This document shows, piece after piece, positions 1 to 64,000 of a DNA stretch of 64,000 bases. A model generated the notes under the pieces. It did not search any database. It was not told the DNA's origin and was given only the letters and a program-made list of their open reading frames with translations. The translations under genes and the position numbers were made by a program. The stretch comes from Clostridium sp. Marseille-Q2269. GTDB lineage: Bacteria; Bacillota; Clostridia; Clostridiales; Clostridiaceae. The DNA lies in contig NZ_CALSFS010000003.1 in the NCBI RefSeq assembly GCF_943736985.1, positions 186,001-250,000 of the forward strand, read 5' to 3'. The stretch's first letter is position 1. Each line of letters starts with the position of its first letter.

Positions 1-81
1 TATGGAAGATCTGGTGGAATGGTTCCAGATCCATCAGATATCCTAGAAAAAGTTAAATCTATAGTAGGAGGTGTTAAATAA
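1..81 (+). CDS. 2-oxoacid:ferredoxin oxidoreductase alpha subunit, 3' end (partial)
   Basis: The frame is open from base 1 and gives the last 26 residues of a protein ending in GGVK. Its stop (TAA at 79-81) shares one base with the ATG of the next gene, so the two are translationally coupled. The beta and gamma subunits that follow make the alpha (pyruvate:ferredoxin oxidoreductase domain I/II-like) subunit the expected partner. The identity rests on context; too little sequence is present to confirm it. Confidence 0.7.
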   Translation, partial: YGRSGGMVPDPSDILEKVKSIVGGVK

Positions 82-830
82 TGGCTATAGTATATCAACC
101 ACCTAAAGCACTATTGGACGTTCCTACACATTATTGTCCAGGATGTACTCATGGTGTAATTCATAAATTAGTTGGAGAAGTAATTGACGAACTTGGAGTA
201 TTAGATAAAACAATCGGTGTTGCTCCAGTTGGATGTTCAGTTTTAGCATATAATTATTTTACTTGTGATATGTTTGAAGCTGCTCATGGTAGAGCTCCAG
301 CAGTTGCTACAGGTATAAAAAGAGCAAACCCAGATGCAGTGGTATTTACTTATCAAGGTGATGGAGACTTAGCTGCTATAGGTACAGCAGAAATAGTTCA
401 CATTGCAACTAGAGGGGAAAATGTTACAACAATATTTGTAAATAACTGTATATATGGAATGACAGGTGGACAAATGGCACCTACTACATTACCAAATCAA
501 GTAACAGAAACAACACCTTATGGAAGAGACACAAGCTATGCAGGATTCCCAATAAGAGTATCAGAAATGATAGCTACTTTAACAGGAGCTTGCTATGTAG
601 AAAGAGTATCTGTAGATACAGTTCCAAACATATTAAAAGCTAAAAAAGCTATAAAGAAAGCTTTCCAAAATCAAATAGATAAAAAAGGATTCTCTTTAGT
701 TGAAGTATTATCAATATGCCCAACTAACTGGGGGTTATCTCCTCAAGAATCTATGACTTGGTTAAGAGAAAACATGATTCCATACTATCCTCTTGGTGTT
801 AAGAAGGATACAACTGAGGAGGTGAAATAA
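81..830 (+). CDS. 2-oxoacid:ferredoxin oxidoreductase, TPP-binding beta subunit
   Basis: This 249-residue subunit binds thiamine pyrophosphate and carries out oxidative decarboxylation of a 2-oxoacid to an acyl-CoA, passing electrons to ferredoxin in the cytoplasm. Visible signs are the N-terminal CPGC (about residues 19-22), the TPP motif GDGD (about 93-96) and the NNCIYGMTGGQ loop that completes the Mg-TPP site. Length and order (alpha-beta-gamma) fit the VOR/KOR type of enzyme. In proteolytic clostridia such enzymes oxidise the 2-oxoacids made from branched-chain or aromatic amino acids in Stickland fermentation; substrate choice (2-oxoisovalerate versus 2-oxoglutarate) cannot be decided here. 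The start overlaps the upstream stop by one base and the gamma subunit begins 1 nt after its stop. Confidence 0.9.
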   Translation: MAIVYQPPKALLDVPTHYCPGCTHGVIHKLVGEVIDELGVLDKTIGVAPVGCSVLAYNYFTCDMFEAAHGRAPAVATGIKRANPDAVVFTYQGDGDLAAIGTAEIVHIATRGENVTTIFVNNCIYGMTGGQMAPTTLPNQVTETTPYGRDTSYAGFPIRVSEMIATLTGACYVERVSVDTVPNILKAKKAIKKAFQNQIDKKGFSLVEVLSICPTNWGLSPQESMTWLRENMIPYYPLGVKKDTTEEVK

Positions 831-831
831 T

Positions 832-1362
832 ATGGCAGCACAACAAATTATATTTGCAGGCTTTGGTGGCCAAGGTATATTATCAATGGGTAAATTTTTA
901 GCTTATGCAGGAATGGACTCAAACATGGAAGTTTCATGGTTGCCATCTTATGGTCCAGAAATGAGAGGAGGTACAGCTAACTGTTCTGTAGTTCTATCTG
1001 ATACACCAGTTGGATCACCAATAGTAACTAAACCAGATACAATAGTTGTAATGAATAGACCTTCTCTAGATAAATTTGAAGACAAAGTAGCATCAGGTGG
1101 ATTAATTATATTAGATTCTGACTTAGTTGACAGAATGCCAAAGAGAGATGACGTGAAAGTTATAGCTATACCAGCTCAATCTGAAGGAGACAAAATAGGT
1201 AGCAAAAAAATAGCTAACATGGTTCTTTTAGGAGCTCTTGTAAAAGAAACAGGAATAGTTACTATGGACGAAATAACAGCATCATTAAAAGATCATGGTA
1301 AAGAAGCGTTCTTTGAATCAAATAAAGCAGCTCTTAAAGCTGGAGAAAAATACGTAAAATAA
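832..1362 (+). CDS. 2-oxoacid:ferredoxin oxidoreductase, gamma subunit
   Basis: The 176-residue product has the family's glycine-rich N-terminus (GFGGQG, about residues 10-15) followed by the LPSYGPEMRGGTANC segment typical of the POR/VOR gamma domain, which helps bind CoA and complete the complex. It starts 1 nt after the beta stop, with a ribosome site (GAGGTGA) inside the end of the beta gene, so the three subunits are made together. A stem-loop with a T tract follows at once, making this the last gene of the operon. Confidence 0.9.
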   Translation: MAAQQIIFAGFGGQGILSMGKFLAYAGMDSNMEVSWLPSYGPEMRGGTANCSVVLSDTPVGSPIVTKPDTIVVMNRPSLDKFEDKVASGGLIILDSDLVDRMPKRDDVKVIAIPAQSEGDKIGSKKIANMVLLGALVKETGIVTMDEITASLKDHGKEAFFESNKAALKAGEKYVK

Positions 1363-1375
1363 TAGATAAAATATT

Positions 1376-1408
1376 GCCAGTGAAGATGCTTTCTTCACTG
1401 GCTTTTTA
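1376..1408 (+). terminator. Rho-independent terminator after the oxidoreductase operon
   Basis: An 11-bp perfect stem (GCCAGTGAAGA with its complement, 5-nt loop) is followed by a T-rich tail. Confidence 0.9.
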
Positions 1409-1429
1409 TATTTTCACTTATGTTTCCTA

Positions 1430-1458
1430 TTGTTAGAAGTAGTAAACTATAATATAAT
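1430..1458 (+). promoter_or_regulatory. Predicted sigma-A promoter of glmM
   Basis: TTGTTA at 1430-1435 and TATAAT at 1453-1458 are separated by 17 bp, just downstream of the terminator and about 38 bp before the glmM start. Confidence 0.55.
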
Positions 1459-1495
1459 ATCTATGTGTATTTAAAAAATAGGAGTGATGAATTAC

Positions 1496-2845
1496 ATGGG
1501 ACGAATATTCGGAACGGATGGAGTCAGAGGAATAGCCAATAAAGAACTAACAACTGACTTAGCATATAAATTAGGAAAAGCAGGAGCTTTTATATTAACT
1601 GAAGGGGCACATAGGCCCCAAATACTTGTAGGTATGGATACAAGAATATCAGGGGATATGCTAGAGAGTGCTTTAGTTGCAGGTATATTATCTGTAGGAG
1701 CAGAAGCCATTTGTGTAGGTGTAATACCCACACCAGCTATTGCATATTTAACAAGAAAATATAATGCAGATGCAGGAGTTGTTATTTCCGCATCACATAA
1801 TCCAGTAGAATACAACGGTATAAAATTTTTTAATAAAAATGGATATAAATTATCAGATCAATTAGAGGATAATATACAAGCTTTGATAGAAAGTAATTTC
1901 AAAGATGTTCCAATTTTAGTTGGAGAAAATATAGGAAGAAAAATTGAAGAAGAGGGAGAAGCTATAAGAGATTACATAGATTTTGCTAAATCAACTATAA
2001 AAGGAGATTTAAAAGGATTAAAAGTAGCCTTAGATTGTGCTAACGGAGCATCATATATAACATCTGTAGAAGCTTTTAAAGAACTAGGAGCAGAAGTTCA
2101 TGTTATAAACAATAAACCTGATGGCATAAATATAAACAAAAAATGTGGATCAACACATCCAGAAGATCTTATGGAATATGTAGTTAAAAATAATTGCCAC
2201 TTAGGATTAGCTTTTGATGGAGACGCAGATAGATGTCTAGCAATAGATGAAAAAGGTAATCTAGTAAATGGAGACTTCATATTAGCTATATGTGGTAAGG
2301 AACTAAAAAAACAAGGCAAGTTAAACAAAAACACTGTAGTAGTTACTGTAATGAGTAATTTAGGGTTAGATATAGCAATGAAAAGGGAAAAAATAAATAC
2401 TGTAAAAACTAAAGTGGGAGACAGATATGTTTTAGAAGAAATGCTTAAAAATGATTATGTAATAGGGGGAGAGCAATCAGGACATATTATATTCTCAGAT
2501 TTTAATACTACAGGGGATGGTCTTGTAACTGCTCTACAAGTAGCTCATATTGTAAAAGAAAGCGGAAAAACTTTCTCAGAATTATGTTCTATAATGAAAG
2601 AATTACCACAGGTTTTAGTTAATGCTGTAGTTCCAAATGATAAAAAAGATATTTATTTAAAAGATGAAGAAATAAAATCTAAAATAGATAAAATAACAAA
2701 AGATTTAGATGGATGCGGAAGAGTACTTATAAGACCTTCAGGTACAGAACCTTTAGTAAGAGTAATGCTTGAAGGAGAAAATCAAGAAGAAATAGATAAA
2801 TTAGCACATAATTTAGCTAAACTAATAGAAGATAAAGTAAAATAA
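1496..2845 (+). CDS. glmM: Phosphoglucosamine mutase GlmM
   Basis: GlmM interconverts glucosamine-6-phosphate and glucosamine-1-phosphate, feeding UDP-N-acetylglucosamine for peptidoglycan. The protein begins [12 protein letters not shown], the invariant GlmM N-terminus, and has the phosphoserine loop ISASHNP near residue 100, the metal-binding DGDADR near 240 and the phosphate-binding RPSGTEP near 400. I chose ATG 1496 (449 residues, normal for the family) because the GGAG at 1481-1484 lies 11 nt before it; the upstream GTG 1484 and ATG 1487 sit on or against the Shine-Dalgarno. It shares a neighbourhood with glmS, the preceding step in the pathway, but has its own promoter and terminator. 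Confidence 0.97.
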
Positions 2846-2854
2846 TAAAATATA

Positions 2855-2898
2855 AAAATAGTTTATAATTAACTTTGATTATAAACTATTTTTATATT
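2855..2898 (+). terminator. Terminator after glmM
   Basis: A 15-bp AT-rich inverted repeat (AAAATAGTTTATAAT and complement) with an 8-nt loop runs into a T-rich tract. Confidence 0.8.
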
Positions 2899-2995
2899 TT
2901 TTATTATGTTTTAAAATTTATTATAATAGAAAAAATTAAGAATAATTAGTATAATATATTAAATGAAAAAAATATATATTTAGGAGATATAAATT

Positions 2996-3643
2996 ATGAT
3001 AAATACAATAATTTTTGATATGGATGGGGTAATGATAGATACAGAACCATTATCCTTTGAAAGCAGTAAAATCTTATTAAAAATGTATAATAAAGATTAT
3101 ACTGAAGAGTTTCATAAAGCTTGTATGGGTCGTAGCATGGCTGAAGTAATAAAAAGAACTATAAATGAATACCAGTTAAAGGAAAATGAAGAAGATTTAT
3201 TAGAAAAAAGAAATGAAATATATATGAACATTGCTTTAGAAAAAGCAGAACCTATAAATGGTTTATTTGAATTATTGGAGTATATAAAGAATTCAAATAT
3301 AAAATGTGCAGTAGCAACAGGTAGTAACAGAAAAATAGCAGAACTTCTACTAAAAAAATTAGGAATACTAGATTATTTTCAATTTATTTTACCAGGAGAT
3401 GAAATGGAAAAATCAAAGCCAGATCCTTGGCCTTATTTGGAGGTTATGAGAAGATTAAATTCTTTGAGCAAAGAGACAATTATTATGGAGGATTCTATAA
3501 ATGGGATAAAATCAGCCATAGCTGCAGGATGTAATGTTATTGCAATAAATAGTATATGGGAAGATAAGAACACAAAAGAAATAATATCATTTGAAAAAGA
3601 CTTAAAAGGAGTTAAAGATATAATAAGAAGTTTAATAAAATAA
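2996..3643 (+). CDS. HAD-superfamily phosphatase / beta-phosphoglucomutase-like hydrolase
   Basis: A 215-residue cytoplasmic HAD enzyme. Motif I is DMDGVMID at residues 8-15 (Asp8 nucleophile, Asp10 acid/base), motif II is the ATGS near residue 103, motif III is the lysine in EKSKPDP, and motif IV is EDSINGI. The helical cap between motifs I and II makes it subfamily I, like phosphoglycolate phosphatase, beta-phosphoglucomutase and 2-deoxyglucose-6-phosphatase. The true substrate cannot be read from sequence; position between glmM and glmS suggests, but does not prove, a sugar phosphate. The start has an AGGAGAT site 8 nt upstream. Confidence 0.88.
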   Translation: MINTIIFDMDGVMIDTEPLSFESSKILLKMYNKDYTEEFHKACMGRSMAEVIKRTINEYQLKENEEDLLEKRNEIYMNIALEKAEPINGLFELLEYIKNSNIKCAVATGSNRKIAELLLKKLGILDYFQFILPGDEMEKSKPDPWPYLEVMRRLNSLSKETIIMEDSINGIKSAIAAGCNVIAINSIWEDKNTKEIISFEKDLKGVKDIIRSLIK

Positions 3644-3691
3644 TAAACATTAATGAAATATAGACAGATATAATATTCATAAAAAATTAAG

Positions 3692-3720
3692 TTAACAAAC
3701 GAAAATTAAAATGCTATAAT
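3692..3720 (+). promoter_or_regulatory. Predicted sigma-A promoter of glmS
   Basis: TTAACA at 3692-3697 and TATAAT at 3715-3720 have the ideal 17-bp spacer. Transcription should start near 3727, about 25 nt before the ribozyme cleavage site, leaving the short 5' leader typical of glmS ribozymes. Confidence 0.75.
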
Positions 3721-3750
3721 GTATTAGGAAGAAAGTTAAAAGGTTATAAA

Positions 3751-4220
3751 AGCGCCAGAACTTAAGTAATAAACTTATGTAATATATGAATTAATTGATG
3801 GGTATAAAATTCAAAATTTAGAGTAAATAGAAAACTTAGATTCATATCTAAGTAGTTTTATTGACTAAATTGAGTATTGAATACAACATATAGTTTAGTT
3901 CAATATAAATAAGTTTGACAATCTAAATTTAAAATTTGGAGTATATATGGGGAAATTTACATTAGCATCTGAGTAAGTTCCACTAAGCCAAATTAAAAAT
4001 TTGGAGTGTATATAGGAAACTCAGATTAGTATCTGAGTAAGTTCCACTAATACCAAATTAAAAATTTGGAGTGTCACTTAAGTTGACGAGGATATAGGAG
4101 TATCGAAATTTCGGCGGATATCCTATGGGATCTCACAGCCCTAGAAGCTATAATAAAAGTTAGAAGTAATTCTAATTACAAAAAAGCTTTAGTGAGGACT
4201 TTCTTCTTAAATTATTTATA
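3751..4220 (+). ncRNA. glmS ribozyme-riboswitch (glucosamine-6-phosphate activated), with enlarged P1 region
   Basis: The conserved core is split. The 5' part is AGCGCCAGAACTTAAGT at 3751-3767, with self-cleavage expected between A3751 and G3752. The 3' part starts with ACTTAAGTTGACGAGG at 4076 and continues with TATCGAAATTTCGGCGGATA (P3/pseudoknot core) and a P4-like AAAGCTTTAGTGAGGACTTT. The palindromic ACTTAAGT halves at 3760-3767 and 4076-4083 can pair as P1. In known glmS ribozymes, glucosamine-6-phosphate binding triggers cleavage and RNase J decay of the message, a negative feedback on GlmS. The element lies directly before glmS. The 308 nt between the P1 strands is unusual and holds tandem hairpin repeats. 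The 3' end is approximate. Confidence 0.93.
3814..4075 (+). repeat. Tandem imperfect repeats (53-66 bp period) inside the glmS ribozyme P1 loop
   Basis: Copies begin with AAATTTGGAGT or a variant at about 3814, 3867, 3932, 3998 and 4062 (the last truncated), giving steps of 53, 65, 66 and 64 bp. The third and fourth copies are the most alike; the first two are degenerate. Each clear unit can form small hairpins: CTCAGAT/ATCTGAG at 4020-4037, with its homologue CTTAGAT/ATCTAAG at 3836-3853, and CCAAATT/AATTTGG at the unit boundaries. Confidence 0.85.
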
Positions 4221-4241
4221 TAGTCTAAGGAGGATTTTTTT

Positions 4242-6068
4242 ATGTGCGGAATCGTAGGATACGTAGGATTTAGAAAGGCAACGGATGTAATTGTAGAGGG
4301 ATTGTCAAAATTGGAGTATAGAGGATATGACTCTGCTGGAATTGCTGTTAATGACGGAAAAGAAATAGAATGTCAAAAATACAAAGGTAGATTAAAAGTA
4401 TTAAGTGATCATTTAGAAACTAAGCCTATGGATGGAACTATAGGAATAGGACACACAAGATGGGCTACTCATGGAGTGCCATCTGATGTAAATTCACATC
4501 CACATTTAAATATGGACGAGACAATCGCTGTAGTTCATAATGGTATAATTGAAAATTATATGGAAATAAAAGAATGGTTAATTTCTAAAGGTGTAGAATT
4601 TAAATCAGATACAGATACTGAAGTAATAGCTCATTTAGTTGATCATTATTATAAAGGAGATATATTACAAGCAGTATTTAAAGCTATAAAAAAATTTAGA
4701 GGAGCTTACGCACTAGGAGTAGTTTGTAAGGATGAACCAGAAAAATTAGTAGCTGTAAGAAAAGACAGCCCATTAATAGTAGGAATTGGAGAAAATGAGA
4801 ATTTTATTGCTTCTGACGTACCAGCTATTTTAAAATATACTAGAGATGTATATTTCTTAGATAATGGAGAAGTAGTTACTTTAGAAAAAAACAAAATAAC
4901 AATTTATAATGAAAAAGAAGAACAAGTATCAAAAGAACCTTGTCATGTAATGTGGGATGTAGAAGCAGCATCTAAAGGTGGATATGATCACTTCATGATA
5001 AAAGAAATAAATGAACAACCAACAGGTATAAAAGAAACTTTAGTTAGAAGATTAGATGAAAATGGTAAGATTAAATTAGATGATATAAAATTAACAAAAG
5101 AAGATTTAGATGATATAAATAAAGTTTATATCGTTGCTTGTGGAACTGCATATAATGCTGGAATAACAGGAAGGTATGCTATTGAAAGATTTGCAAAAAT
5201 AGCTGTAGAAACAGATGTGGCTTCAGAATTTAGATATAGAAATCCATTTATAGACCATAAAACATTAATTATTGTTGTAAGTCAATCAGGGGAAACAGCA
5301 GATACTTTAGCAGTTGTAAGAGAAGGAAAAGAAAAAGGAGCTAGAGTTTTAGCTATTACTAATGTTGTAGGTTCTTCTATAGCGAGAGAATCAGATGATG
5401 TATTCTATACTTGGGCAGGTCCTGAAGTAGCAGTTGCATCAACTAAAGCATATACAACTCAACTTGTAGCATTGTATATGATAGCACTAGATATGGGACT
5501 TAAGAGAGGAACAATCACTGAAGAGTATTATAATAATATAATCAATGAATTAAAACTTATACCTGAAAAAGTACAAAAAATACTTGATCAACATGATGAA
5601 ATAAAAGAAATAGCAAATGAGATAAAAGATAAAGAACATGCATTTTATATAGGAAGAGGTTTAGACTATAACCTTTCATTAGAAGGTTCTTTAAAAATAA
5701 AAGAAATATCTTATATGCATGCAGAAGCTTTTGCTGCAGGTGAATTAAAACATGGTACTATAGCTCTTATTGAAGAAGAAACACCAGTTGTAGCTACAAT
5801 GACTCAAACAGAATTATTTGAGAAAAGTGTTTCTAATATAAAAGAAGTTAAATCAAGAGGAGCACATGTTATTGCTATAACTCAAGAAGGAAACAAAGAA
5901 GTAGAACAAGTAGCAGATAGAGTAATTTATATACCAAGAACAGAGGATATATTACAAACAATCATTGCTGTAGTTCCTCATCAATTATTAGCATATTATG
6001 TGGCAGTATTAAAAGGCCGTGATGTGGATAAGCCAAGAAATTTAGCTAAATCTGTTACAGTTGAATAA
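4242..6068 (+). CDS. glmS: Glutamine-fructose-6-phosphate aminotransferase GlmS
   Basis: GlmS makes glucosamine-6-phosphate from fructose-6-phosphate and glutamine, the committed step of amino-sugar and peptidoglycan precursor synthesis. The 608-residue protein has the expected order: an N-terminal class II glutamine amidotransferase domain with Cys2 as nucleophile (MCGIVGYVG), HTRWATHG and NGIIEN motifs, then two SIS domains with CGTAYNAG near residue 300 and SQSGETADT near 349, ending in the invariant KPRNLAKSVTVE tail. The ATG has a clear AAGGAGG site. The glmS ribozyme upstream indicates feedback by its own product. It is transcribed alone, with a hairpin after it. Confidence 0.98.
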   Translation: MCGIVGYVGFRKATDVIVEGLSKLEYRGYDSAGIAVNDGKEIECQKYKGRLKVLSDHLETKPMDGTIGIGHTRWATHGVPSDVNSHPHLNMDETIAVVHNGIIENYMEIKEWLISKGVEFKSDTDTEVIAHLVDHYYKGDILQAVFKAIKKFRGAYALGVVCKDEPEKLVAVRKDSPLIVGIGENENFIASDVPAILKYTRDVYFLDNGEVVTLEKNKITIYNEKEEQVSKEPCHVMWDVEAASKGGYDHFMIKEINEQPTGIKETLVRRLDENGKIKLDDIKLTKEDLDDINKVYIVACGTAYNAGITGRYAIERFAKIAVETDVASEFRYRNPFIDHKTLIIVVSQSGETADTLAVVREGKEKGARVLAITNVVGSSIARESDDVFYTWAGPEVAVASTKAYTTQLVALYMIALDMGLKRGTITEEYYNNIINELKLIPEKVQKILDQHDEIKEIANEIKDKEHAFYIGRGLDYNLSLEGSLKIKEISYMHAEAFAAGELKHGTIALIEEETPVVATMTQTELFEKSVSNIKEVKSRGAHVIAITQEGNKEVEQVADRVIYIPRTEDILQTIIAVVPHQLLAYYVAVLKGRDVDKPRNLAKSVTVE

Positions 6069-6110
6069 AAAGAGGAAAAACTTGTTCAAATATAAAATAT
6101 TTTTTTTAAA

Positions 6111-6146
6111 TGGGCTACGGCACTAATTTTTTAGTGCCACAGCCCA
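6111..6146. terminator. Hairpin between convergent glmS and the coat gene, probably bidirectional terminator
   Basis: A long stem is formed by TGGGCT and GGCACTAA with their complements around a 4-nt loop. T-rich and A-rich flanks are on the left side; the right flank is less T-rich, so plus-strand termination is weaker than usual. Confidence 0.6.
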
Positions 6147-6168
6147 TTACTCATATAAGTATATTAAA

Positions 6169-6648
6169 TTATTGAGGGTTATACATACCTTTACTTTCCA
6201 TATATTTAAATATAGATTCACCGTGTTCTTGTTCTTCTTTTTGAATATGATTTAGAACATTTCTAATATTAGCATCTCTAAATTCAAATATAGCTGTGTC
6301 ATAAGTTGATGAAACATATTTTTCTGTGGCTAAAAGGTCAGTACATAAATCAGCATCATTTTTATTGTATAAACCAGTTCCTTCATTAGATTTCATTTGT
6401 GAATTTTGTTGTTGGTTATTTGATTGTTGACCACCTTGTTGTTGATTAACATTTGGAACTTGACCATTTAAAATTTGAGTTACGCTATCTAAATGTTGTT
6501 GTTCTTGTTGTGCATTATTTAGAAATAATTGTTTCAACTCAGGGTCTTTTGATTGATTTGCATAATTTGTATATTTCTTAATACATAATTCCTCGTGGCT
6601 TTTTTGATCTTCTAAAAGATATTTTTCTTTTTGAGTTAAATTTGTCAT
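6169..6648 (-). CDS. Spore coat protein, CotF family
   Basis: A 159-residue soluble protein of the coat F family, whose members are assembled into the spore coat. Two helical, ferritin-like halves (about residues 1-60 and 95-155, the first with KSHEELCIKKYTNYA and the second with LLATEKYVSSTYDTAIFE) are separated by a Gln/Asn-rich low-complexity linker (about residues 65-90). I start it at ATG 6648 because AGGAGG lies 8 nt upstream; the longer frame would place the start on the ribosome site itself. Expression in the mother cell is expected from the family; I did not identify a sigma-E or sigma-K promoter. Confidence 0.85.
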   Translation of the reverse strand: MTNLTQKEKYLLEDQKSHEELCIKKYTNYANQSKDPELKQLFLNNAQQEQQHLDSVTQILNGQVPNVNQQQGGQQSNNQQQNSQMKSNEGTGLYNKNDADLCTDLLATEKYVSSTYDTAIFEFRDANIRNVLNHIQKEEQEHGESIFKYMESKGMYNPQ

Positions 6649-6840
6649 AATAAGCACCTCCTATATTTATCATTTATTTATAGGGAGCAAATTATTCATA
6701 TTTTAAGAAAATAATTTTATTATCCTAGTGTATTTAACAATTCAGAACTAAAGATATATTAGTTTTTAAATAAAGATTTATATCCATATAAAAGTATAAA
6801 AAATAAATGTTGACAAAGCACAATTATGTTAAAAATCAAA

Positions 6841-6874
6841 ATAGGTGAGTAGAAGTATTACTTTTACTCACCTA
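6841..6874 (-). terminator. Terminator of the symporter gene
   Basis: A stem-loop (AGGTGAGTA with its complement, further pairing inside) lies 20 bp past the stop of the minus-strand symporter, followed on that strand by a T-rich stretch. Confidence 0.8.
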
Positions 6875-6893
6875 TGTTATATGAACTATTTAA

Positions 6894-8102
6894 TTAACCT
6901 TCATGATTTGGCTGAACAGTATTATTTGCTTCAACTTGTTTTGAATTCTTTTTATTAAGTTTCTTTTGTATAGCATCCACAATCATTGCTACAGCTTGGT
7001 CTCCAGAAACGTTGCAAGCAGTACCAAAACTATCTTGAGCAATATATAAAGCAATCATTAATCCAAGTAAAGCTTCATTAAAGCCTAATATAGATTTAAG
7101 TATGCCAAGAGCTGCCATTACTGCACCACCAGGAACACCAGGGGCTGCTACCATAGTTATACCCAACATAGCGATAAAACCAGCCATTTGAGGTATACTT
7201 ATAGGCATCCCATTTAACATCATAACAGCTAAAGCACATATAGTTAAAGTAATAGTACTTCCTGATAAATGTACAGTTGCACATAGAGGAATAACAAAAT
7301 CTCTGATACCTTTAGTAACTCCTATTTGTTCTGAACATTGAACATTAACAGGAATAGTTGCAGCAGAAGATTGAGTTCCTAAAGCGGTAAGATAGCCCTT
7401 AAGTTGTATTTTTAATGATTTAAAAGGATTTTTACCAGCAATAGATCCTCCTACAGAGAATTGCAAAATTAGCATAATCCAATGTAAAGCAAGTATAATT
7501 ATAAATACTTTCCAGAATACCTTTAAAACAGTTGACACTTCACCAGTGTAAGCTAAATTTGCGAATATACCTAGTATGTGAAGTGGAAGTAGTGGTATAA
7601 CAACATTTTCAATAGTTTTTGTGATTATTTCTTGAAATCCTATAGCTACATCCTTTAAAGTTTTATTTTGTATTTTTGCAATACCAAGTCCTAATATGAA
7701 TGCAAATATAAGAGCAGTCATAACATCCATCATAGGTGGAATCTTAACTTCAAAGAAAGGATCTAAGGCTTTTCTTGCTTTTTCTAAGTGGGTACTACTA
7801 GTTATAATAGATGGTAACAATGTTCTACCAACGAATAAAGCAGAAAAACCAGATACTAATGTAAATAAATAAGCTAGACCAACAGTAATGCCTAACAATT
7901 TTCCAGCTCCGTGTCCAAGTTCAGCTATACCCGCAACAATAAATCCTAGGATTATTAAAGGTATAAGAAATCCTAAGAATTCTCCAAATATAGAACTAAA
8001 AGTTCTAAATATGCGTATAACAGGAACTGGTGTAAAACTACCTATTAGAATACCTAAAATAATAGCGATGATGATTTTGGGTATTAACCCTAATTTTTTC
8101 AT
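6894..8102 (-). CDS. Dicarboxylate/amino acid:cation symporter (DAACS family)
   Basis: A 402-residue integral membrane protein with about eight hydrophobic segments plus re-entrant loops. Family signatures are the serine-rich TQSSAATIP (re-entrant loop HP1) and NVSGDQAVAMIVD (TM8, substrate-binding Asp), which match the GltP/SdcS/SstT fold. It would take up an acidic or small neutral amino acid, or a C4-dicarboxylate, with Na+ or H+; the substrate cannot be assigned. The start at 8102 has a GGGGGAT site 8 nt upstream. It is a single-gene unit with its own terminator and a long AT-rich upstream region. Confidence 0.88.
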   Translation of the reverse strand: MKKLGLIPKIIIAIILGILIGSFTPVPVIRIFRTFSSIFGEFLGFLIPLIILGFIVAGIAELGHGAGKLLGITVGLAYLFTLVSGFSALFVGRTLLPSIITSSTHLEKARKALDPFFEVKIPPMMDVMTALIFAFILGLGIAKIQNKTLKDVAIGFQEIITKTIENVVIPLLPLHILGIFANLAYTGEVSTVLKVFWKVFIIILALHWIMLILQFSVGGSIAGKNPFKSLKIQLKGYLTALGTQSSAATIPVNVQCSEQIGVTKGIRDFVIPLCATVHLSGSTITLTICALAVMMLNGMPISIPQMAGFIAMLGITMVAAPGVPGGAVMAALGILKSILGFNEALLGLMIALYIAQDSFGTACNVSGDQAVAMIVDAIQKKLNKKNSKQVEANNTVQPNHEG

Positions 8103-8621
8103 GGATATTATCCCCCTTTTTACACATTGAAGTGATTAATATTAAATTATAAGATTTTTAAATAATATAACTAATATAATATTAAAATTAATATAATTAT
8201 TAAATAGTATGGTTTATATAATAATATGTAATTAATTTTTAAAATATATATGATGTTAATAAATATTAAAAATGTATTTTTTTAATAAAAATAATGTTTT
8301 AAAACAATATGTATATAAATATCAAATAATGTTATTACTGTTCCATTTTTAGGAAAAGTATACCATATATAAAGGCATATTTCAATTGAAACAAGTGAAA
8401 TATTTTTAATATTTTAAACATTTATATTATTATATGTAAATTAATGAATAGTTAAGGTTGAAATAGATAATAAAATGGAATATATATCTACAAAATAAGT
8501 TGCAATTAAAAAAATGTTATAATTTATTTTACATAAAAACTGAATAATTTTAAGACTTTATTTATAATAAAGATTAGATAAATTTTAAAATATAAAAGTA
8601 AATATAAAGTTAAAAAAGATA
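8103..8621. other. AT-rich intergenic region between divergent genes, no gene seen
   Basis: This stretch separates the symporter (minus) from rpsD (plus). It contains many TAATATAAT-like words that could serve as promoters for the symporter and a short palindrome TTTCAATTGAAA near 8381-8392, but no open frame with a ribosome site and no recognisable RNA. Confidence 0.6.
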
Positions 8622-8651
8622 TTGAAAGTCATTTTCAATTCGTGCTATAAT
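8622..8651 (+). promoter_or_regulatory. rpsD promoter overlapped by a Fur/Zur-like 7-1-7 operator
   Basis: TTGAAA at 8622-8627 and TATAAT at 8646-8651 are 18 bp apart. The sequence TGAAAGT-C-ATTTTCA at 8623-8637 is a near-perfect 7-1-7 inverted repeat that agrees with the Fur-family consensus TGATAAT-N-ATTATCA at 11 of its 14 defined positions. It covers the -35 element, as expected for a repressor site. The match is by eye and may be Fur, Zur or PerR-like. Confidence 0.5.
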
Positions 8652-8680
8652 ATAAATAGTTTTTATGAAAACTATTATCG

Positions 8681-8719
8681 TGGCTAAGAATACAATCTTA
8701 GGAGGAAAAAATGGCTAAG
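8681..8719 (+). promoter_or_regulatory. rpsD leader with two mutually exclusive hairpins around the ribosome site
   Basis: CTAAGA (8684-8689) can pair with TCTTAG (8696-8701) just upstream of the GGAGG. The same CTTAG can instead pair with CTAAG at 8715-8719 inside codons 2-3, which would enclose the Shine-Dalgarno and start codon in the loop. The words GGCTAAG at 8682 and 8713 are exact copies, which creates the competition. A hairpin (ATAGTTTT/AAAACTAT, 8656-8675) precedes it. Confidence 0.5.
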
Positions 8720-9304
8720 ATAAGAGATCCTAGATTTAAGCCATCTAGAAGATTAGGAGTAAACATTTATGGACATCCTAAGGCTATGAAAAGAGCTACA
8801 AGAGAAAATAGTAGGGAAGGTAAAAAATTATCAAACTACGGTAAGCAACTTTTAGAAAAGCAAAAAATAAGATTCTACTATGGAGTTCTAGAAAAGCAAT
8901 TTTTAAGATATGTTAAAAAAGCTATGAAGGCTAAAGAAAGAACTGGTGACGTATTGTTAAGAATCTTAGAATGTAGGTTAGATAATATGGTATATAGAAT
9001 AGGTTTTGCTAGTTCTATAAGACAAGCTAGACAAATGGTAAACCATGGTCACATATTGGTCAATGATTTGAAAATTAACATACCATCCTATGAAACAAAA
9101 ATAGGAGATATGATAACTTTAAGAGAAAAATATAGAAAAAATGAAGAATTTGAAGATAATTTCTTAGCTTTAAAAAAATTCACATTACCATATATAGAAA
9201 AGGACTATGATAAATTTTCAGGTGTATTAATAAAAACACCTGAAAGAGATGAAATACCAATAGATGTTAATGAAACTTTAGTAGTAGAATTATATTCCAA
9301 GTAA
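8711..9304 (+). CDS. rpsD: 30S ribosomal protein S4 paralogue (cysteine-free form)
   Basis: S4 nucleates 30S assembly by binding 16S rRNA and lines the mRNA entry site. The 197-residue protein has the N-terminal S4 region and a C-terminal S4 RNA-binding domain (about residues 88-150, with [20 protein letters not shown]), ending in the normal VELYSK. The zinc-binding cysteine cluster found near the N-terminus of the usual clostridial operon S4 is absent; the N-terminus instead reads like the zinc-independent type. It stands alone, away from the ribosomal operons, behind a Fur/Zur-like site. Together this suggests a second S4 copy used when zinc is scarce; that role is my inference. The main rpsD would be outside this window. 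Confidence 0.93.
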
Positions 9305-9315
9305 AAAAGAGATTA

Positions 9316-9430
9316 ACACACAACTTAATACTAACTTTATACACAATTAAAAAGTAACACAACTTAAGATTAACTTTATACACAATTAAGAAATAATGCA
9401 CAACTTAAATAAAACTTTATACAAAATACA
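9316..9430 (+). repeat. Short tandem repeat downstream of rpsD (39-41 bp, about 2.7 copies)
   Basis: The unit CACAACTTAA followed by ACTTTATACACAATTAA recurs starting at about 9319, 9358 and 9399, the last copy incomplete. There is no protein frame across it and no terminator-like hairpin. It may be transcribed as the rpsD 3' UTR. Confidence 0.75.
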
Positions 9431-9481
9431 AGTATCTTACGGTCATAATTATAAATTGGCTTTAGATAAGAGGTATGCTAT

Positions 9482-10142
9482 ATGGACAATAAATATAATA
9501 ATATTTTCTATTGGGAAACTTTATTGGTAAAAAGAAAAAATATATGGAATTGGAATTTTAATGATATCCCTATAGGGCAAGATTCTATTTTTATAAATAC
9601 TACTCATAGTAGACTATGGGAAAAATATTTTTGATAATAATTGGGCAGTATATCCCAATGTACAATCCCTCCTGGGATTTATAAAGTATATATTTATACC
9701 TACAGTTTTCTTTTTCAATGCAAATAGTAAAACTAAAGACATAATTACTCCTATAGCTTATAAAGAAGAATTACTAGAAGAAATAAATATATTATGTAAA
9801 GACAAAGATTCTACAGAGAAAATAGAATATTTTATTAATAAGATATATGATTTATGTGAATTAGATCAGCATCAGTTGATATATGAATTAAAAAAATACT
9901 GTTATGAATTTAATACACAATGGCAAGATAGTGCTAGAATATTCAATATTGATATATATTCTAGTGGTAAAGAAATAATAGACAAAATTTCTAAAGAAGA
10001 AAACTTTTTAGAAGTTATAGAAGAAGATATAGGTATGTCTATAAATGCCTTAAAAGAAATCACTAAAGATTTACACCACAATTTATTTATGAAAAACAAC
10101 TTCATAAAGATTTTAAATAGCAATATAGGCTGTATAATTTAA
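9482..10142 (+). pseudogene. Hypothetical protein gene broken by a +1 frameshift
   Basis: An ATG at 9482 with an AGAGG site 8 nt upstream opens a frame of 50 codons that ends in TGA at 9632. The break lies in a run of five T (9628-9632). Removing one T joins it to the frame that runs to TAA at 10142, giving about 219 residues. The restored protein is hydrophilic and Asn/Lys/Ile-rich, with an aromatic N-terminus (FYWETLLVK, WNWNFND) and one short hydrophobic stretch (FIKYIFIPTVFFF). I do not recognise the family. The downstream part alone could start at TTG 9876, but without a convincing ribosome site. It lies in the same decayed zone as the truncated cysteine desulfurase and YedE remnants. 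Confidence 0.7.
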
Positions 10143-10157
10143 CAATAAAACTGTAGA

Positions 10158-10196
10158 AAATAAAGGATTGTTTTTTTAAAATCCTTTATTTTTTAT
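10158..10196. terminator. Bidirectional terminator between convergent units
   Basis: AAATAAAGGAT pairs with ATCCTTTATTT around a T-rich loop; T runs follow on the plus strand and A runs precede it, so it can serve both the frameshifted gene and the minus-strand cysteine desulfurase remnant. Confidence 0.75.
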
Positions 10197-11139
10197 TTAA
10201 TAAAATTGTTTAATAATTTTATTTAAAGAATCTACAGTGTATGTAACATCTTCTTTAGTATTAAAATGTCCCAAACTAAATCTAACAGTTCCCTTTGGGA
10301 ATGTATTTAAGGTTTTATGAGCAGAAGGGGCACAGTGTAGACCACATCTAGTAATTATATTGTATTGTTGACACAAATCCAGAGAAACTTGAGCATTGTC
10401 CATTCCATTAAAGTCTAAAGATATTACAGCAGTTCTATTATTTATGTTGTCTAAACCAATTAATTTTACATTATTTAAATTTGCAATATCTTGTAAAAAA
10501 AGTTTTGTTAAAAATAACTCCTTTTCTCTAATATAAGATAGGCCTATCTTTTCTATATATTTTAAGGCCGCATTTAGTCCGTATATTCCAGGGATATTAA
10601 TAGTACCGCTCTCATATTTATCTGGCATATAATTTGGTTGAATCTCATATTCTGAAAGGCTCCCTGTACCTCCTTCGATAAATGGATCAATACTGGATAT
10701 TAAAGAATCTTTTATTAAAAAGCCACCTACACCTTGCGGACCTAGAAGTCCTTTATGTCCAGTAAAGACTATATCATCTGCACATATTTGCTCAAAATTA
10801 ATATCTAAAAATCCTGCTGTCTGAGCGGAATCTATTAAAAAAAACAGATTATTTTTTTTGCCTAAACAACCTATTTCTTCTAAGGGCAATATAGTTCCAC
10901 ATACATTAGAAGCATTAGTCATAATAATAGCTTTTGTATTAGATTTTATTTGTTTTTTTATATTGCTAATATTGAGTTGACCTAATATATTGCAAGAAAC
11001 TTTAGAAATTTCTATTTCATTTTTTATGAGAGAAGTTAATGGACGCATAACTGCATTGTGTTCCATAAAAGAAACTATAACATGATCTCCTTTATGTAAT
11101 AATCCTTTAATTAATAAATTTAAACTTTCAGTTATATTT
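10197..11139 (-). pseudogene. Cysteine desulfurase (class V aminotransferase), 5'-truncated remnant
   Basis: The frame encodes the C-terminal three quarters of a cysteine desulfurase/selenocysteine lyase-like enzyme (about 310 residues against 380 normally). Present are NITESLNLLIKGLL, MEHNAVMRPL, the PLP-contacting FLIDSAQTAG, the Schiff-base lysine in FTGHKGLLGP and the catalytic cysteine in TRCGLHCAPS. About the first 75 residues, including the DNAATT-type start and the first PLP loop, are missing: on the plus strand the sequence turns into yedE at about 11135-11142. An internal ATG at 11066 exists, but a protein from there would lack part of the cofactor site. In clostridia this family sits in a selenium-metabolism cluster with YedE, a TusA-like protein and DUF3343, the remains of which follow here. 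Confidence 0.8.
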
Positions 11140-11140
11140 T

Positions 11141-11697
11141 TTAGTAAAAAGGGTCCTGGTGCAGCCCATGCGCCTATAGCTATTGCATTAATAGCAGGCT
11201 TGATTGTGGGAATTTTAGCTCAAAGAACAAGACTATGTATGGTAGGTGGAATAAGAGATCTAATAATGTTTAAAGATAGTTATTTAATATCAGGATTTAT
11301 ATCTATATTTGTATTTGATCTTATAGGAAATTTAATCATAGGAGAATTTAAATTGGGATTTGCAGGACAACCAGTTGCTCATACAGATGCATTATGGAAT
11401 TTTTTAGGTATGGTACTTGTTGGTTGGGGATCAGTTCTTTTAGGAGGATGTCCTATGAGACAGCTTATACTTTCAGCAGAAGGAAATATTGATTCAGTCA
11501 TAACAGTTTTAGGTATGGTATTAGGAGCTGCATTTTGTCATAATTTTAGTTTAGCAGCTAGTGCAAAAGGAGCTACACCCAATGGTAAAGTAGCTGTAAT
11601 AATAGGATTCATACTAGTGTGTGCTATTTCATATATAAATATAGAAAAAAGCACAAAAGTAAGAGTAAAAGGAGATGTTAGTGTTGGTTCAAATTGA
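11141..11697 (+). pseudogene. YeeE/YedE-type selenium/sulfur transport membrane protein, 5'-truncated
   Basis: The frame begins inside the protein (SKKGPGAAHAP at 11143) and runs about 185 residues, the C-terminal half of a protein normally near 360. It has the family motifs QRTRLCMVGGIRD (cysteine of the substrate channel) and GGCPMRQL (second conserved cysteine) and about five hydrophobic segments. There is no upstream ATG or ribosome site in frame; a TTG at 11200 is the first possible start but falls inside a membrane segment. The missing N-terminal half lies beyond the junction with the oppositely oriented cysteine desulfurase remnant. Its 3' end overlaps the next small gene by about 17 bp, as in intact selenium clusters. 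Residual function is unlikely. Confidence 0.8.
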
Positions 11698-11893
11698 TGC
11701 CAGAGGAATGTCTTGTCCACAACCAGTACTTATGGCAAAAAAAGCTTTAGAAAACAATAAGAATGGTATAGGTGTGATGGTAGATAATATGACTGCTAGA
11801 GGAAATGTAGAGAGATTTATGAAGAAATCCGGTTATGAAGTTACTATAGAAAAAAAAGAAGATGATTTTATTTTATCTGTAAGGAACAAATAA
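11681..11893 (+). CDS. TusA/SirA-like sulfur (selenium) carrier protein, YedF-type
   Basis: A 70-residue cytoplasmic protein of the TusA/SirA fold, whose single cysteine accepts sulfur or selenium from a cysteine desulfurase. The signature is ARGMSCPQPVLMAKKAL, with the reactive Cys in CPxP near residue 12. GTG 11681 is my preferred start because GGAG at 11671-11674 lies 6 nt before it; ATG 11675 is too close to that site and TTG 11684 is an alternative. It overlaps the end of the yedE remnant and abuts the DUF3343 gene, so it was co-transcribed with them. Its own frame is intact, but with yedE truncated its promoter may be gone. Confidence 0.8.
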   Translation: MLVQIDARGMSCPQPVLMAKKALENNKNGIGVMVDNMTARGNVERFMKKSGYEVTIEKKEDDFILSVRNK

Positions 11894-12129
11894 TGGAATA
11901 TATAGGAATTTTTTTCGCGCATTCAGGTGCCATAAAATACAGTAGATTTCTAAATAAATTAAGTATAAGTAATCAAACTATGCCAGTACCTAGAAAGATA
12001 AGTTCTAACTGTGGAATAGGGGTAAAATTTAATTATGAAGATAATTTAAACAATTTAATAGTAGATGATATAGAAAAATTATTTTCCATAAAAGATGGAA
12101 AATATCAGTGTATATATTCTTATGAATAA
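11893..12129 (+). CDS. DUF3343 small protein (putative Se/S carrier)
   Basis: A 78-residue protein beginning EYIGIFFAHSGAIKYSRFL and containing MPVPRKISSNCGIGVKF, which matches the DUF3343 family found beside YedE, TusA-like and cysteine desulfurase genes. The conserved SSNCG cysteine is present. Its ATG overlaps the upstream stop by one base (TAATG), showing translational coupling. The function is not established; the genomic partnership suggests sulfur or selenium handling. It is the last gene before a terminator. Confidence 0.75.
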   Translation: MEYIGIFFAHSGAIKYSRFLNKLSISNQTMPVPRKISSNCGIGVKFNYEDNLNNLIVDDIEKLFSIKDGKYQCIYSYE

Positions 12130-12206
12130 TTAATAGATTTTATATATAAATAAAATTTTAATGAGTTATTTATATAAAATTATAAACACCTTATTATGAA
12201 ATAATA

Positions 12207-12252
12207 AAAAGCTATGAATTAGTAAATATTATATTTAACATTCATAGCTTTT
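12207..12252 (+). terminator. Terminator after the selenium-cluster remnant
   Basis: A 13-bp perfect stem (AAAAGCTATGAAT and complement) around a 20-nt AT-rich loop ends in a T run. Confidence 0.8.
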
Positions 12253-12377
12253 ATATATGGATTTTAATAAATATATATTTCATAATTTAAAATAAATTTT
12301 TAATTTTAAACTATATTACCCAATATTACTTTATATGGTATATAATTGTATTAAAAATACTAAAAGGAGTTAGTGCT

Positions 12378-13214
12378 TTGAATAAAAATCTTTTTAAAGC
12401 TATGCCAAATGGAATAAAAAATTTAGTAAATAGATTTTTAGAGGATGAGGTATTAGCATTATCATCTCAATTGGCTTATGCATTGATTATATCAATATTT
12501 CCTTTTTTGATATTTGTAATAACACTAATAGGGTATTTACCTATACATGGTGAAGACTTATTATTGGGATTAGAACAAATAATTCCTGATAATGCGTATT
12601 TATTGTTAAAAAATACTATAGAAGAAATTATATATACTCAAAATGGCAATTTACTTTCTTTCAGTATAATTTTTACTATTTGGACTGCTTCTTCAGGTTT
12701 TAGAGCTGTAGTAAGAGGGTTAAATAAAGCCTATGATATAAAGGAAAAAAGATCCTTTGTAAGGGTGCAAACTATGACTATCTTATGCACTCTAGCCATG
12801 GCACTAGTACTTATTATGAGTATTTTTTTATTAGTTTTTGGAAAAACCATAGGAAGAACCTTGGTTTATAAATTAGGTTTTTCATGGGAATTTAATAGAA
12901 TATGGAACATAATAAGATATATGATAATGATAGGATTGAGTATATTTATTTTAGCTGCGTTATATTACTATATTCCTAGTAGAAGATTAAGATGGAGAGA
13001 TGTATTACCAGGAGCTGTGTTTGCTACAATAGCTTGGATAATTGCATCTATGGGATTTTCATTTTACGTAGATAATTTTAATAATTATTCTAGAGTATAT
13101 GGTAGTATAGGAGCAGTTATTGTGTTTCTATTATGGTTATATTTAACATCTATAATATTTATAACAGGAGGAGAAATAAACGCTCTATTAGTATCTTACA
13201 GAGAAAAAGTTTAA
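12378..13214 (+). CDS. YihY/BrkB family inner-membrane protein
   Basis: A 278-residue integral membrane protein with about six hydrophobic segments and the family features ALSSQLAYALIISIFPFLIF near the N-terminus, a central WTASSGFRAVVRGLNKAYD loop, and the GSIGAVIVFLLWLYLTSIIFITGGEINA C-terminal hairpin. YihY (once misnamed ribonuclease BN) has no firmly known activity; transport or envelope roles are suggested. It starts with TTG at 12378 behind AAAGGAG at a spacing of about 10 nt. It is a single gene with no obvious functional neighbour. Confidence 0.85.
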   Translation: MNKNLFKAMPNGIKNLVNRFLEDEVLALSSQLAYALIISIFPFLIFVITLIGYLPIHGEDLLLGLEQIIPDNAYLLLKNTIEEIIYTQNGNLLSFSIIFTIWTASSGFRAVVRGLNKAYDIKEKRSFVRVQTMTILCTLAMALVLIMSIFLLVFGKTIGRTLVYKLGFSWEFNRIWNIIRYMIMIGLSIFILAALYYYIPSRRLRWRDVLPGAVFATIAWIIASMGFSFYVDNFNNYSRVYGSIGAVIVFLLWLYLTSIIFITGGEINALLVSYREKV

Positions 13215-13241
13215 AAAATAGAAATTATTTATAAAAATATA

Positions 13242-13270
13242 TTGATTTAATGTATTTTTTAATATATAAT
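13242..13270 (+). promoter_or_regulatory. Predicted sigma-A promoter ahead of the SAM riboswitch
   Basis: TTGATT at 13242-13247 and TATAAT at 13265-13270 have a 17-bp spacer and would start the transcript about 15 nt before the riboswitch. Confidence 0.65.
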
Positions 13271-13292
13271 TATTAATAAATTAAATATGGAT

Positions 13293-13403
13293 TCTTATCC
13301 AGAGAGGCTGAGGGACTGGCCCTATGAAGCCCGGCAACCACTAATGTAATTATTTTTACTTTAAACGGTGCTAATTCCAGCAGGTTAAACCTGGTAGATA
13401 AGA
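13293..13403 (+). ncRNA. SAM-I (S-box) riboswitch
   Basis: The S-box core is clear: TCTTATCCAGAGAGGCTGAGG at its 5' side, GCCCGGCAACC, the kink-turn/pseudoknot segments, GGTGCTAATTCC and the closing GATAAGA. P1 is TCTTATC (13293-13299) with GATAAGA (13397-13403). S-adenosylmethionine binding stabilises P1 and turns off the downstream gene. This marks the following transporter as part of the methionine/SAM regulon. Confidence 0.97.
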
Positions 13404-13418
13404 TATAGAGGAAATCCA

Positions 13419-13449
13419 CTTCTTGTATTATCTGCAAGAAGTTTTTTTA
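13419..13449 (+). terminator. Riboswitch-controlled intrinsic terminator with matching antiterminator
   Basis: CTTCTTG (13419-13425) pairs with CAAGAAG (13435-13441) before seven T. An antiterminator is visible: GTAGATAA (13394-13401, the 3' side of P1) can pair over 8 bp with TTATCTGC (13428-13435), which excludes both P1 and the terminator. So SAM gives termination and its absence gives readthrough. Confidence 0.9.
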
Positions 13450-13524
13450 TTGGTAAAAATAAAAAACTTCAAAGGATAGGAACAAATTAACATATATTTG
13501 TTATACAAAATGGGAGGGATAACA

Positions 13525-14859
13525 GTGAAAGAAGACAAAATTAAAAAAGGAAGTGCAATAGCACTATTACCGTTATTAATATTTTTAGCGGTTTATGTTT
13601 CTATGGGAATTATATCAAATGATTTTTATGCTATACCAATGAGTGTACCATTTTTAATAGCAGCTATAAGTGCATTAGTTATGAATAGAAAAGAAACTTT
13701 ATCAAAAAAAATAGATGTGTTTTGTGAAGGTGCAGGTAATTCTAATATAATTTTAATGTGTTTAATATTTATATTGGCAGGAGCTTTTGCACAGGTAGCT
13801 AAAGATATGGGGGCTGTAGATTCAACAGTTAATTTAGGGCTTAGTATACTTCCAAGTAATATACTAGTAGCAGGAGTTTTTATTATAGCTTGCTTCATAT
13901 CATTATCAATAGGAACTTCAATGGGTACAATAGTTGCTCTAGCACCTATGGCCGTGGGAATATCGCAAAAGACAGGAATAATTATAGGATTAACATTAGG
14001 TGCTGTAATAAGTGGAGCTATGTTTGGAGATAACTTATCTATGATTTCTGATACTACTATAGCAGCAGCTAGAACTCAAGGTTGTGATTTGAGAGATAAA
14101 TTTAAAACAAATTTCTTTATTGTATTACCAGCAGCTATAATAACAGCAATTGTATTTAGTATAATAACAGCTAACGGAAGTACTGGATTACATGGAAATT
14201 ATTCTTATTCATTTATGAAAGTTTTACCTTATATATCTGTCTTAGTGGCAGCATTGCTTGGTGGTAATGTAATAATCATATTATTTGGAGGAACTGTTTT
14301 TTCAGCAGCAATAGGATTATATTTTGGTACATTTAATATAGTAGGATTATTCCAATCTATAGGAAAAGGTATTGGAGGAATGACAGAGTTAGTTATAATA
14401 TCTTTAATAATAGGTGGAATGGTAGAAGTAATAAAATATAATGGAGGAATAGATTTCCTATTAAACTTAATAAAGAGTAAGATAAAGAGTAAAAAAGGAG
14501 CAGAATTAGGAATTGCTTTGTTAGTTAGTGTAGTTGATATATGTACAGCTAATAATACTATAGCTATAGTAATGGCTGGACCAATAGCTAAAGATATAGC
14601 AGACAAATATGATGTAGATCCAAGAAAAAGTGCTAGTTTATTAGATACATTCTCTTGTTTCTGCCAAGGAATAATTCCCTATGGCGCTCAATTACTAGCG
14701 GCAGCAGGTATTGCTAAAATATCACCTTTTGGCATAATGAAATATCTTTATTATACATACTTAATGGGAATATGTGCATTGATAGCTATAGTGGTAGGAT
14801 TACCAAAGTTTAAAAATAAAAAGAATACTTCAGAAATAATTGAGGAAAATGTAATTTAA
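13525..14859 (+). CDS. NhaC-family transporter, probable methionine transporter (MetT-type)
   Basis: A 444-residue membrane protein with about ten to eleven hydrophobic segments of the Na+/H+ antiporter NhaC superfamily. Visible family segments are SIGTSMGTIVALAPMAVGIS, GAVISGAMFGDNLSMISDTTIAAARTQGC and the C-terminal FSCFCQGIIPYGAQLL. Members under S-box or methionine T-box control have been predicted by comparative genomics to import methionine (MetT), and the SAM-I riboswitch directly upstream supports that over a pure Na+/H+ exchange role. I start at GTG 13525, 7 nt after GGGAGGG; the longer frame from 13498 would run through the ribosome site. It is a single-gene transcript with a terminator after it. 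Confidence 0.85.
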   Translation: MKEDKIKKGSAIALLPLLIFLAVYVSMGIISNDFYAIPMSVPFLIAAISALVMNRKETLSKKIDVFCEGAGNSNIILMCLIFILAGAFAQVAKDMGAVDSTVNLGLSILPSNILVAGVFIIACFISLSIGTSMGTIVALAPMAVGISQKTGIIIGLTLGAVISGAMFGDNLSMISDTTIAAARTQGCDLRDKFKTNFFIVLPAAIITAIVFSIITANGSTGLHGNYSYSFMKVLPYISVLVAALLGGNVIIILFGGTVFSAAIGLYFGTFNIVGLFQSIGKGIGGMTELVIISLIIGGMVEVIKYNGGIDFLLNLIKSKIKSKKGAELGIALLVSVVDICTANNTIAIVMAGPIAKDIADKYDVDPRKSASLLDTFSCFCQGIIPYGAQLLAAAGIAKISPFGIMKYLYYTYLMGICALIAIVVGLPKFKNKKNTSEIIEENVI

Positions 14860-14879
14860 TTATTAAAATTAAATAGTAA

Positions 14880-14935
14880 AATAATAGCATAAAGGAATCT
14901 TTATAACAATAAAGTAAATTTATGCTATTATTTTT
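14880..14935 (+). terminator. Terminator after the NhaC-family gene
   Basis: AATAATAGCATAAA pairs with TTTATGCTATTATT around an inner small hairpin, followed by T residues. Confidence 0.8.
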
Positions 14936-15252
14936 GAGTCCAGTTTATAATAATAAATATAAATAATAAAAATAGTACCAATAATAGGTTTTAATATGGA
15001 TAGTATGATATTTAAATATAATTTTCATATGAATTTCGACAATAAAGATCATTAAAAAGCTGTAAAATTCCTATAAATGGTTATTGATATTGCGAATAAG
15101 AAAAAAATATATCGTAAATAAAAATTAAAATATTATATTGTCAATATAAATAATAAGAAAATTTTAAATACATTTCATTAAATGACATAATTTTGTGTAC
15201 AACATATGGTAGCATATTAATAAAGTTATTTTGTTATCAGGGGGATAGTGAT
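14936..15252. other. AT-rich intergenic region with a Spo0A-box-like word
   Basis: No gene or RNA is recognisable. TTCGACA at 15035-15041 reads TGTCGAA on the minus strand, the core of a Spo0A box, about 215 bp before the next start. A single 7-mer match in such a region is weak evidence. Confidence 0.4.
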
Positions 15253-15615
15253 ATGGAAGTGGTATTAGAAAATCTTATTAGAGGTCAGAACTTAGAAGAT
15301 AAAGAGTATATGTATTACTATAAACTTATAAAAAGTGATTTGTATATTTCTTGGCAAAACGAAGACATAAAGGTTCAATCATATGGAATAGAAATAATAA
15401 GAAAGGACTTTCAAAAAGAACAGCTTATAAATTTAGAAAGTGATAATATAAGACATATAAGCCCTCATAGATATAAAGTACATAATTTACTAAAAATGTT
15501 GTATGATCAAACAGTGTCACCTATTCATCTTATAGATATAATTGGAGAATATGCAGACAAATATGTATCTGATTATGAGAATGTGCTAAGGAATGCATCT
15601 TCTATGTGTAAATAA
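15253..15615 (+). CDS. DUF6514-like small protein
   Basis: A 120-residue soluble protein. It begins MEVVLENLIRG, has an Ig-like or beta-rich middle (YYYKLIKSDLYISW, VQSYGIEIIRKDF) and a conserved-looking C-terminal half with ISPHRYKVHNLLKMLYDQ and SPIHLIDIIGEYADKYV, which I associate with the DUF6514 family of clostridia; that name is from memory. Function is unknown. I start at ATG 15253 because a run of G with AGGGGG at about 15239-15244 lies 9 nt upstream; the longer frame from 15193 has no ribosome site. It is a single gene with its own terminator. Confidence 0.6.
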   Translation: MEVVLENLIRGQNLEDKEYMYYYKLIKSDLYISWQNEDIKVQSYGIEIIRKDFQKEQLINLESDNIRHISPHRYKVHNLLKMLYDQTVSPIHLIDIIGEYADKYVSDYENVLRNASSMCK

Positions 15616-15636
15616 AATAAATTCATATAATTTATA

Positions 15637-15682
15637 GGGATAAATAGTAATAGATTTTAACTATTTATCCTTTATTTTTTTA
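15637..15682 (+). terminator. Terminator between the DUF6514-like gene and acpS
   Basis: GGATAAATAGT (15638-15648) pairs with ACTATTTATCC (15660-15670) and is followed by TTTATTTTTTT. Confidence 0.9.
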
Positions 15683-15758
15683 TATAAAAAGTAATTATTA
15701 ATTTTTATATTTTTAATTATAAATAGTTTATAATATAAATTAAGGAAGTGATGATAAG

Positions 15759-16139
15759 GTGATTTATGGTATTGGAGTAGATATTACTGAAATTAAGAGA
15801 ATAGAAAAAGCAATAAGTAGAAATACAAATTTTATAAATAAATTATTTACAGACAGTGAGATAGATATATTAGAAAAAAGAAATTTCAGACCAGAGTTTG
15901 TAGCGGGAAGATTTGCAGCAAAGGAAGCTATATCTAAGGCTTTTGGCACAGGAATCAGAAACTTTAGTTTTAAAGATATGGAGATAATAAACGATTCATT
16001 AGGGAAACCAGAGGTTATTTTAAAAACAAAGGCTCAAGATGTTGTGACTAACATAGGAAAATCTTATAAAATTCATTTGAGTATATCACATGAAAGGGAA
16101 TATGCTGTAGCTTATGCTTTATTGGAGGTGTTTATATGA
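15759..16139 (+). CDS. acpS: Holo-[acyl-carrier-protein] synthase
   Basis: AcpS transfers the 4'-phosphopantetheine arm from CoA to the serine of apo-ACP, activating it for fatty acid synthesis. The 126-residue protein has the standard MIYGIGVDITEIKRI start with the Mg-binding Asp, and the second motif FAAKEAISKAFGTG near residue 55. It starts with GTG behind AAGGAAG, and a TATAAT at about 15731-15736 is a possible promoter -10. The stop overlaps the next gene's ATG by 4 bp. Pairing with nnrDE is common in Firmicutes. Confidence 0.95.
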   Translation: MIYGIGVDITEIKRIEKAISRNTNFINKLFTDSEIDILEKRNFRPEFVAGRFAAKEAISKAFGTGIRNFSFKDMEIINDSLGKPEVILKTKAQDVVTNIGKSYKIHLSISHEREYAVAYALLEVFI

Positions 16140-17638
16140 GAATAACTTCATCAGAAAATTTTAGAAAAATAGATACCTATTCTATAGAAAAAATAGGTAT
16201 ACCAAGTATTGTGTTAATGGAAAATGCAGCATTAAAAGTTATATCTAATATAGACCTAGAATTAAATAATAGGTTCGTAGTAGTTTGTGGAAAGGGAAAC
16301 AATGGAGGAGATGGATTAGCAATAGCAAGACATCTACAGTGTTTAAACAAAGAAGTAGAAGTATTTATAATTGAAAAGAGTAAAAATAGCACTGAGGAAT
16401 TTAAGATAAATTATAATATATTAAAAAATACCAATACAAATATTAATACTATAAGAGATTATGAAGATTTAGATTATTTAAGAGAAAGAATAATTAATAG
16501 TGATATGACTATAGATGGAATTTTTGGTATAGGTCTCAGTAGAAAAATAGAAGGAATATATAAAGATACTATATCTTTAATAAATGAAAATAGCAGGATT
16601 ACATTAGCCATAGATATACCTTCAGGATTAAATGCAAATACAGGTGAAATAGAGGGAGTATCTATAGAAGCAGACATGACAGTTTCTTTTGAAATGTATA
16701 AAGAAGGCTTTTTAGCTTATGATAGAGATAAATATTTAGGAAATATTATTATTGAAAATATAGGAGTTCCTAAGGAAATTTTAGAATTATTTTCTTATAA
16801 TCATTATATTATAGATAAATATATGTTTAATAATAACTTTAAAGAGAGAAATAAATATGACCATAAAGGTGATTTTGGAAGAGTATTAGTTGTAGCGGGA
16901 AACAGAGGATTCTCTGGGGCTGCTTATATATGTACAGAAGCAGCAGTTAAAAGTGGAGCAGGACTTGTAACTTTAGCTACATCAAGGGATATTCAGGATG
17001 TGTTAAGTTGTAAATTAGAAGAATCAATGACTATGGCTTATGATGATTATGACCATATTAAAACTATTATGGATAAAAGTAATTGCATAGCAATAGGTCC
17101 AGGTATGGGTAAAAATTATAGTACAGAGGAACTGTTAAGAAAAATAGTAAGGGATTATAATGGGCATATAGTTATAGACGCTGATGGTATAAATGTTTTA
17201 CAGGATAATTTAGATATAATAAAACATACAAAAGGTAAAGTGATTTTAACACCACATTTAGGTGAATTTTCAAGAATAACAGGATATGATATAGATTATA
17301 TTAATAAGAATAGATTAAAAGTAGCCAAAGAATTTGCAAAAGGAAACAGGGTTATATTACTTCTAAAAGGATATAATACAATAATTACAGATGGAGAAGA
17401 ATTATTTGTAAATTCTACAGGTAATAGCGCTATGGCATCAGGGGGAATGGGTGATTGCTTAACAGGAATAATAGCATCATTTATAGCCCAGGGATATGAT
17501 CCATTAAAGGCTACTTGGCTTTCCGCATATATACATGGATATTGTGGTGAAAAATTATCTTCAAAAATGTTCTGCGTAAATGCAACTCATATATTAGACT
17601 ATATACCTTTTGCTATAAAAGAATTACAACATATATAA
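16136..17638 (+). CDS. nnr: Bifunctional NAD(P)H-hydrate repair enzyme (epimerase / ADP- or ATP-dependent dehydratase)
   Basis: The enzyme repairs hydrated NADH and NADPH. The 500-residue fusion has an N-terminal YjeF epimerase domain (about 1-215, with GKGNNGGDGLAIARHL near residue 53, and DGIFGIGL) that interconverts R and S hydrates, and a C-terminal ribokinase-like dehydratase domain (about 225-500, with GDFGRVLVVAGN, GPGMGKN, HLGEF and SAMASGGMGDCLTGIIA) that dehydrates the S form at the cost of a nucleotide phosphate. It overlaps acpS by 4 bp and is translated with it. The 5' half of the gene is fully intact. Confidence 0.95.
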   Translation: MRITSSENFRKIDTYSIEKIGIPSIVLMENAALKVISNIDLELNNRFVVVCGKGNNGGDGLAIARHLQCLNKEVEVFIIEKSKNSTEEFKINYNILKNTNTNINTIRDYEDLDYLRERIINSDMTIDGIFGIGLSRKIEGIYKDTISLINENSRITLAIDIPSGLNANTGEIEGVSIEADMTVSFEMYKEGFLAYDRDKYLGNIIIENIGVPKEILELFSYNHYIIDKYMFNNNFKERNKYDHKGDFGRVLVVAGNRGFSGAAYICTEAAVKSGAGLVTLATSRDIQDVLSCKLEESMTMAYDDYDHIKTIMDKSNCIAIGPGMGKNYSTEELLRKIVRDYNGHIVIDADGINVLQDNLDIIKHTKGKVILTPHLGEFSRITGYDIDYINKNRLKVAKEFAKGNRVILLLKGYNTIITDGEELFVNSTGNSAMASGGMGDCLTGIIASFIAQGYDPLKATWLSAYIHGYCGEKLSSKMFCVNATHILDYIPFAIKELQHI

Positions 17639-17837
17639 ATGAAATTAATTTGTTGTTTGCTATAAATTTATGCTTATTAAAGTTTAAATGTATAATTTTA
17701 TTTTAAAATATGAATTATTTAGTAAGATTTATTTTAAGTAAGGTAATGGTATTTTGTAAGGACTTAGTAATATATAAATAAAGATAAGAATAATATTATT
17801 AATGAAATAAAAAAGTGGATATATTAGGAGGCCTTAC

Positions 17838-18452
17838 ATGAAAAAATTATTTGTATTATGTTCAGCTATTGCAATAATTTTAGCTGCATTTTTATTTATA
17901 CATTTTAACAAAAATAGCGAATATGGAGATAGCATAGAATATTTGAAGAATTTAGAAAGTTATAGTTGTGATGTAGATATAAATATAAAAAATAAAAAGC
18001 AAACAATACAGTATAAAGGAAAGCAATTTTATAATAAGAAATTAGGATATAGATTTGAATTAAATAAGGAGAGAATCTTATTATATACAAATAATAAGAT
18101 ATTTGTTAAGGACCTGGCTAATGGAGTGAAATATAACAAAGACAAAGAATTTGATAAATTCTATAGGTTAACATTTATTGGAGAATATATCTGTCTTTTA
18201 TATACTAATGATGAGATAAAAGTTGATCTAAGAGGAGAAGAAGATTCTAAGTGCGAAGTTATAACATTAACAATACCAGGAAATAACAGAAATTCTGTAA
18301 AAGCAGAACTGTTCGTAGAAGATAAAAAAAATATTCCTAAAAAGTTAATAATATATGATAGCAAAAATAATGAAAGTGCAGTTATAAATTATACAAATTT
18401 TATACCAAATAACAATTTAGATAAAAAATTATTTAATCCAGATAGTCTATAA
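17838..18452 (+). CDS. GerS-like germination protein (LolA-fold), upstream of alr
   Basis: A 204-residue exported protein: one N-terminal hydrophobic segment (about residues 4-22) followed by a beta-rich LolA/LppX-like domain (IEYLKNLESYSCDVDINIKNKK, then alternating strands to VINYTNFIPN). In Clostridioides difficile the lipoprotein GerS is encoded just upstream of alanine racemase alr2 and is needed, through CwlD, for making the muramic-delta-lactam that lets spore cortex be degraded. The same gene order here supports the assignment. No classical lipobox is seen: the only N-terminal cysteine is residue 8, too close to the start, so this homologue looks membrane-anchored. AGGAGG lies 8 nt before the ATG, and alr starts 27 nt after the stop. 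Confidence 0.7.
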   Translation: MKKLFVLCSAIAIILAAFLFIHFNKNSEYGDSIEYLKNLESYSCDVDINIKNKKQTIQYKGKQFYNKKLGYRFELNKERILLYTNNKIFVKDLANGVKYNKDKEFDKFYRLTFIGEYICLLYTNDEIKVDLRGEEDSKCEVITLTIPGNNRNSVKAELFVEDKKNIPKKLIIYDSKNNESAVINYTNFIPNNNLDKKLFNPDSL

Positions 18453-18479
18453 AATTTACTTTAGAAAGCAGGGAAAAAT

Positions 18480-19640
18480 TTGTTTAGAAATTTAAGAGCA
18501 ATGTGGGCAGAAGTAGACTTGGATAATTTACAACATAACTTAAAACAGATAAAAAAGATATGTAAAGATAAAGAAATAATAGGTGTTATTAAAGCAAATG
18601 CATATGGTCATGGAGCTATGGAAATAGCTCCCACTCTCCTGAAGAATGGAGTGAGTAGATTGGCGGTTGCAGTTTTAAGTGAAGCTATGGAACTTAGAAT
18701 GAGTGGCATAAAAGAGCCAGTAATGATATTAGGCTATACACCACCATATTTGGGAGATGTGCTTGTAGATAATGATATAGAGCAAGCTATATACTCTTAT
18801 GAAGATGCTTTGGAATTATCCAAGATAGCAGTACTAAAAAGGAAAACATTAAAAATACATATAGTAGTAGATACAGGTATGGGCAGAATTGGATTTTTAC
18901 CTACAAAAGAAAGCATTGAAGATGTATATAAAATAAGTGAATTGCCAAACATTAAAATAGAAGGTATATTCTCTCATTTTTCATCTGCAGATGAATTAGA
19001 TAAGAGTTATACTTCATATCAAATGGATAATTATATAGAATTTATACATAAAGTAGAAGCAAAAAACATATTTATACCAATAAAGCATATTGCTAATAGT
19101 GCAGCTATAATAGATTTAAAACACACTCATTTAGATGCAGTAAGAGCAGGAATCATAATGTATGGATATTATCCCTCTAATTATGTGTTAAAAGATAGTG
19201 TAAAGTTAAAGCCCGTAATGTCATTGAAAACTAGTATAGTACACATAAAAAAAATACCAGCAGGAGAATATATAAGTTATGGTAGGACTTTTAAAACAGA
19301 AAGAGAAAGCGTAATAGCTACTTTACCTATGGGGTATGCAGATGGATATAATAGATTATTAAGTAATAAGGGAAAAGTAATAGTAAAAGGAAACTTCGCT
19401 CCTGTAGTAGGGAGAGTTTGTATGGATCAATGTATGATAGATGTAACTGATATAGAAGATTTAAAAGTTGGAGATATAGTTACTATTATAGGACAAGAAA
19501 ATGGAATAAGTTATACAGCAGATGATATAGCATCGCAAATAGACACTATAAATTATGAAGTTATATGTAATATAAATAAAAGGGTGCCTAGGGTATATAA
19601 AAAGGACGGAAAGGTTATAAATGTAGTGAATTATCTATAA
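18480..19640 (+). CDS. alr: Alanine racemase
   Basis: A PLP enzyme converting L- to D-alanine for peptidoglycan and, in spores, for regulating alanine-triggered germination. The 386-residue protein has the Schiff-base Lys38 in VIKANAYGHG, an alpha/beta-barrel N-domain, and the catalytic Tyr in ISYGRTF near residue 265 at the start of the beta-sheet C-domain, with MGYADGYNR and VGRVCMDQ motifs. It starts with TTG behind AAAGCAGGGA, a modest site. It is in an operon with the GerS-like gene, which suggests that this copy serves sporulation or germination; a housekeeping alr may lie elsewhere. Confidence 0.95.
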   Translation: MFRNLRAMWAEVDLDNLQHNLKQIKKICKDKEIIGVIKANAYGHGAMEIAPTLLKNGVSRLAVAVLSEAMELRMSGIKEPVMILGYTPPYLGDVLVDNDIEQAIYSYEDALELSKIAVLKRKTLKIHIVVDTGMGRIGFLPTKESIEDVYKISELPNIKIEGIFSHFSSADELDKSYTSYQMDNYIEFIHKVEAKNIFIPIKHIANSAAIIDLKHTHLDAVRAGIIMYGYYPSNYVLKDSVKLKPVMSLKTSIVHIKKIPAGEYISYGRTFKTERESVIATLPMGYADGYNRLLSNKGKVIVKGNFAPVVGRVCMDQCMIDVTDIEDLKVGDIVTIIGQENGISYTADDIASQIDTINYEVICNINKRVPRVYKKDGKVINVVNYL

Positions 19641-19716
19641 AATTTATAAAAGAGCATATTCTTATTAATTTTATCTAATATACCCAATATAATGTATAAT
19701 TGTAATAAAATAAACT

Positions 19717-19746
19717 TTGACATTGAAATTCCTAAAACTTTATAAT
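19717..19746 (+). promoter_or_regulatory. Predicted sigma-A promoter of the toxin-antitoxin pair
   Basis: TTGACA at 19717-19722, an exact -35 consensus, and TATAAT at 19741-19746 have an 18-bp spacer, 45 bp before the antitoxin start. Confidence 0.75.
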
Positions 19747-19791
19747 TAAAAGATAGATATTACATAACCTTAGTAGGAGGTATTATTTTTT

Positions 19792-20115
19792 ATGACGGAT
19801 AAAAAGAAGGTAGTTATAAATCTTCCAGATGCACTTTATAATGAAATAAATGAAATAATAAAAAAAGATTCTCAAAAAAGAAGTGAATTTTTTAGGGAAG
19901 CTATAATACTATATATTGAGGAGAGAAAAAAGCAAATAAAAATGGATGAAATGAAAAAAGGTTATATGGAAATGGCAAATATAAATAGAGAATATGCAGA
20001 ACAGGGATTTGAGCAAGATATAAAAGATTTAAAAAAGTATGAAGCTATGCTTTCGGAGAGTGATTTCCAAAATGACACAACAGATGGTAAAAAGAGGAGA
20101 TATATTTTATGCTGA
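19792..20115 (+). CDS. MazE/EndoAI-type antitoxin (ribbon-helix-helix)
   Basis: A 107-residue protein with an N-terminal ribbon-helix-helix DNA-binding domain ([21 protein letters not shown], then [16 protein letters not shown]) and a charged, probably flexible C-terminal tail that would wrap the toxin. RHH antitoxins of this type neutralise MazF and repress their own promoter. It is preceded by AGGAGG and a consensus promoter. Its end overlaps the toxin start by 44 bp, so antitoxin translation precedes and probably limits toxin translation. In Bacillus and clostridia the same pair follows alr, as here. Confidence 0.9.
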
Positions 20116-20425
20116 TCTAAGTCCTGTAGTAGGTTCAGAGCAAGGTGGAATAAGACCGGTTATAGTTATACAAAATAATGTAGGAAACAAATATAGTCCA
20201 ACAGTAATAATCGCAGCAATAACTTCACAAATAAATAAAGCTAAATTACCAACACATGTAGAAATATCATCAGAAGATTATGGATTAAATAAAGATTCAG
20301 TAGTATTGCTAGAACAAATAAGGACTTTAGATAAGCGAAGATTAAAAGAAAAAATAGGTCATATGACAGATGAAGATATGAAAAAAGTTGATGCTGCTAT
20401 TTTAGTCAGTGTAGCTTTGAATTAA
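20072..20425 (+). CDS. mazF: MazF/EndoA-type mRNA interferase toxin
   Basis: A 117-residue sequence-specific endoribonuclease of the MazF/PemK fold. It has the typical [32 protein letters not shown]-terminal region containing the catalytic Arg, then a VIIAAITSQ strand with the catalytic Ser/Thr, and the C-terminal [13 protein letters not shown] segment. ATG 20072 gives the normal family length; the earlier in-frame ATG at 20039 lies deep in the antitoxin and upstream of the GGAGAG site at about 20055. The alr-antitoxin-mazF order matches B. subtilis, where EndoA cleaves U-rich sites; cleavage specificity here is not known. Confidence 0.93.
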
Positions 20426-20429
20426 ATAG

Positions 20430-20459
20430 GATAAGGGTTTTTGCCCTTATCTTTTTTTT
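20430..20459 (+). terminator. Terminator after mazF
   Basis: GATAAGGG pairs with CCCTTATC around a 6-nt loop and is followed by eight T. Confidence 0.95.
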
Positions 20460-20579
20460 ATTGTTATAATTTACTTTGATAATAGAATGATATAATTGTA
20501 ATTAAAGGAAAATATTTTAAATTTAAATATGAATATAATAATATGAAAATTAGCAAATATATTAATATATATGACTCTA

Positions 20580-20752
20580 ATATAATTATAATATATAGCT
20601 TTTTTATGTATATATTATAATTATATATACTAGAATTAATAATTATGTTGTAATTAGATATATTATAATTATGTATATTGGAATTAATTTTTATGGTTCA
20701 ATTATATATTAAAATTAAATTTTATGTTACAATTATATAGTAAATAAGGGTG
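20580..20752 (+). repeat. Degenerate AT-rich repeats upstream of the first transketolase
   Basis: Imperfect units of about 32-48 bp, each built as AATTAAT-TTTATG-TT-CAATTATATA with variants, recur three to four times between about 20580 and 20752. The 353-bp gap holds no gene. The repeats could include promoter -10 like words (TATAAT), but none has a convincing -35 partner. Confidence 0.45.
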
Positions 20753-20778
20753 ATTAAAAAATACTTGGAGGTAAAAAT

Positions 20779-21603
20779 ATGAAGAATAACATAGAACAGC
20801 TAAAAGATATGGCTAAAGTTATTAGAAAAGACATAGTTTCAATGTTAACTGAATCTGCTTCTGGACATCCAGGCGGTTCCCTATCAGCAGTAGAGATATT
20901 GACTGCTTTATATTTTAATGAAATGAATATAGATCCTAGTAATGCTAGGGATTTAAATAGGGACAGATTTGTTCTTTCTAAAGGACATGCTGCTCCAGTA
21001 CTATACAGTGTTTTGGCTAGAAGAGGATATTTTAATCCAGAAGAGCTAAAAACTTTAAGAAAAATTGGATCAATATTACAAGGACATCCAAATATGAATG
21101 ATGTTCCAGGTGTAGATATGTCAACAGGATCATTAGGACAAGGAATATCAACAGCAGTTGGTATGGCTTTGGCTGGTAAAATTGATGAAAAAGATTACAG
21201 AGTATATACTTTATTAGGGGATGGAGAATTAGAAGAAGGACAAGTTTGGGAAGCAACTATGGCAGCAGCTCATTACAAATTAGATAATATGACTGCTTTT
21301 GTAGATTATAATGGATTACAAATAGATGGACCTTGTAGTGAAGTTATGTCAGCAGAACCTATAGCAGATAAATTTAGAACTTTTAATTGGAGTGTTATAG
21401 AAATAGATGGACATGATTTTGATGCTATATTAAATGCTATTGAAAGTGCTAAAAATACTAAAGGAAAACCAACTATGATAGTATGCAAAACTATAAAAGG
21501 TAAGGGTGTTTCCTTTATGGAAAATGAAGCTGGATGGCATGGTAAAGCACCAAGTGCTGAAGAATGTAAAAAAGCTTTATGTGAAATAGGAGGTGACAAA
21601 TAA
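20779..21603 (+). CDS. Transketolase, N-terminal (TPP-binding) subunit, copy 1
   Basis: A 274-residue subunit carrying the TPP-pyrophosphate half of a split transketolase, which moves two-carbon ketol units between sugar phosphates in the non-oxidative pentose phosphate pathway. It shows the SASGHPGGSLS start, LSKGHAAPVLYSVLA, MSTGSLGQGIS and the TPP motif LLGDGELEEGQVWEA followed by DYNGLQIDG. The C-terminal half is the next gene; their stop and start are adjacent (21603 shared region). The pair is about as long as one full transketolase. A close second copy lies at 61975-63713. AGGAGGT-like site TTGGAGG is 8 nt upstream. Confidence 0.93.
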   Translation: MKNNIEQLKDMAKVIRKDIVSMLTESASGHPGGSLSAVEILTALYFNEMNIDPSNARDLNRDRFVLSKGHAAPVLYSVLARRGYFNPEELKTLRKIGSILQGHPNMNDVPGVDMSTGSLGQGISTAVGMALAGKIDEKDYRVYTLLGDGELEEGQVWEATMAAAHYKLDNMTAFVDYNGLQIDGPCSEVMSAEPIADKFRTFNWSVIEIDGHDFDAILNAIESAKNTKGKPTMIVCKTIKGKGVSFMENEAGWHGKAPSAEECKKALCEIGGDK

Positions 21604-22544
21604 TGGGGGTTAAAATAGCAACAAGAGAGGCATACGGAAAGACATTAGCTAAATTGGCAGAAGAAAATTCAAATGTAGTAGTCTTAGATGCAGATCTTTC
21701 AAAATCTACTAAAACTGCAGATTTTAAAAAGGTTTGTCCAGAAAGATTTATAAATGTAGGAATAGCTGAAGCTAATTTGATGGGAATAGCTGCAGGATTG
21801 TCAACTTGTGGTAAGATTCCTTTTGCTAGTACTTTTGCAATGTTTGCTACAGGAAGAGCTTTTGAGCAAATAAGAAATTCAATATGTTATCCAAACTTAA
21901 ATGTTAAAGTATGCGCAACACATGCAGGGGTTACAGTAGGAGAAGATGGTGCATCTCATCAATCTATTGAAGATATATCTTTAATGAGAAGCATACCAAA
22001 TATGACAGTTATTTGTCCAAGTGATGCAGCAGAAACAGAAGCTGCAATAAGAGCTATAGCAGAATATAATGGACCATGTTATGTAAGATTAGGAAGATCT
22101 GGGGTTCCAGTTATAAATGATAACCAAGAATATAAATTTGAAATAGGAAAAGGAATAAAATTAAGAGAAGGAAAAGAAGCCACTATAATAGCTACAGGAA
22201 TAATGGTAGATGCAGCTTTAGAAGCTTATAATATGTTAGCAGAAGAAGGTATAAAAGTAAATGTTATAAACATACATACTATAAAACCTATAGATAAGGA
22301 AATTATTATAGATGCTGCTAGAAAAACTGGTGTAGTGATTACAGCGGAAGAACATAGCATAATAGGTGGATTAGGATCAACTGTATGCGAAGTTTTAAGT
22401 GAAAATCATCCAGTACCAGTTTTAAGGGTTGGAATAAAGGATGTATTTGGTCAAAGTGGTAAGCCAGCAGAGCTATTAAAAAAATATTGTTTAACAGCAG
22501 ATGATATAGTAAAAGCCGTAAAAAAAGGATTAAAATTAAAATAG
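21603..22544 (+). CDS. Transketolase, C-terminal subunit, copy 1
   Basis: The 313-residue partner holds the pyrimidine-binding and C-terminal domains. Motifs: ATREAYGKTLAKLAEE, the DADLSKST segment, the catalytic Glu in NVGIAEANLMGIAAGL that activates TPP, the phosphate/substrate loop GVTVGEDGASHQSIEDISLMR, and the C-terminal TAEEHSIIGGLGS and DVFGQSGKP. It begins at the last base of the N-subunit stop (TAATG), so the two are co-translated. A terminator follows. Split transketolases are normal in clostridia and archaea; this pair is the likely housekeeping one because it stands outside the catabolic operon. Confidence 0.93.
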   Translation: MGVKIATREAYGKTLAKLAEENSNVVVLDADLSKSTKTADFKKVCPERFINVGIAEANLMGIAAGLSTCGKIPFASTFAMFATGRAFEQIRNSICYPNLNVKVCATHAGVTVGEDGASHQSIEDISLMRSIPNMTVICPSDAAETEAAIRAIAEYNGPCYVRLGRSGVPVINDNQEYKFEIGKGIKLREGKEATIIATGIMVDAALEAYNMLAEEGIKVNVINIHTIKPIDKEIIIDAARKTGVVITAEEHSIIGGLGSTVCEVLSENHPVPVLRVGIKDVFGQSGKPAELLKKYCLTADDIVKAVKKGLKLK

Positions 22545-22561
22545 TAACTTATTTATTTAAA

Positions 22562-22588
22562 AGGGCTGATATCTTATCAGCTCTTTTG
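22562..22588 (+). terminator. Terminator after transketolase copy 1
   Basis: AGGGCTGAT pairs with ATCAGCTCT (one G-U) around a 5-nt loop, followed by TTTT. The remaining gap to 22850 is AT-rich, with small hairpins (GCAAtattgTTGC near 22707; CGCCTT/AAGGTG at 22786-22803) but no recognised riboswitch. Confidence 0.75.
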
Positions 22589-22850
22589 TATTTTAAAATT
22601 CAAATAAAATACATAATATGAAATATTATGTTAAACAATATATAACTTTGGATTGTTTTTTTATTTATTTCATATAAGTATTATAGCAAATAATGGAGTA
22701 GCAATATTGTTGCCAATGATGGCCTTTTATGTTATATTTTTATAGGGTACATGAATAACAATTTATACATAAATTAAGTGTATAACGCCTTTTATACAAG
22801 GTGTAATTTTGTGTGGAATTATATGTAAAATAAAATTGGGAGGTGCTTTT

Positions 22851-23714
22851 GTGAAGAATAATAAATTTAAAGATTATTTATTTATAACTATTGGGGTTTT
22901 CTTAGTAGCTATATCAGTAGTTTTTTTCTTTAAGCCTAACAACATAGCAGCAGGTGGAACTACAGGAATTTCTATAATTATAAACAGTTTTTTCCCTTCA
23001 TTGTCTGTAGGATTACTTATGTTAATAATGGAAGTTTTCTTGTATATAATAGCATTTATAGTTATAGGAAATAAATTTGGTGCAAAAACAATTTATGCTG
23101 GTTGTGTGTTAGCAACTATTATATGGATATTGGAAAAAATAGATATCATGGGTGGAAAAGCTGTTACAAATGATTTGCTTTTATCATCATTATTTGGAAT
23201 ATTTATATCAGCTATTGGAATGGGAATAGTTTTTAATCAAAATGCTTCTACTGGAGGCACAGATATATTAGCTAAAATTATAAATAAGTTTTTTCATATA
23301 GAAATAGGCAAGGCTTTACTTATAGTAGATTTTATAGTAACTATTTTTGCAGCAGCATCTTTTGGAGTAGAAAAAGGTATGTATGCTCTTTTATGTGTAG
23401 TTATAAATGGATTTACCATAGATGCGGTAATAGAAGGCCTTAATATGTCAAAACAAATAATGATAATAAGTAAAAAGAACAAAGAAATAAGTGAGTTTAT
23501 AATTCATGAACTTTATAGAGGATGTACAGTATTCCATGGCAAGGGTGTATATAGTAATGAAGAAACCTATGTACTTTATACTGTATTAAGTAGAAAAGAA
23601 TTTATAAAATTGAAACAACATATAAAAGAAATAGACAGAAGAGCATTTATAACTGTAAGTGATGCTCATGAAGTTCTGGGTGAAGGTTTTAAAGACATAA
23701 TTGAAGAAGGTTAA
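22851..23714 (+). CDS. YitT family membrane protein (DUF161 plus DUF2179)
   Basis: A 287-residue protein with five to six N-terminal membrane segments (about residues 8-195, including FFFKPNNIAAGGTTGISIIIN and a second NQNASTGGTDILAKII repeat) and a cytoplasmic C-terminal DUF2179 ferredoxin-like domain (about 200-285). YitT proteins are common, often duplicated, in Firmicutes; their activity is unknown, with transport suggested. The start is GTG 22851, 7 nt after GGGAGG; the longer frame passes through that site. It is a single gene between two terminators. Confidence 0.85.
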   Translation: MKNNKFKDYLFITIGVFLVAISVVFFFKPNNIAAGGTTGISIIINSFFPSLSVGLLMLIMEVFLYIIAFIVIGNKFGAKTIYAGCVLATIIWILEKIDIMGGKAVTNDLLLSSLFGIFISAIGMGIVFNQNASTGGTDILAKIINKFFHIEIGKALLIVDFIVTIFAAASFGVEKGMYALLCVVINGFTIDAVIEGLNMSKQIMIISKKNKEISEFIIHELYRGCTVFHGKGVYSNEETYVLYTVLSRKEFIKLKQHIKEIDRRAFITVSDAHEVLGEGFKDIIEEG

Positions 23715-23725
23715 TATAATGTGAA

Positions 23726-23757
23726 AAGATGTTTGCACTTTGTGCAAGCATCTTTTT
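23726..23757 (+). terminator. Terminator after the YitT gene
   Basis: AGATGTTTGCAC pairs with GTGCAAGCATCT imperfectly around TTT, followed by five T. Confidence 0.9.
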
Positions 23758-23869
23758 AAATTTTACAATAATTTCGTTTTTTATTTTTACTTTTATTGTG
23801 ATATAATGTTGATAGTTAGAACTATATAAATTAAAATGAAGCAAAAACTCAGAATAAGGAGAGGTATTC

Positions 23870-24556
23870 ATGATCGAATTTAGAAATATAAGCAAGATAT
23901 ACAACGGAAATAAGTATGCACTATCAGATATAAATTTAGACATCGAAAAGGGAGAATTTGTGTTCTTAGTTGGACCTAGTGGTGCTGGTAAATCAACTTT
24001 TATAAAACTTCTATTAAAAGAAGTAAAACCTACTTCAGGTAAATTGCTTGTAGATGGTACAGAAATAACATCACTTACAAGAAAACAAGTACCATATTAC
24101 AGAAGAAAAATTGGAGTAGTTTTTCAAGACTTTAGATTAATACCATCATTGAATGTGTACGAAAATGTAGCATTTGCTATGAGAGCTATTGAAGCTAATC
24201 ATAGAGATATTAGGAAAAAAGTTCCTATGGTTTTATCATTGGTAGGCCTTTCAAACAAATATAAAGCTTTCCCAAATGAACTTTCAGGTGGAGAGCAACA
24301 AAGAATATCATTGGCTAGAGCTATAGTAAACAACCCATCAATATTAATAGCTGACGAACCTACAGGAAACTTAGATCCAGAGACATCTCTTGGTATAATG
24401 GATATATTAAATGATATAAATCATGCTGGGACAACTATAGTTATGGCAACTCATGCAAAAGATATAGTTGATAAAATGAGAAAGAGAGTTATAGCTATAG
24501 AAAAAGGAACAGTAGTTAGAGATGCAGAAAGAGGTGTATACGGATATGAAGATTAG
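23870..24556 (+). CDS. ftsE: Cell-division ABC transporter ATP-binding protein FtsE
   Basis: A 228-residue ATPase that acts with FtsX at the membrane to control peptidoglycan hydrolases. Walker A GPSGAGKST near residue 37, a Q-loop VFQDFRLIPSLNVYENVAFAMR, the signature LSGGEQQRISLARAI, Walker B ILIADEPTGNLD and the H-loop in MATHAKD are all present. The FtsE-specific segments (RRKIGVVFQDFRL) make it FtsE rather than another LolD-like ATPase. It overlaps ftsX by 11 bp and is preceded by AGGAGAGG. Confidence 0.96.
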   Translation: MIEFRNISKIYNGNKYALSDINLDIEKGEFVFLVGPSGAGKSTFIKLLLKEVKPTSGKLLVDGTEITSLTRKQVPYYRRKIGVVFQDFRLIPSLNVYENVAFAMRAIEANHRDIRKKVPMVLSLVGLSNKYKAFPNELSGGEQQRISLARAIVNNPSILIADEPTGNLDPETSLGIMDILNDINHAGTTIVMATHAKDIVDKMRKRVIAIEKGTVVRDAERGVYGYED

Positions 24557-25436
24557 TACATTAAAACATTTTGTTGTAGATTCTATAAAAGGATTAAGAA
24601 GACATAAGACATTAAGTACAGCTTCTATAGCCACTGTAGCAGCTACCCTGTTTATATTAGGAGTGTTTGTCCTTTCTATAATGAATGTTAAACAAGCAGT
24701 AACAGAAGTTGAATCAAAAGTAGAAGCAAAAATAGTACTAAAAGATGACATAAAAGCAGACCAAGAAAAAGCAATAAAAGACAAGATAAATTCTATATCC
24801 GGTGTAGAAAAGATAACATATGAAAGTAAAAAAGATGCATTAAACAAATTTAGAGATCAATTAGGAGAGGGCAATAAGTCTTTAGCAGAAGGTTTAGAAA
24901 AAGAAAATCCACTACCAAATTCAATTATAGTAAGAGTTAAAAAGCCTGAATTAGTTCCTAAAGTAGTAGCAAATATAAAAAATATGCAGGGGATAGATCA
25001 AATAAAAGATGGTAAAGAAATAGTTGATAAAATAACTAGAATAACAAATACATTAAAATGGATGGGAATAGTGCTATTCTTCATACTAATAGGAGTGTCT
25101 TTATTCTTAATAGGAAATACTATAAAAATCACAGTATATTCAAGAAAAAGAGAAATAGGAATAATGAAATATATAGGAGCTACTGATTGGTTTATTAGAT
25201 GGCCTTTCGTATTTGAAGGGATTATTATAGGTATATTAGGAGCCATTATTGCTATATTGATATTATATTATGGATATAAAGCAATATACACTAAAGCAGC
25301 AGCTGGGTTAATATTTATAAACTTATTAAATCCAAGCTTTGTTTTATCAAATGTATTATGGATATTTGTTTTAGGTGGCATAATAATAGGGTCTATAGGA
25401 AGTATATTATCTATAAGAAAATTCTTGTCAGTATAA
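24546..25436 (+). CDS. ftsX: Cell-division protein FtsX (permease-like)
   Basis: A 296-residue membrane protein with the FtsX topology: a short cytoplasmic N-terminus (LKHFVVDSIKGLRRHK), TM1 near residues 22-43, a large extracellular domain (about 45-165) that in relatives contacts a hydrolase activator, then three TMs with KREIGIMKYIGATDWFIRWPFVFEG between TM2 and TM3. I start at ATG 24546 (MKISTLKHF), inside the end of ftsE, rather than the frame's first codon at 24522. A peptidase of the Ctp type follows about 200 bp on; in Bacillus FtsEX controls the endopeptidase CwlO and sporulation entry. Confidence 0.95.
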   Translation: MKISTLKHFVVDSIKGLRRHKTLSTASIATVAATLFILGVFVLSIMNVKQAVTEVESKVEAKIVLKDDIKADQEKAIKDKINSISGVEKITYESKKDALNKFRDQLGEGNKSLAEGLEKENPLPNSIIVRVKKPELVPKVVANIKNMQGIDQIKDGKEIVDKITRITNTLKWMGIVLFFILIGVSLFLIGNTIKITVYSRKREIGIMKYIGATDWFIRWPFVFEGIIIGILGAIIAILILYYGYKAIYTKAAAGLIFINLLNPSFVLSNVLWIFVLGGIIIGSIGSILSIRKFLSV

Positions 25437-25467
25437 TTAATATATTAGTAAAGATTAAAATTAACAC

Positions 25468-25530
25468 AGCATGCACAATATAAGAAATATATTAAATATT
25501 TTCTTATAAATAGTGCATGCTAGTTTTATA
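25468..25530 (+). terminator. Terminator after ftsEX
   Basis: AGCATGCAC (25468-25476) pairs with GTGCATGCT (25513-25521); the AT-rich interior can pair further (ATAAGAAA/TTTCTTAT). T-rich sequence follows. Confidence 0.8.
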
Positions 25531-25644
25531 AATAAAAAAATTAATTTAAATTTAATTTTTTATTTTCTCCTATAATGTATTATTTAATATATAATACTTA
25601 TATATTACTAATATATATTAAGGCTAAACAAAGAGGTGGATAAT

Positions 25645-26850
25645 TTGAAAAAAAATAAAAAATGGATCATATGGACAGTAGTTATAGTATTAGTAACAAA
25701 CATTTTTACTTTTTTAGGTACGAATTGGGTTTCATTATATCTAACTAATGGTAAAGTTATAATTGGAGCAGACCAATACAAAGAAATATTAAAATATCAA
25801 AAAATGTTTCTCATAAGAAACCAAATATATAAATATTATGATGGTAAAATAGATGAAAGTAAGATGGTAGAAGGAGCAGTAAAGGGAATGACAGAATCTT
25901 TAAATGATCCTTATACTGTATTTATGAATGCTAAAGAATACAAAGAGTTTAATTCTCAAACTGAAGGTAATTATAGCGGTGTAGGAATACAAATACAAAC
26001 TAAAGATAATAAAATAATTGTAGGCTCCACTTTTGAAGGATCACCAGCTAGGGAAGAAGGCGTATTACCAAAAGACGAAATTCAAAAAGTTGATGGTACA
26101 CCAGTATCAGGAAAAGATGTAGACAAAGCTATTTCAATAATGAAAGGCCAAGAAGGAACAGATGTTAAATTACAATTATATAGAAAAGAAAAAGGAGCCT
26201 TTGAGGTAACATTAAAAAGAAAGAAAATAAACATACCTACTATAAAATCAGAAATTATAGATAATAATATAGGATATATACAAGCAACTATGTTTGACGA
26301 AAATACTTCAAAGAACTTTAAGACTGCTTTAAATAATCTAAAAGACAAAGGTATGAAATCTTTAATATTAGATTTAAGAGGAAATCCGGGAGGATTATTA
26401 GATGAATGTATTAACATGGCTTCTAATTTTATAGAAAAGGGAAATGTTGTTGTATCAACTATAGATAAATATAAAAATAAAAAAGAATATAAATCCAAAG
26501 GTGGAGATTTTATAGGATTTCCAGTAACTATACTAGTAGATGAGGGATCTGCCAGTGCTTCTGAAGTGTTCTTAGGAGCTATGAAAGATTATAATGTAGC
26601 TACATCTATAGGAACAAAAACTTTTGGAAAAGGTGTTGTTCAAACTATATTAGAAACAGGGGATAATACAGCTCTTAAAGTTACAATTTCAAAATATTAT
26701 TCACCTAAAGGTATAAACATAAATCATAAAGGAATAACTCCAGATATGATAATAGAGTATCCAAAGGAATTAAGAAAGAAAGAATATAATAGAAAATTAG
26801 ATCCTCAATTTAATAAAGCTTTAAACATTGCAAAATCAAAAATAAAATAA
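25645..26850 (+). CDS. C-terminal processing peptidase (S41 family), CtpA/CtpB-like
   Basis: A 401-residue exported serine protease. One N-terminal membrane anchor (about residues 5-28), a PDZ domain (about 95-170, GVGIQIQTKDNKIIVGSTFEGSPA), and the peptidase S41 domain with LDLRGNPGGLLDECI, the nucleophile Ser in VDEGSASASEVFLGAM and the catalytic Lys in GTKTFGKGVVQ. Relatives cleave regulators at the membrane; Bacillus CtpB, also next to ftsEX, cleaves SpoIVFA to activate pro-sigma-K processing. TTG 25645 is chosen because AGAGGTGG at 25632-25639 overlaps the earlier GTG 25636. Confidence 0.92.
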   Translation: MKKNKKWIIWTVVIVLVTNIFTFLGTNWVSLYLTNGKVIIGADQYKEILKYQKMFLIRNQIYKYYDGKIDESKMVEGAVKGMTESLNDPYTVFMNAKEYKEFNSQTEGNYSGVGIQIQTKDNKIIVGSTFEGSPAREEGVLPKDEIQKVDGTPVSGKDVDKAISIMKGQEGTDVKLQLYRKEKGAFEVTLKRKKINIPTIKSEIIDNNIGYIQATMFDENTSKNFKTALNNLKDKGMKSLILDLRGNPGGLLDECINMASNFIEKGNVVVSTIDKYKNKKEYKSKGGDFIGFPVTILVDEGSASASEVFLGAMKDYNVATSIGTKTFGKGVVQTILETGDNTALKVTISKYYSPKGININHKGITPDMIIEYPKELRKKEYNRKLDPQFNKALNIAKSKIK

Positions 26851-26880
26851 CATTGTATTTAATTTTTATATTCTTAATAT

Positions 26881-26912
26881 ATGGTTTAGTTGGATTTTCT
26901 AACTAAACCATA
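26881..26912 (+). promoter_or_regulatory. Hairpin between the Ctp gene and the PDZ membrane protein gene
   Basis: ATGGTTTAGTT and its complement AACTAAACCAT enclose a 9-nt loop. It lacks a T run on the plus strand, so it may be an mRNA processing or stability element, or a weak terminator, within ctp-PDZ-uvrB-uvrA. Confidence 0.5.
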
Positions 26913-26937
26913 ATTATGGAGAGGGGAATTGTTAGTA

Positions 26938-28233
26938 ATGGACATATTACTATATACATTAAAAGCAGTAGCATATACTTTGGTACAGCCTTATTCACTG
27001 ATAGTGTTGTTTTTATTATCATGTGTTTTATATAGAAAAAATAGAAAAACCATTATAATGCAAAAAATGATAATAGGGCAGAAAGTAACTACAGCATTTG
27101 AATTAACAATATCTGAGGTAGTATTAGGAATATTTGCAGGAACTGTAGCTAGTTTAATTATGTCCTATTTAGGAATAGTTTTTAGTGAAAACTCTGCTAT
27201 TTATTTAATATTTTTTATATCTATGTGTCTTATGGTGTTTAATCCTAGATTCATATGTTTCTCTTATTCTGGAGCTGCATTAGGTATTTTAAGTTTAATA
27301 TTTATAAATATGGCCAAATTATTAAATATGCCACAATTAAATTTCCTTAATATAGATATACCTGCCTTAATGTCAATGGTTGCTATATTACATTTAGTTG
27401 AAGGTTTATTAGTTATCATAGATGGAGATAGAGGCTATGTTCCTGTTTTTACAAATAGAGATGATAAGATAGTTGGAGGATTTGTATTACAGAGATATTG
27501 GATAGTACCAATAGCTTTAATGTTTATGCTTAATAGCAAATCCATTTCAAATATTACTCAAAGTGGATCACCACTTCCTAATTGGTGGCCTTTATTAAAT
27601 ACAGGAATCTCATCACAGGTGCTTAAGGCAGCAGTTATATCATTAACAGCATTTTATGGAATAATTGGTTATAATGGAGTTACTTTTACAAAGACCAAGA
27701 AAGAAAAAAAAATAATGTCAGGATTGTATATAATAATATATAGTTTATTGCTTTTTATGCTTTCTAGATTAGCGGTTATGAATATGCTGCTTAAGGTTAT
27801 TGTATTAATTTTTGCTCCAGTAGGCCATGAAGCTATGATGTATTTACAAAAGCATTTTGAATTAAAGGGCAAACCTAGATATATAAGTACAGAAGAAGGA
27901 ATTATGGTGCTAGATGTAGCCAAGGATTCTGTAGCAAATAAAATGGGTATAAAAAGTGGGGACTTATTATTGCAGGTAAATGATAAAGAAATAAATAGTG
28001 AAGAAGATATAGTAAAATCCATAGGACAAATGTATGGACATATATCTTTAAAGATAAAAAGCGATGTAGGGAGATTAAAAACTTTAAATTATAATATGTT
28101 AACTTCTTATGAAAAATTAGGTATTGTATGTGTGCCTAAAAATGTACCTAAAGATACATCTATAATAAAAGTTAAAAGCGAGAAATTTCAAGACATATTA
28201 GAAAAAATTAAAAATAAAGATAAGGATGAATAA
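26938..28233 (+). CDS. Polytopic membrane protein with C-terminal PDZ domain (MinJ-like position)
   Basis: A 431-residue protein with about eight to nine hydrophobic segments and a cytoplasmic-side PDZ domain near residues 315-395 ([29 protein letters not shown]). The architecture and place (after ftsEX and a Ctp protease, before uvrB) match Bacillus MinJ, which links DivIVA to MinCD at division sites; orthology is inferred, since primary sequence similarity cannot be measured here. ATG 26938 is preferred, 11 nt after GAGAGGGG; a TTG at 26929 is possible. It almost touches uvrB: the uvrB ATG is at 28235, one base after this stop. Confidence 0.75.
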
Positions 28234-28234
28234 T

Positions 28235-30223
28235 ATGAGCCAGTTTGAGGTAGTTTCAAAATTTAATCCTAGAGGAGATCAACCTAAAGCTATAAAGTCT
28301 ATTGCTGAAGGTATAAAAAATGGAGAAAAATTTCAGACTCTAATAGGCGTAACAGGATCAGGTAAAACTTTTACTATGGCAAATATTATAGAAAAGGTTC
28401 AAAGACCTACTTTGGTTCTAGCCCATAATAAAACATTAGCAGCTCAGCTATGCTCAGAATTTAGAGATTTTTTTCCTAATAGTTCAGTGGAATATTTTGT
28501 ATCTTATTATGATTATTATCAACCAGAAGCATATGTAGCTCAAAGTGATACATACATAGAGAAGGATGCATCTATAAATGATGAAATAGATAAATTGAGA
28601 CATTCAGCTACAGCAGCTTTATTTGAGAGAAGAGATGTAATAATTGTAGCTTCAGTATCCTGCATATATGGACTTGGTAATCCAGAAGAGTATAAAAAGT
28701 TAACTATATCTTTAAGAGAAGGAATGGAAAAAGATAGAGATGAAATTATTAAAAAGTTAGTAGAGATACAATATGAAAGAAATGATATTGATTTTTCTAG
28801 AGGTACCTTTAGAGTTAAGGGTGATGTTTTAGATATTTTCCCAGCTGCATCTAGCAATAAGGCAATAAGGGTTGAATTTTTCGGGGATGAAATAGATAGA
28901 ATAAAAGAATTTGATTCATTAACAGGAGAAACTATAACTAAATTGAAACATGTATCAATATTTCCTGCTTCCCACTTTGCAACTTCAAAGGATAGACTAG
29001 AAATTGCCATAAAGAGTATAGAAGAAGAACTAGAAGAAAGAGTGAAAGAACTAGTATCACAGGATAAAATATTAGAAGCTCAAAGATTGAAACAAAGAAC
29101 TAATTTTGATATAGAAATGATGAGAGAAGTGGGATATTGTACAGGCATAGAAAATTATTCGAGAGTATTAGATGGAAGAGCTAAAGGAACGTCACCTCAG
29201 ACATTATTAGATTATTTCCCTGATGATTTTCTTCTTTTTATAGATGAAAGCCATGTAACTCTTCCACAAGTAAAAGCTATGCAAGCAGGGGATAAATCAA
29301 GAAAAGATTCCTTAGTGGAGTATGGATTTAGACTTCCATGTGCTTATGATAATAGACCTCTTACCTTTAATGAATTTCAAGATAAATTAAATCAAGTGGT
29401 TTTTGTAAGTGCTACACCAGCAAAATATGAATTAGAATATTCTACTAATACAGCAGAACAAGTTATAAGACCTACAGGACTTCTAGATCCTGAAATAATT
29501 GTTAAACCAGTTAAGGGTCAAATAGACGATTTATATGCTAATATAAAAGAAACTTGTAAAAGAGGATTTAGAATATTAGTAACTACACTAACAAAAAAAA
29601 TGGCAGAAGATTTGACTGACTATTTAAAAGAACTAGGAGTAAAAACTAGATATTTACATTCAGATATAGACACTATAGAAAGAATGAAAATAATACATGA
29701 TCTTAGAAAAGGAGATTTTGATGTTTTAGTAGGGATAAATTTATTAAGAGAAGGACTAGATATACCAGAAGTAGCTTTGGTAGCAATATTAGATGCAGAT
29801 AAAGAGGGCTTTTTAAGATCAGAGACATCTCTTATACAGACTGTTGGAAGAGCAGCAAGAAACTCTGAAAGTAAAGTAATTATGTATGGAGATGTTATAA
29901 CAAAATCTATGGATAGGACTATAAAGGAAACTAATAGAAGAAGAAAAATACAAATGGAATATAATAAAGAGCATGGCATTGTACCTAAGACTATAATAAA
30001 AGATATAAGAGAAGTGATTCAAATAAGTGATATAGCAGAGGAAAAACATGAATATAGCAATTTAGATGAGGCATTGAAGTCTTATAATAATGACATAGAT
30101 AAATTAATAAAACAATACGAAAAAGAAATGAAAGAGGCAGCAAAAAATTTAGAATTTGAGAAAGCAACTTATTTAAGAGATACAATATACAAATTGAAAA
30201 AAGATAAAGAATCGGAACTTTAA
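28235..30223 (+). CDS. uvrB: UvrABC system protein B
   Basis: UvrB is the damage-verifying DNA helicase of nucleotide excision repair. The 662-residue protein has Walker A GVTGSGKT near residue 39, the beta-hairpin [23 protein letters not shown] that inserts between strands, the Walker B DESHV, motifs V and VI ([17 protein letters not shown] and QTVGRAARN) and a C-terminal UVR motif ([16 protein letters not shown]) for contact with UvrC. I start at ATG 28235, 8 nt after AAGGA; ATG 28226 lies inside that site. uvrA follows after 18 nt, so the two form one unit. Confidence 0.97.
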
Positions 30224-30241
30224 GGAGTGTAATAACAAATA

Positions 30242-33064
<2,823 letters not shown>

Positions 33065-33072
33065 TTTATTTG

Positions 33073-33110
33073 GGACTAGCATATAAACATATAGGTGCTA
33101 GTCCTTTAAA
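33073..33110 (+). terminator. Terminator after uvrA
   Basis: GGACTAGCA pairs with TGCTAGTCC around a 14-nt loop, followed by TTT and AT-rich sequence. Confidence 0.7.
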
Positions 33111-33162
33111 TACAAATATTTTAGCATAATATACCAATAGGGAAGGTAAAGAAGGTGAGAAT

Positions 33163-33600
33163 ATGGATTTAAGTAAATTAAGTCTAATTTTTAAAATAGT
33201 TATAATAGGTATAGTATATATTATAATATTTTGGGCTTTAAAAATAATGTATAAAGATATGAAAGGTGGAAATAGAAAAAGAAGACCTACTGGTAGAAGA
33301 ACCTTTGGATTAGAAATCATACATGCTATAAATAAATCTGAATTGAGAAAAGGGGCAGTTATACCCATTAGAGGAGATATAACAATAGGAAGAAAACCAG
33401 ATAATGTATTAATATTGGATGACCCTTACGTTTCAGGACATCATGCCAAAATTTATAGTAAAAATACTCAGCATATAATAGAAGATTTAAATAGTACAAA
33501 CGGAACATTATTAAATGATAAAAATATTACAGGAAAGAATCAATTATCGCCTGGGGATTTAATAAAAATCGGTGGTACAGTTTTCAAGGTGATAGGATAA
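33163..33600 (+). CDS. FHA-domain membrane-anchored protein
   Basis: A 145-residue protein: one N-terminal membrane segment (about residues 7-27), a basic linker (GNRKRRPTGRR) and a C-terminal FHA domain (about 60-145) with the phosphothreonine-binding residues of ITIGRKPDN, DPYVSGHHAKI and EDLNSTNGT. FHA domains bind phosphothreonine, usually made by a PASTA/PrkC kinase. It is followed 33 nt later by a SEDS protein and a class B PBP, the same trio as FhaB-RodA-PbpA in actinobacteria, so a role in coupling kinase signals to wall synthesis is likely. No kinase is encoded in the window. Confidence 0.88.
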   Translation: MDLSKLSLIFKIVIIGIVYIIIFWALKIMYKDMKGGNRKRRPTGRRTFGLEIIHAINKSELRKGAVIPIRGDITIGRKPDNVLILDDPYVSGHHAKIYSKNTQHIIEDLNSTNGTLLNDKNITGKNQLSPGDLIKIGGTVFKVIG

Positions 33601-33633
33601 CATAAAATCCATGAAATGTGGGATGGTGATAAA

Positions 33634-34839
33634 ATGAGTTCAGTAAAGGGTGAAAAGAGACTTTTAAGATATACTTATTTTTTATGTATAGTATGTTTCT
33701 TAAATTTAGCTATATTAAAGCAACCCTTTGACAAGGGTGCTATGGTAATAGCAGCAGTTACTTGCTTATTAATAGGATATTCCTATTTTATAATAAGAAA
33801 ATTTTTCTCCGATGGAGATAAATATATGTTTATTTTTTCTAGTATACTATCCGTTATAGGTATAGTTATGCTGTATAGAATAGATGTAGGAACTTCAATA
33901 AAGCAGATAATATGGTTTGCTATTGGAGTTACAGTTTTTATATTGATGGTGGTTTTGCTACCAGACTTAAAAAGATTTTCTAAATATAAGTATTTATTTT
34001 TAATAATAACTATTGTTTTCATGGCTCTTGGAACTCTACTTGGAAAAGAAATCTATGGAGCTAAAAACTGGGTAAGCTTTGGAGGTATTGCTTTTCAACC
34101 TTCAGAATTTGGTAAAATATTTTTAGTAGCTTATTTGGCAGCTTCATTAAAAGATTATAACGGGAAATTTATAAAGCTAATAGAGCCGGGTGTAGTTGTT
34201 ATGGTTTGTTTAGGATTTATGGTATTGCAAAGAGATTTGGGTTCTGCTTTAATATTTTTCGGTATGTCTATAACTATGTTATACATAGCTACTTCAAAAT
34301 TAAAATATGTAATAACTTGTTTAGGTTTATTTGGTGCAGGATCAGTTATATCTTATAGATTATTTGATCATGTTCAGACAAGGGTTCTTATATGGAAAAA
34401 TCCATGGCCATATGCTAGTGGTAAAAGTTATCAAATAGTTCAATCTATGCTTTCTATAGCATCTGGAGGATTAAGTGGAACTGGATTAGGTCTTGGACAT
34501 CCAGAATATGTACCAGTAAATACTACAGATTTTATATATGCAGTTATATGTGAAGAGTTAGGTATATTAATGGGGTTCGCTATAATAATATTTTATTTTC
34601 TTTTGTTTTACAGAGGTATGAGAGCAGCAATTCATGCAGAAAATAATTTTTCTAGACTTTTAGCAGTAGGATATAGTGCTATGATAGCTTCTCAAGTATT
34701 AGTAATAGTAGGTGGAGTTATGAATATGATTCCTCTTACAGGTATAACATTACCTCTTGTAAGTCGTGGAGGGAGTTCTATGATGAGTATTTATATTTGT
34801 TTAGGTATATTACAAAAGATATCAGAAGAGGGTAGATAA
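33634..34839 (+). CDS. SEDS peptidoglycan glycosyltransferase (FtsW/RodA/SpoVE family)
   Basis: A 401-residue polytopic protein with about ten membrane segments that polymerises lipid II with a partner class B PBP. Family motifs: KNWVSFGGIAFQPSEFGKIFLVAYLA with the conserved Glu/Lys, the GLG loop (GLSGTGLGLGHPEYVPVNTTDFIYAVICEELG) and the C-terminal PLTGITLPLVSRGGSSM. I start at ATG 33634, 6 nt after GGTGAT, rather than ATG 33616, which has no ribosome site. The adjacent PBP (5-nt gap) is its natural transpeptidase partner. Which of FtsW, RodA or SpoVE it serves cannot be told from sequence alone. Confidence 0.92.
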   Translation: MSSVKGEKRLLRYTYFLCIVCFLNLAILKQPFDKGAMVIAAVTCLLIGYSYFIIRKFFSDGDKYMFIFSSILSVIGIVMLYRIDVGTSIKQIIWFAIGVTVFILMVVLLPDLKRFSKYKYLFLIITIVFMALGTLLGKEIYGAKNWVSFGGIAFQPSEFGKIFLVAYLAASLKDYNGKFIKLIEPGVVVMVCLGFMVLQRDLGSALIFFGMSITMLYIATSKLKYVITCLGLFGAGSVISYRLFDHVQTRVLIWKNPWPYASGKSYQIVQSMLSIASGGLSGTGLGLGHPEYVPVNTTDFIYAVICEELGILMGFAIIIFYFLLFYRGMRAAIHAENNFSRLLAVGYSAMIASQVLVIVGGVMNMIPLTGITLPLVSRGGSSMMSIYICLGILQKISEEGR

Positions 34840-34843
34840 AATT

Positions 34844-36271
34844 ATGAAGGATATTTCAAATAATATAAAAAAAGTTTTATTAGTTTTTTTAATATGCTTT
34901 ATGGGACTTATAACCTATGTGACTTATTTTGAAATAGTAGTAGGACCTAAAATAGTAGACAGTACTTACAATAGAAGGTTATGGGTAAAAAGAAATGAAG
35001 TATTAAGAGGAACTATATTTGATAGAAATATGAAGCCACTTACTAAAAGTGAAAGAATAAATAGTGAACTTCAAAAAAGAGAATATACAGGTAGTTCTAT
35101 GTTTGCTCATGTTTTAGGATATGTAAATCCTAAATATGGATTAACAGGATTAGAAAAAAAGTATGATAAAGAATTGATGTCAACGGATATAAAAGATGAT
35201 TTAGCAACGTTCTTTAAAAATAAAGGTAAATTAGAGCAAAAGGTAGGACATAATTTAAAAACTACATTAGATTATAAGGTTCAACAAGCTGCATATGATG
35301 CCTTAGGAGATAATAAAGGATCAGTAGTTGTATTGAATCCAAAAACAGGAGAGGTTTTAGGAATGGTATCAAAACCTTCTTATGATCCTAATAAATTAGA
35401 CCAAATATGGAAAGATGTAAATAAGGATAAAAATATTCCTTTAATAAATAGAGCTACCGCAGGATTGTATCCGCCAGGATCTACTTTTAAAATAGTAACT
35501 GCTTTAAGTGCCTTAGAGAATATGTCAGGTGTAATGAACAGAACATTTGAAGATAATGGTAAGTTAGAACTAGGAGGTCAGTATTCTTTAAGTAACTATG
35601 GAGGAGCGGCAAATGGAAGTATCGATTTTAGAGGTGCTTTTGTTCATTCAAGTAACGTGGTATTTGGTACTTTAGGTTTAGAATTAGGAAATTCCACATT
35701 AAAAAGTACCGCAGAAAAATTTTATTTTAATAAAGAAATTCCTACAGACGGTATAGCTATAGAAAATAGTAAGTTCCCAACTTTAAAAAGTTATGAAAAA
35801 GGTAGTATAGCACAAAGTGGAATAGGTCAAAGTTCAGTATTGGTAACTCCTATGGAGATGGCTTTAGTTGGAGCTACAGTTGCCAATGATGGAGTTATGA
35901 TGAAACCTTATCTAGTAAAAGAAGTGTTAAATAGTAAAGGGGAATTAATAAGAACTATCCCACCAGAACCTAATGGAGAGATAGTAAAGAAAAGCAATGC
36001 TAGAATAGTTAAGGATTTTATGAAAGGTGTTGTAGATGAAGGTAGTGGTAGAAATGCTAGTATAGAAGGCATTCAAGTTGCAGGAAAGACTGGAACAGCA
36101 GATCATAATGAATCCAGTCAAGGCAAAGCAGCTCATTCTTGGTTTGTAGGTTTTGCACCTTATGATGATCCTCAAGTGGCTGTAGCTGTAATTGTGGAAA
36201 ATGGAGGGCAAGGCGGTATAGCTGCTGCCAGCATAGCTTCACAAGTAATGAGTACAGCTTTGAGTAAATAA
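34844..36271 (+). CDS. Class B penicillin-binding protein (peptidoglycan transpeptidase, PbpA-like)
   Basis: A 475-residue protein with one N-terminal membrane anchor (about residues 9-31), a short dimerisation/pedestal domain (about 35-150, with RGTIFDRN and LGYVNPKYGLTGLEKKYD) and a C-terminal transpeptidase domain. The catalytic motifs are STFK near residue 212, SSN (HSSNVVFG) near 270, and KTGTAD near 415. It is short for class B PBPs and resembles mycobacterial PbpA. It cross-links glycan strands made by the SEDS protein encoded 5 nt upstream. The FHA-SEDS-PBP trio is one operon. Confidence 0.93.
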   Translation: MKDISNNIKKVLLVFLICFMGLITYVTYFEIVVGPKIVDSTYNRRLWVKRNEVLRGTIFDRNMKPLTKSERINSELQKREYTGSSMFAHVLGYVNPKYGLTGLEKKYDKELMSTDIKDDLATFFKNKGKLEQKVGHNLKTTLDYKVQQAAYDALGDNKGSVVVLNPKTGEVLGMVSKPSYDPNKLDQIWKDVNKDKNIPLINRATAGLYPPGSTFKIVTALSALENMSGVMNRTFEDNGKLELGGQYSLSNYGGAANGSIDFRGAFVHSSNVVFGTLGLELGNSTLKSTAEKFYFNKEIPTDGIAIENSKFPTLKSYEKGSIAQSGIGQSSVLVTPMEMALVGATVANDGVMMKPYLVKEVLNSKGELIRTIPPEPNGEIVKKSNARIVKDFMKGVVDEGSGRNASIEGIQVAGKTGTADHNESSQGKAAHSWFVGFAPYDDPQVAVAVIVENGGQGGIAAASIASQVMSTALSK

Positions 36272-36298
36272 TAAAATAGGAGTGAAGGATAAAGTCAT

Positions 36299-37195
36299 AT
36301 GAAAATTGCAGATATAACTAGTGAAAATAATGGTCAAATGGTAGAATTTAATGCCTTAGTTAATGACAAGAGGACAAATTATAAAAAAGATGGCAGTCCA
36401 TATTTATTGATTATATTACAAGACAATACAGGAACAATAGCTTTTCCTGTATGGGATAAATATGATCACTTGAATAAATTATTGGAAATAAACTCTATTA
36501 TAACTGTAAAGGGAGTAGCTGCTACATTTAATGGTAATATGCAGGTTAGAAATCCTGTTATAAATGCTTTCAGTGGTAATATAAATTATTCTGATTTCGT
36601 ACCAGAATATGATATACCTAGTAATTTAATAGATTATTTTAATGAAACTATAAGTGCATTAGAAGATAAATATAAAAGGATAGCTATAGCAGCTACTGGA
36701 GCAATGGGATACAATGAAGAAAGATGGAATGAATTTATAAGATGTGTAGCTGCAGAAAAATTTCATGGAAATAAAAGAGGTGGATTATTTCTTCATACAG
36801 TAGGTGTTATGAAAACTATAGAGAACATAATATCTGACTATATAACAAATCCATTTTATATGAGTGCAAAGGATGCTATAAATAAAGATAGATTAATGCT
36901 AAAGGCCATTGTACATGACATAATGAAGATTAGAGAATATGATTATGAGGGAATAATAAGAAGAAAATCTATAAAAATGGATCATCTAGTTATGGGAGCT
37001 TCTTATATAACTGAGATAAATAGTGAGGTTGGAAAAGTCTTAGATGAAGAAGAGTTAGATGATGTTTGTTATTCTATATTATCCCATCATGGAGAATTTG
37101 GTAATTTTCAACCTAAAACCATAGAAGATGTATTATTAAATGCAGCAGATATAATTGACAGTCAAATAGTTAATGCTATAGAAAATAAAATATGA
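36299..37195 (+). CDS. YhaM-family 3'-5' exoribonuclease (OB fold plus HD domain)
   Basis: A 298-residue protein with an N-terminal OB nucleic-acid-binding fold (about 1-95, ending KGVAATFNGNMQVRNPVI) and a C-terminal HD domain (about 140-295) with the metal ligands in FLHTVGVMKTI, VHDIMKIREY and SHHGEFGN. YhaM in Bacillus and Staphylococcus (Cbf1) degrades RNA and DNA 3' to 5' with Mn2+. AGGAGTGA lies 12 nt before the ATG. A terminator follows. Confidence 0.87.
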   Translation: MKIADITSENNGQMVEFNALVNDKRTNYKKDGSPYLLIILQDNTGTIAFPVWDKYDHLNKLLEINSIITVKGVAATFNGNMQVRNPVINAFSGNINYSDFVPEYDIPSNLIDYFNETISALEDKYKRIAIAATGAMGYNEERWNEFIRCVAAEKFHGNKRGGLFLHTVGVMKTIENIISDYITNPFYMSAKDAINKDRLMLKAIVHDIMKIREYDYEGIIRRKSIKMDHLVMGASYITEINSEVGKVLDEEELDDVCYSILSHHGEFGNFQPKTIEDVLLNAADIIDSQIVNAIENKI

Positions 37196-37207
37196 TTTAA
37201 TAAAATG

Positions 37208-37235
37208 AGCCTTGTGTAATTCACAAGGTTTATTT
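37208..37235 (+). terminator. Terminator after the YhaM-type gene
   Basis: CCTTGTG pairs with CACAAGG around a 5-nt loop, followed by TTTATTT. Confidence 0.75.
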
Positions 37236-37358
37236 AATTAAAGAAATTTTTTAAAATCCATTAAATTCCCTCGAAAATTGCAAATAAAGGGCAAAAAATT
37301 GCAATTTAATGATATAATATAAGAAATAAATAAAAATACTTAAATAGAGGAGAATTTT

Positions 37359-37967
37359 ATGAAGGGTAAAACACATGCGGGAGTAGGGATAGCGGTGTTT
37401 TTATCTATATATAGTAGATTGCCAGAAAAATTTAGTTATTTAGGATTACTTGTAGTTTTTGTATCCTCTTTACTTCCGGATATAGATCATCCTAAGAGTA
37501 TATTTAATAAATACATACTACCTTTTAAAAATAAAGCTTCAAAAATAGCCTTTTATAGTTGTGGTGGTATTCTAGTATTTTGGTATGATTATCTTTATAC
37601 AAGAGAACCAGCCATGAAAGCTCTAGCTATAATGTTGATAGTAATAGCCATATCTTCTCATAGAAATGGGCTTACCCATAGTTTATTTGGTATGATTATA
37701 TTTGCTTTTATAGCAGGTTATTTAGGAAATATGTATAATATACATTATGTAGTATATTATCTTTTCATTGGCTATGGAAGCCACATATTATGTGATATGG
37801 CTACTAATAGAGGAGTGCCTCTTTTATACCCATTTAGCAAAAGGAAGTTTAAACTTCCTTTAACCTATAAAAGTAATTCTAAAATAGGAACACTGATAGA
37901 GGCTATATTAACTACTTCGGTTTTGATATTTACCATATATAAGTTACCAATAATTTTCCCCAAGTAA
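37359..37967 (+). CDS. YdjM/DUF457-type membrane-bound metal-dependent hydrolase
   Basis: A 202-residue membrane protein with about four hydrophobic segments. It has the conserved His/Asp pattern of the YdjM (LexA-regulated inner-membrane) family: KTHAGVG at the N-terminus, LLPDIDHPKS, HRNGLTHSLFG and GYGSHILCDMATNRGVPLLYPF, likely metal ligands. The substrate is unknown. It is 13 nt upstream of uvrC, so it is probably co-transcribed with a DNA-repair gene; in E. coli ydjM is itself SOS-regulated. I see no clear LexA box ahead of it, though the GAA-rich region at 37264-37280 was checked by eye only. Confidence 0.82.
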   Translation: MKGKTHAGVGIAVFLSIYSRLPEKFSYLGLLVVFVSSLLPDIDHPKSIFNKYILPFKNKASKIAFYSCGGILVFWYDYLYTREPAMKALAIMLIVIAISSHRNGLTHSLFGMIIFAFIAGYLGNMYNIHYVVYYLFIGYGSHILCDMATNRGVPLLYPFSKRKFKLPLTYKSNSKIGTLIEAILTTSVLIFTIYKLPIIFPK

Positions 37968-37980
37968 TAGGAGTGATTAA

Positions 37981-39837
37981 GTGTTTGATTTAGAATATCA
38001 ATTAAAAAATTTGCCAGATAAACCTGGAGTATATTTAATGAAAAACAATTTAGGGGAAATTATTTATGTAGGAAAGGCAAAGATCCTAAAGAATAGAGTA
38101 AGACAATATTTTCAGAAGTCCCAAAAGCATTCTGAAAAGGTAAAAGCTATGGTAAAAAACATAGAAGAATTTGAGTATATAATTACAGATTCAGAAATGG
38201 AAGCTTTAATATTAGAATGTAATTTAATAAAAAAATATAAACCAAAATATAATATACTTTTAAAAGATGATAAGCATTATCCATTTATAAAGATTACATT
38301 GTCTGAGGATTTTCCTAGAGTAATTTCTACAAGGAAAGTTATAAAGGATGGAAATAAATATTTTGGCCCTTATGTAGATGGAAATTCTGTTAGAGACATT
38401 ATAGAATTAATAAAAAAGACTTTTCCAATAAGAACCTGTAAGAGAAATATAATAGAAGATGGTAAGCCTATAAGACCTTGTTTAAATTATCAAATAGGGT
38501 TATGCAGGGCTCCATGCGCTAATTATATAAATAAAAATGAGTATAGACATATTATAGATGATGTTATAAAACTGTTATCAGGAAAACACTTAGATATAAT
38601 AGAAAATTTTAAAATAAGTATGGAAGAGGCAGCAGAAAATCTAGAGTTTGAAAAAGCCGCTATGCTAAGAGATAAGATTAACATCATTGAAAGAATAGGA
38701 GAAAAACAAAAGATAATATTAAATAATTTTGAAAATGAAGATTATATATCATTATATAGCGATGAAAAGGATACATGTTTTCAAGTATTCTTTTTAAGGA
38801 ACGGAAAAATAGTAGGTAGAGAACATTTCATTATAGAAGATACTTTTGATATTAATTCATCTGCATTAATATCTAATTTTTTAAAAGAATTTTATGGTGG
38901 TACTGCGTACATACCTAAAACTGTATATGTTCCTAGTATAGAGGATAAAGAATTATTGGAGAGTTGGCTTACCCTAAAAAAAGAAAGTAAATCTATAATT
39001 AAAATCCCTATAAAAGGAGAAAAGAAAAATATTTTAGACTTAGTAGAAAAGAATGCTAAAACTACATTAGAGAATTTTAAGTTAAAATATTTACAAGAAA
39101 AAGCTTTATATGAGGATGTTTTAAAGGATTTAAAAGATATATTAGGACTAAAAGAGGAACCAATAAGGATTGAAGCGTTTGATATATCTAACATACAGGG
39201 GTTTGATTCTGTAGGAAGCATGGTTGTTTTCGAAAGAGGAAGGCCTAAACCTAGCGACTATAGAAGATTTAAGATAAATACAGTAGACGGCGCTGATGAT
39301 TATAAAAGTATGAAAGAAATATTAACTAGAAGATTTCAGCACGGATTAAATGAAATACAATCCATACAGGATAGAAAAATAAATTTTAGTTCAGGAAAAT
39401 TTTCTGTTTTCCCAGACCTAATATTAATGGATGGAGGTAAGGGGCAAGTAAATATTGCACTGGAGGTTCTAAATAGCTTTCATATAAACTTACCTGTTTG
39501 TGGTATGGTTAAGGATAATAAACATAGAACTAGAGGTTTAATTTATAAAGGAGAGGAAATAATTATAAATAAATATGGAAGTGTTATGAAGTTTATCACT
39601 AGAGTTCAAGATGAAGTTCATAGATTTGCAATAAATTATCATAGAAGTTTAAGAGGAAAAAATAGTTTTCATTCTATATTAGAGGATATACCTAATGTAG
39701 GAGAAAAAAGAAGAAAAGATTTGCTTTTAAACTTTGGAAGTATAGAAAACATAAAAAAAGCAACATATGAAGAACTTTTAGATATACCATCTATGGATAA
39801 AAAATCTGCAGAAAGTGTATTGAATTTTTTTAAATAA
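37981..39837 (+). CDS. uvrC: UvrABC system protein C
   Basis: UvrC makes the two incisions flanking a lesion bound by UvrB. The 618-residue protein has the N-terminal GIY-YIG nuclease domain (KPGVYLMKNNLGEIIYVGKAKILKNRVRQYF), the UVR motif (EEAAENLEFEKAAMLRDKI near residue 220), the RNase H-like C-terminal nuclease (FDISNIQGFDSVGSMVVFERGRP, DLILMDGGKGQVN) and a final helix-hairpin-helix. It starts with GTG behind TAGGAGTGA. It completes the uvrABC set present in this window, though uvrBA is 5 kb upstream in a separate unit. Confidence 0.97.
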   Translation: MFDLEYQLKNLPDKPGVYLMKNNLGEIIYVGKAKILKNRVRQYFQKSQKHSEKVKAMVKNIEEFEYIITDSEMEALILECNLIKKYKPKYNILLKDDKHYPFIKITLSEDFPRVISTRKVIKDGNKYFGPYVDGNSVRDIIELIKKTFPIRTCKRNIIEDGKPIRPCLNYQIGLCRAPCANYINKNEYRHIIDDVIKLLSGKHLDIIENFKISMEEAAENLEFEKAAMLRDKINIIERIGEKQKIILNNFENEDYISLYSDEKDTCFQVFFLRNGKIVGREHFIIEDTFDINSSALISNFLKEFYGGTAYIPKTVYVPSIEDKELLESWLTLKKESKSIIKIPIKGEKKNILDLVEKNAKTTLENFKLKYLQEKALYEDVLKDLKDILGLKEEPIRIEAFDISNIQGFDSVGSMVVFERGRPKPSDYRRFKINTVDGADDYKSMKEILTRRFQHGLNEIQSIQDRKINFSSGKFSVFPDLILMDGGKGQVNIALEVLNSFHINLPVCGMVKDNKHRTRGLIYKGEEIIINKYGSVMKFITRVQDEVHRFAINYHRSLRGKNSFHSILEDIPNVGEKRRKDLLLNFGSIENIKKATYEELLDIPSMDKKSAESVLNFFK

Positions 39838-39884
39838 AAATATAGGGTTGTTAAAATCATAAAATCACTGAGAGAAGGGTTAAA

Positions 39885-40616
39885 ATGAAATATTTAGTAG
39901 ATACACATACACATACAATAGTAAGTGGTCATGCATATACTACATTTTTAGAAAATGTAGAAGAGGCTTCTAACATAGGATTAAAGGTTTTAGGAACCAC
40001 AGATCATGGACCACACATGCCAGGAGGACCTAATTTATTCTATTTTAATAATTTTAAAGTTATGCCTAGAAAATTAAAAGGTGTAACTTTATTGCATGGC
40101 TGTGAAGCTAATATTATAGATTTTAAAGGTATGTTAGATATTCCTGATTTTACACAAAAAAAATTAGATGTAATAATAGCTAGTTTACATGATGTTTGTA
40201 TAAGGCCTGGTAGTAGGGAAGAAAATACACAGGCATTACTTAATGTTATGGAAAATCCTTATGTAGATATATTAGGTCATATAGGAAATCCATCTTTCCC
40301 AATAAATGAAGAAGTAGTTGTAAAGAAGGCTAAAGAAAAGAATGTGTTAATAGAAATAAACAATGGATCTTTTGTATCAAGAAAAGGTAGCGAAGCAACA
40401 TGTAAAAAAGTAGCAAATTTGTGTAAGCAGCATAAAGTAAATATTATAGTAGGTAGTGATTCGCATATCTGTTTTCAAATAGGAAGATTTCCAAAGGCCC
40501 ATAATATGCTTGAAGAAATAGGTATGCCGGAAGAGCTTATCATAAACAATGATGAAAACAAAATATTGAGGCATTTAAAGAATAAGGGTAAGTTAAAGGA
40601 TTTAAACCTTGATTAA
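39885..40616 (+). CDS. PHP-domain phosphatase (YcdX-like)
   Basis: A 243-residue metal-dependent phosphoesterase. The PHP motifs are [15 protein letters not shown] (HxH), [33 protein letters not shown] and GSDSH, giving the trinuclear metal site seen in E. coli YcdX. The substrate is not known. AGAGAAGGG lies 7 nt before the ATG. It sits between uvrC and murB in the same direction, with no terminator between, but no functional link is evident. Confidence 0.88.
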
Positions 40617-40684
40617 GCCTTAATCATACATTATACTAATAAGGGTATTTAAATTTAGTAATAAAAAATCAAGGAGAATGTATT

Positions 40685-41605
40685 ATGAACCAATATAAAA
40701 ATTTTAATTCACAGTTTAAAGATATAGTTGGAGATAATAATATTTTAATAGATGAACCTATGAAAAATCATACTTCATTTAAAGTTGGTGGTCCTGCAGA
40801 TATATTAATCACCCCTACAACTTTAGATGCAGTGAAGGAAAGTATTATTTTATGTAAAGATAATAATATACCTTATTATATAATAGGCAATGGTTCAAAT
40901 TTGTTAGTAAGAGATGGTGGAATAAGAGGCGTAGTTATTAAGTTTTCAAAGTTAGATTATATAAAAGTAGAAGGAGATAAGGTTATAGCTCAAAGTGGAG
41001 CTCCTTTAACTAATGTTTGTAATGAAGCTTTAAAAAGTAAATTAGCTGGACTTGAATTTGCTTGTGGTATACCAGGTAGTATAGGTGGAGCAGTTACAAT
41101 GAATGCTGGAGCCTATAATGGAGAAATATCTCAAGTTATAGAAAGTGCCAAGGTTATAGATAAAGCTGGAAAAGTATTTTTGTTAGATAAAGAACAACTA
41201 GATTTAGGATACAGAATGAGTGCTATTCAAAAATATCACTATATTGTTTTAGAAGTAACTTTAGGATTACATAATGGTGAATATGATACTATAAAAAATA
41301 GAATAATGGATCTAAACAGAAGAAGAACAGAAAAACAACCTTTAGAGTATCCATCAGCAGGAAGTACTTTCAAAAGACCAGAAGGACATTTTGCAGCAAA
41401 ACTTATAGAAGATACTGGACTAAAAGGTTCATCTGTAGGTGGGGCTCAGGTTTCAGAAAAACATTCAGGATTTATAATAAATAAAGGAAATGCTACTGCA
41501 GTCGATATACTAAATCTTATAGAATTTGTACAAAATAAAGTTAAAGAAAAGTTTCAAGTGGAGCTTCATACAGAAGTTAGAATAATTGGAGAAGAAAATA
41601 ATTAA
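40685..41605 (+). CDS. murB: UDP-N-acetylenolpyruvoylglucosamine reductase
   Basis: MurB reduces UDP-GlcNAc-enolpyruvate to UDP-MurNAc with NADPH and FAD. The 306-residue type II enzyme shows [16 protein letters not shown], the FAD-binding [18 protein letters not shown], the [23 protein letters not shown] loop, the catalytic Ser in [11 protein letters not shown] and the final Glu in [21 protein letters not shown] precedes the ATG. With glmM, glmS, the SEDS/PBP pair and alr it is one of several wall-synthesis genes here. A terminator follows. Confidence 0.97.
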
Positions 41606-41617
41606 AATATAGTTGAT

Positions 41618-41655
41618 AAGGGAAGTCTTGACAAATGACTTCCCTAGTTTATTGT
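41618..41655 (+). terminator. Terminator after murB
   Basis: GGGAAGTC (41620-41627) pairs with GACTTCCC (41637-41644), followed by a moderately T-rich tail. Confidence 0.8.
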
Positions 41656-41725
41656 TAAATAGGGATATGGTATAATTAAATAAAATGTAAAAATAATATT
41701 CCTTAAATTTAAAGGGAGGTAAAAG

Positions 41726-42610
41726 ATGAGGTTTGTTGTAGTTACAGGGCTATCAGGAGCAGGAAAAACTCAAGCTATAAGAAGTTTAGAAGACTTAGGA
41801 TTTTTTTGTGTGGACAATTTACCACCAACTCTAATACCTAAGTTTGCGGAAGCTTGCTATCAAACAGAAGGTAAAATCAAAAAAATAGCTTTAGTTATAG
41901 ATATAAGAGGCGGAGAATTTTTTGATGATTTATTTGAAAGTTTAAAATATTTAAAAGAACAAGGATACAAATACGAGATTTTATTTTTAGATGCTTCCGA
42001 TGAGGTCCTTATAAAAAGATTTAAGGAATCTAGAAGAAAGCATCCTTTATCACCAGATGGAAGAATTTTAAACGGAATATCTATGGAAAGAAATAGATTG
42101 AGAGAAGTAAAAGATAGAGCAGATAATATAATAAATACTTCAGAACTAGCAACTAGGGAGTTAAGAGAAGCCATAAATGAAATATATGGAGAAGAAAACC
42201 AAATAGAGAATCAACTGATTATAACTGTATTATCTTTTGGATTTAAATATGGTATTCCTTTAGATTCTGATTTGGTATTTGATGTTAGATTTTTACCGAA
42301 TCCTTACTATATAAGCGAACTTAAACAATATTCTGGTAAAGATAAAAAAGTAAGTGATTATGTAATGAGCTTTGATGTAACAAATAAATTTGTGAATAGA
42401 TTAGAAGATATGTTAGACTTTTTAATACCAAATTATTTTAAAGAAGGTAAGAGACAGTTAATAATTTCTATAGGTTGTACTGGGGGTAGACATCGTTCAG
42501 TAGCTATTGCTAATGCTATATATGAAGGATTAAACAAAAAAGGACATAGAGTAAACATAGATCATAGAGATATAAATGAAGATATTCATAAGGGCGGTAA
42601 AAAAATATGA
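41726..42610 (+). CDS. rapZ: RapZ/YvcJ-family nucleotide-binding protein (RNase adapter)
   Basis: A 294-residue cytoplasmic P-loop protein with Walker [11 protein letters not shown] near residue 8 and the C-terminal [13 protein letters not shown] with DHRDINE. In E. coli RapZ binds glucosamine-6-phosphate and steers decay of the sRNA GlmZ, controlling glmS; in Firmicutes (YvcJ) it hydrolyses nucleotides and has links to competence and UDP-GlcNAc. It overlaps yvcK by 4 bp in the conserved rapZ-yvcK-whiA operon. AGGGAGG lies 8 nt before the ATG. Confidence 0.95.
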
Positions 42611-43944
42611 AGCTTATAGACTGGCTAAGACCCGGAATAAAAGTTAAGCGATGGGTCTTGCTAGCTATTATGGGAATACTTCTAATAGTTTTTGGTATGT
42701 TAGAGTTTGTTAGAAATAGATTTTATAGCAATTATTATATAGCTTTCTATGTATTTTTAATAGCCTCTGGTGTATTTGTACTATATATATCTGTAACTCA
42801 AGGAATGAAATCAATAATAGCCCTAGTAAATAAGGGATATTTAAATATATCTTTAGACTCTAAGAAATTAGAAAATTTAATATATGAGAAAAGATTATTG
42901 GTTAAGGGACCTAAAATAGTTGCCATAGGGGGAGGAACAGGGCTATCTACTATGTTAAGAGGGCTTAAATATTATACTTCTAATATAACAGCTATTGTTA
43001 CAGTAGCAGATGATGGTGGAGGATCAGGAGAATTAAGAGAAGATCTTGGAATGCTGCCACCAGGAGATATAAGAAATTGTATATTATCTCTATCAGATAC
43101 GGAGCCCTTAATGGAGGATCTCCTTCAGTATAGATTTACAGATGGCAGGCTTAAAAATCAGAGCTTTGGAAATTTATTTTTAGCAGCTATGGATGGAATA
43201 TCTAACAATTTTGAAGAAGCCATTCAAAAAGTTAGTTCTGTTTTAGCTGTTACTGGGAAAGTTGTACCAGTAACTCTAGAAAATATAGTATTAAAAGCTA
43301 AATTAGAAAACAATATGATAGTAGAAGGAGAGTCAAATATACCAGAGAAAAGCTTAGAGTATAATAGTAAAATACAAAAGGTATTTATAGAACCAGAGAA
43401 TGCTAAGGCCTTACCTGAAGCTGTTACAGCTATAAGAGAAGCAGATGCTATTATATTAGGTCCTGGTAGTCTTTATACTAGTGTTATTCCTAATCTATTA
43501 ATAAAGGATATAACAGATGCATTAAAGAAAACAAAAGCTCCTAAAATATATATATCAAATATAATGACTCAACCGGGAGAAACAGATAATTTTACTGTTT
43601 CCGATCATATAAAAACTATAAATAAACATTGTCATGGTAAGATAGTAGATTATGCTATAGTTAACGTAGGTCAAATAGATAAGTCATTAGAAGAAAAATA
43701 TAGAAAAAGAAAATCTAAGCTAGTAAAAATCGATGAAGAAAAGATAAGAGAATTAAATGTAGATGTAATAGGAGGCAATTTCTTGAAAGTTAAAAATGAA
43801 TTAATAAGACATAATTCTGAAAAGCTTGCTTCTATCTTAATAGAGACTATAATGGAAAAGAAATTGTTATATGATAAGAAGAAAATAATAGAGTATTTCT
43901 ATTTGTCAGAAAGATTAAAGGAAAATAAAAATAAGCAGAGGTAG
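42607..43944 (+). CDS. yvcK: YvcK-family protein (gluconeogenesis factor / CofD-like) with N-terminal membrane anchor
   Basis: YvcK binds UDP-sugars and is needed for growth on gluconeogenic carbon and for normal wall synthesis in Bacillus and mycobacteria. The 445-residue protein has two N-terminal membrane segments (about residues 15-37 and 44-66) that the shorter Bacillus protein lacks, then a CofD-like domain from about residue 100 with [47 protein letters not shown] and [16 protein letters not shown]. The start overlaps rapZ by 4 bp (ATGA) and whiA begins 6 nt after its stop. Confidence 0.95.
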
Positions 43945-43950
43945 AGAACT

Positions 43951-44898
43951 ATGTCTTTTTCATTAAAAGTAAAAAATGAAGTATGTAAATATGTAGAGAT
44001 AAATAAACAAGAAGCCATAGCAGAATTGTCAGCAATAATGAAGGTAAGTGGTACATTATTATTTACTAACAAACAATTTAATTTTAAAATAACTACAGAA
44101 AATGCAGCTATAGCTAGGCTAGTTTTTAAAATTTTAAAAGAGCATTTTGGTATTCATACAGAAATAATGATAAAGAAAAATAATTCTTTAAAAAAGAATA
44201 ACATATATATTATATTAATATCAGAAGAAGAAGGAGTAAAATCCTTATTAAAAGAAGTTGGTATAATAAAAGAGACAATAAATGTATTTAGTTTAGATTA
44301 TAATATACCAAAGAGTATGGTAGAACGTGATGAATGCAGAAGAGCTTATATAAGAGGTGCTTTTTTAGGTGGAGGAAGTATAAGTAATCCCGAAAAAACC
44401 TATCATTTAGAATTTGTAACTCATAATGAGGACTATGCTAAGGATTTAAGTAATTTGATAAATTCATATAATTTAAATTCTAAAGTAATAAAAAGAAAAA
44501 ATAGTTATATAATCTACTTAAAAGAAGGAGAACAGATAGTAGACTTGTTAAATATAATAGGAGCTCATGCTTCATTATTAGAATTAGAAAATGTTAGAAT
44601 AATGAAAGAAATGAGGAATAATGTTAATAGATTAGTAAACTGTGAAACTGCCAATTTAAGTAAAACAGTTAATGCTGCTGTAAGACAAGTAGAAAGTATA
44701 AAATTTATAGAGAAGGAAATAGGTTTAGGAAGGTTACCTAAAAATTTAAGAGATGTAGCTGAACTAAGAATTAAGTATCCTGATGAATCTTTAAGAGAAC
44801 TAGGAAAGATGCTAAATCCTCCGGTAGGAAAATCAGGGGTTAATCATAGGTTAAGAAGAATAGAAAAGATTGCAGATGAACTGAAACAAGGAATTTAA
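43951..44898 (+). CDS. whiA: WhiA-family DNA-binding protein
   Basis: A 315-residue protein with an N-terminal LAGLIDADG-like region (RRAYIRGAFLGGGSISNPEKTYHLE near residue 127) without the endonuclease acidic residues, and a C-terminal helix-turn-helix (about 225-310, RQVESIKFIEKEIGLGRLP, KYPDESLRELGKML, VGKSGVNHRLRR). WhiA is a sporulation regulator in Streptomyces and affects division and chromosome segregation in Bacillus. It is third in rapZ-yvcK-whiA, 6 nt after yvcK. Confidence 0.96.
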   Translation: MSFSLKVKNEVCKYVEINKQEAIAELSAIMKVSGTLLFTNKQFNFKITTENAAIARLVFKILKEHFGIHTEIMIKKNNSLKKNNIYIILISEEEGVKSLLKEVGIIKETINVFSLDYNIPKSMVERDECRRAYIRGAFLGGGSISNPEKTYHLEFVTHNEDYAKDLSNLINSYNLNSKVIKRKNSYIIYLKEGEQIVDLLNIIGAHASLLELENVRIMKEMRNNVNRLVNCETANLSKTVNAAVRQVESIKFIEKEIGLGRLPKNLRDVAELRIKYPDESLRELGKMLNPPVGKSGVNHRLRRIEKIADELKQGI

Positions 44899-45065
44899 AA
44901 TATAAAAATAATTATAGTAGTTTCTAAAAGAGGAAGTCTTGAAGTTTATTTTGGGATGCCCTCTTTATTTGAGTTATATAAAGTTTAAGATTATAATAAA
45001 ATAACAAAGATGAAAAATGCGGTTTTAAAGTTACAGTATCTAGTATCTTAGAGAGGAGGTTAACT

Positions 45066-48000
45066 ATGGGTGAGAATAAATTAAAAGAAAAAAAGGCAGA
45101 ATGGGTAAGCTTACATCAACATACAGGTTATTCATTGCTAGATTCTTCAGCAAAAATATCAGATCTTATAAAAAAAGCAAAAGAGTTTGGAATGAAAAGT
45201 ATTGCTATTACAGATCATGGGGTTATGTATGGTTGTGTAGAGTTTTATAAAGAAGCAATAAAGCAAGGAATAAAACCTATAATAGGTTGTGAAATATATG
45301 TGGCTTCAAAGTCTATGTACATAAAACAACAAGATAAAGAAAATGAAACACATCATTTGGTGCTGCTTGTAAAGAATAAAAAAGGGTATGAAAACTTAAT
45401 GGAAATAGTATCAAAAGCATCAGTAGATGGCTTTTATTATAAACCAAGAGTAGATCATGAATTTTTAAGAAGTCATAGTGAGGGACTAATAGCATCAAGT
45501 GCTTGTTTAGGCGGAGAAATTCAAGCTAACATATTAAAAGGAAATATGGAAAAAGCCAAAGAAATAGCGTTATTGTATAAAGATATTTTTAAAGAAGGGT
45601 TTTATTTAGAACTTCAATATCACGGAATGGAAGAGCAACTAAAGGTTAATGAAGAATTGATTAAAATGTCTAAGGAATTAGATATACCGTTGGTGGCTAC
45701 AAATGATGCACATTATATAAACAAAGAAGATTATAAATCTCATGATATATTGCTATGCATACAAACAGGTAAAACTGTAGATGAAGAGAATAGAATGAAG
45801 TATCCATCAGATGAATTTTACTTAAAATCACCGGAGGAAATGTATGAAATTTTTTCTTATGTTCCAGAGGCTTTAGAGAATACGGTTAAAATATCAGATG
45901 AGTGTAACTTTGATTATAATTTTCATGAATCAAAATTACCTAAATTCCCTTTAAGAGAAGAAGTAGATCCTTATGAGTATCTAAGAGAATTATGTTTTAA
46001 GGGGCTATTCCTAAGATATAAAGCACTAGAGGATTTTACAAACAAACCTTTTAATATAGATGAAGTTTTATCTTATAAGTATGAAAATAAAGAGGCTTCT
46101 GAGTTAATAGAAAGATTAAATTATGAGTTATCTATAATAAAACAAATGGGATATGTGGATTATTTTTTAATAGTATGGGATTTTATAAGATTTGCTAATG
46201 AAAAAGGAATAATGACAGGTCCAGGAAGAGGTTCTGCAGCAGGGTCATTGGTGGCATATACACTTGGAATAACAAAGATTGATCCTATAAAATACAATCT
46301 AATATTTGAAAGATTTTTAAACCCAGATCGTATATCTATGCCTGATATAGATAGTGATTTTTGCTATGAAAGAAGAGGAGAAGTTATAGATTATGTGGTA
46401 GAAAAATATGGTGAACAAAATGTATCACAAATAATAACTTTTGGAACTATGGCTGCAAGAGCATGTATAAGAGATGTAGGAAGAGCTATGAACTATCCAT
46501 ATGCAGAAGTGGATAAAATAGCAAAAATGATACCTACTATTTTAAATATAACTATAAACAAGGCCTTAGAATTAAATCCAGAATTAAAAGAAACCTATGA
46601 TAATGAGCAAAGGGTTAAAGACTTAATAGATGTAGCAATAGCTTTAGAAGGACTTCCAAGGCATACATCAACTCATGCTGCGGGAGTAGTTATTGCATCA
46701 AAACCTTTAGTAAATTATGTGCCTCTTCAAAAAAATGAAGAAAGTATAGTAACACAATTTACAATGGGTACTTTAGAAGAATTAGGTCTTTTAAAGATGG
46801 ACTTTTTAGGACTTAGAACTCTTACAGTTATGAGAGATGCAGTAAGAATTATAAAAGAAAATAAAGGAATAGATATTGATTTAGATAGTATAGATTTTGA
46901 AGATAAAGAAGTCTATAAAATGATAGGAGAAGGAAAGACTGTTGGTGTATTTCAATTAGAATCTGCGGGAATGACTTCCTTTATGAAAGATCTAAAGCCA
47001 GATTCCCTGGAGGATATAATAGCAGGAATAAGCTTATATAGACCAGGCCCAATGGCAGAGATACCACGATATATAGCTAACAAAAATAACCCTTTAAATA
47101 TAAAATATGCAACAGAAAAGTTAGAACCCATATTATCCGTTACATATAATTGTATAGTTTATCAAGAACAAGTTATGCAGATAGTTAGAGATCTGGCAGG
47201 ATATTCCATGGGACGTAGTGATTTAGTAAGGCGTGCCATGTCTAAGAAAAAGCATGATGTAATGGAGAAAGAAAGAAAGAATTTTATATATGGAAATGAA
47301 GAAGAAGGGGTAAAGGGATGTATAAATAATGGCATAGATGAAAAGGTAGCTAATGATTTATATGATTCTATGATGGACTTTGCTTCTTACGCATTTAATA
47401 AATCTCATGCAGCAGCTTATGCGGTAGTAGGATTTCAAACTGCTTATCTAATTAGATATTTTCCTACAGAGTTTATTGCAGCTATGTTAAATAGTGTAAA
47501 AGGGGATAGTGATAAAGTATCTTTTTATGTTAATTTTGCAGAAACATTAGGAACACAAATAGTTGCTCCTAATATTAATGAAAGTCATAGCAATTTTACA
47601 GTAAAAGATAATAGAATAATATTTGGATTAACTGCAGTAAAAAATGTGGGAGAAAAAGGTATAGATAATATAGTTCTATCTAGAGAACAAAAAGGAAAAT
47701 TCATAGATTTAAGTGATTTTTTTAATAAAGTAGATACTTCTATAATAAACAAAAGGTTAGTAGAAAGTCTAATAAAAGCAGGAGCATTTGATTGTTTAAA
47801 GGTATATCGTTCTAAAATGTTAGCTGTTTTTGAAAAAATAATGGATGGTATACAAAAGCAGAAAAGAAATAATATACAAGGACAAGTTAATTTATTTATG
47901 GATATTATGGATGAAAAAGAAAGCAGTATGGATATAAAATATCCAGATATAAATGAATTTGACAAAAAATATATGCTACAAATGGAAAAAGAAATGACAG

Positions 48001-48623
48001 GTTTGTATTTTTCTGGTCATCCATTAGAAGAGTATGAAGAAACATTAAAGCTTCAAACAACTAATTTTATATCAGATATTATTTCTAATGAATCCCTAGA
48101 GGGAAATGTAGTAGATACTATAAATAGTGTAAAAGATGGAGATAAAGTAATAGTGGGTGGTATGATAACTCATGTAAGTAAAAAGTTAACCAGAAACAAT
48201 GATATGATGGCATTTATAGTATTGGAAGATTTGCATTCTAGTATAGAGGTTATAGTTTTTCCTAAAACCTTTAATACAGCAAGAAGTATTATAAATGAAG
48301 ATGAAGTAGTTTTATTAAAAGGCAGGGTAAGTTTAAGAGAGGATGAACAACCCAAATTGATTTGTGAAGTTATGGAACCTCTTGTAAAAATTAATTCTGA
48401 AAAATTATATGTGTTAGTAGAAGAGCAAAAAGATATAAAAGTAAAACTACAGGAAGCAAAAGGTATATTTTTACAACATAAAGGCAATATGCCAGTATAT
48501 TTTTGCACAAATAAAGAAAGAAAAAAATTTCGTATTGATAGAGATCTTTGGATAAATGGAAATAGTGAGCTTATGGATGATTTAAGGAGCATATTTGGAG
48601 AAAATAATATAAAAATACTTTAA
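45066..48623 (+). CDS. dnaE: DNA polymerase III alpha subunit (DnaE)
   Basis: The 1185-residue replicative/lagging-strand polymerase has an N-terminal PHP domain (VSLHQHTGYSLLDSSAKI, ITDHGVMYG), the C-family polymerase core with PGRGSAAGSLVAY and the catalytic aspartates of PDIDSDFCYERR, a helix-hairpin-helix region, and a C-terminal OB fold (about 990-1070, VIVGGMITHVSKKLTRNNDMMAFIVLEDL). It is the dnaE type, not PolC, as it lacks an inserted exonuclease. AGAGGAGG lies 7 nt before the ATG. A strong terminator separates it from pfkA. Confidence 0.97.
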   Translation: MGENKLKEKKAEWVSLHQHTGYSLLDSSAKISDLIKKAKEFGMKSIAITDHGVMYGCVEFYKEAIKQGIKPIIGCEIYVASKSMYIKQQDKENETHHLVLLVKNKKGYENLMEIVSKASVDGFYYKPRVDHEFLRSHSEGLIASSACLGGEIQANILKGNMEKAKEIALLYKDIFKEGFYLELQYHGMEEQLKVNEELIKMSKELDIPLVATNDAHYINKEDYKSHDILLCIQTGKTVDEENRMKYPSDEFYLKSPEEMYEIFSYVPEALENTVKISDECNFDYNFHESKLPKFPLREEVDPYEYLRELCFKGLFLRYKALEDFTNKPFNIDEVLSYKYENKEASELIERLNYELSIIKQMGYVDYFLIVWDFIRFANEKGIMTGPGRGSAAGSLVAYTLGITKIDPIKYNLIFERFLNPDRISMPDIDSDFCYERRGEVIDYVVEKYGEQNVSQIITFGTMAARACIRDVGRAMNYPYAEVDKIAKMIPTILNITINKALELNPELKETYDNEQRVKDLIDVAIALEGLPRHTSTHAAGVVIASKPLVNYVPLQKNEESIVTQFTMGTLEELGLLKMDFLGLRTLTVMRDAVRIIKENKGIDIDLDSIDFEDKEVYKMIGEGKTVGVFQLESAGMTSFMKDLKPDSLEDIIAGISLYRPGPMAEIPRYIANKNNPLNIKYATEKLEPILSVTYNCIVYQEQVMQIVRDLAGYSMGRSDLVRRAMSKKKHDVMEKERKNFIYGNEEEGVKGCINNGIDEKVANDLYDSMMDFASYAFNKSHAAAYAVVGFQTAYLIRYFPTEFIAAMLNSVKGDSDKVSFYVNFAETLGTQIVAPNINESHSNFTVKDNRIIFGLTAVKNVGEKGIDNIVLSREQKGKFIDLSDFFNKVDTSIINKRLVESLIKAGAFDCLKVYRSKMLAVFEKIMDGIQKQKRNNIQGQVNLFMDIMDEKESSMDIKYPDINEFDKKYMLQMEKEMTGLYFSGHPLEEYEETLKLQTTNFISDIISNESLEGNVVDTINSVKDGDKVIVGGMITHVSKKLTRNNDMMAFIVLEDLHSSIEVIVFPKTFNTARSIINEDEVVLLKGRVSLREDEQPKLICEVMEPLVKINSEKLYVLVEEQKDIKVKLQEAKGIFLQHKGNMPVYFCTNKERKKFRIDRDLWINGNSELMDDLRSIFGENNIKIL

Positions 48624-48660
48624 TAAAAGTATTATGTATAATTTTTAAAATAAAATGAAA

Positions 48661-48696
48661 AATATTAGAAGGGAGGTTTCTTCTAATATTTTTTAT
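48661..48696 (+). terminator. Terminator after dnaE
   Basis: AATATTAGAAG pairs perfectly with CTTCTAATATT around an 8-nt loop, followed by a T run. Confidence 0.92.
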
Positions 48697-48799
48697 TATT
48701 TTTAATATGTAATTATTTCTTAAATATATATTAAAAAAATATAAGATATGTTATAATAAAAAACATACGAAACAGTCAAACAATAGATTTATAATATAA

Positions 48800-48835
48800 G
48801 TGGGACTACAAATGTCCCAGTGGTCACGGGAGGTA
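48800..48835 (+). promoter_or_regulatory. Hairpin leader before pfkA that can compete with the ribosome site
   Basis: TGGGAC (48801-48806) pairs with GTCCCA (48814-48819). The same TCCC can instead pair with the GGGA of the Shine-Dalgarno (GGGAGG near 48829). No known riboswitch motif is recognised. Confidence 0.4.
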
Positions 48836-48843
48836 TTTAGCAT

Positions 48844-49803
48844 ATGAAAACTATAGCTGTGTTAACAAGTGGTGGAGATGCACCAGGAATGAATGCTGCC
48901 ATTAGAGCAGTAGTTAGAACAGGTTTGGAAAAAGGCCTAAGAGTAATGGGAATTCAAAGAGGGTATAATGGACTTATAAATGGAGAAATATTTGATATGG
49001 ATACCCATAGTGTATCTGATATAATACAAAGAGGAGGTACCATATTAAGAACTGCTCGTTGCGAAGAATTTAAAACAGAACAAGGAAGAGAAAAAGCTGC
49101 TAAGATATTAAAAGCTTTTGGTATTGATGGCCTAGTTGTAATTGGTGGAGATGGTTCTTTCCACGGAGCACAATTATTATCAAAATTAGGAATAAAGACT
49201 ATTGGATTACCAGGAACTATAGACAATGATTTGGCTTATACAGATTATACAATAGGTTTTGATACATCTATAAATACAGTTTTAGATGCCATAAATAAAC
49301 TTAGAGACACATCTACTTCTCATGAGAGAGTAAGTGTGGTAGAAGTTATGGGTAGAAATTGTGGAGATATAGCATTATATACAGGAGTAGCTGGTGGAGC
49401 AGAAAGTATAATAATACCAGAAAAAGAGTATAATGCAGATAAATTATGCAAACAAATATTAGAAGGAAAGCTAAGAGGAAAAATGCATAATTTAGTTTTA
49501 TTAGCAGAAGGTGTTGGCGGAGCTAATGAGCTAGCAAAATATATAGAAGAAGTTACAGGAATAGAAACAAGATCAACAATATTAGGACATATACAAAGAG
49601 GTGGAAGTCCAACTTGTATGGATAGAATACTAGCTTCAAGAATGGCTTATAAGTCAGTAGAATTATTAATAAGTGGTAAATCTTCAAGAGTGGTTGGAAT
49701 AAAAGATGGAAAAATAATTGATATGGATATAGATGAAGCTTTAGCTGTAGAAAGAACCTTCGATAACGAATTATATCAAATAGCAACTACTTTATCTAAT
49801 TAA
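48844..49803 (+). CDS. pfkA: 6-phosphofructokinase
   Basis: The ATP-dependent enzyme phosphorylates fructose-6-phosphate, the committed glycolytic step. The 319-residue protein has ATP-binding [25 protein letters not shown] near residue 102, the catalytic GTIDND with Asp127-type base, and the substrate loop [11 protein letters not shown]. The N-terminus [12 protein letters not shown] is standard. It forms the typical low-GC Gram-positive pair with pyk, which starts 33 nt later. GGGAGG is 9 nt before the ATG. Confidence 0.98.
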
Positions 49804-49836
49804 TATAAAAGCTTAGATTTTGAGGAGGAGTTTTAT

Positions 49837-51594
49837 ATGCAAAAGACTAAAATGATATTTACTATAGGACCTGCAAGTTCAACAGAAGAAGTGGTATCAA
49901 AATTAATAGAAGCGGGTATGAGTGTGTCAAGACATAATTTCTCTCATGGAACACATCCAGAACATAGAGAAAGAATGATAATGATTAAAAAATTAAGAGA
50001 AAAATACAATAAACATATAGCTATTATGCTAGATACTAAAGGCCCAGAAATAAGAACAGGTGATTTTTCAATAGATAAGGTAGAACTAAAAGAAGGATCA
50101 CAATTTACAGTATACTGTGGAGAAGATGTATTAGGTGATGAAACAAAATGTTCTATTACTTATGGAGATTTATATAAGGATGTAGTTAAAGGAAGCAAAA
50201 TATTAATAGATGACGGCTTAGTAGAACTAGAAGTTCAATCAGTAGAAGGCAACAAAATTCACACAATAGTTAAAAATTCAGGAACAGTTTCAAATCATAA
50301 AGGAGTTAATGTTCCAGGTACTTCAATATCACTTCCAGCAGTTACTGAAAAAGATATCGAAGATTTAAAATTTGGATGTGAAGTAAAAGTAGATTTAATA
50401 AGTGCGTCTTTCATAAGAAAAGCCTCTGATGTATTAGCTATAAGAAAAATATTAGAAGAAAATGGCGGAAATGAAATACAAATAATATCTAAGGTAGAAA
50501 GTCAAGAAGGCGTTGACAATATAGATGAAATAATAAAATTCTCTGATGGAATAATGGTAGCTAGAGGAGATATGGGAGTGGAGATTCCTATAGAAAAAGT
50601 TCCAATTATTCAAAAAAGAATAATTGAAAAATGTAATAAAGCAGGAAAGCCTGTAATTACAGCAACTCAAATGTTAGATTCTATGATAAGAAATCCTAGA
50701 CCAACAAGAGCTGAAGCATCAGATATAGCCAATGCAATATTTGATGGAACAGATGCTATAATGTTAAGTGGAGAATCAGCTAATGGTAAATACCCAGTAG
50801 AAGCTGCACAAACTATGTCTAGAATAGCTAAAACTGCAGAAGCAAAATTAAATTATGATGCTATATTAAATAAAATGAGAGAAAGCCATGTGCTAAATGT
50901 TCCTAATGCTATAAGCTTAGCAACATGTACTACAGCATCAGAATTAAATGCTACAGCTATAATTACAGCAACTCAAAGCGGACATACTGCAAAAATGGTA
51001 TCAAAATATAGACCACAATGTCCTATTATAGCAGTAACACCAAACGAAGTGGTTGCTAGAAAATTAGCATTAAACTGGGGAGTAGTGCCATTATTAACAG
51101 AAACATTTACTTCAACAGATGAGTTAATAGAAAAATCTGTTAATAAGTCTTTAGAAGAAGGATACATTAAAAATGGTGATTTAGTTGTTATAGCAGGAGG
51201 AATTCCAGTATCTTATTCAGGAACAACTAATATGTTAAAAGTTCACATAGTAGGTGACATACTAGTACAAGGAAGAGGATCAGGAACTAGACCAACTTAT
51301 GGAAACATAAAGATAGTAAAAGATCCTAAAGAAGCAGAAAAAATAGTTGAAAGAGACGATGTATTAGTAGTAAAAAATTTAGATAGAAGATATATGACTG
51401 TTTTAGATAGAGTATCAGGAATAGTTGCAGAAGAAGGTGGAATAACATCACACTTGGCTATAGAATGCATAGCAAGAGATATTCCGTTCATATGCAATGC
51501 AGGTGGCGCTATGGATATACTAAAAACAGGAACATATGTAACTTTAGATACAGTAAGAGGAATAGTATACAACGGAAAAGCTAACATAATTTAA
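49837..51594 (+). CDS. pyk: Pyruvate kinase with C-terminal PEP-utiliser domain
   Basis: Converts phosphoenolpyruvate and ADP to pyruvate and ATP. The 585-residue protein begins MQKTKMIFTIGPAS; it has the K+/Mg-binding ARGDMGVEIP, the active-site lysine segment ISKVESQEGV and TQMLDSMIRNPRPTRAE. After the usual 470 residues it has the extra C-terminal domain of Bacillus-type enzymes (about 480-585) with GIVAEEGGITSHLAIECIARDIP, resembling the phosphohistidine domain of PEP synthase and enzyme I. AGGAGGAG precedes the start. A strong terminator ends the pfkA-pyk operon. Confidence 0.98.
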   Translation: MQKTKMIFTIGPASSTEEVVSKLIEAGMSVSRHNFSHGTHPEHRERMIMIKKLREKYNKHIAIMLDTKGPEIRTGDFSIDKVELKEGSQFTVYCGEDVLGDETKCSITYGDLYKDVVKGSKILIDDGLVELEVQSVEGNKIHTIVKNSGTVSNHKGVNVPGTSISLPAVTEKDIEDLKFGCEVKVDLISASFIRKASDVLAIRKILEENGGNEIQIISKVESQEGVDNIDEIIKFSDGIMVARGDMGVEIPIEKVPIIQKRIIEKCNKAGKPVITATQMLDSMIRNPRPTRAEASDIANAIFDGTDAIMLSGESANGKYPVEAAQTMSRIAKTAEAKLNYDAILNKMRESHVLNVPNAISLATCTTASELNATAIITATQSGHTAKMVSKYRPQCPIIAVTPNEVVARKLALNWGVVPLLTETFTSTDELIEKSVNKSLEEGYIKNGDLVVIAGGIPVSYSGTTNMLKVHIVGDILVQGRGSGTRPTYGNIKIVKDPKEAEKIVERDDVLVVKNLDRRYMTVLDRVSGIVAEEGGITSHLAIECIARDIPFICNAGGAMDILKTGTYVTLDTVRGIVYNGKANII

Positions 51595-51607
51595 GGATGA
51601 TACAGTG

Positions 51608-51637
51608 TTAAGAGCCCATGTGGGCTCTTAATTTTTG
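51608..51637 (+). terminator. Terminator after pyk
   Basis: TTAAGAGCCC pairs perfectly with GGGCTCTTAA around a 4-nt loop, followed by TTTTT. Confidence 0.95.
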
Positions 51638-51675
51638 CATAAGAACATAAATAAAATATGTGAATATTTATAATG

Positions 51676-51705
51676 TTGACACCAAAGCATAAGTTACTCT
51701 ATAAT
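51676..51705 (+). promoter_or_regulatory. Consensus sigma-A promoter of the aldo/keto reductase gene
   Basis: TTGACA at 51676-51681 and TATAAT at 51700-51705, both exact consensus, with an 18-bp spacer. The start codon is about 30 bp downstream. Confidence 0.85.
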
Positions 51706-51735
51706 TTTATTTACTAGGGTTAAGGAGGAATAATA

Positions 51736-52746
51736 ATGAATTATAAGGAGTTAGGAAGTACTGGTTTAAAAGTTTCTATGGTGGCCTTTGGAGGTATAGC
51801 TATCCAGAAAATAACTTGTGAAGAATCAGCTGATATTATACATAAAGCAGAGGAGCTTGGCATGAATTTTATAGATACTGCTAGGCTTTATACAGTTTCA
51901 GAAGAATATGTAGGCTATGCATTAGAGGGCAGAAGAGACAAATGGATTATAGCTACAAAATCTATGGCTAGAGATAAAAACTCCATGATGGAAGAAGCAA
52001 ATAGAAGCTTTAAAAATTTAAGAACAGATTATATAGATTTATATCAATTTCATAATGTAAAAACAGTAGAAGATTATGAAAAAATATTAAGTGAGGATGG
52101 AGCATACAAGGCATTAGAAGAACTTAAATCTAAAGGGAAGATAGGACATATAGGAATTACTTCTCACAGTTTAGATGTACTTAAAGTGGCAATAGAAAGC
52201 GGGAAATTTGAGACTATTATGTATCCTTACAATATAGTAGAAAGACAAGGAAAAGAATTATTCCAAAGAGCTAAGGAGTTAAACATAGGGGTAATAGATA
52301 TGAAGCCTATGGCAGGAGGAGCTCTTAATAATGGAACTTTAGCTTTAAAATATGTATTAAGTAATAAAAATATAACTACAGCTATACCTGGAATGGCTAA
52401 TTTAGAGGAAGTAGTAGAAAATTCAGCCTGTGGTAATAAAGATATAGTTCTAACAGAACAAGAAAAAATAGAATGTGATAAAATACTTAAAGAATTGGGT
52501 ACAGAATTTTGTAGAAGATGTGGATATTGTGCTCCTTGTACAAAAAATATAGATATTCCAGGAATATTTGTGTTAGAAGCCTATAAGATTAGATATGGAT
52601 TACCAGAATGGGCAGATGATAGATACTTTAGTTTAGATTCTAGAGCTAAAGATTGTATAGAATGTGGAGCCTGTGAGAAGAGATGTCCATATGATTTACC
52701 TATAATAAAAATGTTAAAAAGAGTAAGAACAGAGTTTGAAGAATAG
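51736..52746 (+). CDS. Aldo/keto reductase with C-terminal 4Fe-4S ferredoxin domain
   Basis: A 336-residue fusion of an aldo/keto-reductase barrel (about 1-260; GSTGLKVSMVAFGG, FIDTARLYTVSE with the catalytic Asp/Tyr, Lys in ATKSM, and YQFHNVK with the His) and a bacterial ferredoxin-like tail (about 270-330; CRRCGYCAPCTKNIDIPG and CIECGACEKRCPYDLP) that can hold two 4Fe-4S clusters. It probably couples ferredoxin electrons to a carbonyl substrate, which is unknown. Such fusions are common in strict anaerobes. It has its own consensus promoter and is monocistronic. Confidence 0.93.
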   Translation: MNYKELGSTGLKVSMVAFGGIAIQKITCEESADIIHKAEELGMNFIDTARLYTVSEEYVGYALEGRRDKWIIATKSMARDKNSMMEEANRSFKNLRTDYIDLYQFHNVKTVEDYEKILSEDGAYKALEELKSKGKIGHIGITSHSLDVLKVAIESGKFETIMYPYNIVERQGKELFQRAKELNIGVIDMKPMAGGALNNGTLALKYVLSNKNITTAIPGMANLEEVVENSACGNKDIVLTEQEKIECDKILKELGTEFCRRCGYCAPCTKNIDIPGIFVLEAYKIRYGLPEWADDRYFSLDSRAKDCIECGACEKRCPYDLPIIKMLKRVRTEFEE

Positions 52747-52793
52747 ATTCATTATAAAATAAAAATAAATTTTAAAAAACTTTACTATTTTTA

Positions 52794-52908
52794 TTGAAAT
52801 TATTATATAATATGTTGTATAATAATATGATATGTGTCAAAAATAAGAAAATAGGAAATAATAGGCAACTGATCTTCTTTAGCACCTTTAAGGTGCTCTT
52901 TCTTTTTT
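52794..52908 (+). ncRNA. Candidate small RNA or orphan leader: promoter followed by terminator with no gene
   Basis: TTGAAA (52794-52799) and TATAAT (52818-52823) with an 18-bp spacer would start a transcript near 52830. A stem AGCACCT/AGGTGCT (52881-52897) followed by CTTTCTTTTTT would end it near 52908, giving about 78 nt. No protein frame lies within. No T-box or riboswitch core is recognisable. It may be a stand-alone small RNA or an attenuator for the DUF1540 gene 140 bp further on. Confidence 0.4.
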
Positions 52909-53047
52909 GTAAGAAAAATTAATCTTATAAATTAATATTAATTTATAAGATTAATTTAAAAAATATATAAAGTATTATTATATATTATGAATACAAAAAT
53001 CCTATTAACAAAGACTAATTATATATTTTTGTTAGGAGGTAGTCAAT

Positions 53048-53401
53048 ATGAATACATTAACTTGTAGTGCAGAAAATTGTATAAATAATTTACATGGACA
53101 GTGTACAGCAAATTCCATAGAAGTAGAAAATAATGATTCACATAGTCAGTGCAAAACTTTTGCAGCAAAGGGAGCCATAAATACTATGAGCAAATTTCAC
53201 AACACAAATTTAGTAGAGGGTTTTAAACAGATGGTTACGGGAGAGAATAATATGGTTCCAGAAGTTAATTGTGAAGTTTATAATTGTACTCATAACAATA
53301 ATAGAATATGTACTGCAGATGCCATAGAAATAAATGGTGATGATGTAAGAACTAGAAATAGTAGTGAAACTATCTGCTCAACTTATGAGAAGGATAAATA
53401 A
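53048..53401 (+). CDS. Protein with two DUF1540 domains
   Basis: A 117-residue protein made of two similar cysteine-rich units: residues about 4-40 (CSAENCINNLHGQCTANSI ... C) and about 75-112 (CEVYNCTHNNNRICTADAI ... C), joined by a longer linker (MSKFHNTNLVEGFKQMVTGEN). Each has four cysteines in a C-x4-C-x7/8-C-x(n)-C pattern, suggesting a metal-binding or disulfide-held knot. DUF1540 proteins are common in Clostridia and of unknown function. AGGAGG lies 7 nt before the ATG. It seems monocistronic. Confidence 0.85.
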   Translation: MNTLTCSAENCINNLHGQCTANSIEVENNDSHSQCKTFAAKGAINTMSKFHNTNLVEGFKQMVTGENNMVPEVNCEVYNCTHNNNRICTADAIEINGDDVRTRNSSETICSTYEKDK

Positions 53402-53545
53402 ATTATAGTATTAAAAGTAAATTAACTGTTTTAGTTATAAAATTATGCCCATAAAAATTTATTTGTAAAAATCTTAAAACAAATTTATAAAATTATTATA
53501 AATTTGTTTTAAATATTGTTATAATTTATATATTAGAAAAGCTTA

Positions 53546-53587
53546 AGGATAGATAGTTTGATTATCACTATTTATCCTATATTTTTG
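53546..53587 (+). terminator. Terminator-like hairpin between the DUF1540 gene and the methyltransferase gene
   Basis: AGGATAgATAGT pairs with ACTATtTATCCT around a 9-nt loop, followed by ATATTTTTG. It lies 145 bp after the DUF1540 stop and only 37 bp before the next start, so it could be an attenuator for that gene rather than a terminator of the previous one. Confidence 0.6.
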
Positions 53588-53623
53588 TTATGATATATAA
53601 AATTACATAAATGGAGAGAGATT

Positions 53624-55009
53624 ATGAAAAAAAATATACCTGTAGAAAAAAATAAAGAATACAATTTGGATATAATAAGGACTGGATTTGAAGGTGAAGG
53701 AGTAAGCAAAATAGAAGACTTTACTGTATTTATACCAGGAGCACTGGAAGGAGAAAATGCATTAACAAGAATAGTTAAAGTAAATAAAAACTTTGCCTTT
53801 GGAAAGATTGTAAAGTTAAATAAAGAATCAGAAAATAGAGTTGATCCAGTATGTCCAATATATAAGCAATGTGGAGGATGTCACGTTCAACATTATAGTT
53901 ATAAATCTCAATTAGATTTTAAAAAGCAAAGAGTGATAGATTGTCTACAAAGAATTGGTAAGTTGAATATAGATAACATAGAAATAGAAGACACTATTGG
54001 TATGGATAAACCATATAGATATAGAAATAAAATTCAAATGCCTGTAAGATTAGAAAAGGGTGAAATAAAAATAGGATTTTATAAACCAAGAACTCATGAG
54101 GTAGTGGATGTAAAGGAATGTTTAATACAGGATGATGATTCAGATAAAATTATAAAAATAATAAGAGAATGGATGAAAAAATATAGTATATCTGCGTATA
54201 ATGAAGAAACAGGTAAGGGCTTAATAAGACATATAATGATTAGAAAAGCTTTTAAAAATAAGGAGCTTATGTTAGTTATTGTAACTAATAAAGGAAGAGA
54301 AATACCTTATATAGAAGCACTAATAAATGAAATAGTAAAAGAAATTCCAAATATAAAAAGCATAATACAAAATATAAATTCTAAAAAAACCAATGTAGTA
54401 TTAGGGGGAAAATGTATTACTTTATGGGGAAAAGATACTATTACTGATTATATAGATAAATTTAAATTTAATATATCACCATTATCTTTTTTTCAGGTAA
54501 ACCCAATACAAACAGAAGTACTATATAAAAAAGCTTTAGAGTTTGCCAATCTAAAAGGAGAAGAAATAGTATTTGATGCTTATTGTGGAACAGGAACTAT
54601 ATCTTTATTTTTATCACAGATGGCTAAAAAAGTTTATGGAGTAGAAATAATAAAAGAATCTATAGACAATGCAAAGGATAATGCAAAAGAAAATAATCTA
54701 GATAATGTAGAGTTTTTGGTAGGAAAATCAGAGGAAGTTATTCCTAATTTAATAAATCAAGGAATAAAAGCAGATGTGGTAGTAGTAGACCCACCAAGAA
54801 AAGGATGTGAAAAAAGCTTACTTGAAGCAATAGCAAGCAGTAACCCTAAGAGAATAGTATATGTATCCTGTGATCCAGGAACCTTGGCAAGAGATTTAGG
54901 CATATTAAAGGAATTAGGGTATAATACAGAGAAAGTACAGCCTGTAGATATGTTCCCGCAAACAAGTCATGTGGAGAATGTAGTTAGATTAAGTAGCAAA
55001 ACAATATAG
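53624..55009 (+). CDS. 23S rRNA (uracil-5-)-methyltransferase, RlmD/RumA family
   Basis: A 461-residue SAM-dependent RNA m5U methyltransferase. It has an N-terminal TRAM domain (about 1-65), the 4Fe-4S cysteines in [17 protein letters not shown] and the further Cys in DVKECLIQ, the SAM site [16 protein letters not shown] and the catalytic Cys in [12 protein letters not shown], followed by the base Glu in SHVENVV. Clostridia carry several paralogues; whether this one modifies U1939, U747 or tRNA U54 is not certain. AGAGAG precedes the ATG. Confidence 0.92.
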
Positions 55010-55154
55010 TTATCTAAAGAATCAATGTGAATTTTAAAAAATTATATATTTCTAAGAAAAGTTGAGTTCAAGTTGGAGCTTTGTGACAATAGTAATGGGT
55101 TGAAATAAGGATTTGGTTAGGAGTTTTAAAATTTTTTAAGAGGGATAATGAAAT

Positions 55155-55523
55155 ATGGATATTAAGGTAAAGTATTCTACTATAATAGTTAAGGATATGA
55201 AAGAGTCCATCAAATTTTATACTGAAGTTATGGGATTTAAAATACATAGCAAATACAATCCTCAGCCAGGAATAAATATAACATTAATGAAGGGTGAGGG
55301 TGATTCTATGATAGAGCTTATAAAAGATACAATACATCAAGTTGGATTCTATTCTGTGGGAATGGATGTTAAAGATTTAAATTCTACCATAGAAGAGTTC
55401 AAAACCAAAAACATTAAAATCATAATGGAACCAGTACCAACAATGGTTGGGAGTTTAGCTTTTATAGAAGACCCAAATGGGGTAAGGATAGCTCTAATTG
55501 AACACAAGCAATCTATCTTATAG
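55155..55523 (+). CDS. VOC-superfamily (glyoxalase/bleomycin-resistance-like) protein
   Basis: A 122-residue protein of two beta-alpha-beta-beta-beta modules typical of the vicinal oxygen chelate fold ([25 protein letters not shown]; then [23 protein letters not shown] and [15 protein letters not shown] with the C-terminal Glu ligand). Members bind a divalent metal and act as isomerases, dioxygenases or drug-binding proteins; the specific job cannot be assigned. It starts 7 nt after AGAGGGATA and stands alone. Confidence 0.85.
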
Positions 55524-55636
55524 ATAGTTGTATTATTAAGGATAAAATCTAAAATGAAGATATTTCACACTATATGAATTGTTTCAATAGTAGCTCATAT
55601 ATAGTGTGGATATACAACAGAATAAAATTAAATATT

Positions 55637-55668
55637 AAGGGATACTCTAAAAAAGAGTAGCCCTTTTT
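55637..55668 (+). terminator. Terminator after the VOC gene
   Basis: AAGGG-TACTCT pairs with AGAGTA-CCCTT around an A-rich loop and is followed by TTTTT. Confidence 0.85.
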
Positions 55669-55697
55669 AGGGTTGGTTTTTAAGAAATGAGTGTGTA

Positions 55698-55709
55698 TTT
55701 TTTGTCGAA
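55698..55709 (+). promoter_or_regulatory. Spo0A-box-like site (TTTTGTCGAAA)
   Basis: A full match to the extended 0A box (TTTTGTCGAAA, 55699-55709) lies between the VOC terminator and the PTS operon promoter, about 115 bp upstream of its -35. This may tie the operon to Spo0A; the match is by eye only. Confidence 0.35.
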
Positions 55710-55769
55710 AATCAGAAAAATATAACACAAACAAAGTTATTATATTGTCAAACATCTCTTTTTTTTACA

Positions 55770-55812
55770 TAAGTTCAACTTTTGTTTTAATTTAAAACAA
55801 AAATTGAACTTA
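55770..55812 (+). promoter_or_regulatory. 43-bp near-perfect palindrome, candidate operator of the PTS operon
   Basis: Two 20-base arms (TAAGTTCAA, one mismatched base, then TTTTGTTTTA and their complements) meet at the centre with a single internal mismatch. It ends 7 bp upstream of a predicted -35. There is no T run after it, so it is unlikely to be a terminator. The position suits an activator of the MtlR/LicR type, such as the adjacent regulator. Confidence 0.6.
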
Positions 55813-55819
55813 AATGAAA

Positions 55820-55848
55820 TTGAAATCGATAAACTTTTAAAATAGAAT
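55820..55848 (+). promoter_or_regulatory. Predicted sigma-A promoter of the PTS/aldolase operon
   Basis: TTGAAA at 55820-55825 and TAGAAT at 55843-55848 have a 17-bp spacer; the start would fall near 55855. Confidence 0.5.
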
Positions 55849-55864
55849 AAATATTAAGGAGGAG

Positions 55865-55885
55865 ATGAAAAATAGAATCCAATGA
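55865..55885 (+). CDS. Possible 6-codon leader ORF
   Basis: A strong AAGGAGGAG is followed immediately by ATG AAA AAT AGA ATC CAA TGA. It is the only strong ribosome site ahead of the regulator gene, whose own ATG at 55929 has a poor site (GCGGGA). The 2-3 nt spacing between site and ATG is short, so initiation here is uncertain. Confidence 0.25.
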   Translation: MKNRIQ

Positions 55886-55928
55886 CAACATTATAACTAA
55901 TCTTAATAAGAAAGCGGGATTATTATAA

Positions 55929-58010
55929 ATGGATAAAGAAATTGTATCAATTCTTCAGATTTTATTAAATAGTACATTGATTACCACAAAAGGACTGCAA
56001 GAAGAAACTAATTCTTCAAAAAGACAAATTACTTACAGATTAAATAAAATCAACGATATGCTTAAAATAAAAAAAGCATCACCCATATTTTTAGGAAGTA
56101 GTAAAGATATTATTGTTCAAAAAGATACAAAGGATGCAATTAAAGAAATCCTGGGAAAGAACTATAGTAAAAATACGTACTACTTTAGCAGAACAGAACG
56201 ACTCTTATATATGTATTTAATGCTTTTTATTAACATGGATGATATTTCAATTAATCATTTTATAGATTCTCTAAAGGTAAGTAGATCAACTGTTAATCTT
56301 GATTTTAAAGATTTGATACCTAATCTTGAGAAAAAAGGCATTAAAATTAAGAATAATCGTACAAATGGATTTTATTTAGTTGGATCTGAGATGGAAATTA
56401 GAAGAGTACTCATTAAAAATATTATAGAGACACTCTCTAATGAAAAAAGTTCAAGAGTATTTGATATTTTTATTGAAGAGTATAAATTGGACAGCTTTAA
56501 AAAAGCTGAAAAAATTATATCAAAACTTGTAAAAAAACATGAGATTACATTTGTTGAAGACAGATTAATAGAATTTATTTATATATTCATTTTTTTAAAA
56601 GCTAGAATGATTTCAAAGAAAATAATTACTTCAGGAAATATAGACATCCCAAATATTGAAGTCATGAACTCCATGAAAGAATATAAATTTGCTGAAGAAT
56701 TACTAGAAGTATATGATAGCAAAGATAAGATAAAATCTCATGATGTAACGTATATTAGTGCTTGGATCTTAGGTATATCAGTAGGAAATTATGAAGAAGA
56801 TACAAAAGATCGAGTTGTAATTTCAGAAATTGTAAACAAAATTATGACAAAGTTTGTATATTTCAGTGGAGTTTATTATATAAGTCAAGAAAAAATATTT
56901 AAACAACTATATTCTCATTTTAGACCAGCTTATTACAGACTTTTATTTAAATTACCTGTTTATAATCCACTTTGTAAAAAAGTAAAAGAAGAATACAGAT
57001 TAGTATATAGAATTGTAAGCAATGCAATGAAAGAATTCTGCGGTATATTTGAGGAAGAAATTCAAGAAGAGGAATTAGCATACTTAACAATGCATTTTGC
57101 AGCTATTTTCTCAAATAGAAAAGGATTTGATATTCTTAAAAAAAGAACAGCGCTAATAGTTTGTTCAAATGGTGTGGGTAGTTCAGCTATTTTATACGCA
57201 GAGCTTACAAATTTATTTCCAGAACTGTATTTTTTACCACCATTAGAATCTTCTAAGCTAAAAAATTTCGTTGGATCTGTAGATATTGTGTTTACTACTA
57301 ATTATACAGCAGAAAACTTAGAAATAGATGTACCGATAATTAAAGTTAGTCCTGTTATGACTAAAAAAGAAAAGTATAAGATTACACGTGAAGTGTACAT
57401 CCAATTGGGTGATATTTTTTTAAGGCAACCCAAGATAGATGAGGTTATGGCTATAATAAAAAAATATGCAAAAATAACTTCGGAAGGTATGCTTTCAAAT
57501 GAATTATTATCCTATTTTACACAAATAGAGAGTTTTACGGATAAAGGGGAGGAAGGACTTATGCTAAGTGATCTTACAAATGAAACACTAGTAAAACTAA
57601 ATGTAGCAGCTAAAAATGCTGAGGATGCCATAAGGCAGTCTGCATCAGCTTTGGTTGAAAATGGTAAAGTTACAGAAGAGTATGTAGATGCCATGGTTAA
57701 CACAGCAAAAAAATCTGGTGCCTATATTGTAATTACAAAACATGTGGCACTACCACACGCAAGACCAGAGGCAGGAACAAAGGAAATTGCAATTGGAATC
57801 GCAACCTTAGAAAATCCTATTGAGTTTGGTAATAAAGATAATGACCCAGTAAAATATGTTTTCTGTTTAAGTGCAGTAGACAATGACAGTCATTTGCGCG
57901 CTATGTCTGAACTTGTTGAATTATTGGAAATGGATGAGTTCTTTAGAACTTTAGATAACGCAAAGGATGGTAAGGAAGTTATTGATTTTATAAAATCACA
58001 TGAATTATAA
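55929..58010 (+). CDS. PRD-containing transcriptional regulator with PTS EIIB and EIIA domains (MtlR/LicR/ManR type)
   Basis: A 693-residue regulator that reads PTS phosphorylation. Order of domains: N-terminal helix-turn-helix (about 1-60), second HTH (about 85-150, RTERLLYMYLML, LKVSRSTVNLDFKDL), two PTS regulation domains (about 180-400), a GatB-like EIIB domain with phospho-Cys in ALIVCSNGVGSS near 415, and a C-terminal EIIA(Mtl/Fru) domain with phospho-His in HVALPHARPEAG near 600. Such proteins are DNA-binding activators rather than RNA antiterminators. An in-frame TAA lies directly before the ATG, so no longer start is possible; the ribosome site is weak. It leads the PTS operon, with EIIB 15 nt downstream, and likely acts on the palindrome upstream. 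It also may donate EIIA activity, as no separate EIIA gene is present. Confidence 0.9.
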   Translation: MDKEIVSILQILLNSTLITTKGLQEETNSSKRQITYRLNKINDMLKIKKASPIFLGSSKDIIVQKDTKDAIKEILGKNYSKNTYYFSRTERLLYMYLMLFINMDDISINHFIDSLKVSRSTVNLDFKDLIPNLEKKGIKIKNNRTNGFYLVGSEMEIRRVLIKNIIETLSNEKSSRVFDIFIEEYKLDSFKKAEKIISKLVKKHEITFVEDRLIEFIYIFIFLKARMISKKIITSGNIDIPNIEVMNSMKEYKFAEELLEVYDSKDKIKSHDVTYISAWILGISVGNYEEDTKDRVVISEIVNKIMTKFVYFSGVYYISQEKIFKQLYSHFRPAYYRLLFKLPVYNPLCKKVKEEYRLVYRIVSNAMKEFCGIFEEEIQEEELAYLTMHFAAIFSNRKGFDILKKRTALIVCSNGVGSSAILYAELTNLFPELYFLPPLESSKLKNFVGSVDIVFTTNYTAENLEIDVPIIKVSPVMTKKEKYKITREVYIQLGDIFLRQPKIDEVMAIIKKYAKITSEGMLSNELLSYFTQIESFTDKGEEGLMLSDLTNETLVKLNVAAKNAEDAIRQSASALVENGKVTEEYVDAMVNTAKKSGAYIVITKHVALPHARPEAGTKEIAIGIATLENPIEFGNKDNDPVKYVFCLSAVDNDSHLRAMSELVELLEMDEFFRTLDNAKDGKEVIDFIKSHEL

Positions 58011-58025
58011 AAGGAGGATTTAGTT

Positions 58026-58313
58026 ATGTATAAAATTTTAGTTGCATGTAGAGCAGGGGTTGGATCAAGTTTGATGTTGAAAATCAAAACTCAACAAGTT
58101 ATTAAGGAAAATAATTTTCCAATCGAAGTTGAGCATGGTTCATTAGATGCATTAAATGGATTTAATGGAGATGCTATAGAAACATTAATTGATGTTGCTG
58201 AAGAATTGAAAAACAAAAATTACAAAATTGATATTATTGGTATTCATAATATTGTTGATCGTAATGAAATTAAAACAGCATTAGAACAATTTCTTGCTTC
58301 AAAAGAGAAATAA
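58026..58313 (+). CDS. PTS sugar transporter EIIB component (SgaB/UlaB-like)
   Basis: A 95-residue cytoplasmic phosphocarrier with the phosphorylated Cys8 in ILVACRAGVGSSLMLKIK. It passes phosphate from EIIA to the sugar bound by EIIC. The sequence fits the lactose/ascorbate-type small EIIB (PTS_IIB, SgaB-like). AAAGGAGG lies 8 nt before the ATG. It sits between the regulator and the EIIC gene. The matching EIIA is probably the C-terminal domain of the regulator. Confidence 0.88.
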   Translation: MYKILVACRAGVGSSLMLKIKTQQVIKENNFPIEVEHGSLDALNGFNGDAIETLIDVAEELKNKNYKIDIIGIHNIVDRNEIKTALEQFLASKEK

Positions 58314-58366
58314 ATCCTGATGAATAAATCTTAAGAGTACTATAATAAATTTAAGGAGAAATATGT

Positions 58367-59638
58367 ATGAATTTTATTATAAGTTTATTGAGTACACCTG
58401 CTGTTTTGCTTGGTGTAGTTGCGTTAATAGGTTTAATTCTTCAAAAGAAATCAGCTACTGAAGTATTTACTGGTGCTTCAAAAACCCTTATAGGTTTCTT
58501 AGTATTTGGAATTGGTGCTTCTGCCATGACTGGAGCATTACAAAACTTTAATAAACTATTCCAGTATGGTTTCGGTATTACAGGTGTTATTGCTTCACCT
58601 GAAGCTGCTACAGCACTTGCACAAAACACATATGGTTTCGCAGTTTCATTAACGTTGATTCTTGGATTCATACTGAACTTAGTCTTTGCACGTATTACAA
58701 GATTCAAGAACATCTTTTTTACAACAGGTCATAGTTTGTTCTTTTCTTGTGTATTAGTATTGATTATGCAAGCACATGGATTCAATAATACAGTTACAAT
58801 TTTAGTTGGTGGTACTATCTTAGGTTTTATGTCCGCTGCATTACCTCAATTCTGTCAGCCATTTATGCGTGATATAACAGGTGGAGATGAACAAGCAATT
58901 GGACATTTTAATATGATTGGTTATGGACTATCAGGTTATATTGGTCGTTTATTCTCAAAATATAAAGATGAAACAACAGAATCTATTAAATTCCCTAAAT
59001 GGTTATCAATATTCAGAGATTTCTTAATGGGTCTGTCAATAGTTATGATAATCTTATTCTATGTTGCAACATTAAAAGCTGGTCAAGAATTTACTCAGAA
59101 AATTGCTGGTTCACAGCACTGGTTGGTGTTCCCTCTTGTACAAGCATTCACATTTGTAGCAGGTATGTCAATATTGATGACAGGTGTTCGTATGTTCTTG
59201 GCTGAAATCACAGCTGCATTCGTTGTTATTTCAGAAAAATATATTCCAGGATCACGTCCTGCATTAGATGTTCCAACAGTATTCCCATATGCACCAAATG
59301 CAGTCATTCTTGGATTTATCTCAGCATATACTGCTGGACTATTATCAATCGTTGTTATGGTATCATTCCCTAGCGTGTTCCCTGTAGTTATTATTCCAGC
59401 TGCTCATATTTGTTTCTTCTCAGGGGGTACAGCTGCTGTATTCGGTAACTCATCAGGGGGATGGAGAGGGGCTATCCTTGGATCTTTTGTTGTAGGCTTA
59501 TTACTTGCATTCTTGCCAACGATCCTATACCCAGTTTATGGAACACTTGGGGTTAAAGGTGCAACATTCCCTAATATTGATTATAACGTAGTGGGAACTA
59601 TATTGCATAAGATTTTACAATTGATAAAACCTATCTAA
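58367..59638 (+). CDS. PTS EIIC component, SgaT/UlaA (ascorbate) family
   Basis: A 423-residue membrane protein with about eleven hydrophobic segments, matching the UlaA/SgaT fold: LLSTPAVLLGVVALIGLILQKKSATEVFTGASKTLIGFLVFGIGA at the N-terminus, FTTGHSLFFSCVLVL and DITGGDEQAIGHFNMIGYGLSGYIG in the core, and FGNSSGGWRGAILGSFVVG near the end. Family members bring in L-ascorbate or other sugars/sugar acids as phosphates. Arginine codons here are mostly CGT (five of eight read), unlike the AGA-only habit of surrounding genes. The accompanying aldolases suggest a substrate other than ascorbate, since the ula degradation enzymes are absent. Confidence 0.9.
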   Translation: MNFIISLLSTPAVLLGVVALIGLILQKKSATEVFTGASKTLIGFLVFGIGASAMTGALQNFNKLFQYGFGITGVIASPEAATALAQNTYGFAVSLTLILGFILNLVFARITRFKNIFFTTGHSLFFSCVLVLIMQAHGFNNTVTILVGGTILGFMSAALPQFCQPFMRDITGGDEQAIGHFNMIGYGLSGYIGRLFSKYKDETTESIKFPKWLSIFRDFLMGLSIVMIILFYVATLKAGQEFTQKIAGSQHWLVFPLVQAFTFVAGMSILMTGVRMFLAEITAAFVVISEKYIPGSRPALDVPTVFPYAPNAVILGFISAYTAGLLSIVVMVSFPSVFPVVIIPAAHICFFSGGTAAVFGNSSGGWRGAILGSFVVGLLLAFLPTILYPVYGTLGVKGATFPNIDYNVVGTILHKILQLIKPI

Positions 59639-59772
59639 GCTATATTAATCTTATGGTGCTGTGGTATTAAGAATAAATTTTACAATATATAGTTTTAATT
59701 TTGAACTTACAAAACTTATATATTTTTATTAAATTTTTAATAGCACAGCCTCTATTTAAAGGAGGACAAATT

Positions 59773-60372
59773 ATGATTGAAAAGATATTACCTAAATTTT
59801 TGGGTATTCTATCCAGTGAAATATCAACATTTATTACTTCGATTGATGAAGAGGCTATTAATGAAGCACGTGATTTAATTCTTAAAGCAGAAAAAAGTCA
59901 CGGCCGTGTACATGTGACTGGTATTGGAAAACCTAGTTATGTTGCTGGATATATAGCATCTCTATTATCCTCAACTGGTACTCCTACTTATGAACTTCAC
60001 GGAACTGAAGCTGTCCATGGATCATCTGGGCAAGTTGTACCTGGTGACGTAGTTATAGCTATTTCTAATAGTGGAGAAACAGAAGAATTAAAAGCTACAG
60101 TTGAAACACTAAAGAGGAATGGTGCTAAAATTATTTCTGTTACTGGTAATAAAGAATCTTGGCTTGCAAAGAAAGGTGATGTTGCTTTATTAGCAGGAAT
60201 TAATTTAGAAGGAGATAAATTAAATAAACCTCCTCGTGCATCAATTGTAGCTGAAATTATTGTTTTACAAAGTTTAAGTATACTACTTCAAGATGAAAAA
60301 GATCTAACTCCTGAAAAATATGTTAAATGGCATCCAGGTGGATCTTTAGGAAAATCAATCAAAGGAGTTTAG
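59773..60372 (+). CDS. SIS-domain sugar-phosphate isomerase (KpsF/GutQ/hexulose-6-phosphate isomerase-like)
   Basis: A 199-residue protein with a single SIS domain: HVTGIGKPSYVAGYIASLLSSTGTPTYELHGTEAVHGSSGQVVPGDVVIAISNSGETEELKATVETLKRNGAKIISVTG in order (residues about 38-125). It resembles arabinose-5-phosphate isomerases without CBS domains and 6-phospho-3-hexuloisomerase. It likely interconverts the ketose and aldose phosphate produced after PTS uptake. ATG 59773 is preferred, 6 nt after AAAGGAGG; the longer frame from 59701 lacks one. CGT arginine codons recur as in the PTS genes. Confidence 0.85.
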   Translation: MIEKILPKFLGILSSEISTFITSIDEEAINEARDLILKAEKSHGRVHVTGIGKPSYVAGYIASLLSSTGTPTYELHGTEAVHGSSGQVVPGDVVIAISNSGETEELKATVETLKRNGAKIISVTGNKESWLAKKGDVALLAGINLEGDKLNKPPRASIVAEIIVLQSLSILLQDEKDLTPEKYVKWHPGGSLGKSIKGV

Positions 60373-60390
60373 TAAAAGGAGGTCTATATA

Positions 60391-61269
60391 ATGGAAATTA
60401 AAGGTATCATTGCTGCAATGGTTACACCTTTTGATGAAAATCATAAGATAAATGAGACAGCAACAAAACAATTAATTAATAAACTTATAAATTCTGGTGT
60501 AAGCGGAATATTCATACTTGGAACAAATGGTGAATTCCACGTATTAGACCAGGAAGAAAAGATTAATTTTGCTAAACTTGTTATTGATGAAGTAGCAAAA
60601 AGAGTTCCAGTCTATGTGGGTACTGGTGGAAATAGTACAAGAGAAGTTATTTCTCTTTCTAAAAAAATGGAGGAGCTTGGTGCAGACGCATTATCTGTAA
60701 TAACTCCTTATTTTGTACCACCTACTCAAAATGAGCTTATAGGTCATTATAAAGCAGTAGCGAAATCTATTAAAACACCAATAGTTTTATATAATATTCC
60801 TAAAAATACTGGTATAAACATTGATGCAGATACAGTTAAAGAACTTGCAAAGGTTAAAAATATCATTGGTATTAAAGATAGTAGTGGAAAACTTGAAAAT
60901 ATTGAGAGTTATATAGAAGCTTCAAAAGGACAGGATTTTTCAGTGTTATCAGGTTCTGATTCCTTAATCCTAAAAGCTTTAAAGGTAGGGGCTACAGGGG
61001 CAATAGCAGCTACAGCTAATCTTATCGCTGATTTAGATGTGTCAATATATGAAAATTATATCAAAGGAGATATTGCATCTGCTGAGAAAGCTCAAGAAAA
61101 TATTGAAAATTTAAGAGCGGTATTAAAACTTGGAACTGTTCCATCAGTATTAAAAAAATCTGTTGAATTAGCGGGTATTCCTGTTGGTTCCGCTAGACCT
61201 CCAGTTAGTGAGGCAAGCGAAGAAGCTATAGATAAAATTAAAGAAATGCTTAAATACTATAATATTTAA
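60391..61269 (+). CDS. DapA-family (dihydrodipicolinate synthase/N-acetylneuraminate lyase) aldolase
   Basis: A 292-residue TIM-barrel class I aldolase. Motifs are AAMVTPFDENHKI at the N-terminus, GTNGEFHVLDQEEK, the catalytic Tyr in LYNIPKNTG and the Schiff-base Lys in IGIKDSSG near residue 162. The set DHDPS, N-acetylneuraminate lyase and 2-keto-3-deoxy-sugar-acid aldolase share these, so substrate is open. In this operon it is unlikely to serve lysine synthesis. AAAGGAGG lies 8 nt before the ATG, 18 nt after the SIS gene, and the KDPG-type aldolase follows by 15 nt. Confidence 0.88.
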   Translation: MEIKGIIAAMVTPFDENHKINETATKQLINKLINSGVSGIFILGTNGEFHVLDQEEKINFAKLVIDEVAKRVPVYVGTGGNSTREVISLSKKMEELGADALSVITPYFVPPTQNELIGHYKAVAKSIKTPIVLYNIPKNTGINIDADTVKELAKVKNIIGIKDSSGKLENIESYIEASKGQDFSVLSGSDSLILKALKVGATGAIAATANLIADLDVSIYENYIKGDIASAEKAQENIENLRAVLKLGTVPSVLKKSVELAGIPVGSARPPVSEASEEAIDKIKEMLKYYNI

Positions 61270-61284
61270 TATTGGAGATAAATT

Positions 61285-61911
61285 ATGCTTAAACCAGATG
61301 TTGAAAAAAGAATAATAGATACTGGGGCTATGGCAATTGTTAGAACGGAAAATATTGAAAGAGGAATAGAAATTGCTAAGGGATGCTTAGAAGGTGGAGT
61401 AGACGTACTAGAAATAAGCTATACTCTTCCAAATGCTGGAGAAGTAATAAAGGCTCTCAATGATGAATTTAAAGAAAAGTTATTAGTGGGGGCAGGTACT
61501 GTATTAGATGGTGAAACGGCAAGATTGGCTATTCTTGCTGGTGCAAAATTTATTATAGCGCCAAACTTAAGTAAAGAAGTTGCTGTAGTGTGCAATAGAT
61601 ATAGAATTCCATATGCACCTGGATGTACTACTTTTACTGAAATGGTTCAAGCTTTAGAGTTAGGAGCATCTTTTGTTAAGGCATTTCCTATATCTAATTT
61701 TTATGGACCATCTTTAGTATCAGTTATAAAGACACCGCTCCCTTATATGCCTATATTGGCTTCTGGGGGAGTAACTTTAGATAATCTAGGAGAATGGATT
61801 AAAAATGGTGTTGATTCAGTTGGAATAGGCGGACTTTTAACTAAAGGATCAAAAGATAATATTGCAGAAAATGCAAAAAAAATTCGTGAAATCATTAAAA
61901 ATACAAGATAA
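61285..61911 (+). CDS. 2-keto-3-deoxy-6-phosphogluconate/4-hydroxy-2-oxoglutarate-type aldolase (Eda family)
   Basis: A 208-residue TIM-barrel aldolase of the KDPG/KHG family. Evidence: the general base Glu in VLEISYTLPNAGEVI, GAGTVLDGETARLAILAGAKFIIAPNL, and the Schiff-base Lys in GASFVKAFPISNFYGPSLV. Family members cleave 2-keto-3-deoxy acids (phosphorylated) into pyruvate and an aldehyde such as glyceraldehyde-3-phosphate. Its presence next to a DapA-type lyase gives the operon two distinct class I aldolases. GGAGAT precedes the ATG. Confidence 0.9.
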   Translation: MLKPDVEKRIIDTGAMAIVRTENIERGIEIAKGCLEGGVDVLEISYTLPNAGEVIKALNDEFKEKLLVGAGTVLDGETARLAILAGAKFIIAPNLSKEVAVVCNRYRIPYAPGCTTFTEMVQALELGASFVKAFPISNFYGPSLVSVIKTPLPYMPILASGGVTLDNLGEWIKNGVDSVGIGGLLTKGSKDNIAENAKKIREIIKNTR

Positions 61912-61923
61912 ATTTAAAGTTAG

Positions 61924-61950
61924 GAGCCGCTTAAATTTTAAGTGGCTCTT
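61924..61950 (+). promoter_or_regulatory. Intra-operon hairpin before transketolase copy 2
   Basis: GAGCCGCTTA pairs with TAAGTGGCTC (G-U tolerated) around a 5-nt loop. There is no T run after it, so it is more likely an mRNA stability or processing element than a terminator. Confidence 0.5.
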
Positions 61951-61974
61951 AAAAATATAGGAGGGAATATCAAT

Positions 61975-62796
61975 TTGAATACAAAAATGTTAAAAGAAAT
62001 TGCAACTAATATAAGAATAGATATTATAGAAATGCTAGCAGTAGCGAAATCAGGACATCCAGGTGGATCATTATCAATAGCAGATATTCTAACAGTATTG
62101 TACTTTGAAGAAATGAACATAAAGGTAGAAGAACCTAAGTGGGAAGATAGAGATAGACTTGTATTATCAAAAGGACATGCAGCACCAGCTCTTTACGCAG
62201 CTTTAGCAGAAAGAGGGTATTTTCCAAAAGAAGAACTTAAATCATTAAGAAAATTTAAATCAATACTTCAAGGACATCCAGACATGAAAAAAACTCCAGG
62301 AGTAGATATGTCTACAGGTTCATTAGGACAAGGATTATCAGCAGCTAATGGAATAGCTTTAGCAGGAAAATTAGATAATAAATCTTATAGAGTATATACA
62401 ATAATAGGAGATGGAGAGCTTCAAGAAGGACAAATATGGGAAGCAGCTATGAGCACAGCTCATTATAAATTGGACAACGTAGTAGCATTTGTAGATTTGA
62501 ATGGGTTACAAATAGATGGATCAAACGAAGAAGTTATGAGGGTAAGTCCAGTAGATAAGAAGTTTGAAGCTTTTGGATGGAATGTACTAGTTATAAACGG
62601 ACATAATTTAGAAGAAATAAAAGATGCTTTAACTAAAGCTAAAGAAGTTAAAGGAAGACCAACCGCAATAATAGCTAACACAGTAAAAGGAAAAGGAGTT
62701 TCTTTTATGGAAAATCAAGCCTCCTGGCATGGAACGGCACCAAATGAAGAGGAAAAAGTTAAAGCTCTAAGTGAATTAAAAGGAGGAGAAGAATAA
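61975..62796 (+). CDS. Transketolase, N-terminal subunit, copy 2
   Basis: A 273-residue TPP-binding half of a split transketolase, strongly similar to the copy at 20779: KSGHPGGSLSIADILTVLYFEEMNI, SKGHAAPALYAALAERGYFPKEELK, GVDMSTGSLGQGLS and GDGELQEGQIWEAAM all recur. TTG 61975 is preferred, 9 nt after GAGGG and giving the same length as copy 1; ATG 61987 is also possible. It sits in the aldolase operon, so it probably handles the aldehyde or sugar-phosphate products there. Its codon use is the local AGA style, unlike the first PTS genes. Confidence 0.92.
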   Translation: MNTKMLKEIATNIRIDIIEMLAVAKSGHPGGSLSIADILTVLYFEEMNIKVEEPKWEDRDRLVLSKGHAAPALYAALAERGYFPKEELKSLRKFKSILQGHPDMKKTPGVDMSTGSLGQGLSAANGIALAGKLDNKSYRVYTIIGDGELQEGQIWEAAMSTAHYKLDNVVAFVDLNGLQIDGSNEEVMRVSPVDKKFEAFGWNVLVINGHNLEEIKDALTKAKEVKGRPTAIIANTVKGKGVSFMENQASWHGTAPNEEEKVKALSELKGGEE

Positions 62797-63713
62797 TGAA
62801 TATAGCAACAAGAGAAGCTTATGGAGAAGCATTAAAAGAATTAGCATCAAATGAAAAGGTAGTAGTATTAGATGCAGACCTAGCAAAAGCAACTAAGAGT
62901 ATAGAATTTAAAAAAGTAGCACCAGAAAGATTCTTTGATATGGGAATAGCAGAAGGAGATATGATGGGAACAGCAGCAGGATTAGCCACATGTGGAAAGA
63001 TACCATTTGCAACAACTTTTGCAATGTTTGCAGCTGGAAGAGCTTTTGAACAAATAAGAAATTCAGTAGCTTATCCAAAGTTAAATGTAAAAATAGCGGT
63101 AACTCACGCAGGGGTAACAGTAGGAGAGGATGGAGGAAGCCATCAAGCTATAGAAGATATATCTTTAATGAGAGGTATACCAAATATGGTGGTTATAAAT
63201 CCATCAGATGCAGTAGAAGCAAAAAAGGTAGTATTTGCAGCGGCTGAATATTATGGACCAGTGTATATAAGATTGGGAAGAGCAGCAACACCTGTAATTC
63301 ATGATGAAAGCTATGAATTCAAAATAGGAAAAGGTGAAGTCTTAAGAAAAGGAAAAGATGTAGTTATAGTTGCAACAGGAATAATGGTAGCTAAAGCTTT
63401 AGAAGCAGCAGAAACTTTAAGCAAAGAAAACATAGAAGCAACAGTAGTAAATATACCAACTATAAAACCATTAGATAATGAACTTATAGTAAGTTTAGCT
63501 AAAAATATAGGTAAAATAGTTACAGCTGAAGAACACAGCATAATAGGGGGGCTAGGTTCAGCAGTAGCAGAACTACTAGCAGAGGAATGTTCAGCTAAAC
63601 TTAAGAGAATAGGACTTAAGGATGTATTTGGACAATCAGGAACTCCAGATGCTTTATTACAACATTATGGATTAACTGCAAAAGATATAGTTGAAACAGC
63701 TAAAGCACTTTAG
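62796..63713 (+). CDS. Transketolase, C-terminal subunit, copy 2
   Basis: A 305-residue partner of the preceding subunit, with MGIAEGDMMGTAAGLATCGK containing the TPP-activating Glu, the phosphate loop GVTVGEDGGSHQAIEDISLMR and the tail TAEEHSIIGGLGSAVAELLAEE and DVFGQSGTPDALL. It overlaps the N-subunit stop by one base (TAATG), as in copy 1. The catalytic residues agree between copies; a NANLMG-to-EGDMMG difference near the active-site Glu is the kind of change that could alter substrate choice. A phosphohexomutase gene follows by 26 nt. Confidence 0.92.
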   Translation: MNIATREAYGEALKELASNEKVVVLDADLAKATKSIEFKKVAPERFFDMGIAEGDMMGTAAGLATCGKIPFATTFAMFAAGRAFEQIRNSVAYPKLNVKIAVTHAGVTVGEDGGSHQAIEDISLMRGIPNMVVINPSDAVEAKKVVFAAAEYYGPVYIRLGRAATPVIHDESYEFKIGKGEVLRKGKDVVIVATGIMVAKALEAAETLSKENIEATVVNIPTIKPLDNELIVSLAKNIGKIVTAEEHSIIGGLGSAVAELLAEECSAKLKRIGLKDVFGQSGTPDALLQHYGLTAKDIVETAKAL

Positions 63714-63739
63714 AAGTAATTACTAAAGGGGGAATAGCT

Positions 63740-64000
63740 ATGAGTACAAATTTATGTAATATAGAAAATGATATAAAACTTAAATTAAAAAAGCTTAAAA
63801 ATGGCACAGATATAAGGGGGATAGCAATAGAAACTAAAGAGCACAAAGAATCTTTAACTCCTGAAATTATATCATTAATTGGACGTGGTTTTTCAAAATG
63901 GTTAAAAAATATAACTACTAGTAGAACTAATCTAAAAGTAGCTATAGGTATGGATTCAAGATTATCAGGACCTAACCTAAAAGATTCCTTAATAGAAGCT
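63740..64000 (+). CDS. Phosphomannomutase/phosphoglucomutase family protein, 5' part (runs off the window)
   Basis: The frame from ATG 63740 (GGGGGA 8 nt upstream) stays open to the end of the window, giving 87 residues. It contains LKNGTDIRGIAIE, which matches the GTDGIRG region, and VAIGMDSRLSGPNLKDSLIEA, which matches the DxRxSG segment of alpha-D-phosphohexomutases. It follows transketolase copy 2 by 26 nt, so it is the next operon gene. The catalytic phosphoserine loop lies beyond the window. Confidence 0.75.
   Translation, partial: MSTNLCNIENDIKLKLKKLKNGTDIRGIAIETKEHKESLTPEIISLIGRGFSKWLKNITTSRTNLKVAIGMDSRLSGPNLKDSLIEA

Follow-up and report, generated by a model that had tools for sequence, protein, structure and literature searches.

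What keeps the two strands of P1 together in a glmS ribozyme when 308 nt lie between them, and where does the intervening sequence come from? We addressed this question in a 64,000-nucleotide stretch of DNA (the window). An Rfam covariance search identified the leader that adjoins glmS on its upstream side (3740-4210) as a glmS ribozyme (RF00234, 4051-4199; 59.6 bits against a gathering threshold of 37), bearing out the sequence-only reading, which had described such a ribozyme with an unusually long repeat array in P1. Because the P1 strands are 308 nt apart, the RF00234 alignment was wrong in its 5' half: the P1 3' strand was paired with the last repeat, and the cleavage site 300 nt upstream was missed. 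The 5' half was also misplaced in Sporosalibacterium faouarense (locus L058). This is a practical fault, as the Rfam placement would annotate the cleavage site about 300 nt too far downstream. GCGCC occurs once between 3600 and 4240, at 3752, and P1 comes next, placing the cleavage site by homology at A3751/G3752, where it had already been put. The roles of AGCGCC (3751-3756) in cleavage and as a pseudoknot strand are assigned from what is known of the glmS family. The promoter-like site further upstream is suggestive only, since the region contains four such sites against 4.5 expected from shuffles. No terminator was found within the array. In the GCGCC search, the unit counts and the GlmM/core comparison, the slice taken from the window was shifted by one base where the core starts.

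Features of the glmS leader and gene in the window (unit boundaries approximate where stated)
Feature	Position	Strand	Basis or remarks
Sigma-70-like promoter, TTAACA-17-TATAAT, extended TG	3692-3720	+	11/12 consensus positions
AGCGCC: cleavage site A3751/G3752 (by homology) and 5' strand of core pseudoknot	3751-3756	+	single GCGCC
P1 5' strand ACTTAAGT	3760-3767	+	pairs with 4076-4083; six inner pairs, mean probability 0.993
308-nt tandem array between P1 strands	3768-4075	+	sequence read, Tandem Repeats Finder, unit comparison
Diverged unit 1, hairpin A intact (ACTTAGAT..ATCTAAGT, 3834-3853)	3827-3884	+	boundaries approximate, assigned by us
Diverged unit 2, degenerate core hairpin 3923-3939	3885-3941	+	core-motif matches; boundaries approximate
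Unit 3, exact core hairpin CCAAATTAAAAATTTGG 3988-4004	3942-4006	+	R1 partial match, E = 0.003
Unit 4 (terminal), hairpin A (ACTCAGAT..ATCTGAGT) and hairpin B, core 4053-4069	4007-4080	+	core motif, R1
Full-length R1 match	4038-4080	+	37.4 bits, E = 2.5e-8
P1 3' strand ACTTAAGT	4076-4083	+	perfect 8-bp P1
Ribozyme core and P3/P4 domain	4085-4199	+	RF00234 alignment
glmS, glutamine--fructose-6-phosphate transaminase	4242-6068	+	TIGR01135, 820.8 bits

Tandem Repeats Finder reported a 65-nt unit in 2.3 copies at 3925-4074 with 88% matches, and two older, diverged units lie 5' of this block, giving an array of about four units. Units in the window are 57-74 nt long and consist of a variable hairpin A and a conserved hairpin B with the core CCAAAT(Y)AAA(R)ATTTGG; by a simple motif, the hairpin cores start near 3806, 3924, 3989 and 4054. 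The earlier count of four to five units was reasonable, although close similarity is limited to the last two (81% alike over 52 nt, ungapped). AAATTTGGAGT starts at 3932, 3997 and 4062, a spacing of exactly 65 nt; the outer two starts had been read correctly, and the middle one, given as 3998, was off by one. When up to three mismatches were allowed, CCAAATTAAAAATTTGG matched three sites, each on both strands (six matches), all within the array. None of 100 shuffles equalled this count, indicating that the array is not a product of chance. Folding of the 471-nt leader gave a z-score of -4.8.

In L058, P1 is also a repeat array and contains the exact 17-mer CCAAATTAAAAATTTGG; this 17-mer was absent from the other 79 of 80 GlmS loci. 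Across the order of L058, the pattern CCAAATYAAARATTTGG was found in 47 of 249 genomes and its reversed control once, and some of the matches belong to another element with different flanks. We built a covariance model, R1, from 13 dispersed copies (17 picked by motif, of which four were removed as duplicates, one variant and one deletion), keeping the window and P1 copies out. Aligned, the 13 copies form a 42-nt hairpin, and in 6 of its 17 pairs both sides have changed. Against R1, whose E-values are rough, the terminal unit of the window alone matched in full length, the core at 3988-4004 matched partially and the older units fell below the threshold. The full-length match ends 5 nt into the P1 3' strand. 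Outside the array, nothing in the 64-kb window scored better than 13.1 bits (E = 0.61).

We then compared P1 among relatives. RF00234 was present in 135 of the 249 genomes of the order of L058, and 131 of these leaders were measured from AGCGCC to GACGAGG (those of G035, G093, G144 and G157 were left out). The P1 region was shorter than 60 nt in 128 of the 131, with a median of 15 nt; where examined, P1 is not equally long in most clostridia, the finding that would have spoken against an unusual insertion. The three leaders of at least 60 nt were those of G251 (97 nt), G250 (233 nt) and G001 (292 nt; the genome of L058), and the GlmS proteins of these genomes form one clade. In the order of Alkalithermobacter, RF00234 was present in 171 of 393 genomes; among 27 leaders (the 22 weakest and five long ones) the longest P1 region was 133 nt, and R1 found no element in these 27. 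P1 length was obtained for 73 of the 80 GlmS loci. L071 (564 nt) was discarded, having no glmS match, and the long P1 regions of L049, L275-L279 and L364 contained no element by R1.

The class was scanned with a junction pattern consisting of ATTTGG, 3-16 nt, and then the P1 3' strand and core. The class sample comprised 391 genomes, and 10 of them had the pattern, namely G001 and nine new ones; the reversed control gave none among those listed. All nine, selected by the junction pattern itself, are glmS leaders, with AGCGC-to-GACGAGG spans of 57, 58, 111, 159, 187, 214, 241, 311 and 334 nt. The corresponding span is 334 nt (328 + 6) in the window and 103, 239 and 298 nt in three Sporosalibacterium-like genomes. 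The P1 loops of L058, L175 and L176 matched R1, as did the P1 loop in each of the nine further genomes (26.8-37.3 bits, E from 1.3e-6 to 0.0024). As the sequence-only reading had anticipated, unit number varies among related leaders, from one to about four over spans of 57 to 334 nt; these counts rest on a simple motif, which scores two in L175 where three are seen by eye. In the two shortest leaders, L410 and L408, the entire P1 stem-loop is one element-like hairpin flanked by ACTTAAGT strands, with weak R1 scores (26.8 and 29.3 bits, E = 0.0024 and 3.2e-4). The units are copies of a dispersed palindromic element, and in single-unit relatives this element is the P1 stem-loop, a point absent from the earlier reading. 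The suggestion that the array is still copying itself was unsupported in the window, where the last two units are 81-88% alike, but it fits L407, where one stretch of 61 bp is the same in two units and a third unit shows two differences, pointing to recent expansion there.

R1-positive genomes numbered 69 of 249 in the order of L058, 48 of 393 sampled in the order of Alkalithermobacter and all nine of the further genomes, 126 in total. Copy numbers per genome are lower bounds, with 16-26 candidates scored in each. With glmS copies counted and E no higher than 0.01, each of the nine further genomes gave 2-48 R1 matches; in G888 the sole match outside glmS was weak (E = 0.002). Sixty loci around R1 matches were used to compare the copies with open reading frames (ORFs); 8 could not be placed and 52 were used, one of them (L219) a glmS copy. 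The copies avoid ORFs: 6 of the 52 lay within an ORF of at least 80 aa, whereas 1379 of 1950 positions drawn at random did so. G916 and G680 are examples of genomes with copies of the P1 subtype (TAAGTTCN..TCACTTA) at places other than glmS. Tandem arrays of the element were also found away from glmS, indicating that expansion is a property of the element.

In seven copy-bearing loci, Rfam matched glmS only, plus one sub-threshold match beyond the copies, and gave no match for the element. Mobilisation by a RAYT transposase was considered and rejected: all 16 of the element-rich genomes had PF01797, as did 13 of the 16 that were element-free, and linkage was absent. Twenty Y1-domain loci from nine element-rich genomes yielded one weak R1 match, 1.6 kb away, and no linkage of the element to a transposase was found. 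A plasmid or phage origin was likewise dropped, as there was no match. A different repeat, with the core CCAAATC-AAA-GATTTGG and other flanks (often GACCTAC .. GTTAGG), was seen in L096-L098, L103-L124, L130-L133 and L141; this repeat is frequent among the small genomes belonging to the order of L058. In G250 (L225-L231), near-identical element copies are followed by roughly 50-60 further conserved nt, which suggests a longer mobile unit.

Several other features of the window were recorded. A HAD-family phosphatase gene (2996-3643) lies between glmM and glmS; tblastn (E 1e-8) found none in 17 relative loci, 12 of them showing glmM. A 39-nt AT-rich repeat in three tandem copies (9318-9436) lies just downstream of rpsD. 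A SAM riboswitch (13292-13404, 85.6 bits) precedes an ORF whose best NCBIfam match, below the cutoff, is the NhaC Na+/H+ antiporter. A two-ORF region is duplicated 41 kb apart (20957-22225 and 62147-63406) at 74-78% DNA identity, and its protein presumably resembles a split transketolase.

The affinities of the glmS coding gene (window 4242-6068) were set against those of GlmM (1484-2845) and UvrA (30242-33064). Window UvrA was 75-79% identical to that of G932, G901, G680 and G888 (four of the nine), 70% to that of G001 and 68% to those of G005 and G004 (Tepidibacter and Alkalithermobacter). GlmM was 71-77% identical to the proteins encoded beside glmS in G901, G680, G932 and G836, against 60-64% in eight other loci. 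These two markers cover five of the nine genomes, neither having come from G798, G916, G948 or G980. Window GlmS, in contrast, was about 74-76% identical to the Alkalithermobacter/Tepidibacter proteins and 59-65% to those of the nine genomes. In the GlmS tree the nine group together and the window stands apart; the first tree was built without L011, L012, L017, L018, L037, L069 and L078-L080, and a later one also without L024, L036, L065, L071 and G250. With GlmS nearest Tepidibacter/Alkalithermobacter, and GlmM and UvrA nearest the tested members of the nine-genome group, the window glmS coding gene is probably foreign. Its P1 array is of the nine-genome-group type, the terminal unit having CACT/AGTG in common with L413, and the ribozyme core is equally near both sides (0.645 to L410 and to L001). 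On the GlmS tree the P1 element falls into three groups, but their value for counting origins is weakened, since UvrA and GlmM put the window with the nine-genome group and GlmS does not. The element is of subtype I in the Sporosalibacterium group and of subtype II in the window group, which favours, but does not prove, separate recruitment.

We aligned terminal units in eight rows (alignment A3, unfitted; L408, with a unit of another shape, was left out). All 120 of 120 cells in 15 pairs were standard pairs, and four pairs had changed on both sides. In 500 shuffles, none reached the share paired, the number of cells changed or the covariation score, 15 reached the number of pairs changed and 296 reached the further pair types. 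When the partners were slid, pairing fell to at most 52%. This covariation may reflect the element's own constraint rather than ribozyme function.

Folding was predicted without pseudoknots or cotranscriptional kinetics. Although 308 nt of loop intervene, the six inner P1 pairs of the window had a mean probability of 0.993; after dinucleotide shuffling of the array the mean was 0.26, and 0 of 150 shuffles reached the native level. Native P1 probabilities in L058, L175 and L176 were 0.995, 0.977 and 0.992, values matched by 2 of 70, 6 of 90 and 6 of 150 shuffles. In L405-L413 they were, in order, 0.968, 0.994, 0.985, 0.996, 0.945, 0.997, 0.803, 0.983 and 0.994, reached by 7/40, 15/30, 10/30, 3/60, 12/40, 0/60, 8/60, 4/40 and 4/30 shuffles. 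The native value was at least 0.945 in 12 of 13 leaders, L411 being the lowest. The in silico evidence that the array closes P1 is clear for the window; in several relatives the difference from shuffled arrays is less distinct.

The explanation we favour, with a probability of roughly 70%, is that in this leader the glmS ribozyme core is intact and P1 consists of expanded tandem copies of a dispersed palindrome that is most likely tolerated, ribozyme action being retained. In two relatives P1 is a single element, and in the window and others expansion within P1 would have brought it to about four units; we infer that this expansion took place by tandem duplication. The transcript would start near 3727 from the promoter-like site, so that the cleavage site, then the array and then the core would be synthesized in that order. 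As the units are self-complementary and their arms interchangeable, the array would fold on itself and let the P1 strands meet. Cleavage should therefore survive, perhaps more slowly. Across the 334 nt that separate them, the downstream core could still contact the cleavage site, and it could still respond to GlcN6P. After cleavage, the array would lie near the 5' end of the glmS mRNA, which would then be degraded. P1 is most likely a helix that tolerates changes of length, and the array would at most modestly affect how fast the leader folds or how the cleaved mRNA decays. The array may have a regulatory role, but none of the data call for one.

One form of regulation would be a copy-number rheostat, in which P1 and the terminal unit offer alternative pairings for the P1 3' strand and the array length tunes cleavage and glmS expression. 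The units carry P1-like arms (TAAGT/ACTTA), the terminal unit shares 5 nt with the P1 3' strand in four leaders (window, L058, L175 and L176), species differ in unit number, and P1 reaches only 0.80 in L411. Alternative closed states can be computed, in which the 5 nt needed by P1 are paired in the outer stem of the terminal unit. The P1-closed state was favoured nonetheless, by 6.2 kcal/mol in the window, 12.6 in L058, 5.0 in L175 and 3.1 in L176, also when the leaders were truncated before the core. Moreover, element arrays occur away from glmS, so expansion needs no role in the ribozyme. We consider this explanation unlikely. It is quite improbable that the P1 array behaves like a contingency locus, with slippage or recombination altering the unit number and thus the self-cleavage rate or the GlcN6P threshold; if it did, it would set cell-wall precursor synthesis heritably but reversibly.

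A landing platform is another candidate: a protein or an antisense RNA would bind the array and so modulate the ribozyme or protect the cleaved mRNA. The hairpins are repeated and covarying with a near-invariant core, and the array would lie near the 5' end of the cleaved mRNA. However, the same core is dispersed in many genomes, mostly outside ORFs, and its conservation is thus not specific to glmS, which leaves a platform very doubtful. An ordinary neutral insertion of unrelated low-complexity AT-rich sequence, as the two diverged 5' units and the element-free P1 regions of up to 133 nt (L049, L364) might suggest, is barely credible given the full-length R1 match, the shared exact 17-mer, the covariation and the like terminal units of relatives.

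Under the favoured explanation of a tolerated palindrome array, a metabolite-sensing ribozyme of an essential gene is partly made of a selfish-looking repeat. The natural variants, with one to about four units, make the effect of P1 length on cleavage measurable with native sequences.

Compared with the glmS ribozymes of RF00234, the window leader has the same core, cleavage motif, P1 and place upstream of glmS and differs in its P1 loop, a 308-nt array where 128 of 131 leaders of one order have less than 60 nt. REP/BIME sequences with RAYT transposases are short imperfect palindromes, mostly outside ORFs, multi-copy and sometimes tandem; the glmS element is alike in shape, copy number and non-ORF placement but, with one weak R1 match in 20 Y1-domain loci, showed no Y1/RAYT linkage. 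Vioque reportedly described STRR repeats in cyanobacterial RNase P RNA in 1997 (cited in PMC2858038). STRR units are heptanucleotides; these too are tandem repeats inside a ribozyme, whereas the glmS units are palindromic and 57-74 nt long. Precedents for repeats in structured RNA thus exist in RNase P RNA and tmRNA, and for glmS none appeared in the literature searched: no description of a repeat array in P1 was found in the titles and abstracts searched, the main surveys (McCown 2011, 2012) lying outside that search, and the novelty of the array is provisional. P1 is described as nucleating the double pseudoknot of the glmS ribozyme (PMC7125110) and also provides the receptor for docking of the L4 tetraloop (PMC11602151), and cleaved glmS mRNA is subsequently degraded (PMC11477304). 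The Rickettsia palindromic elements sit in tmRNA and RNase P RNA and were judged possibly neutral (PMC2229807). Both cases place dispersed palindromes inside a catalytic or structured RNA; the Rickettsia case involves another element and another ribozyme, whereas in glmS the copies are tandem, variable in number and placed within one helix.
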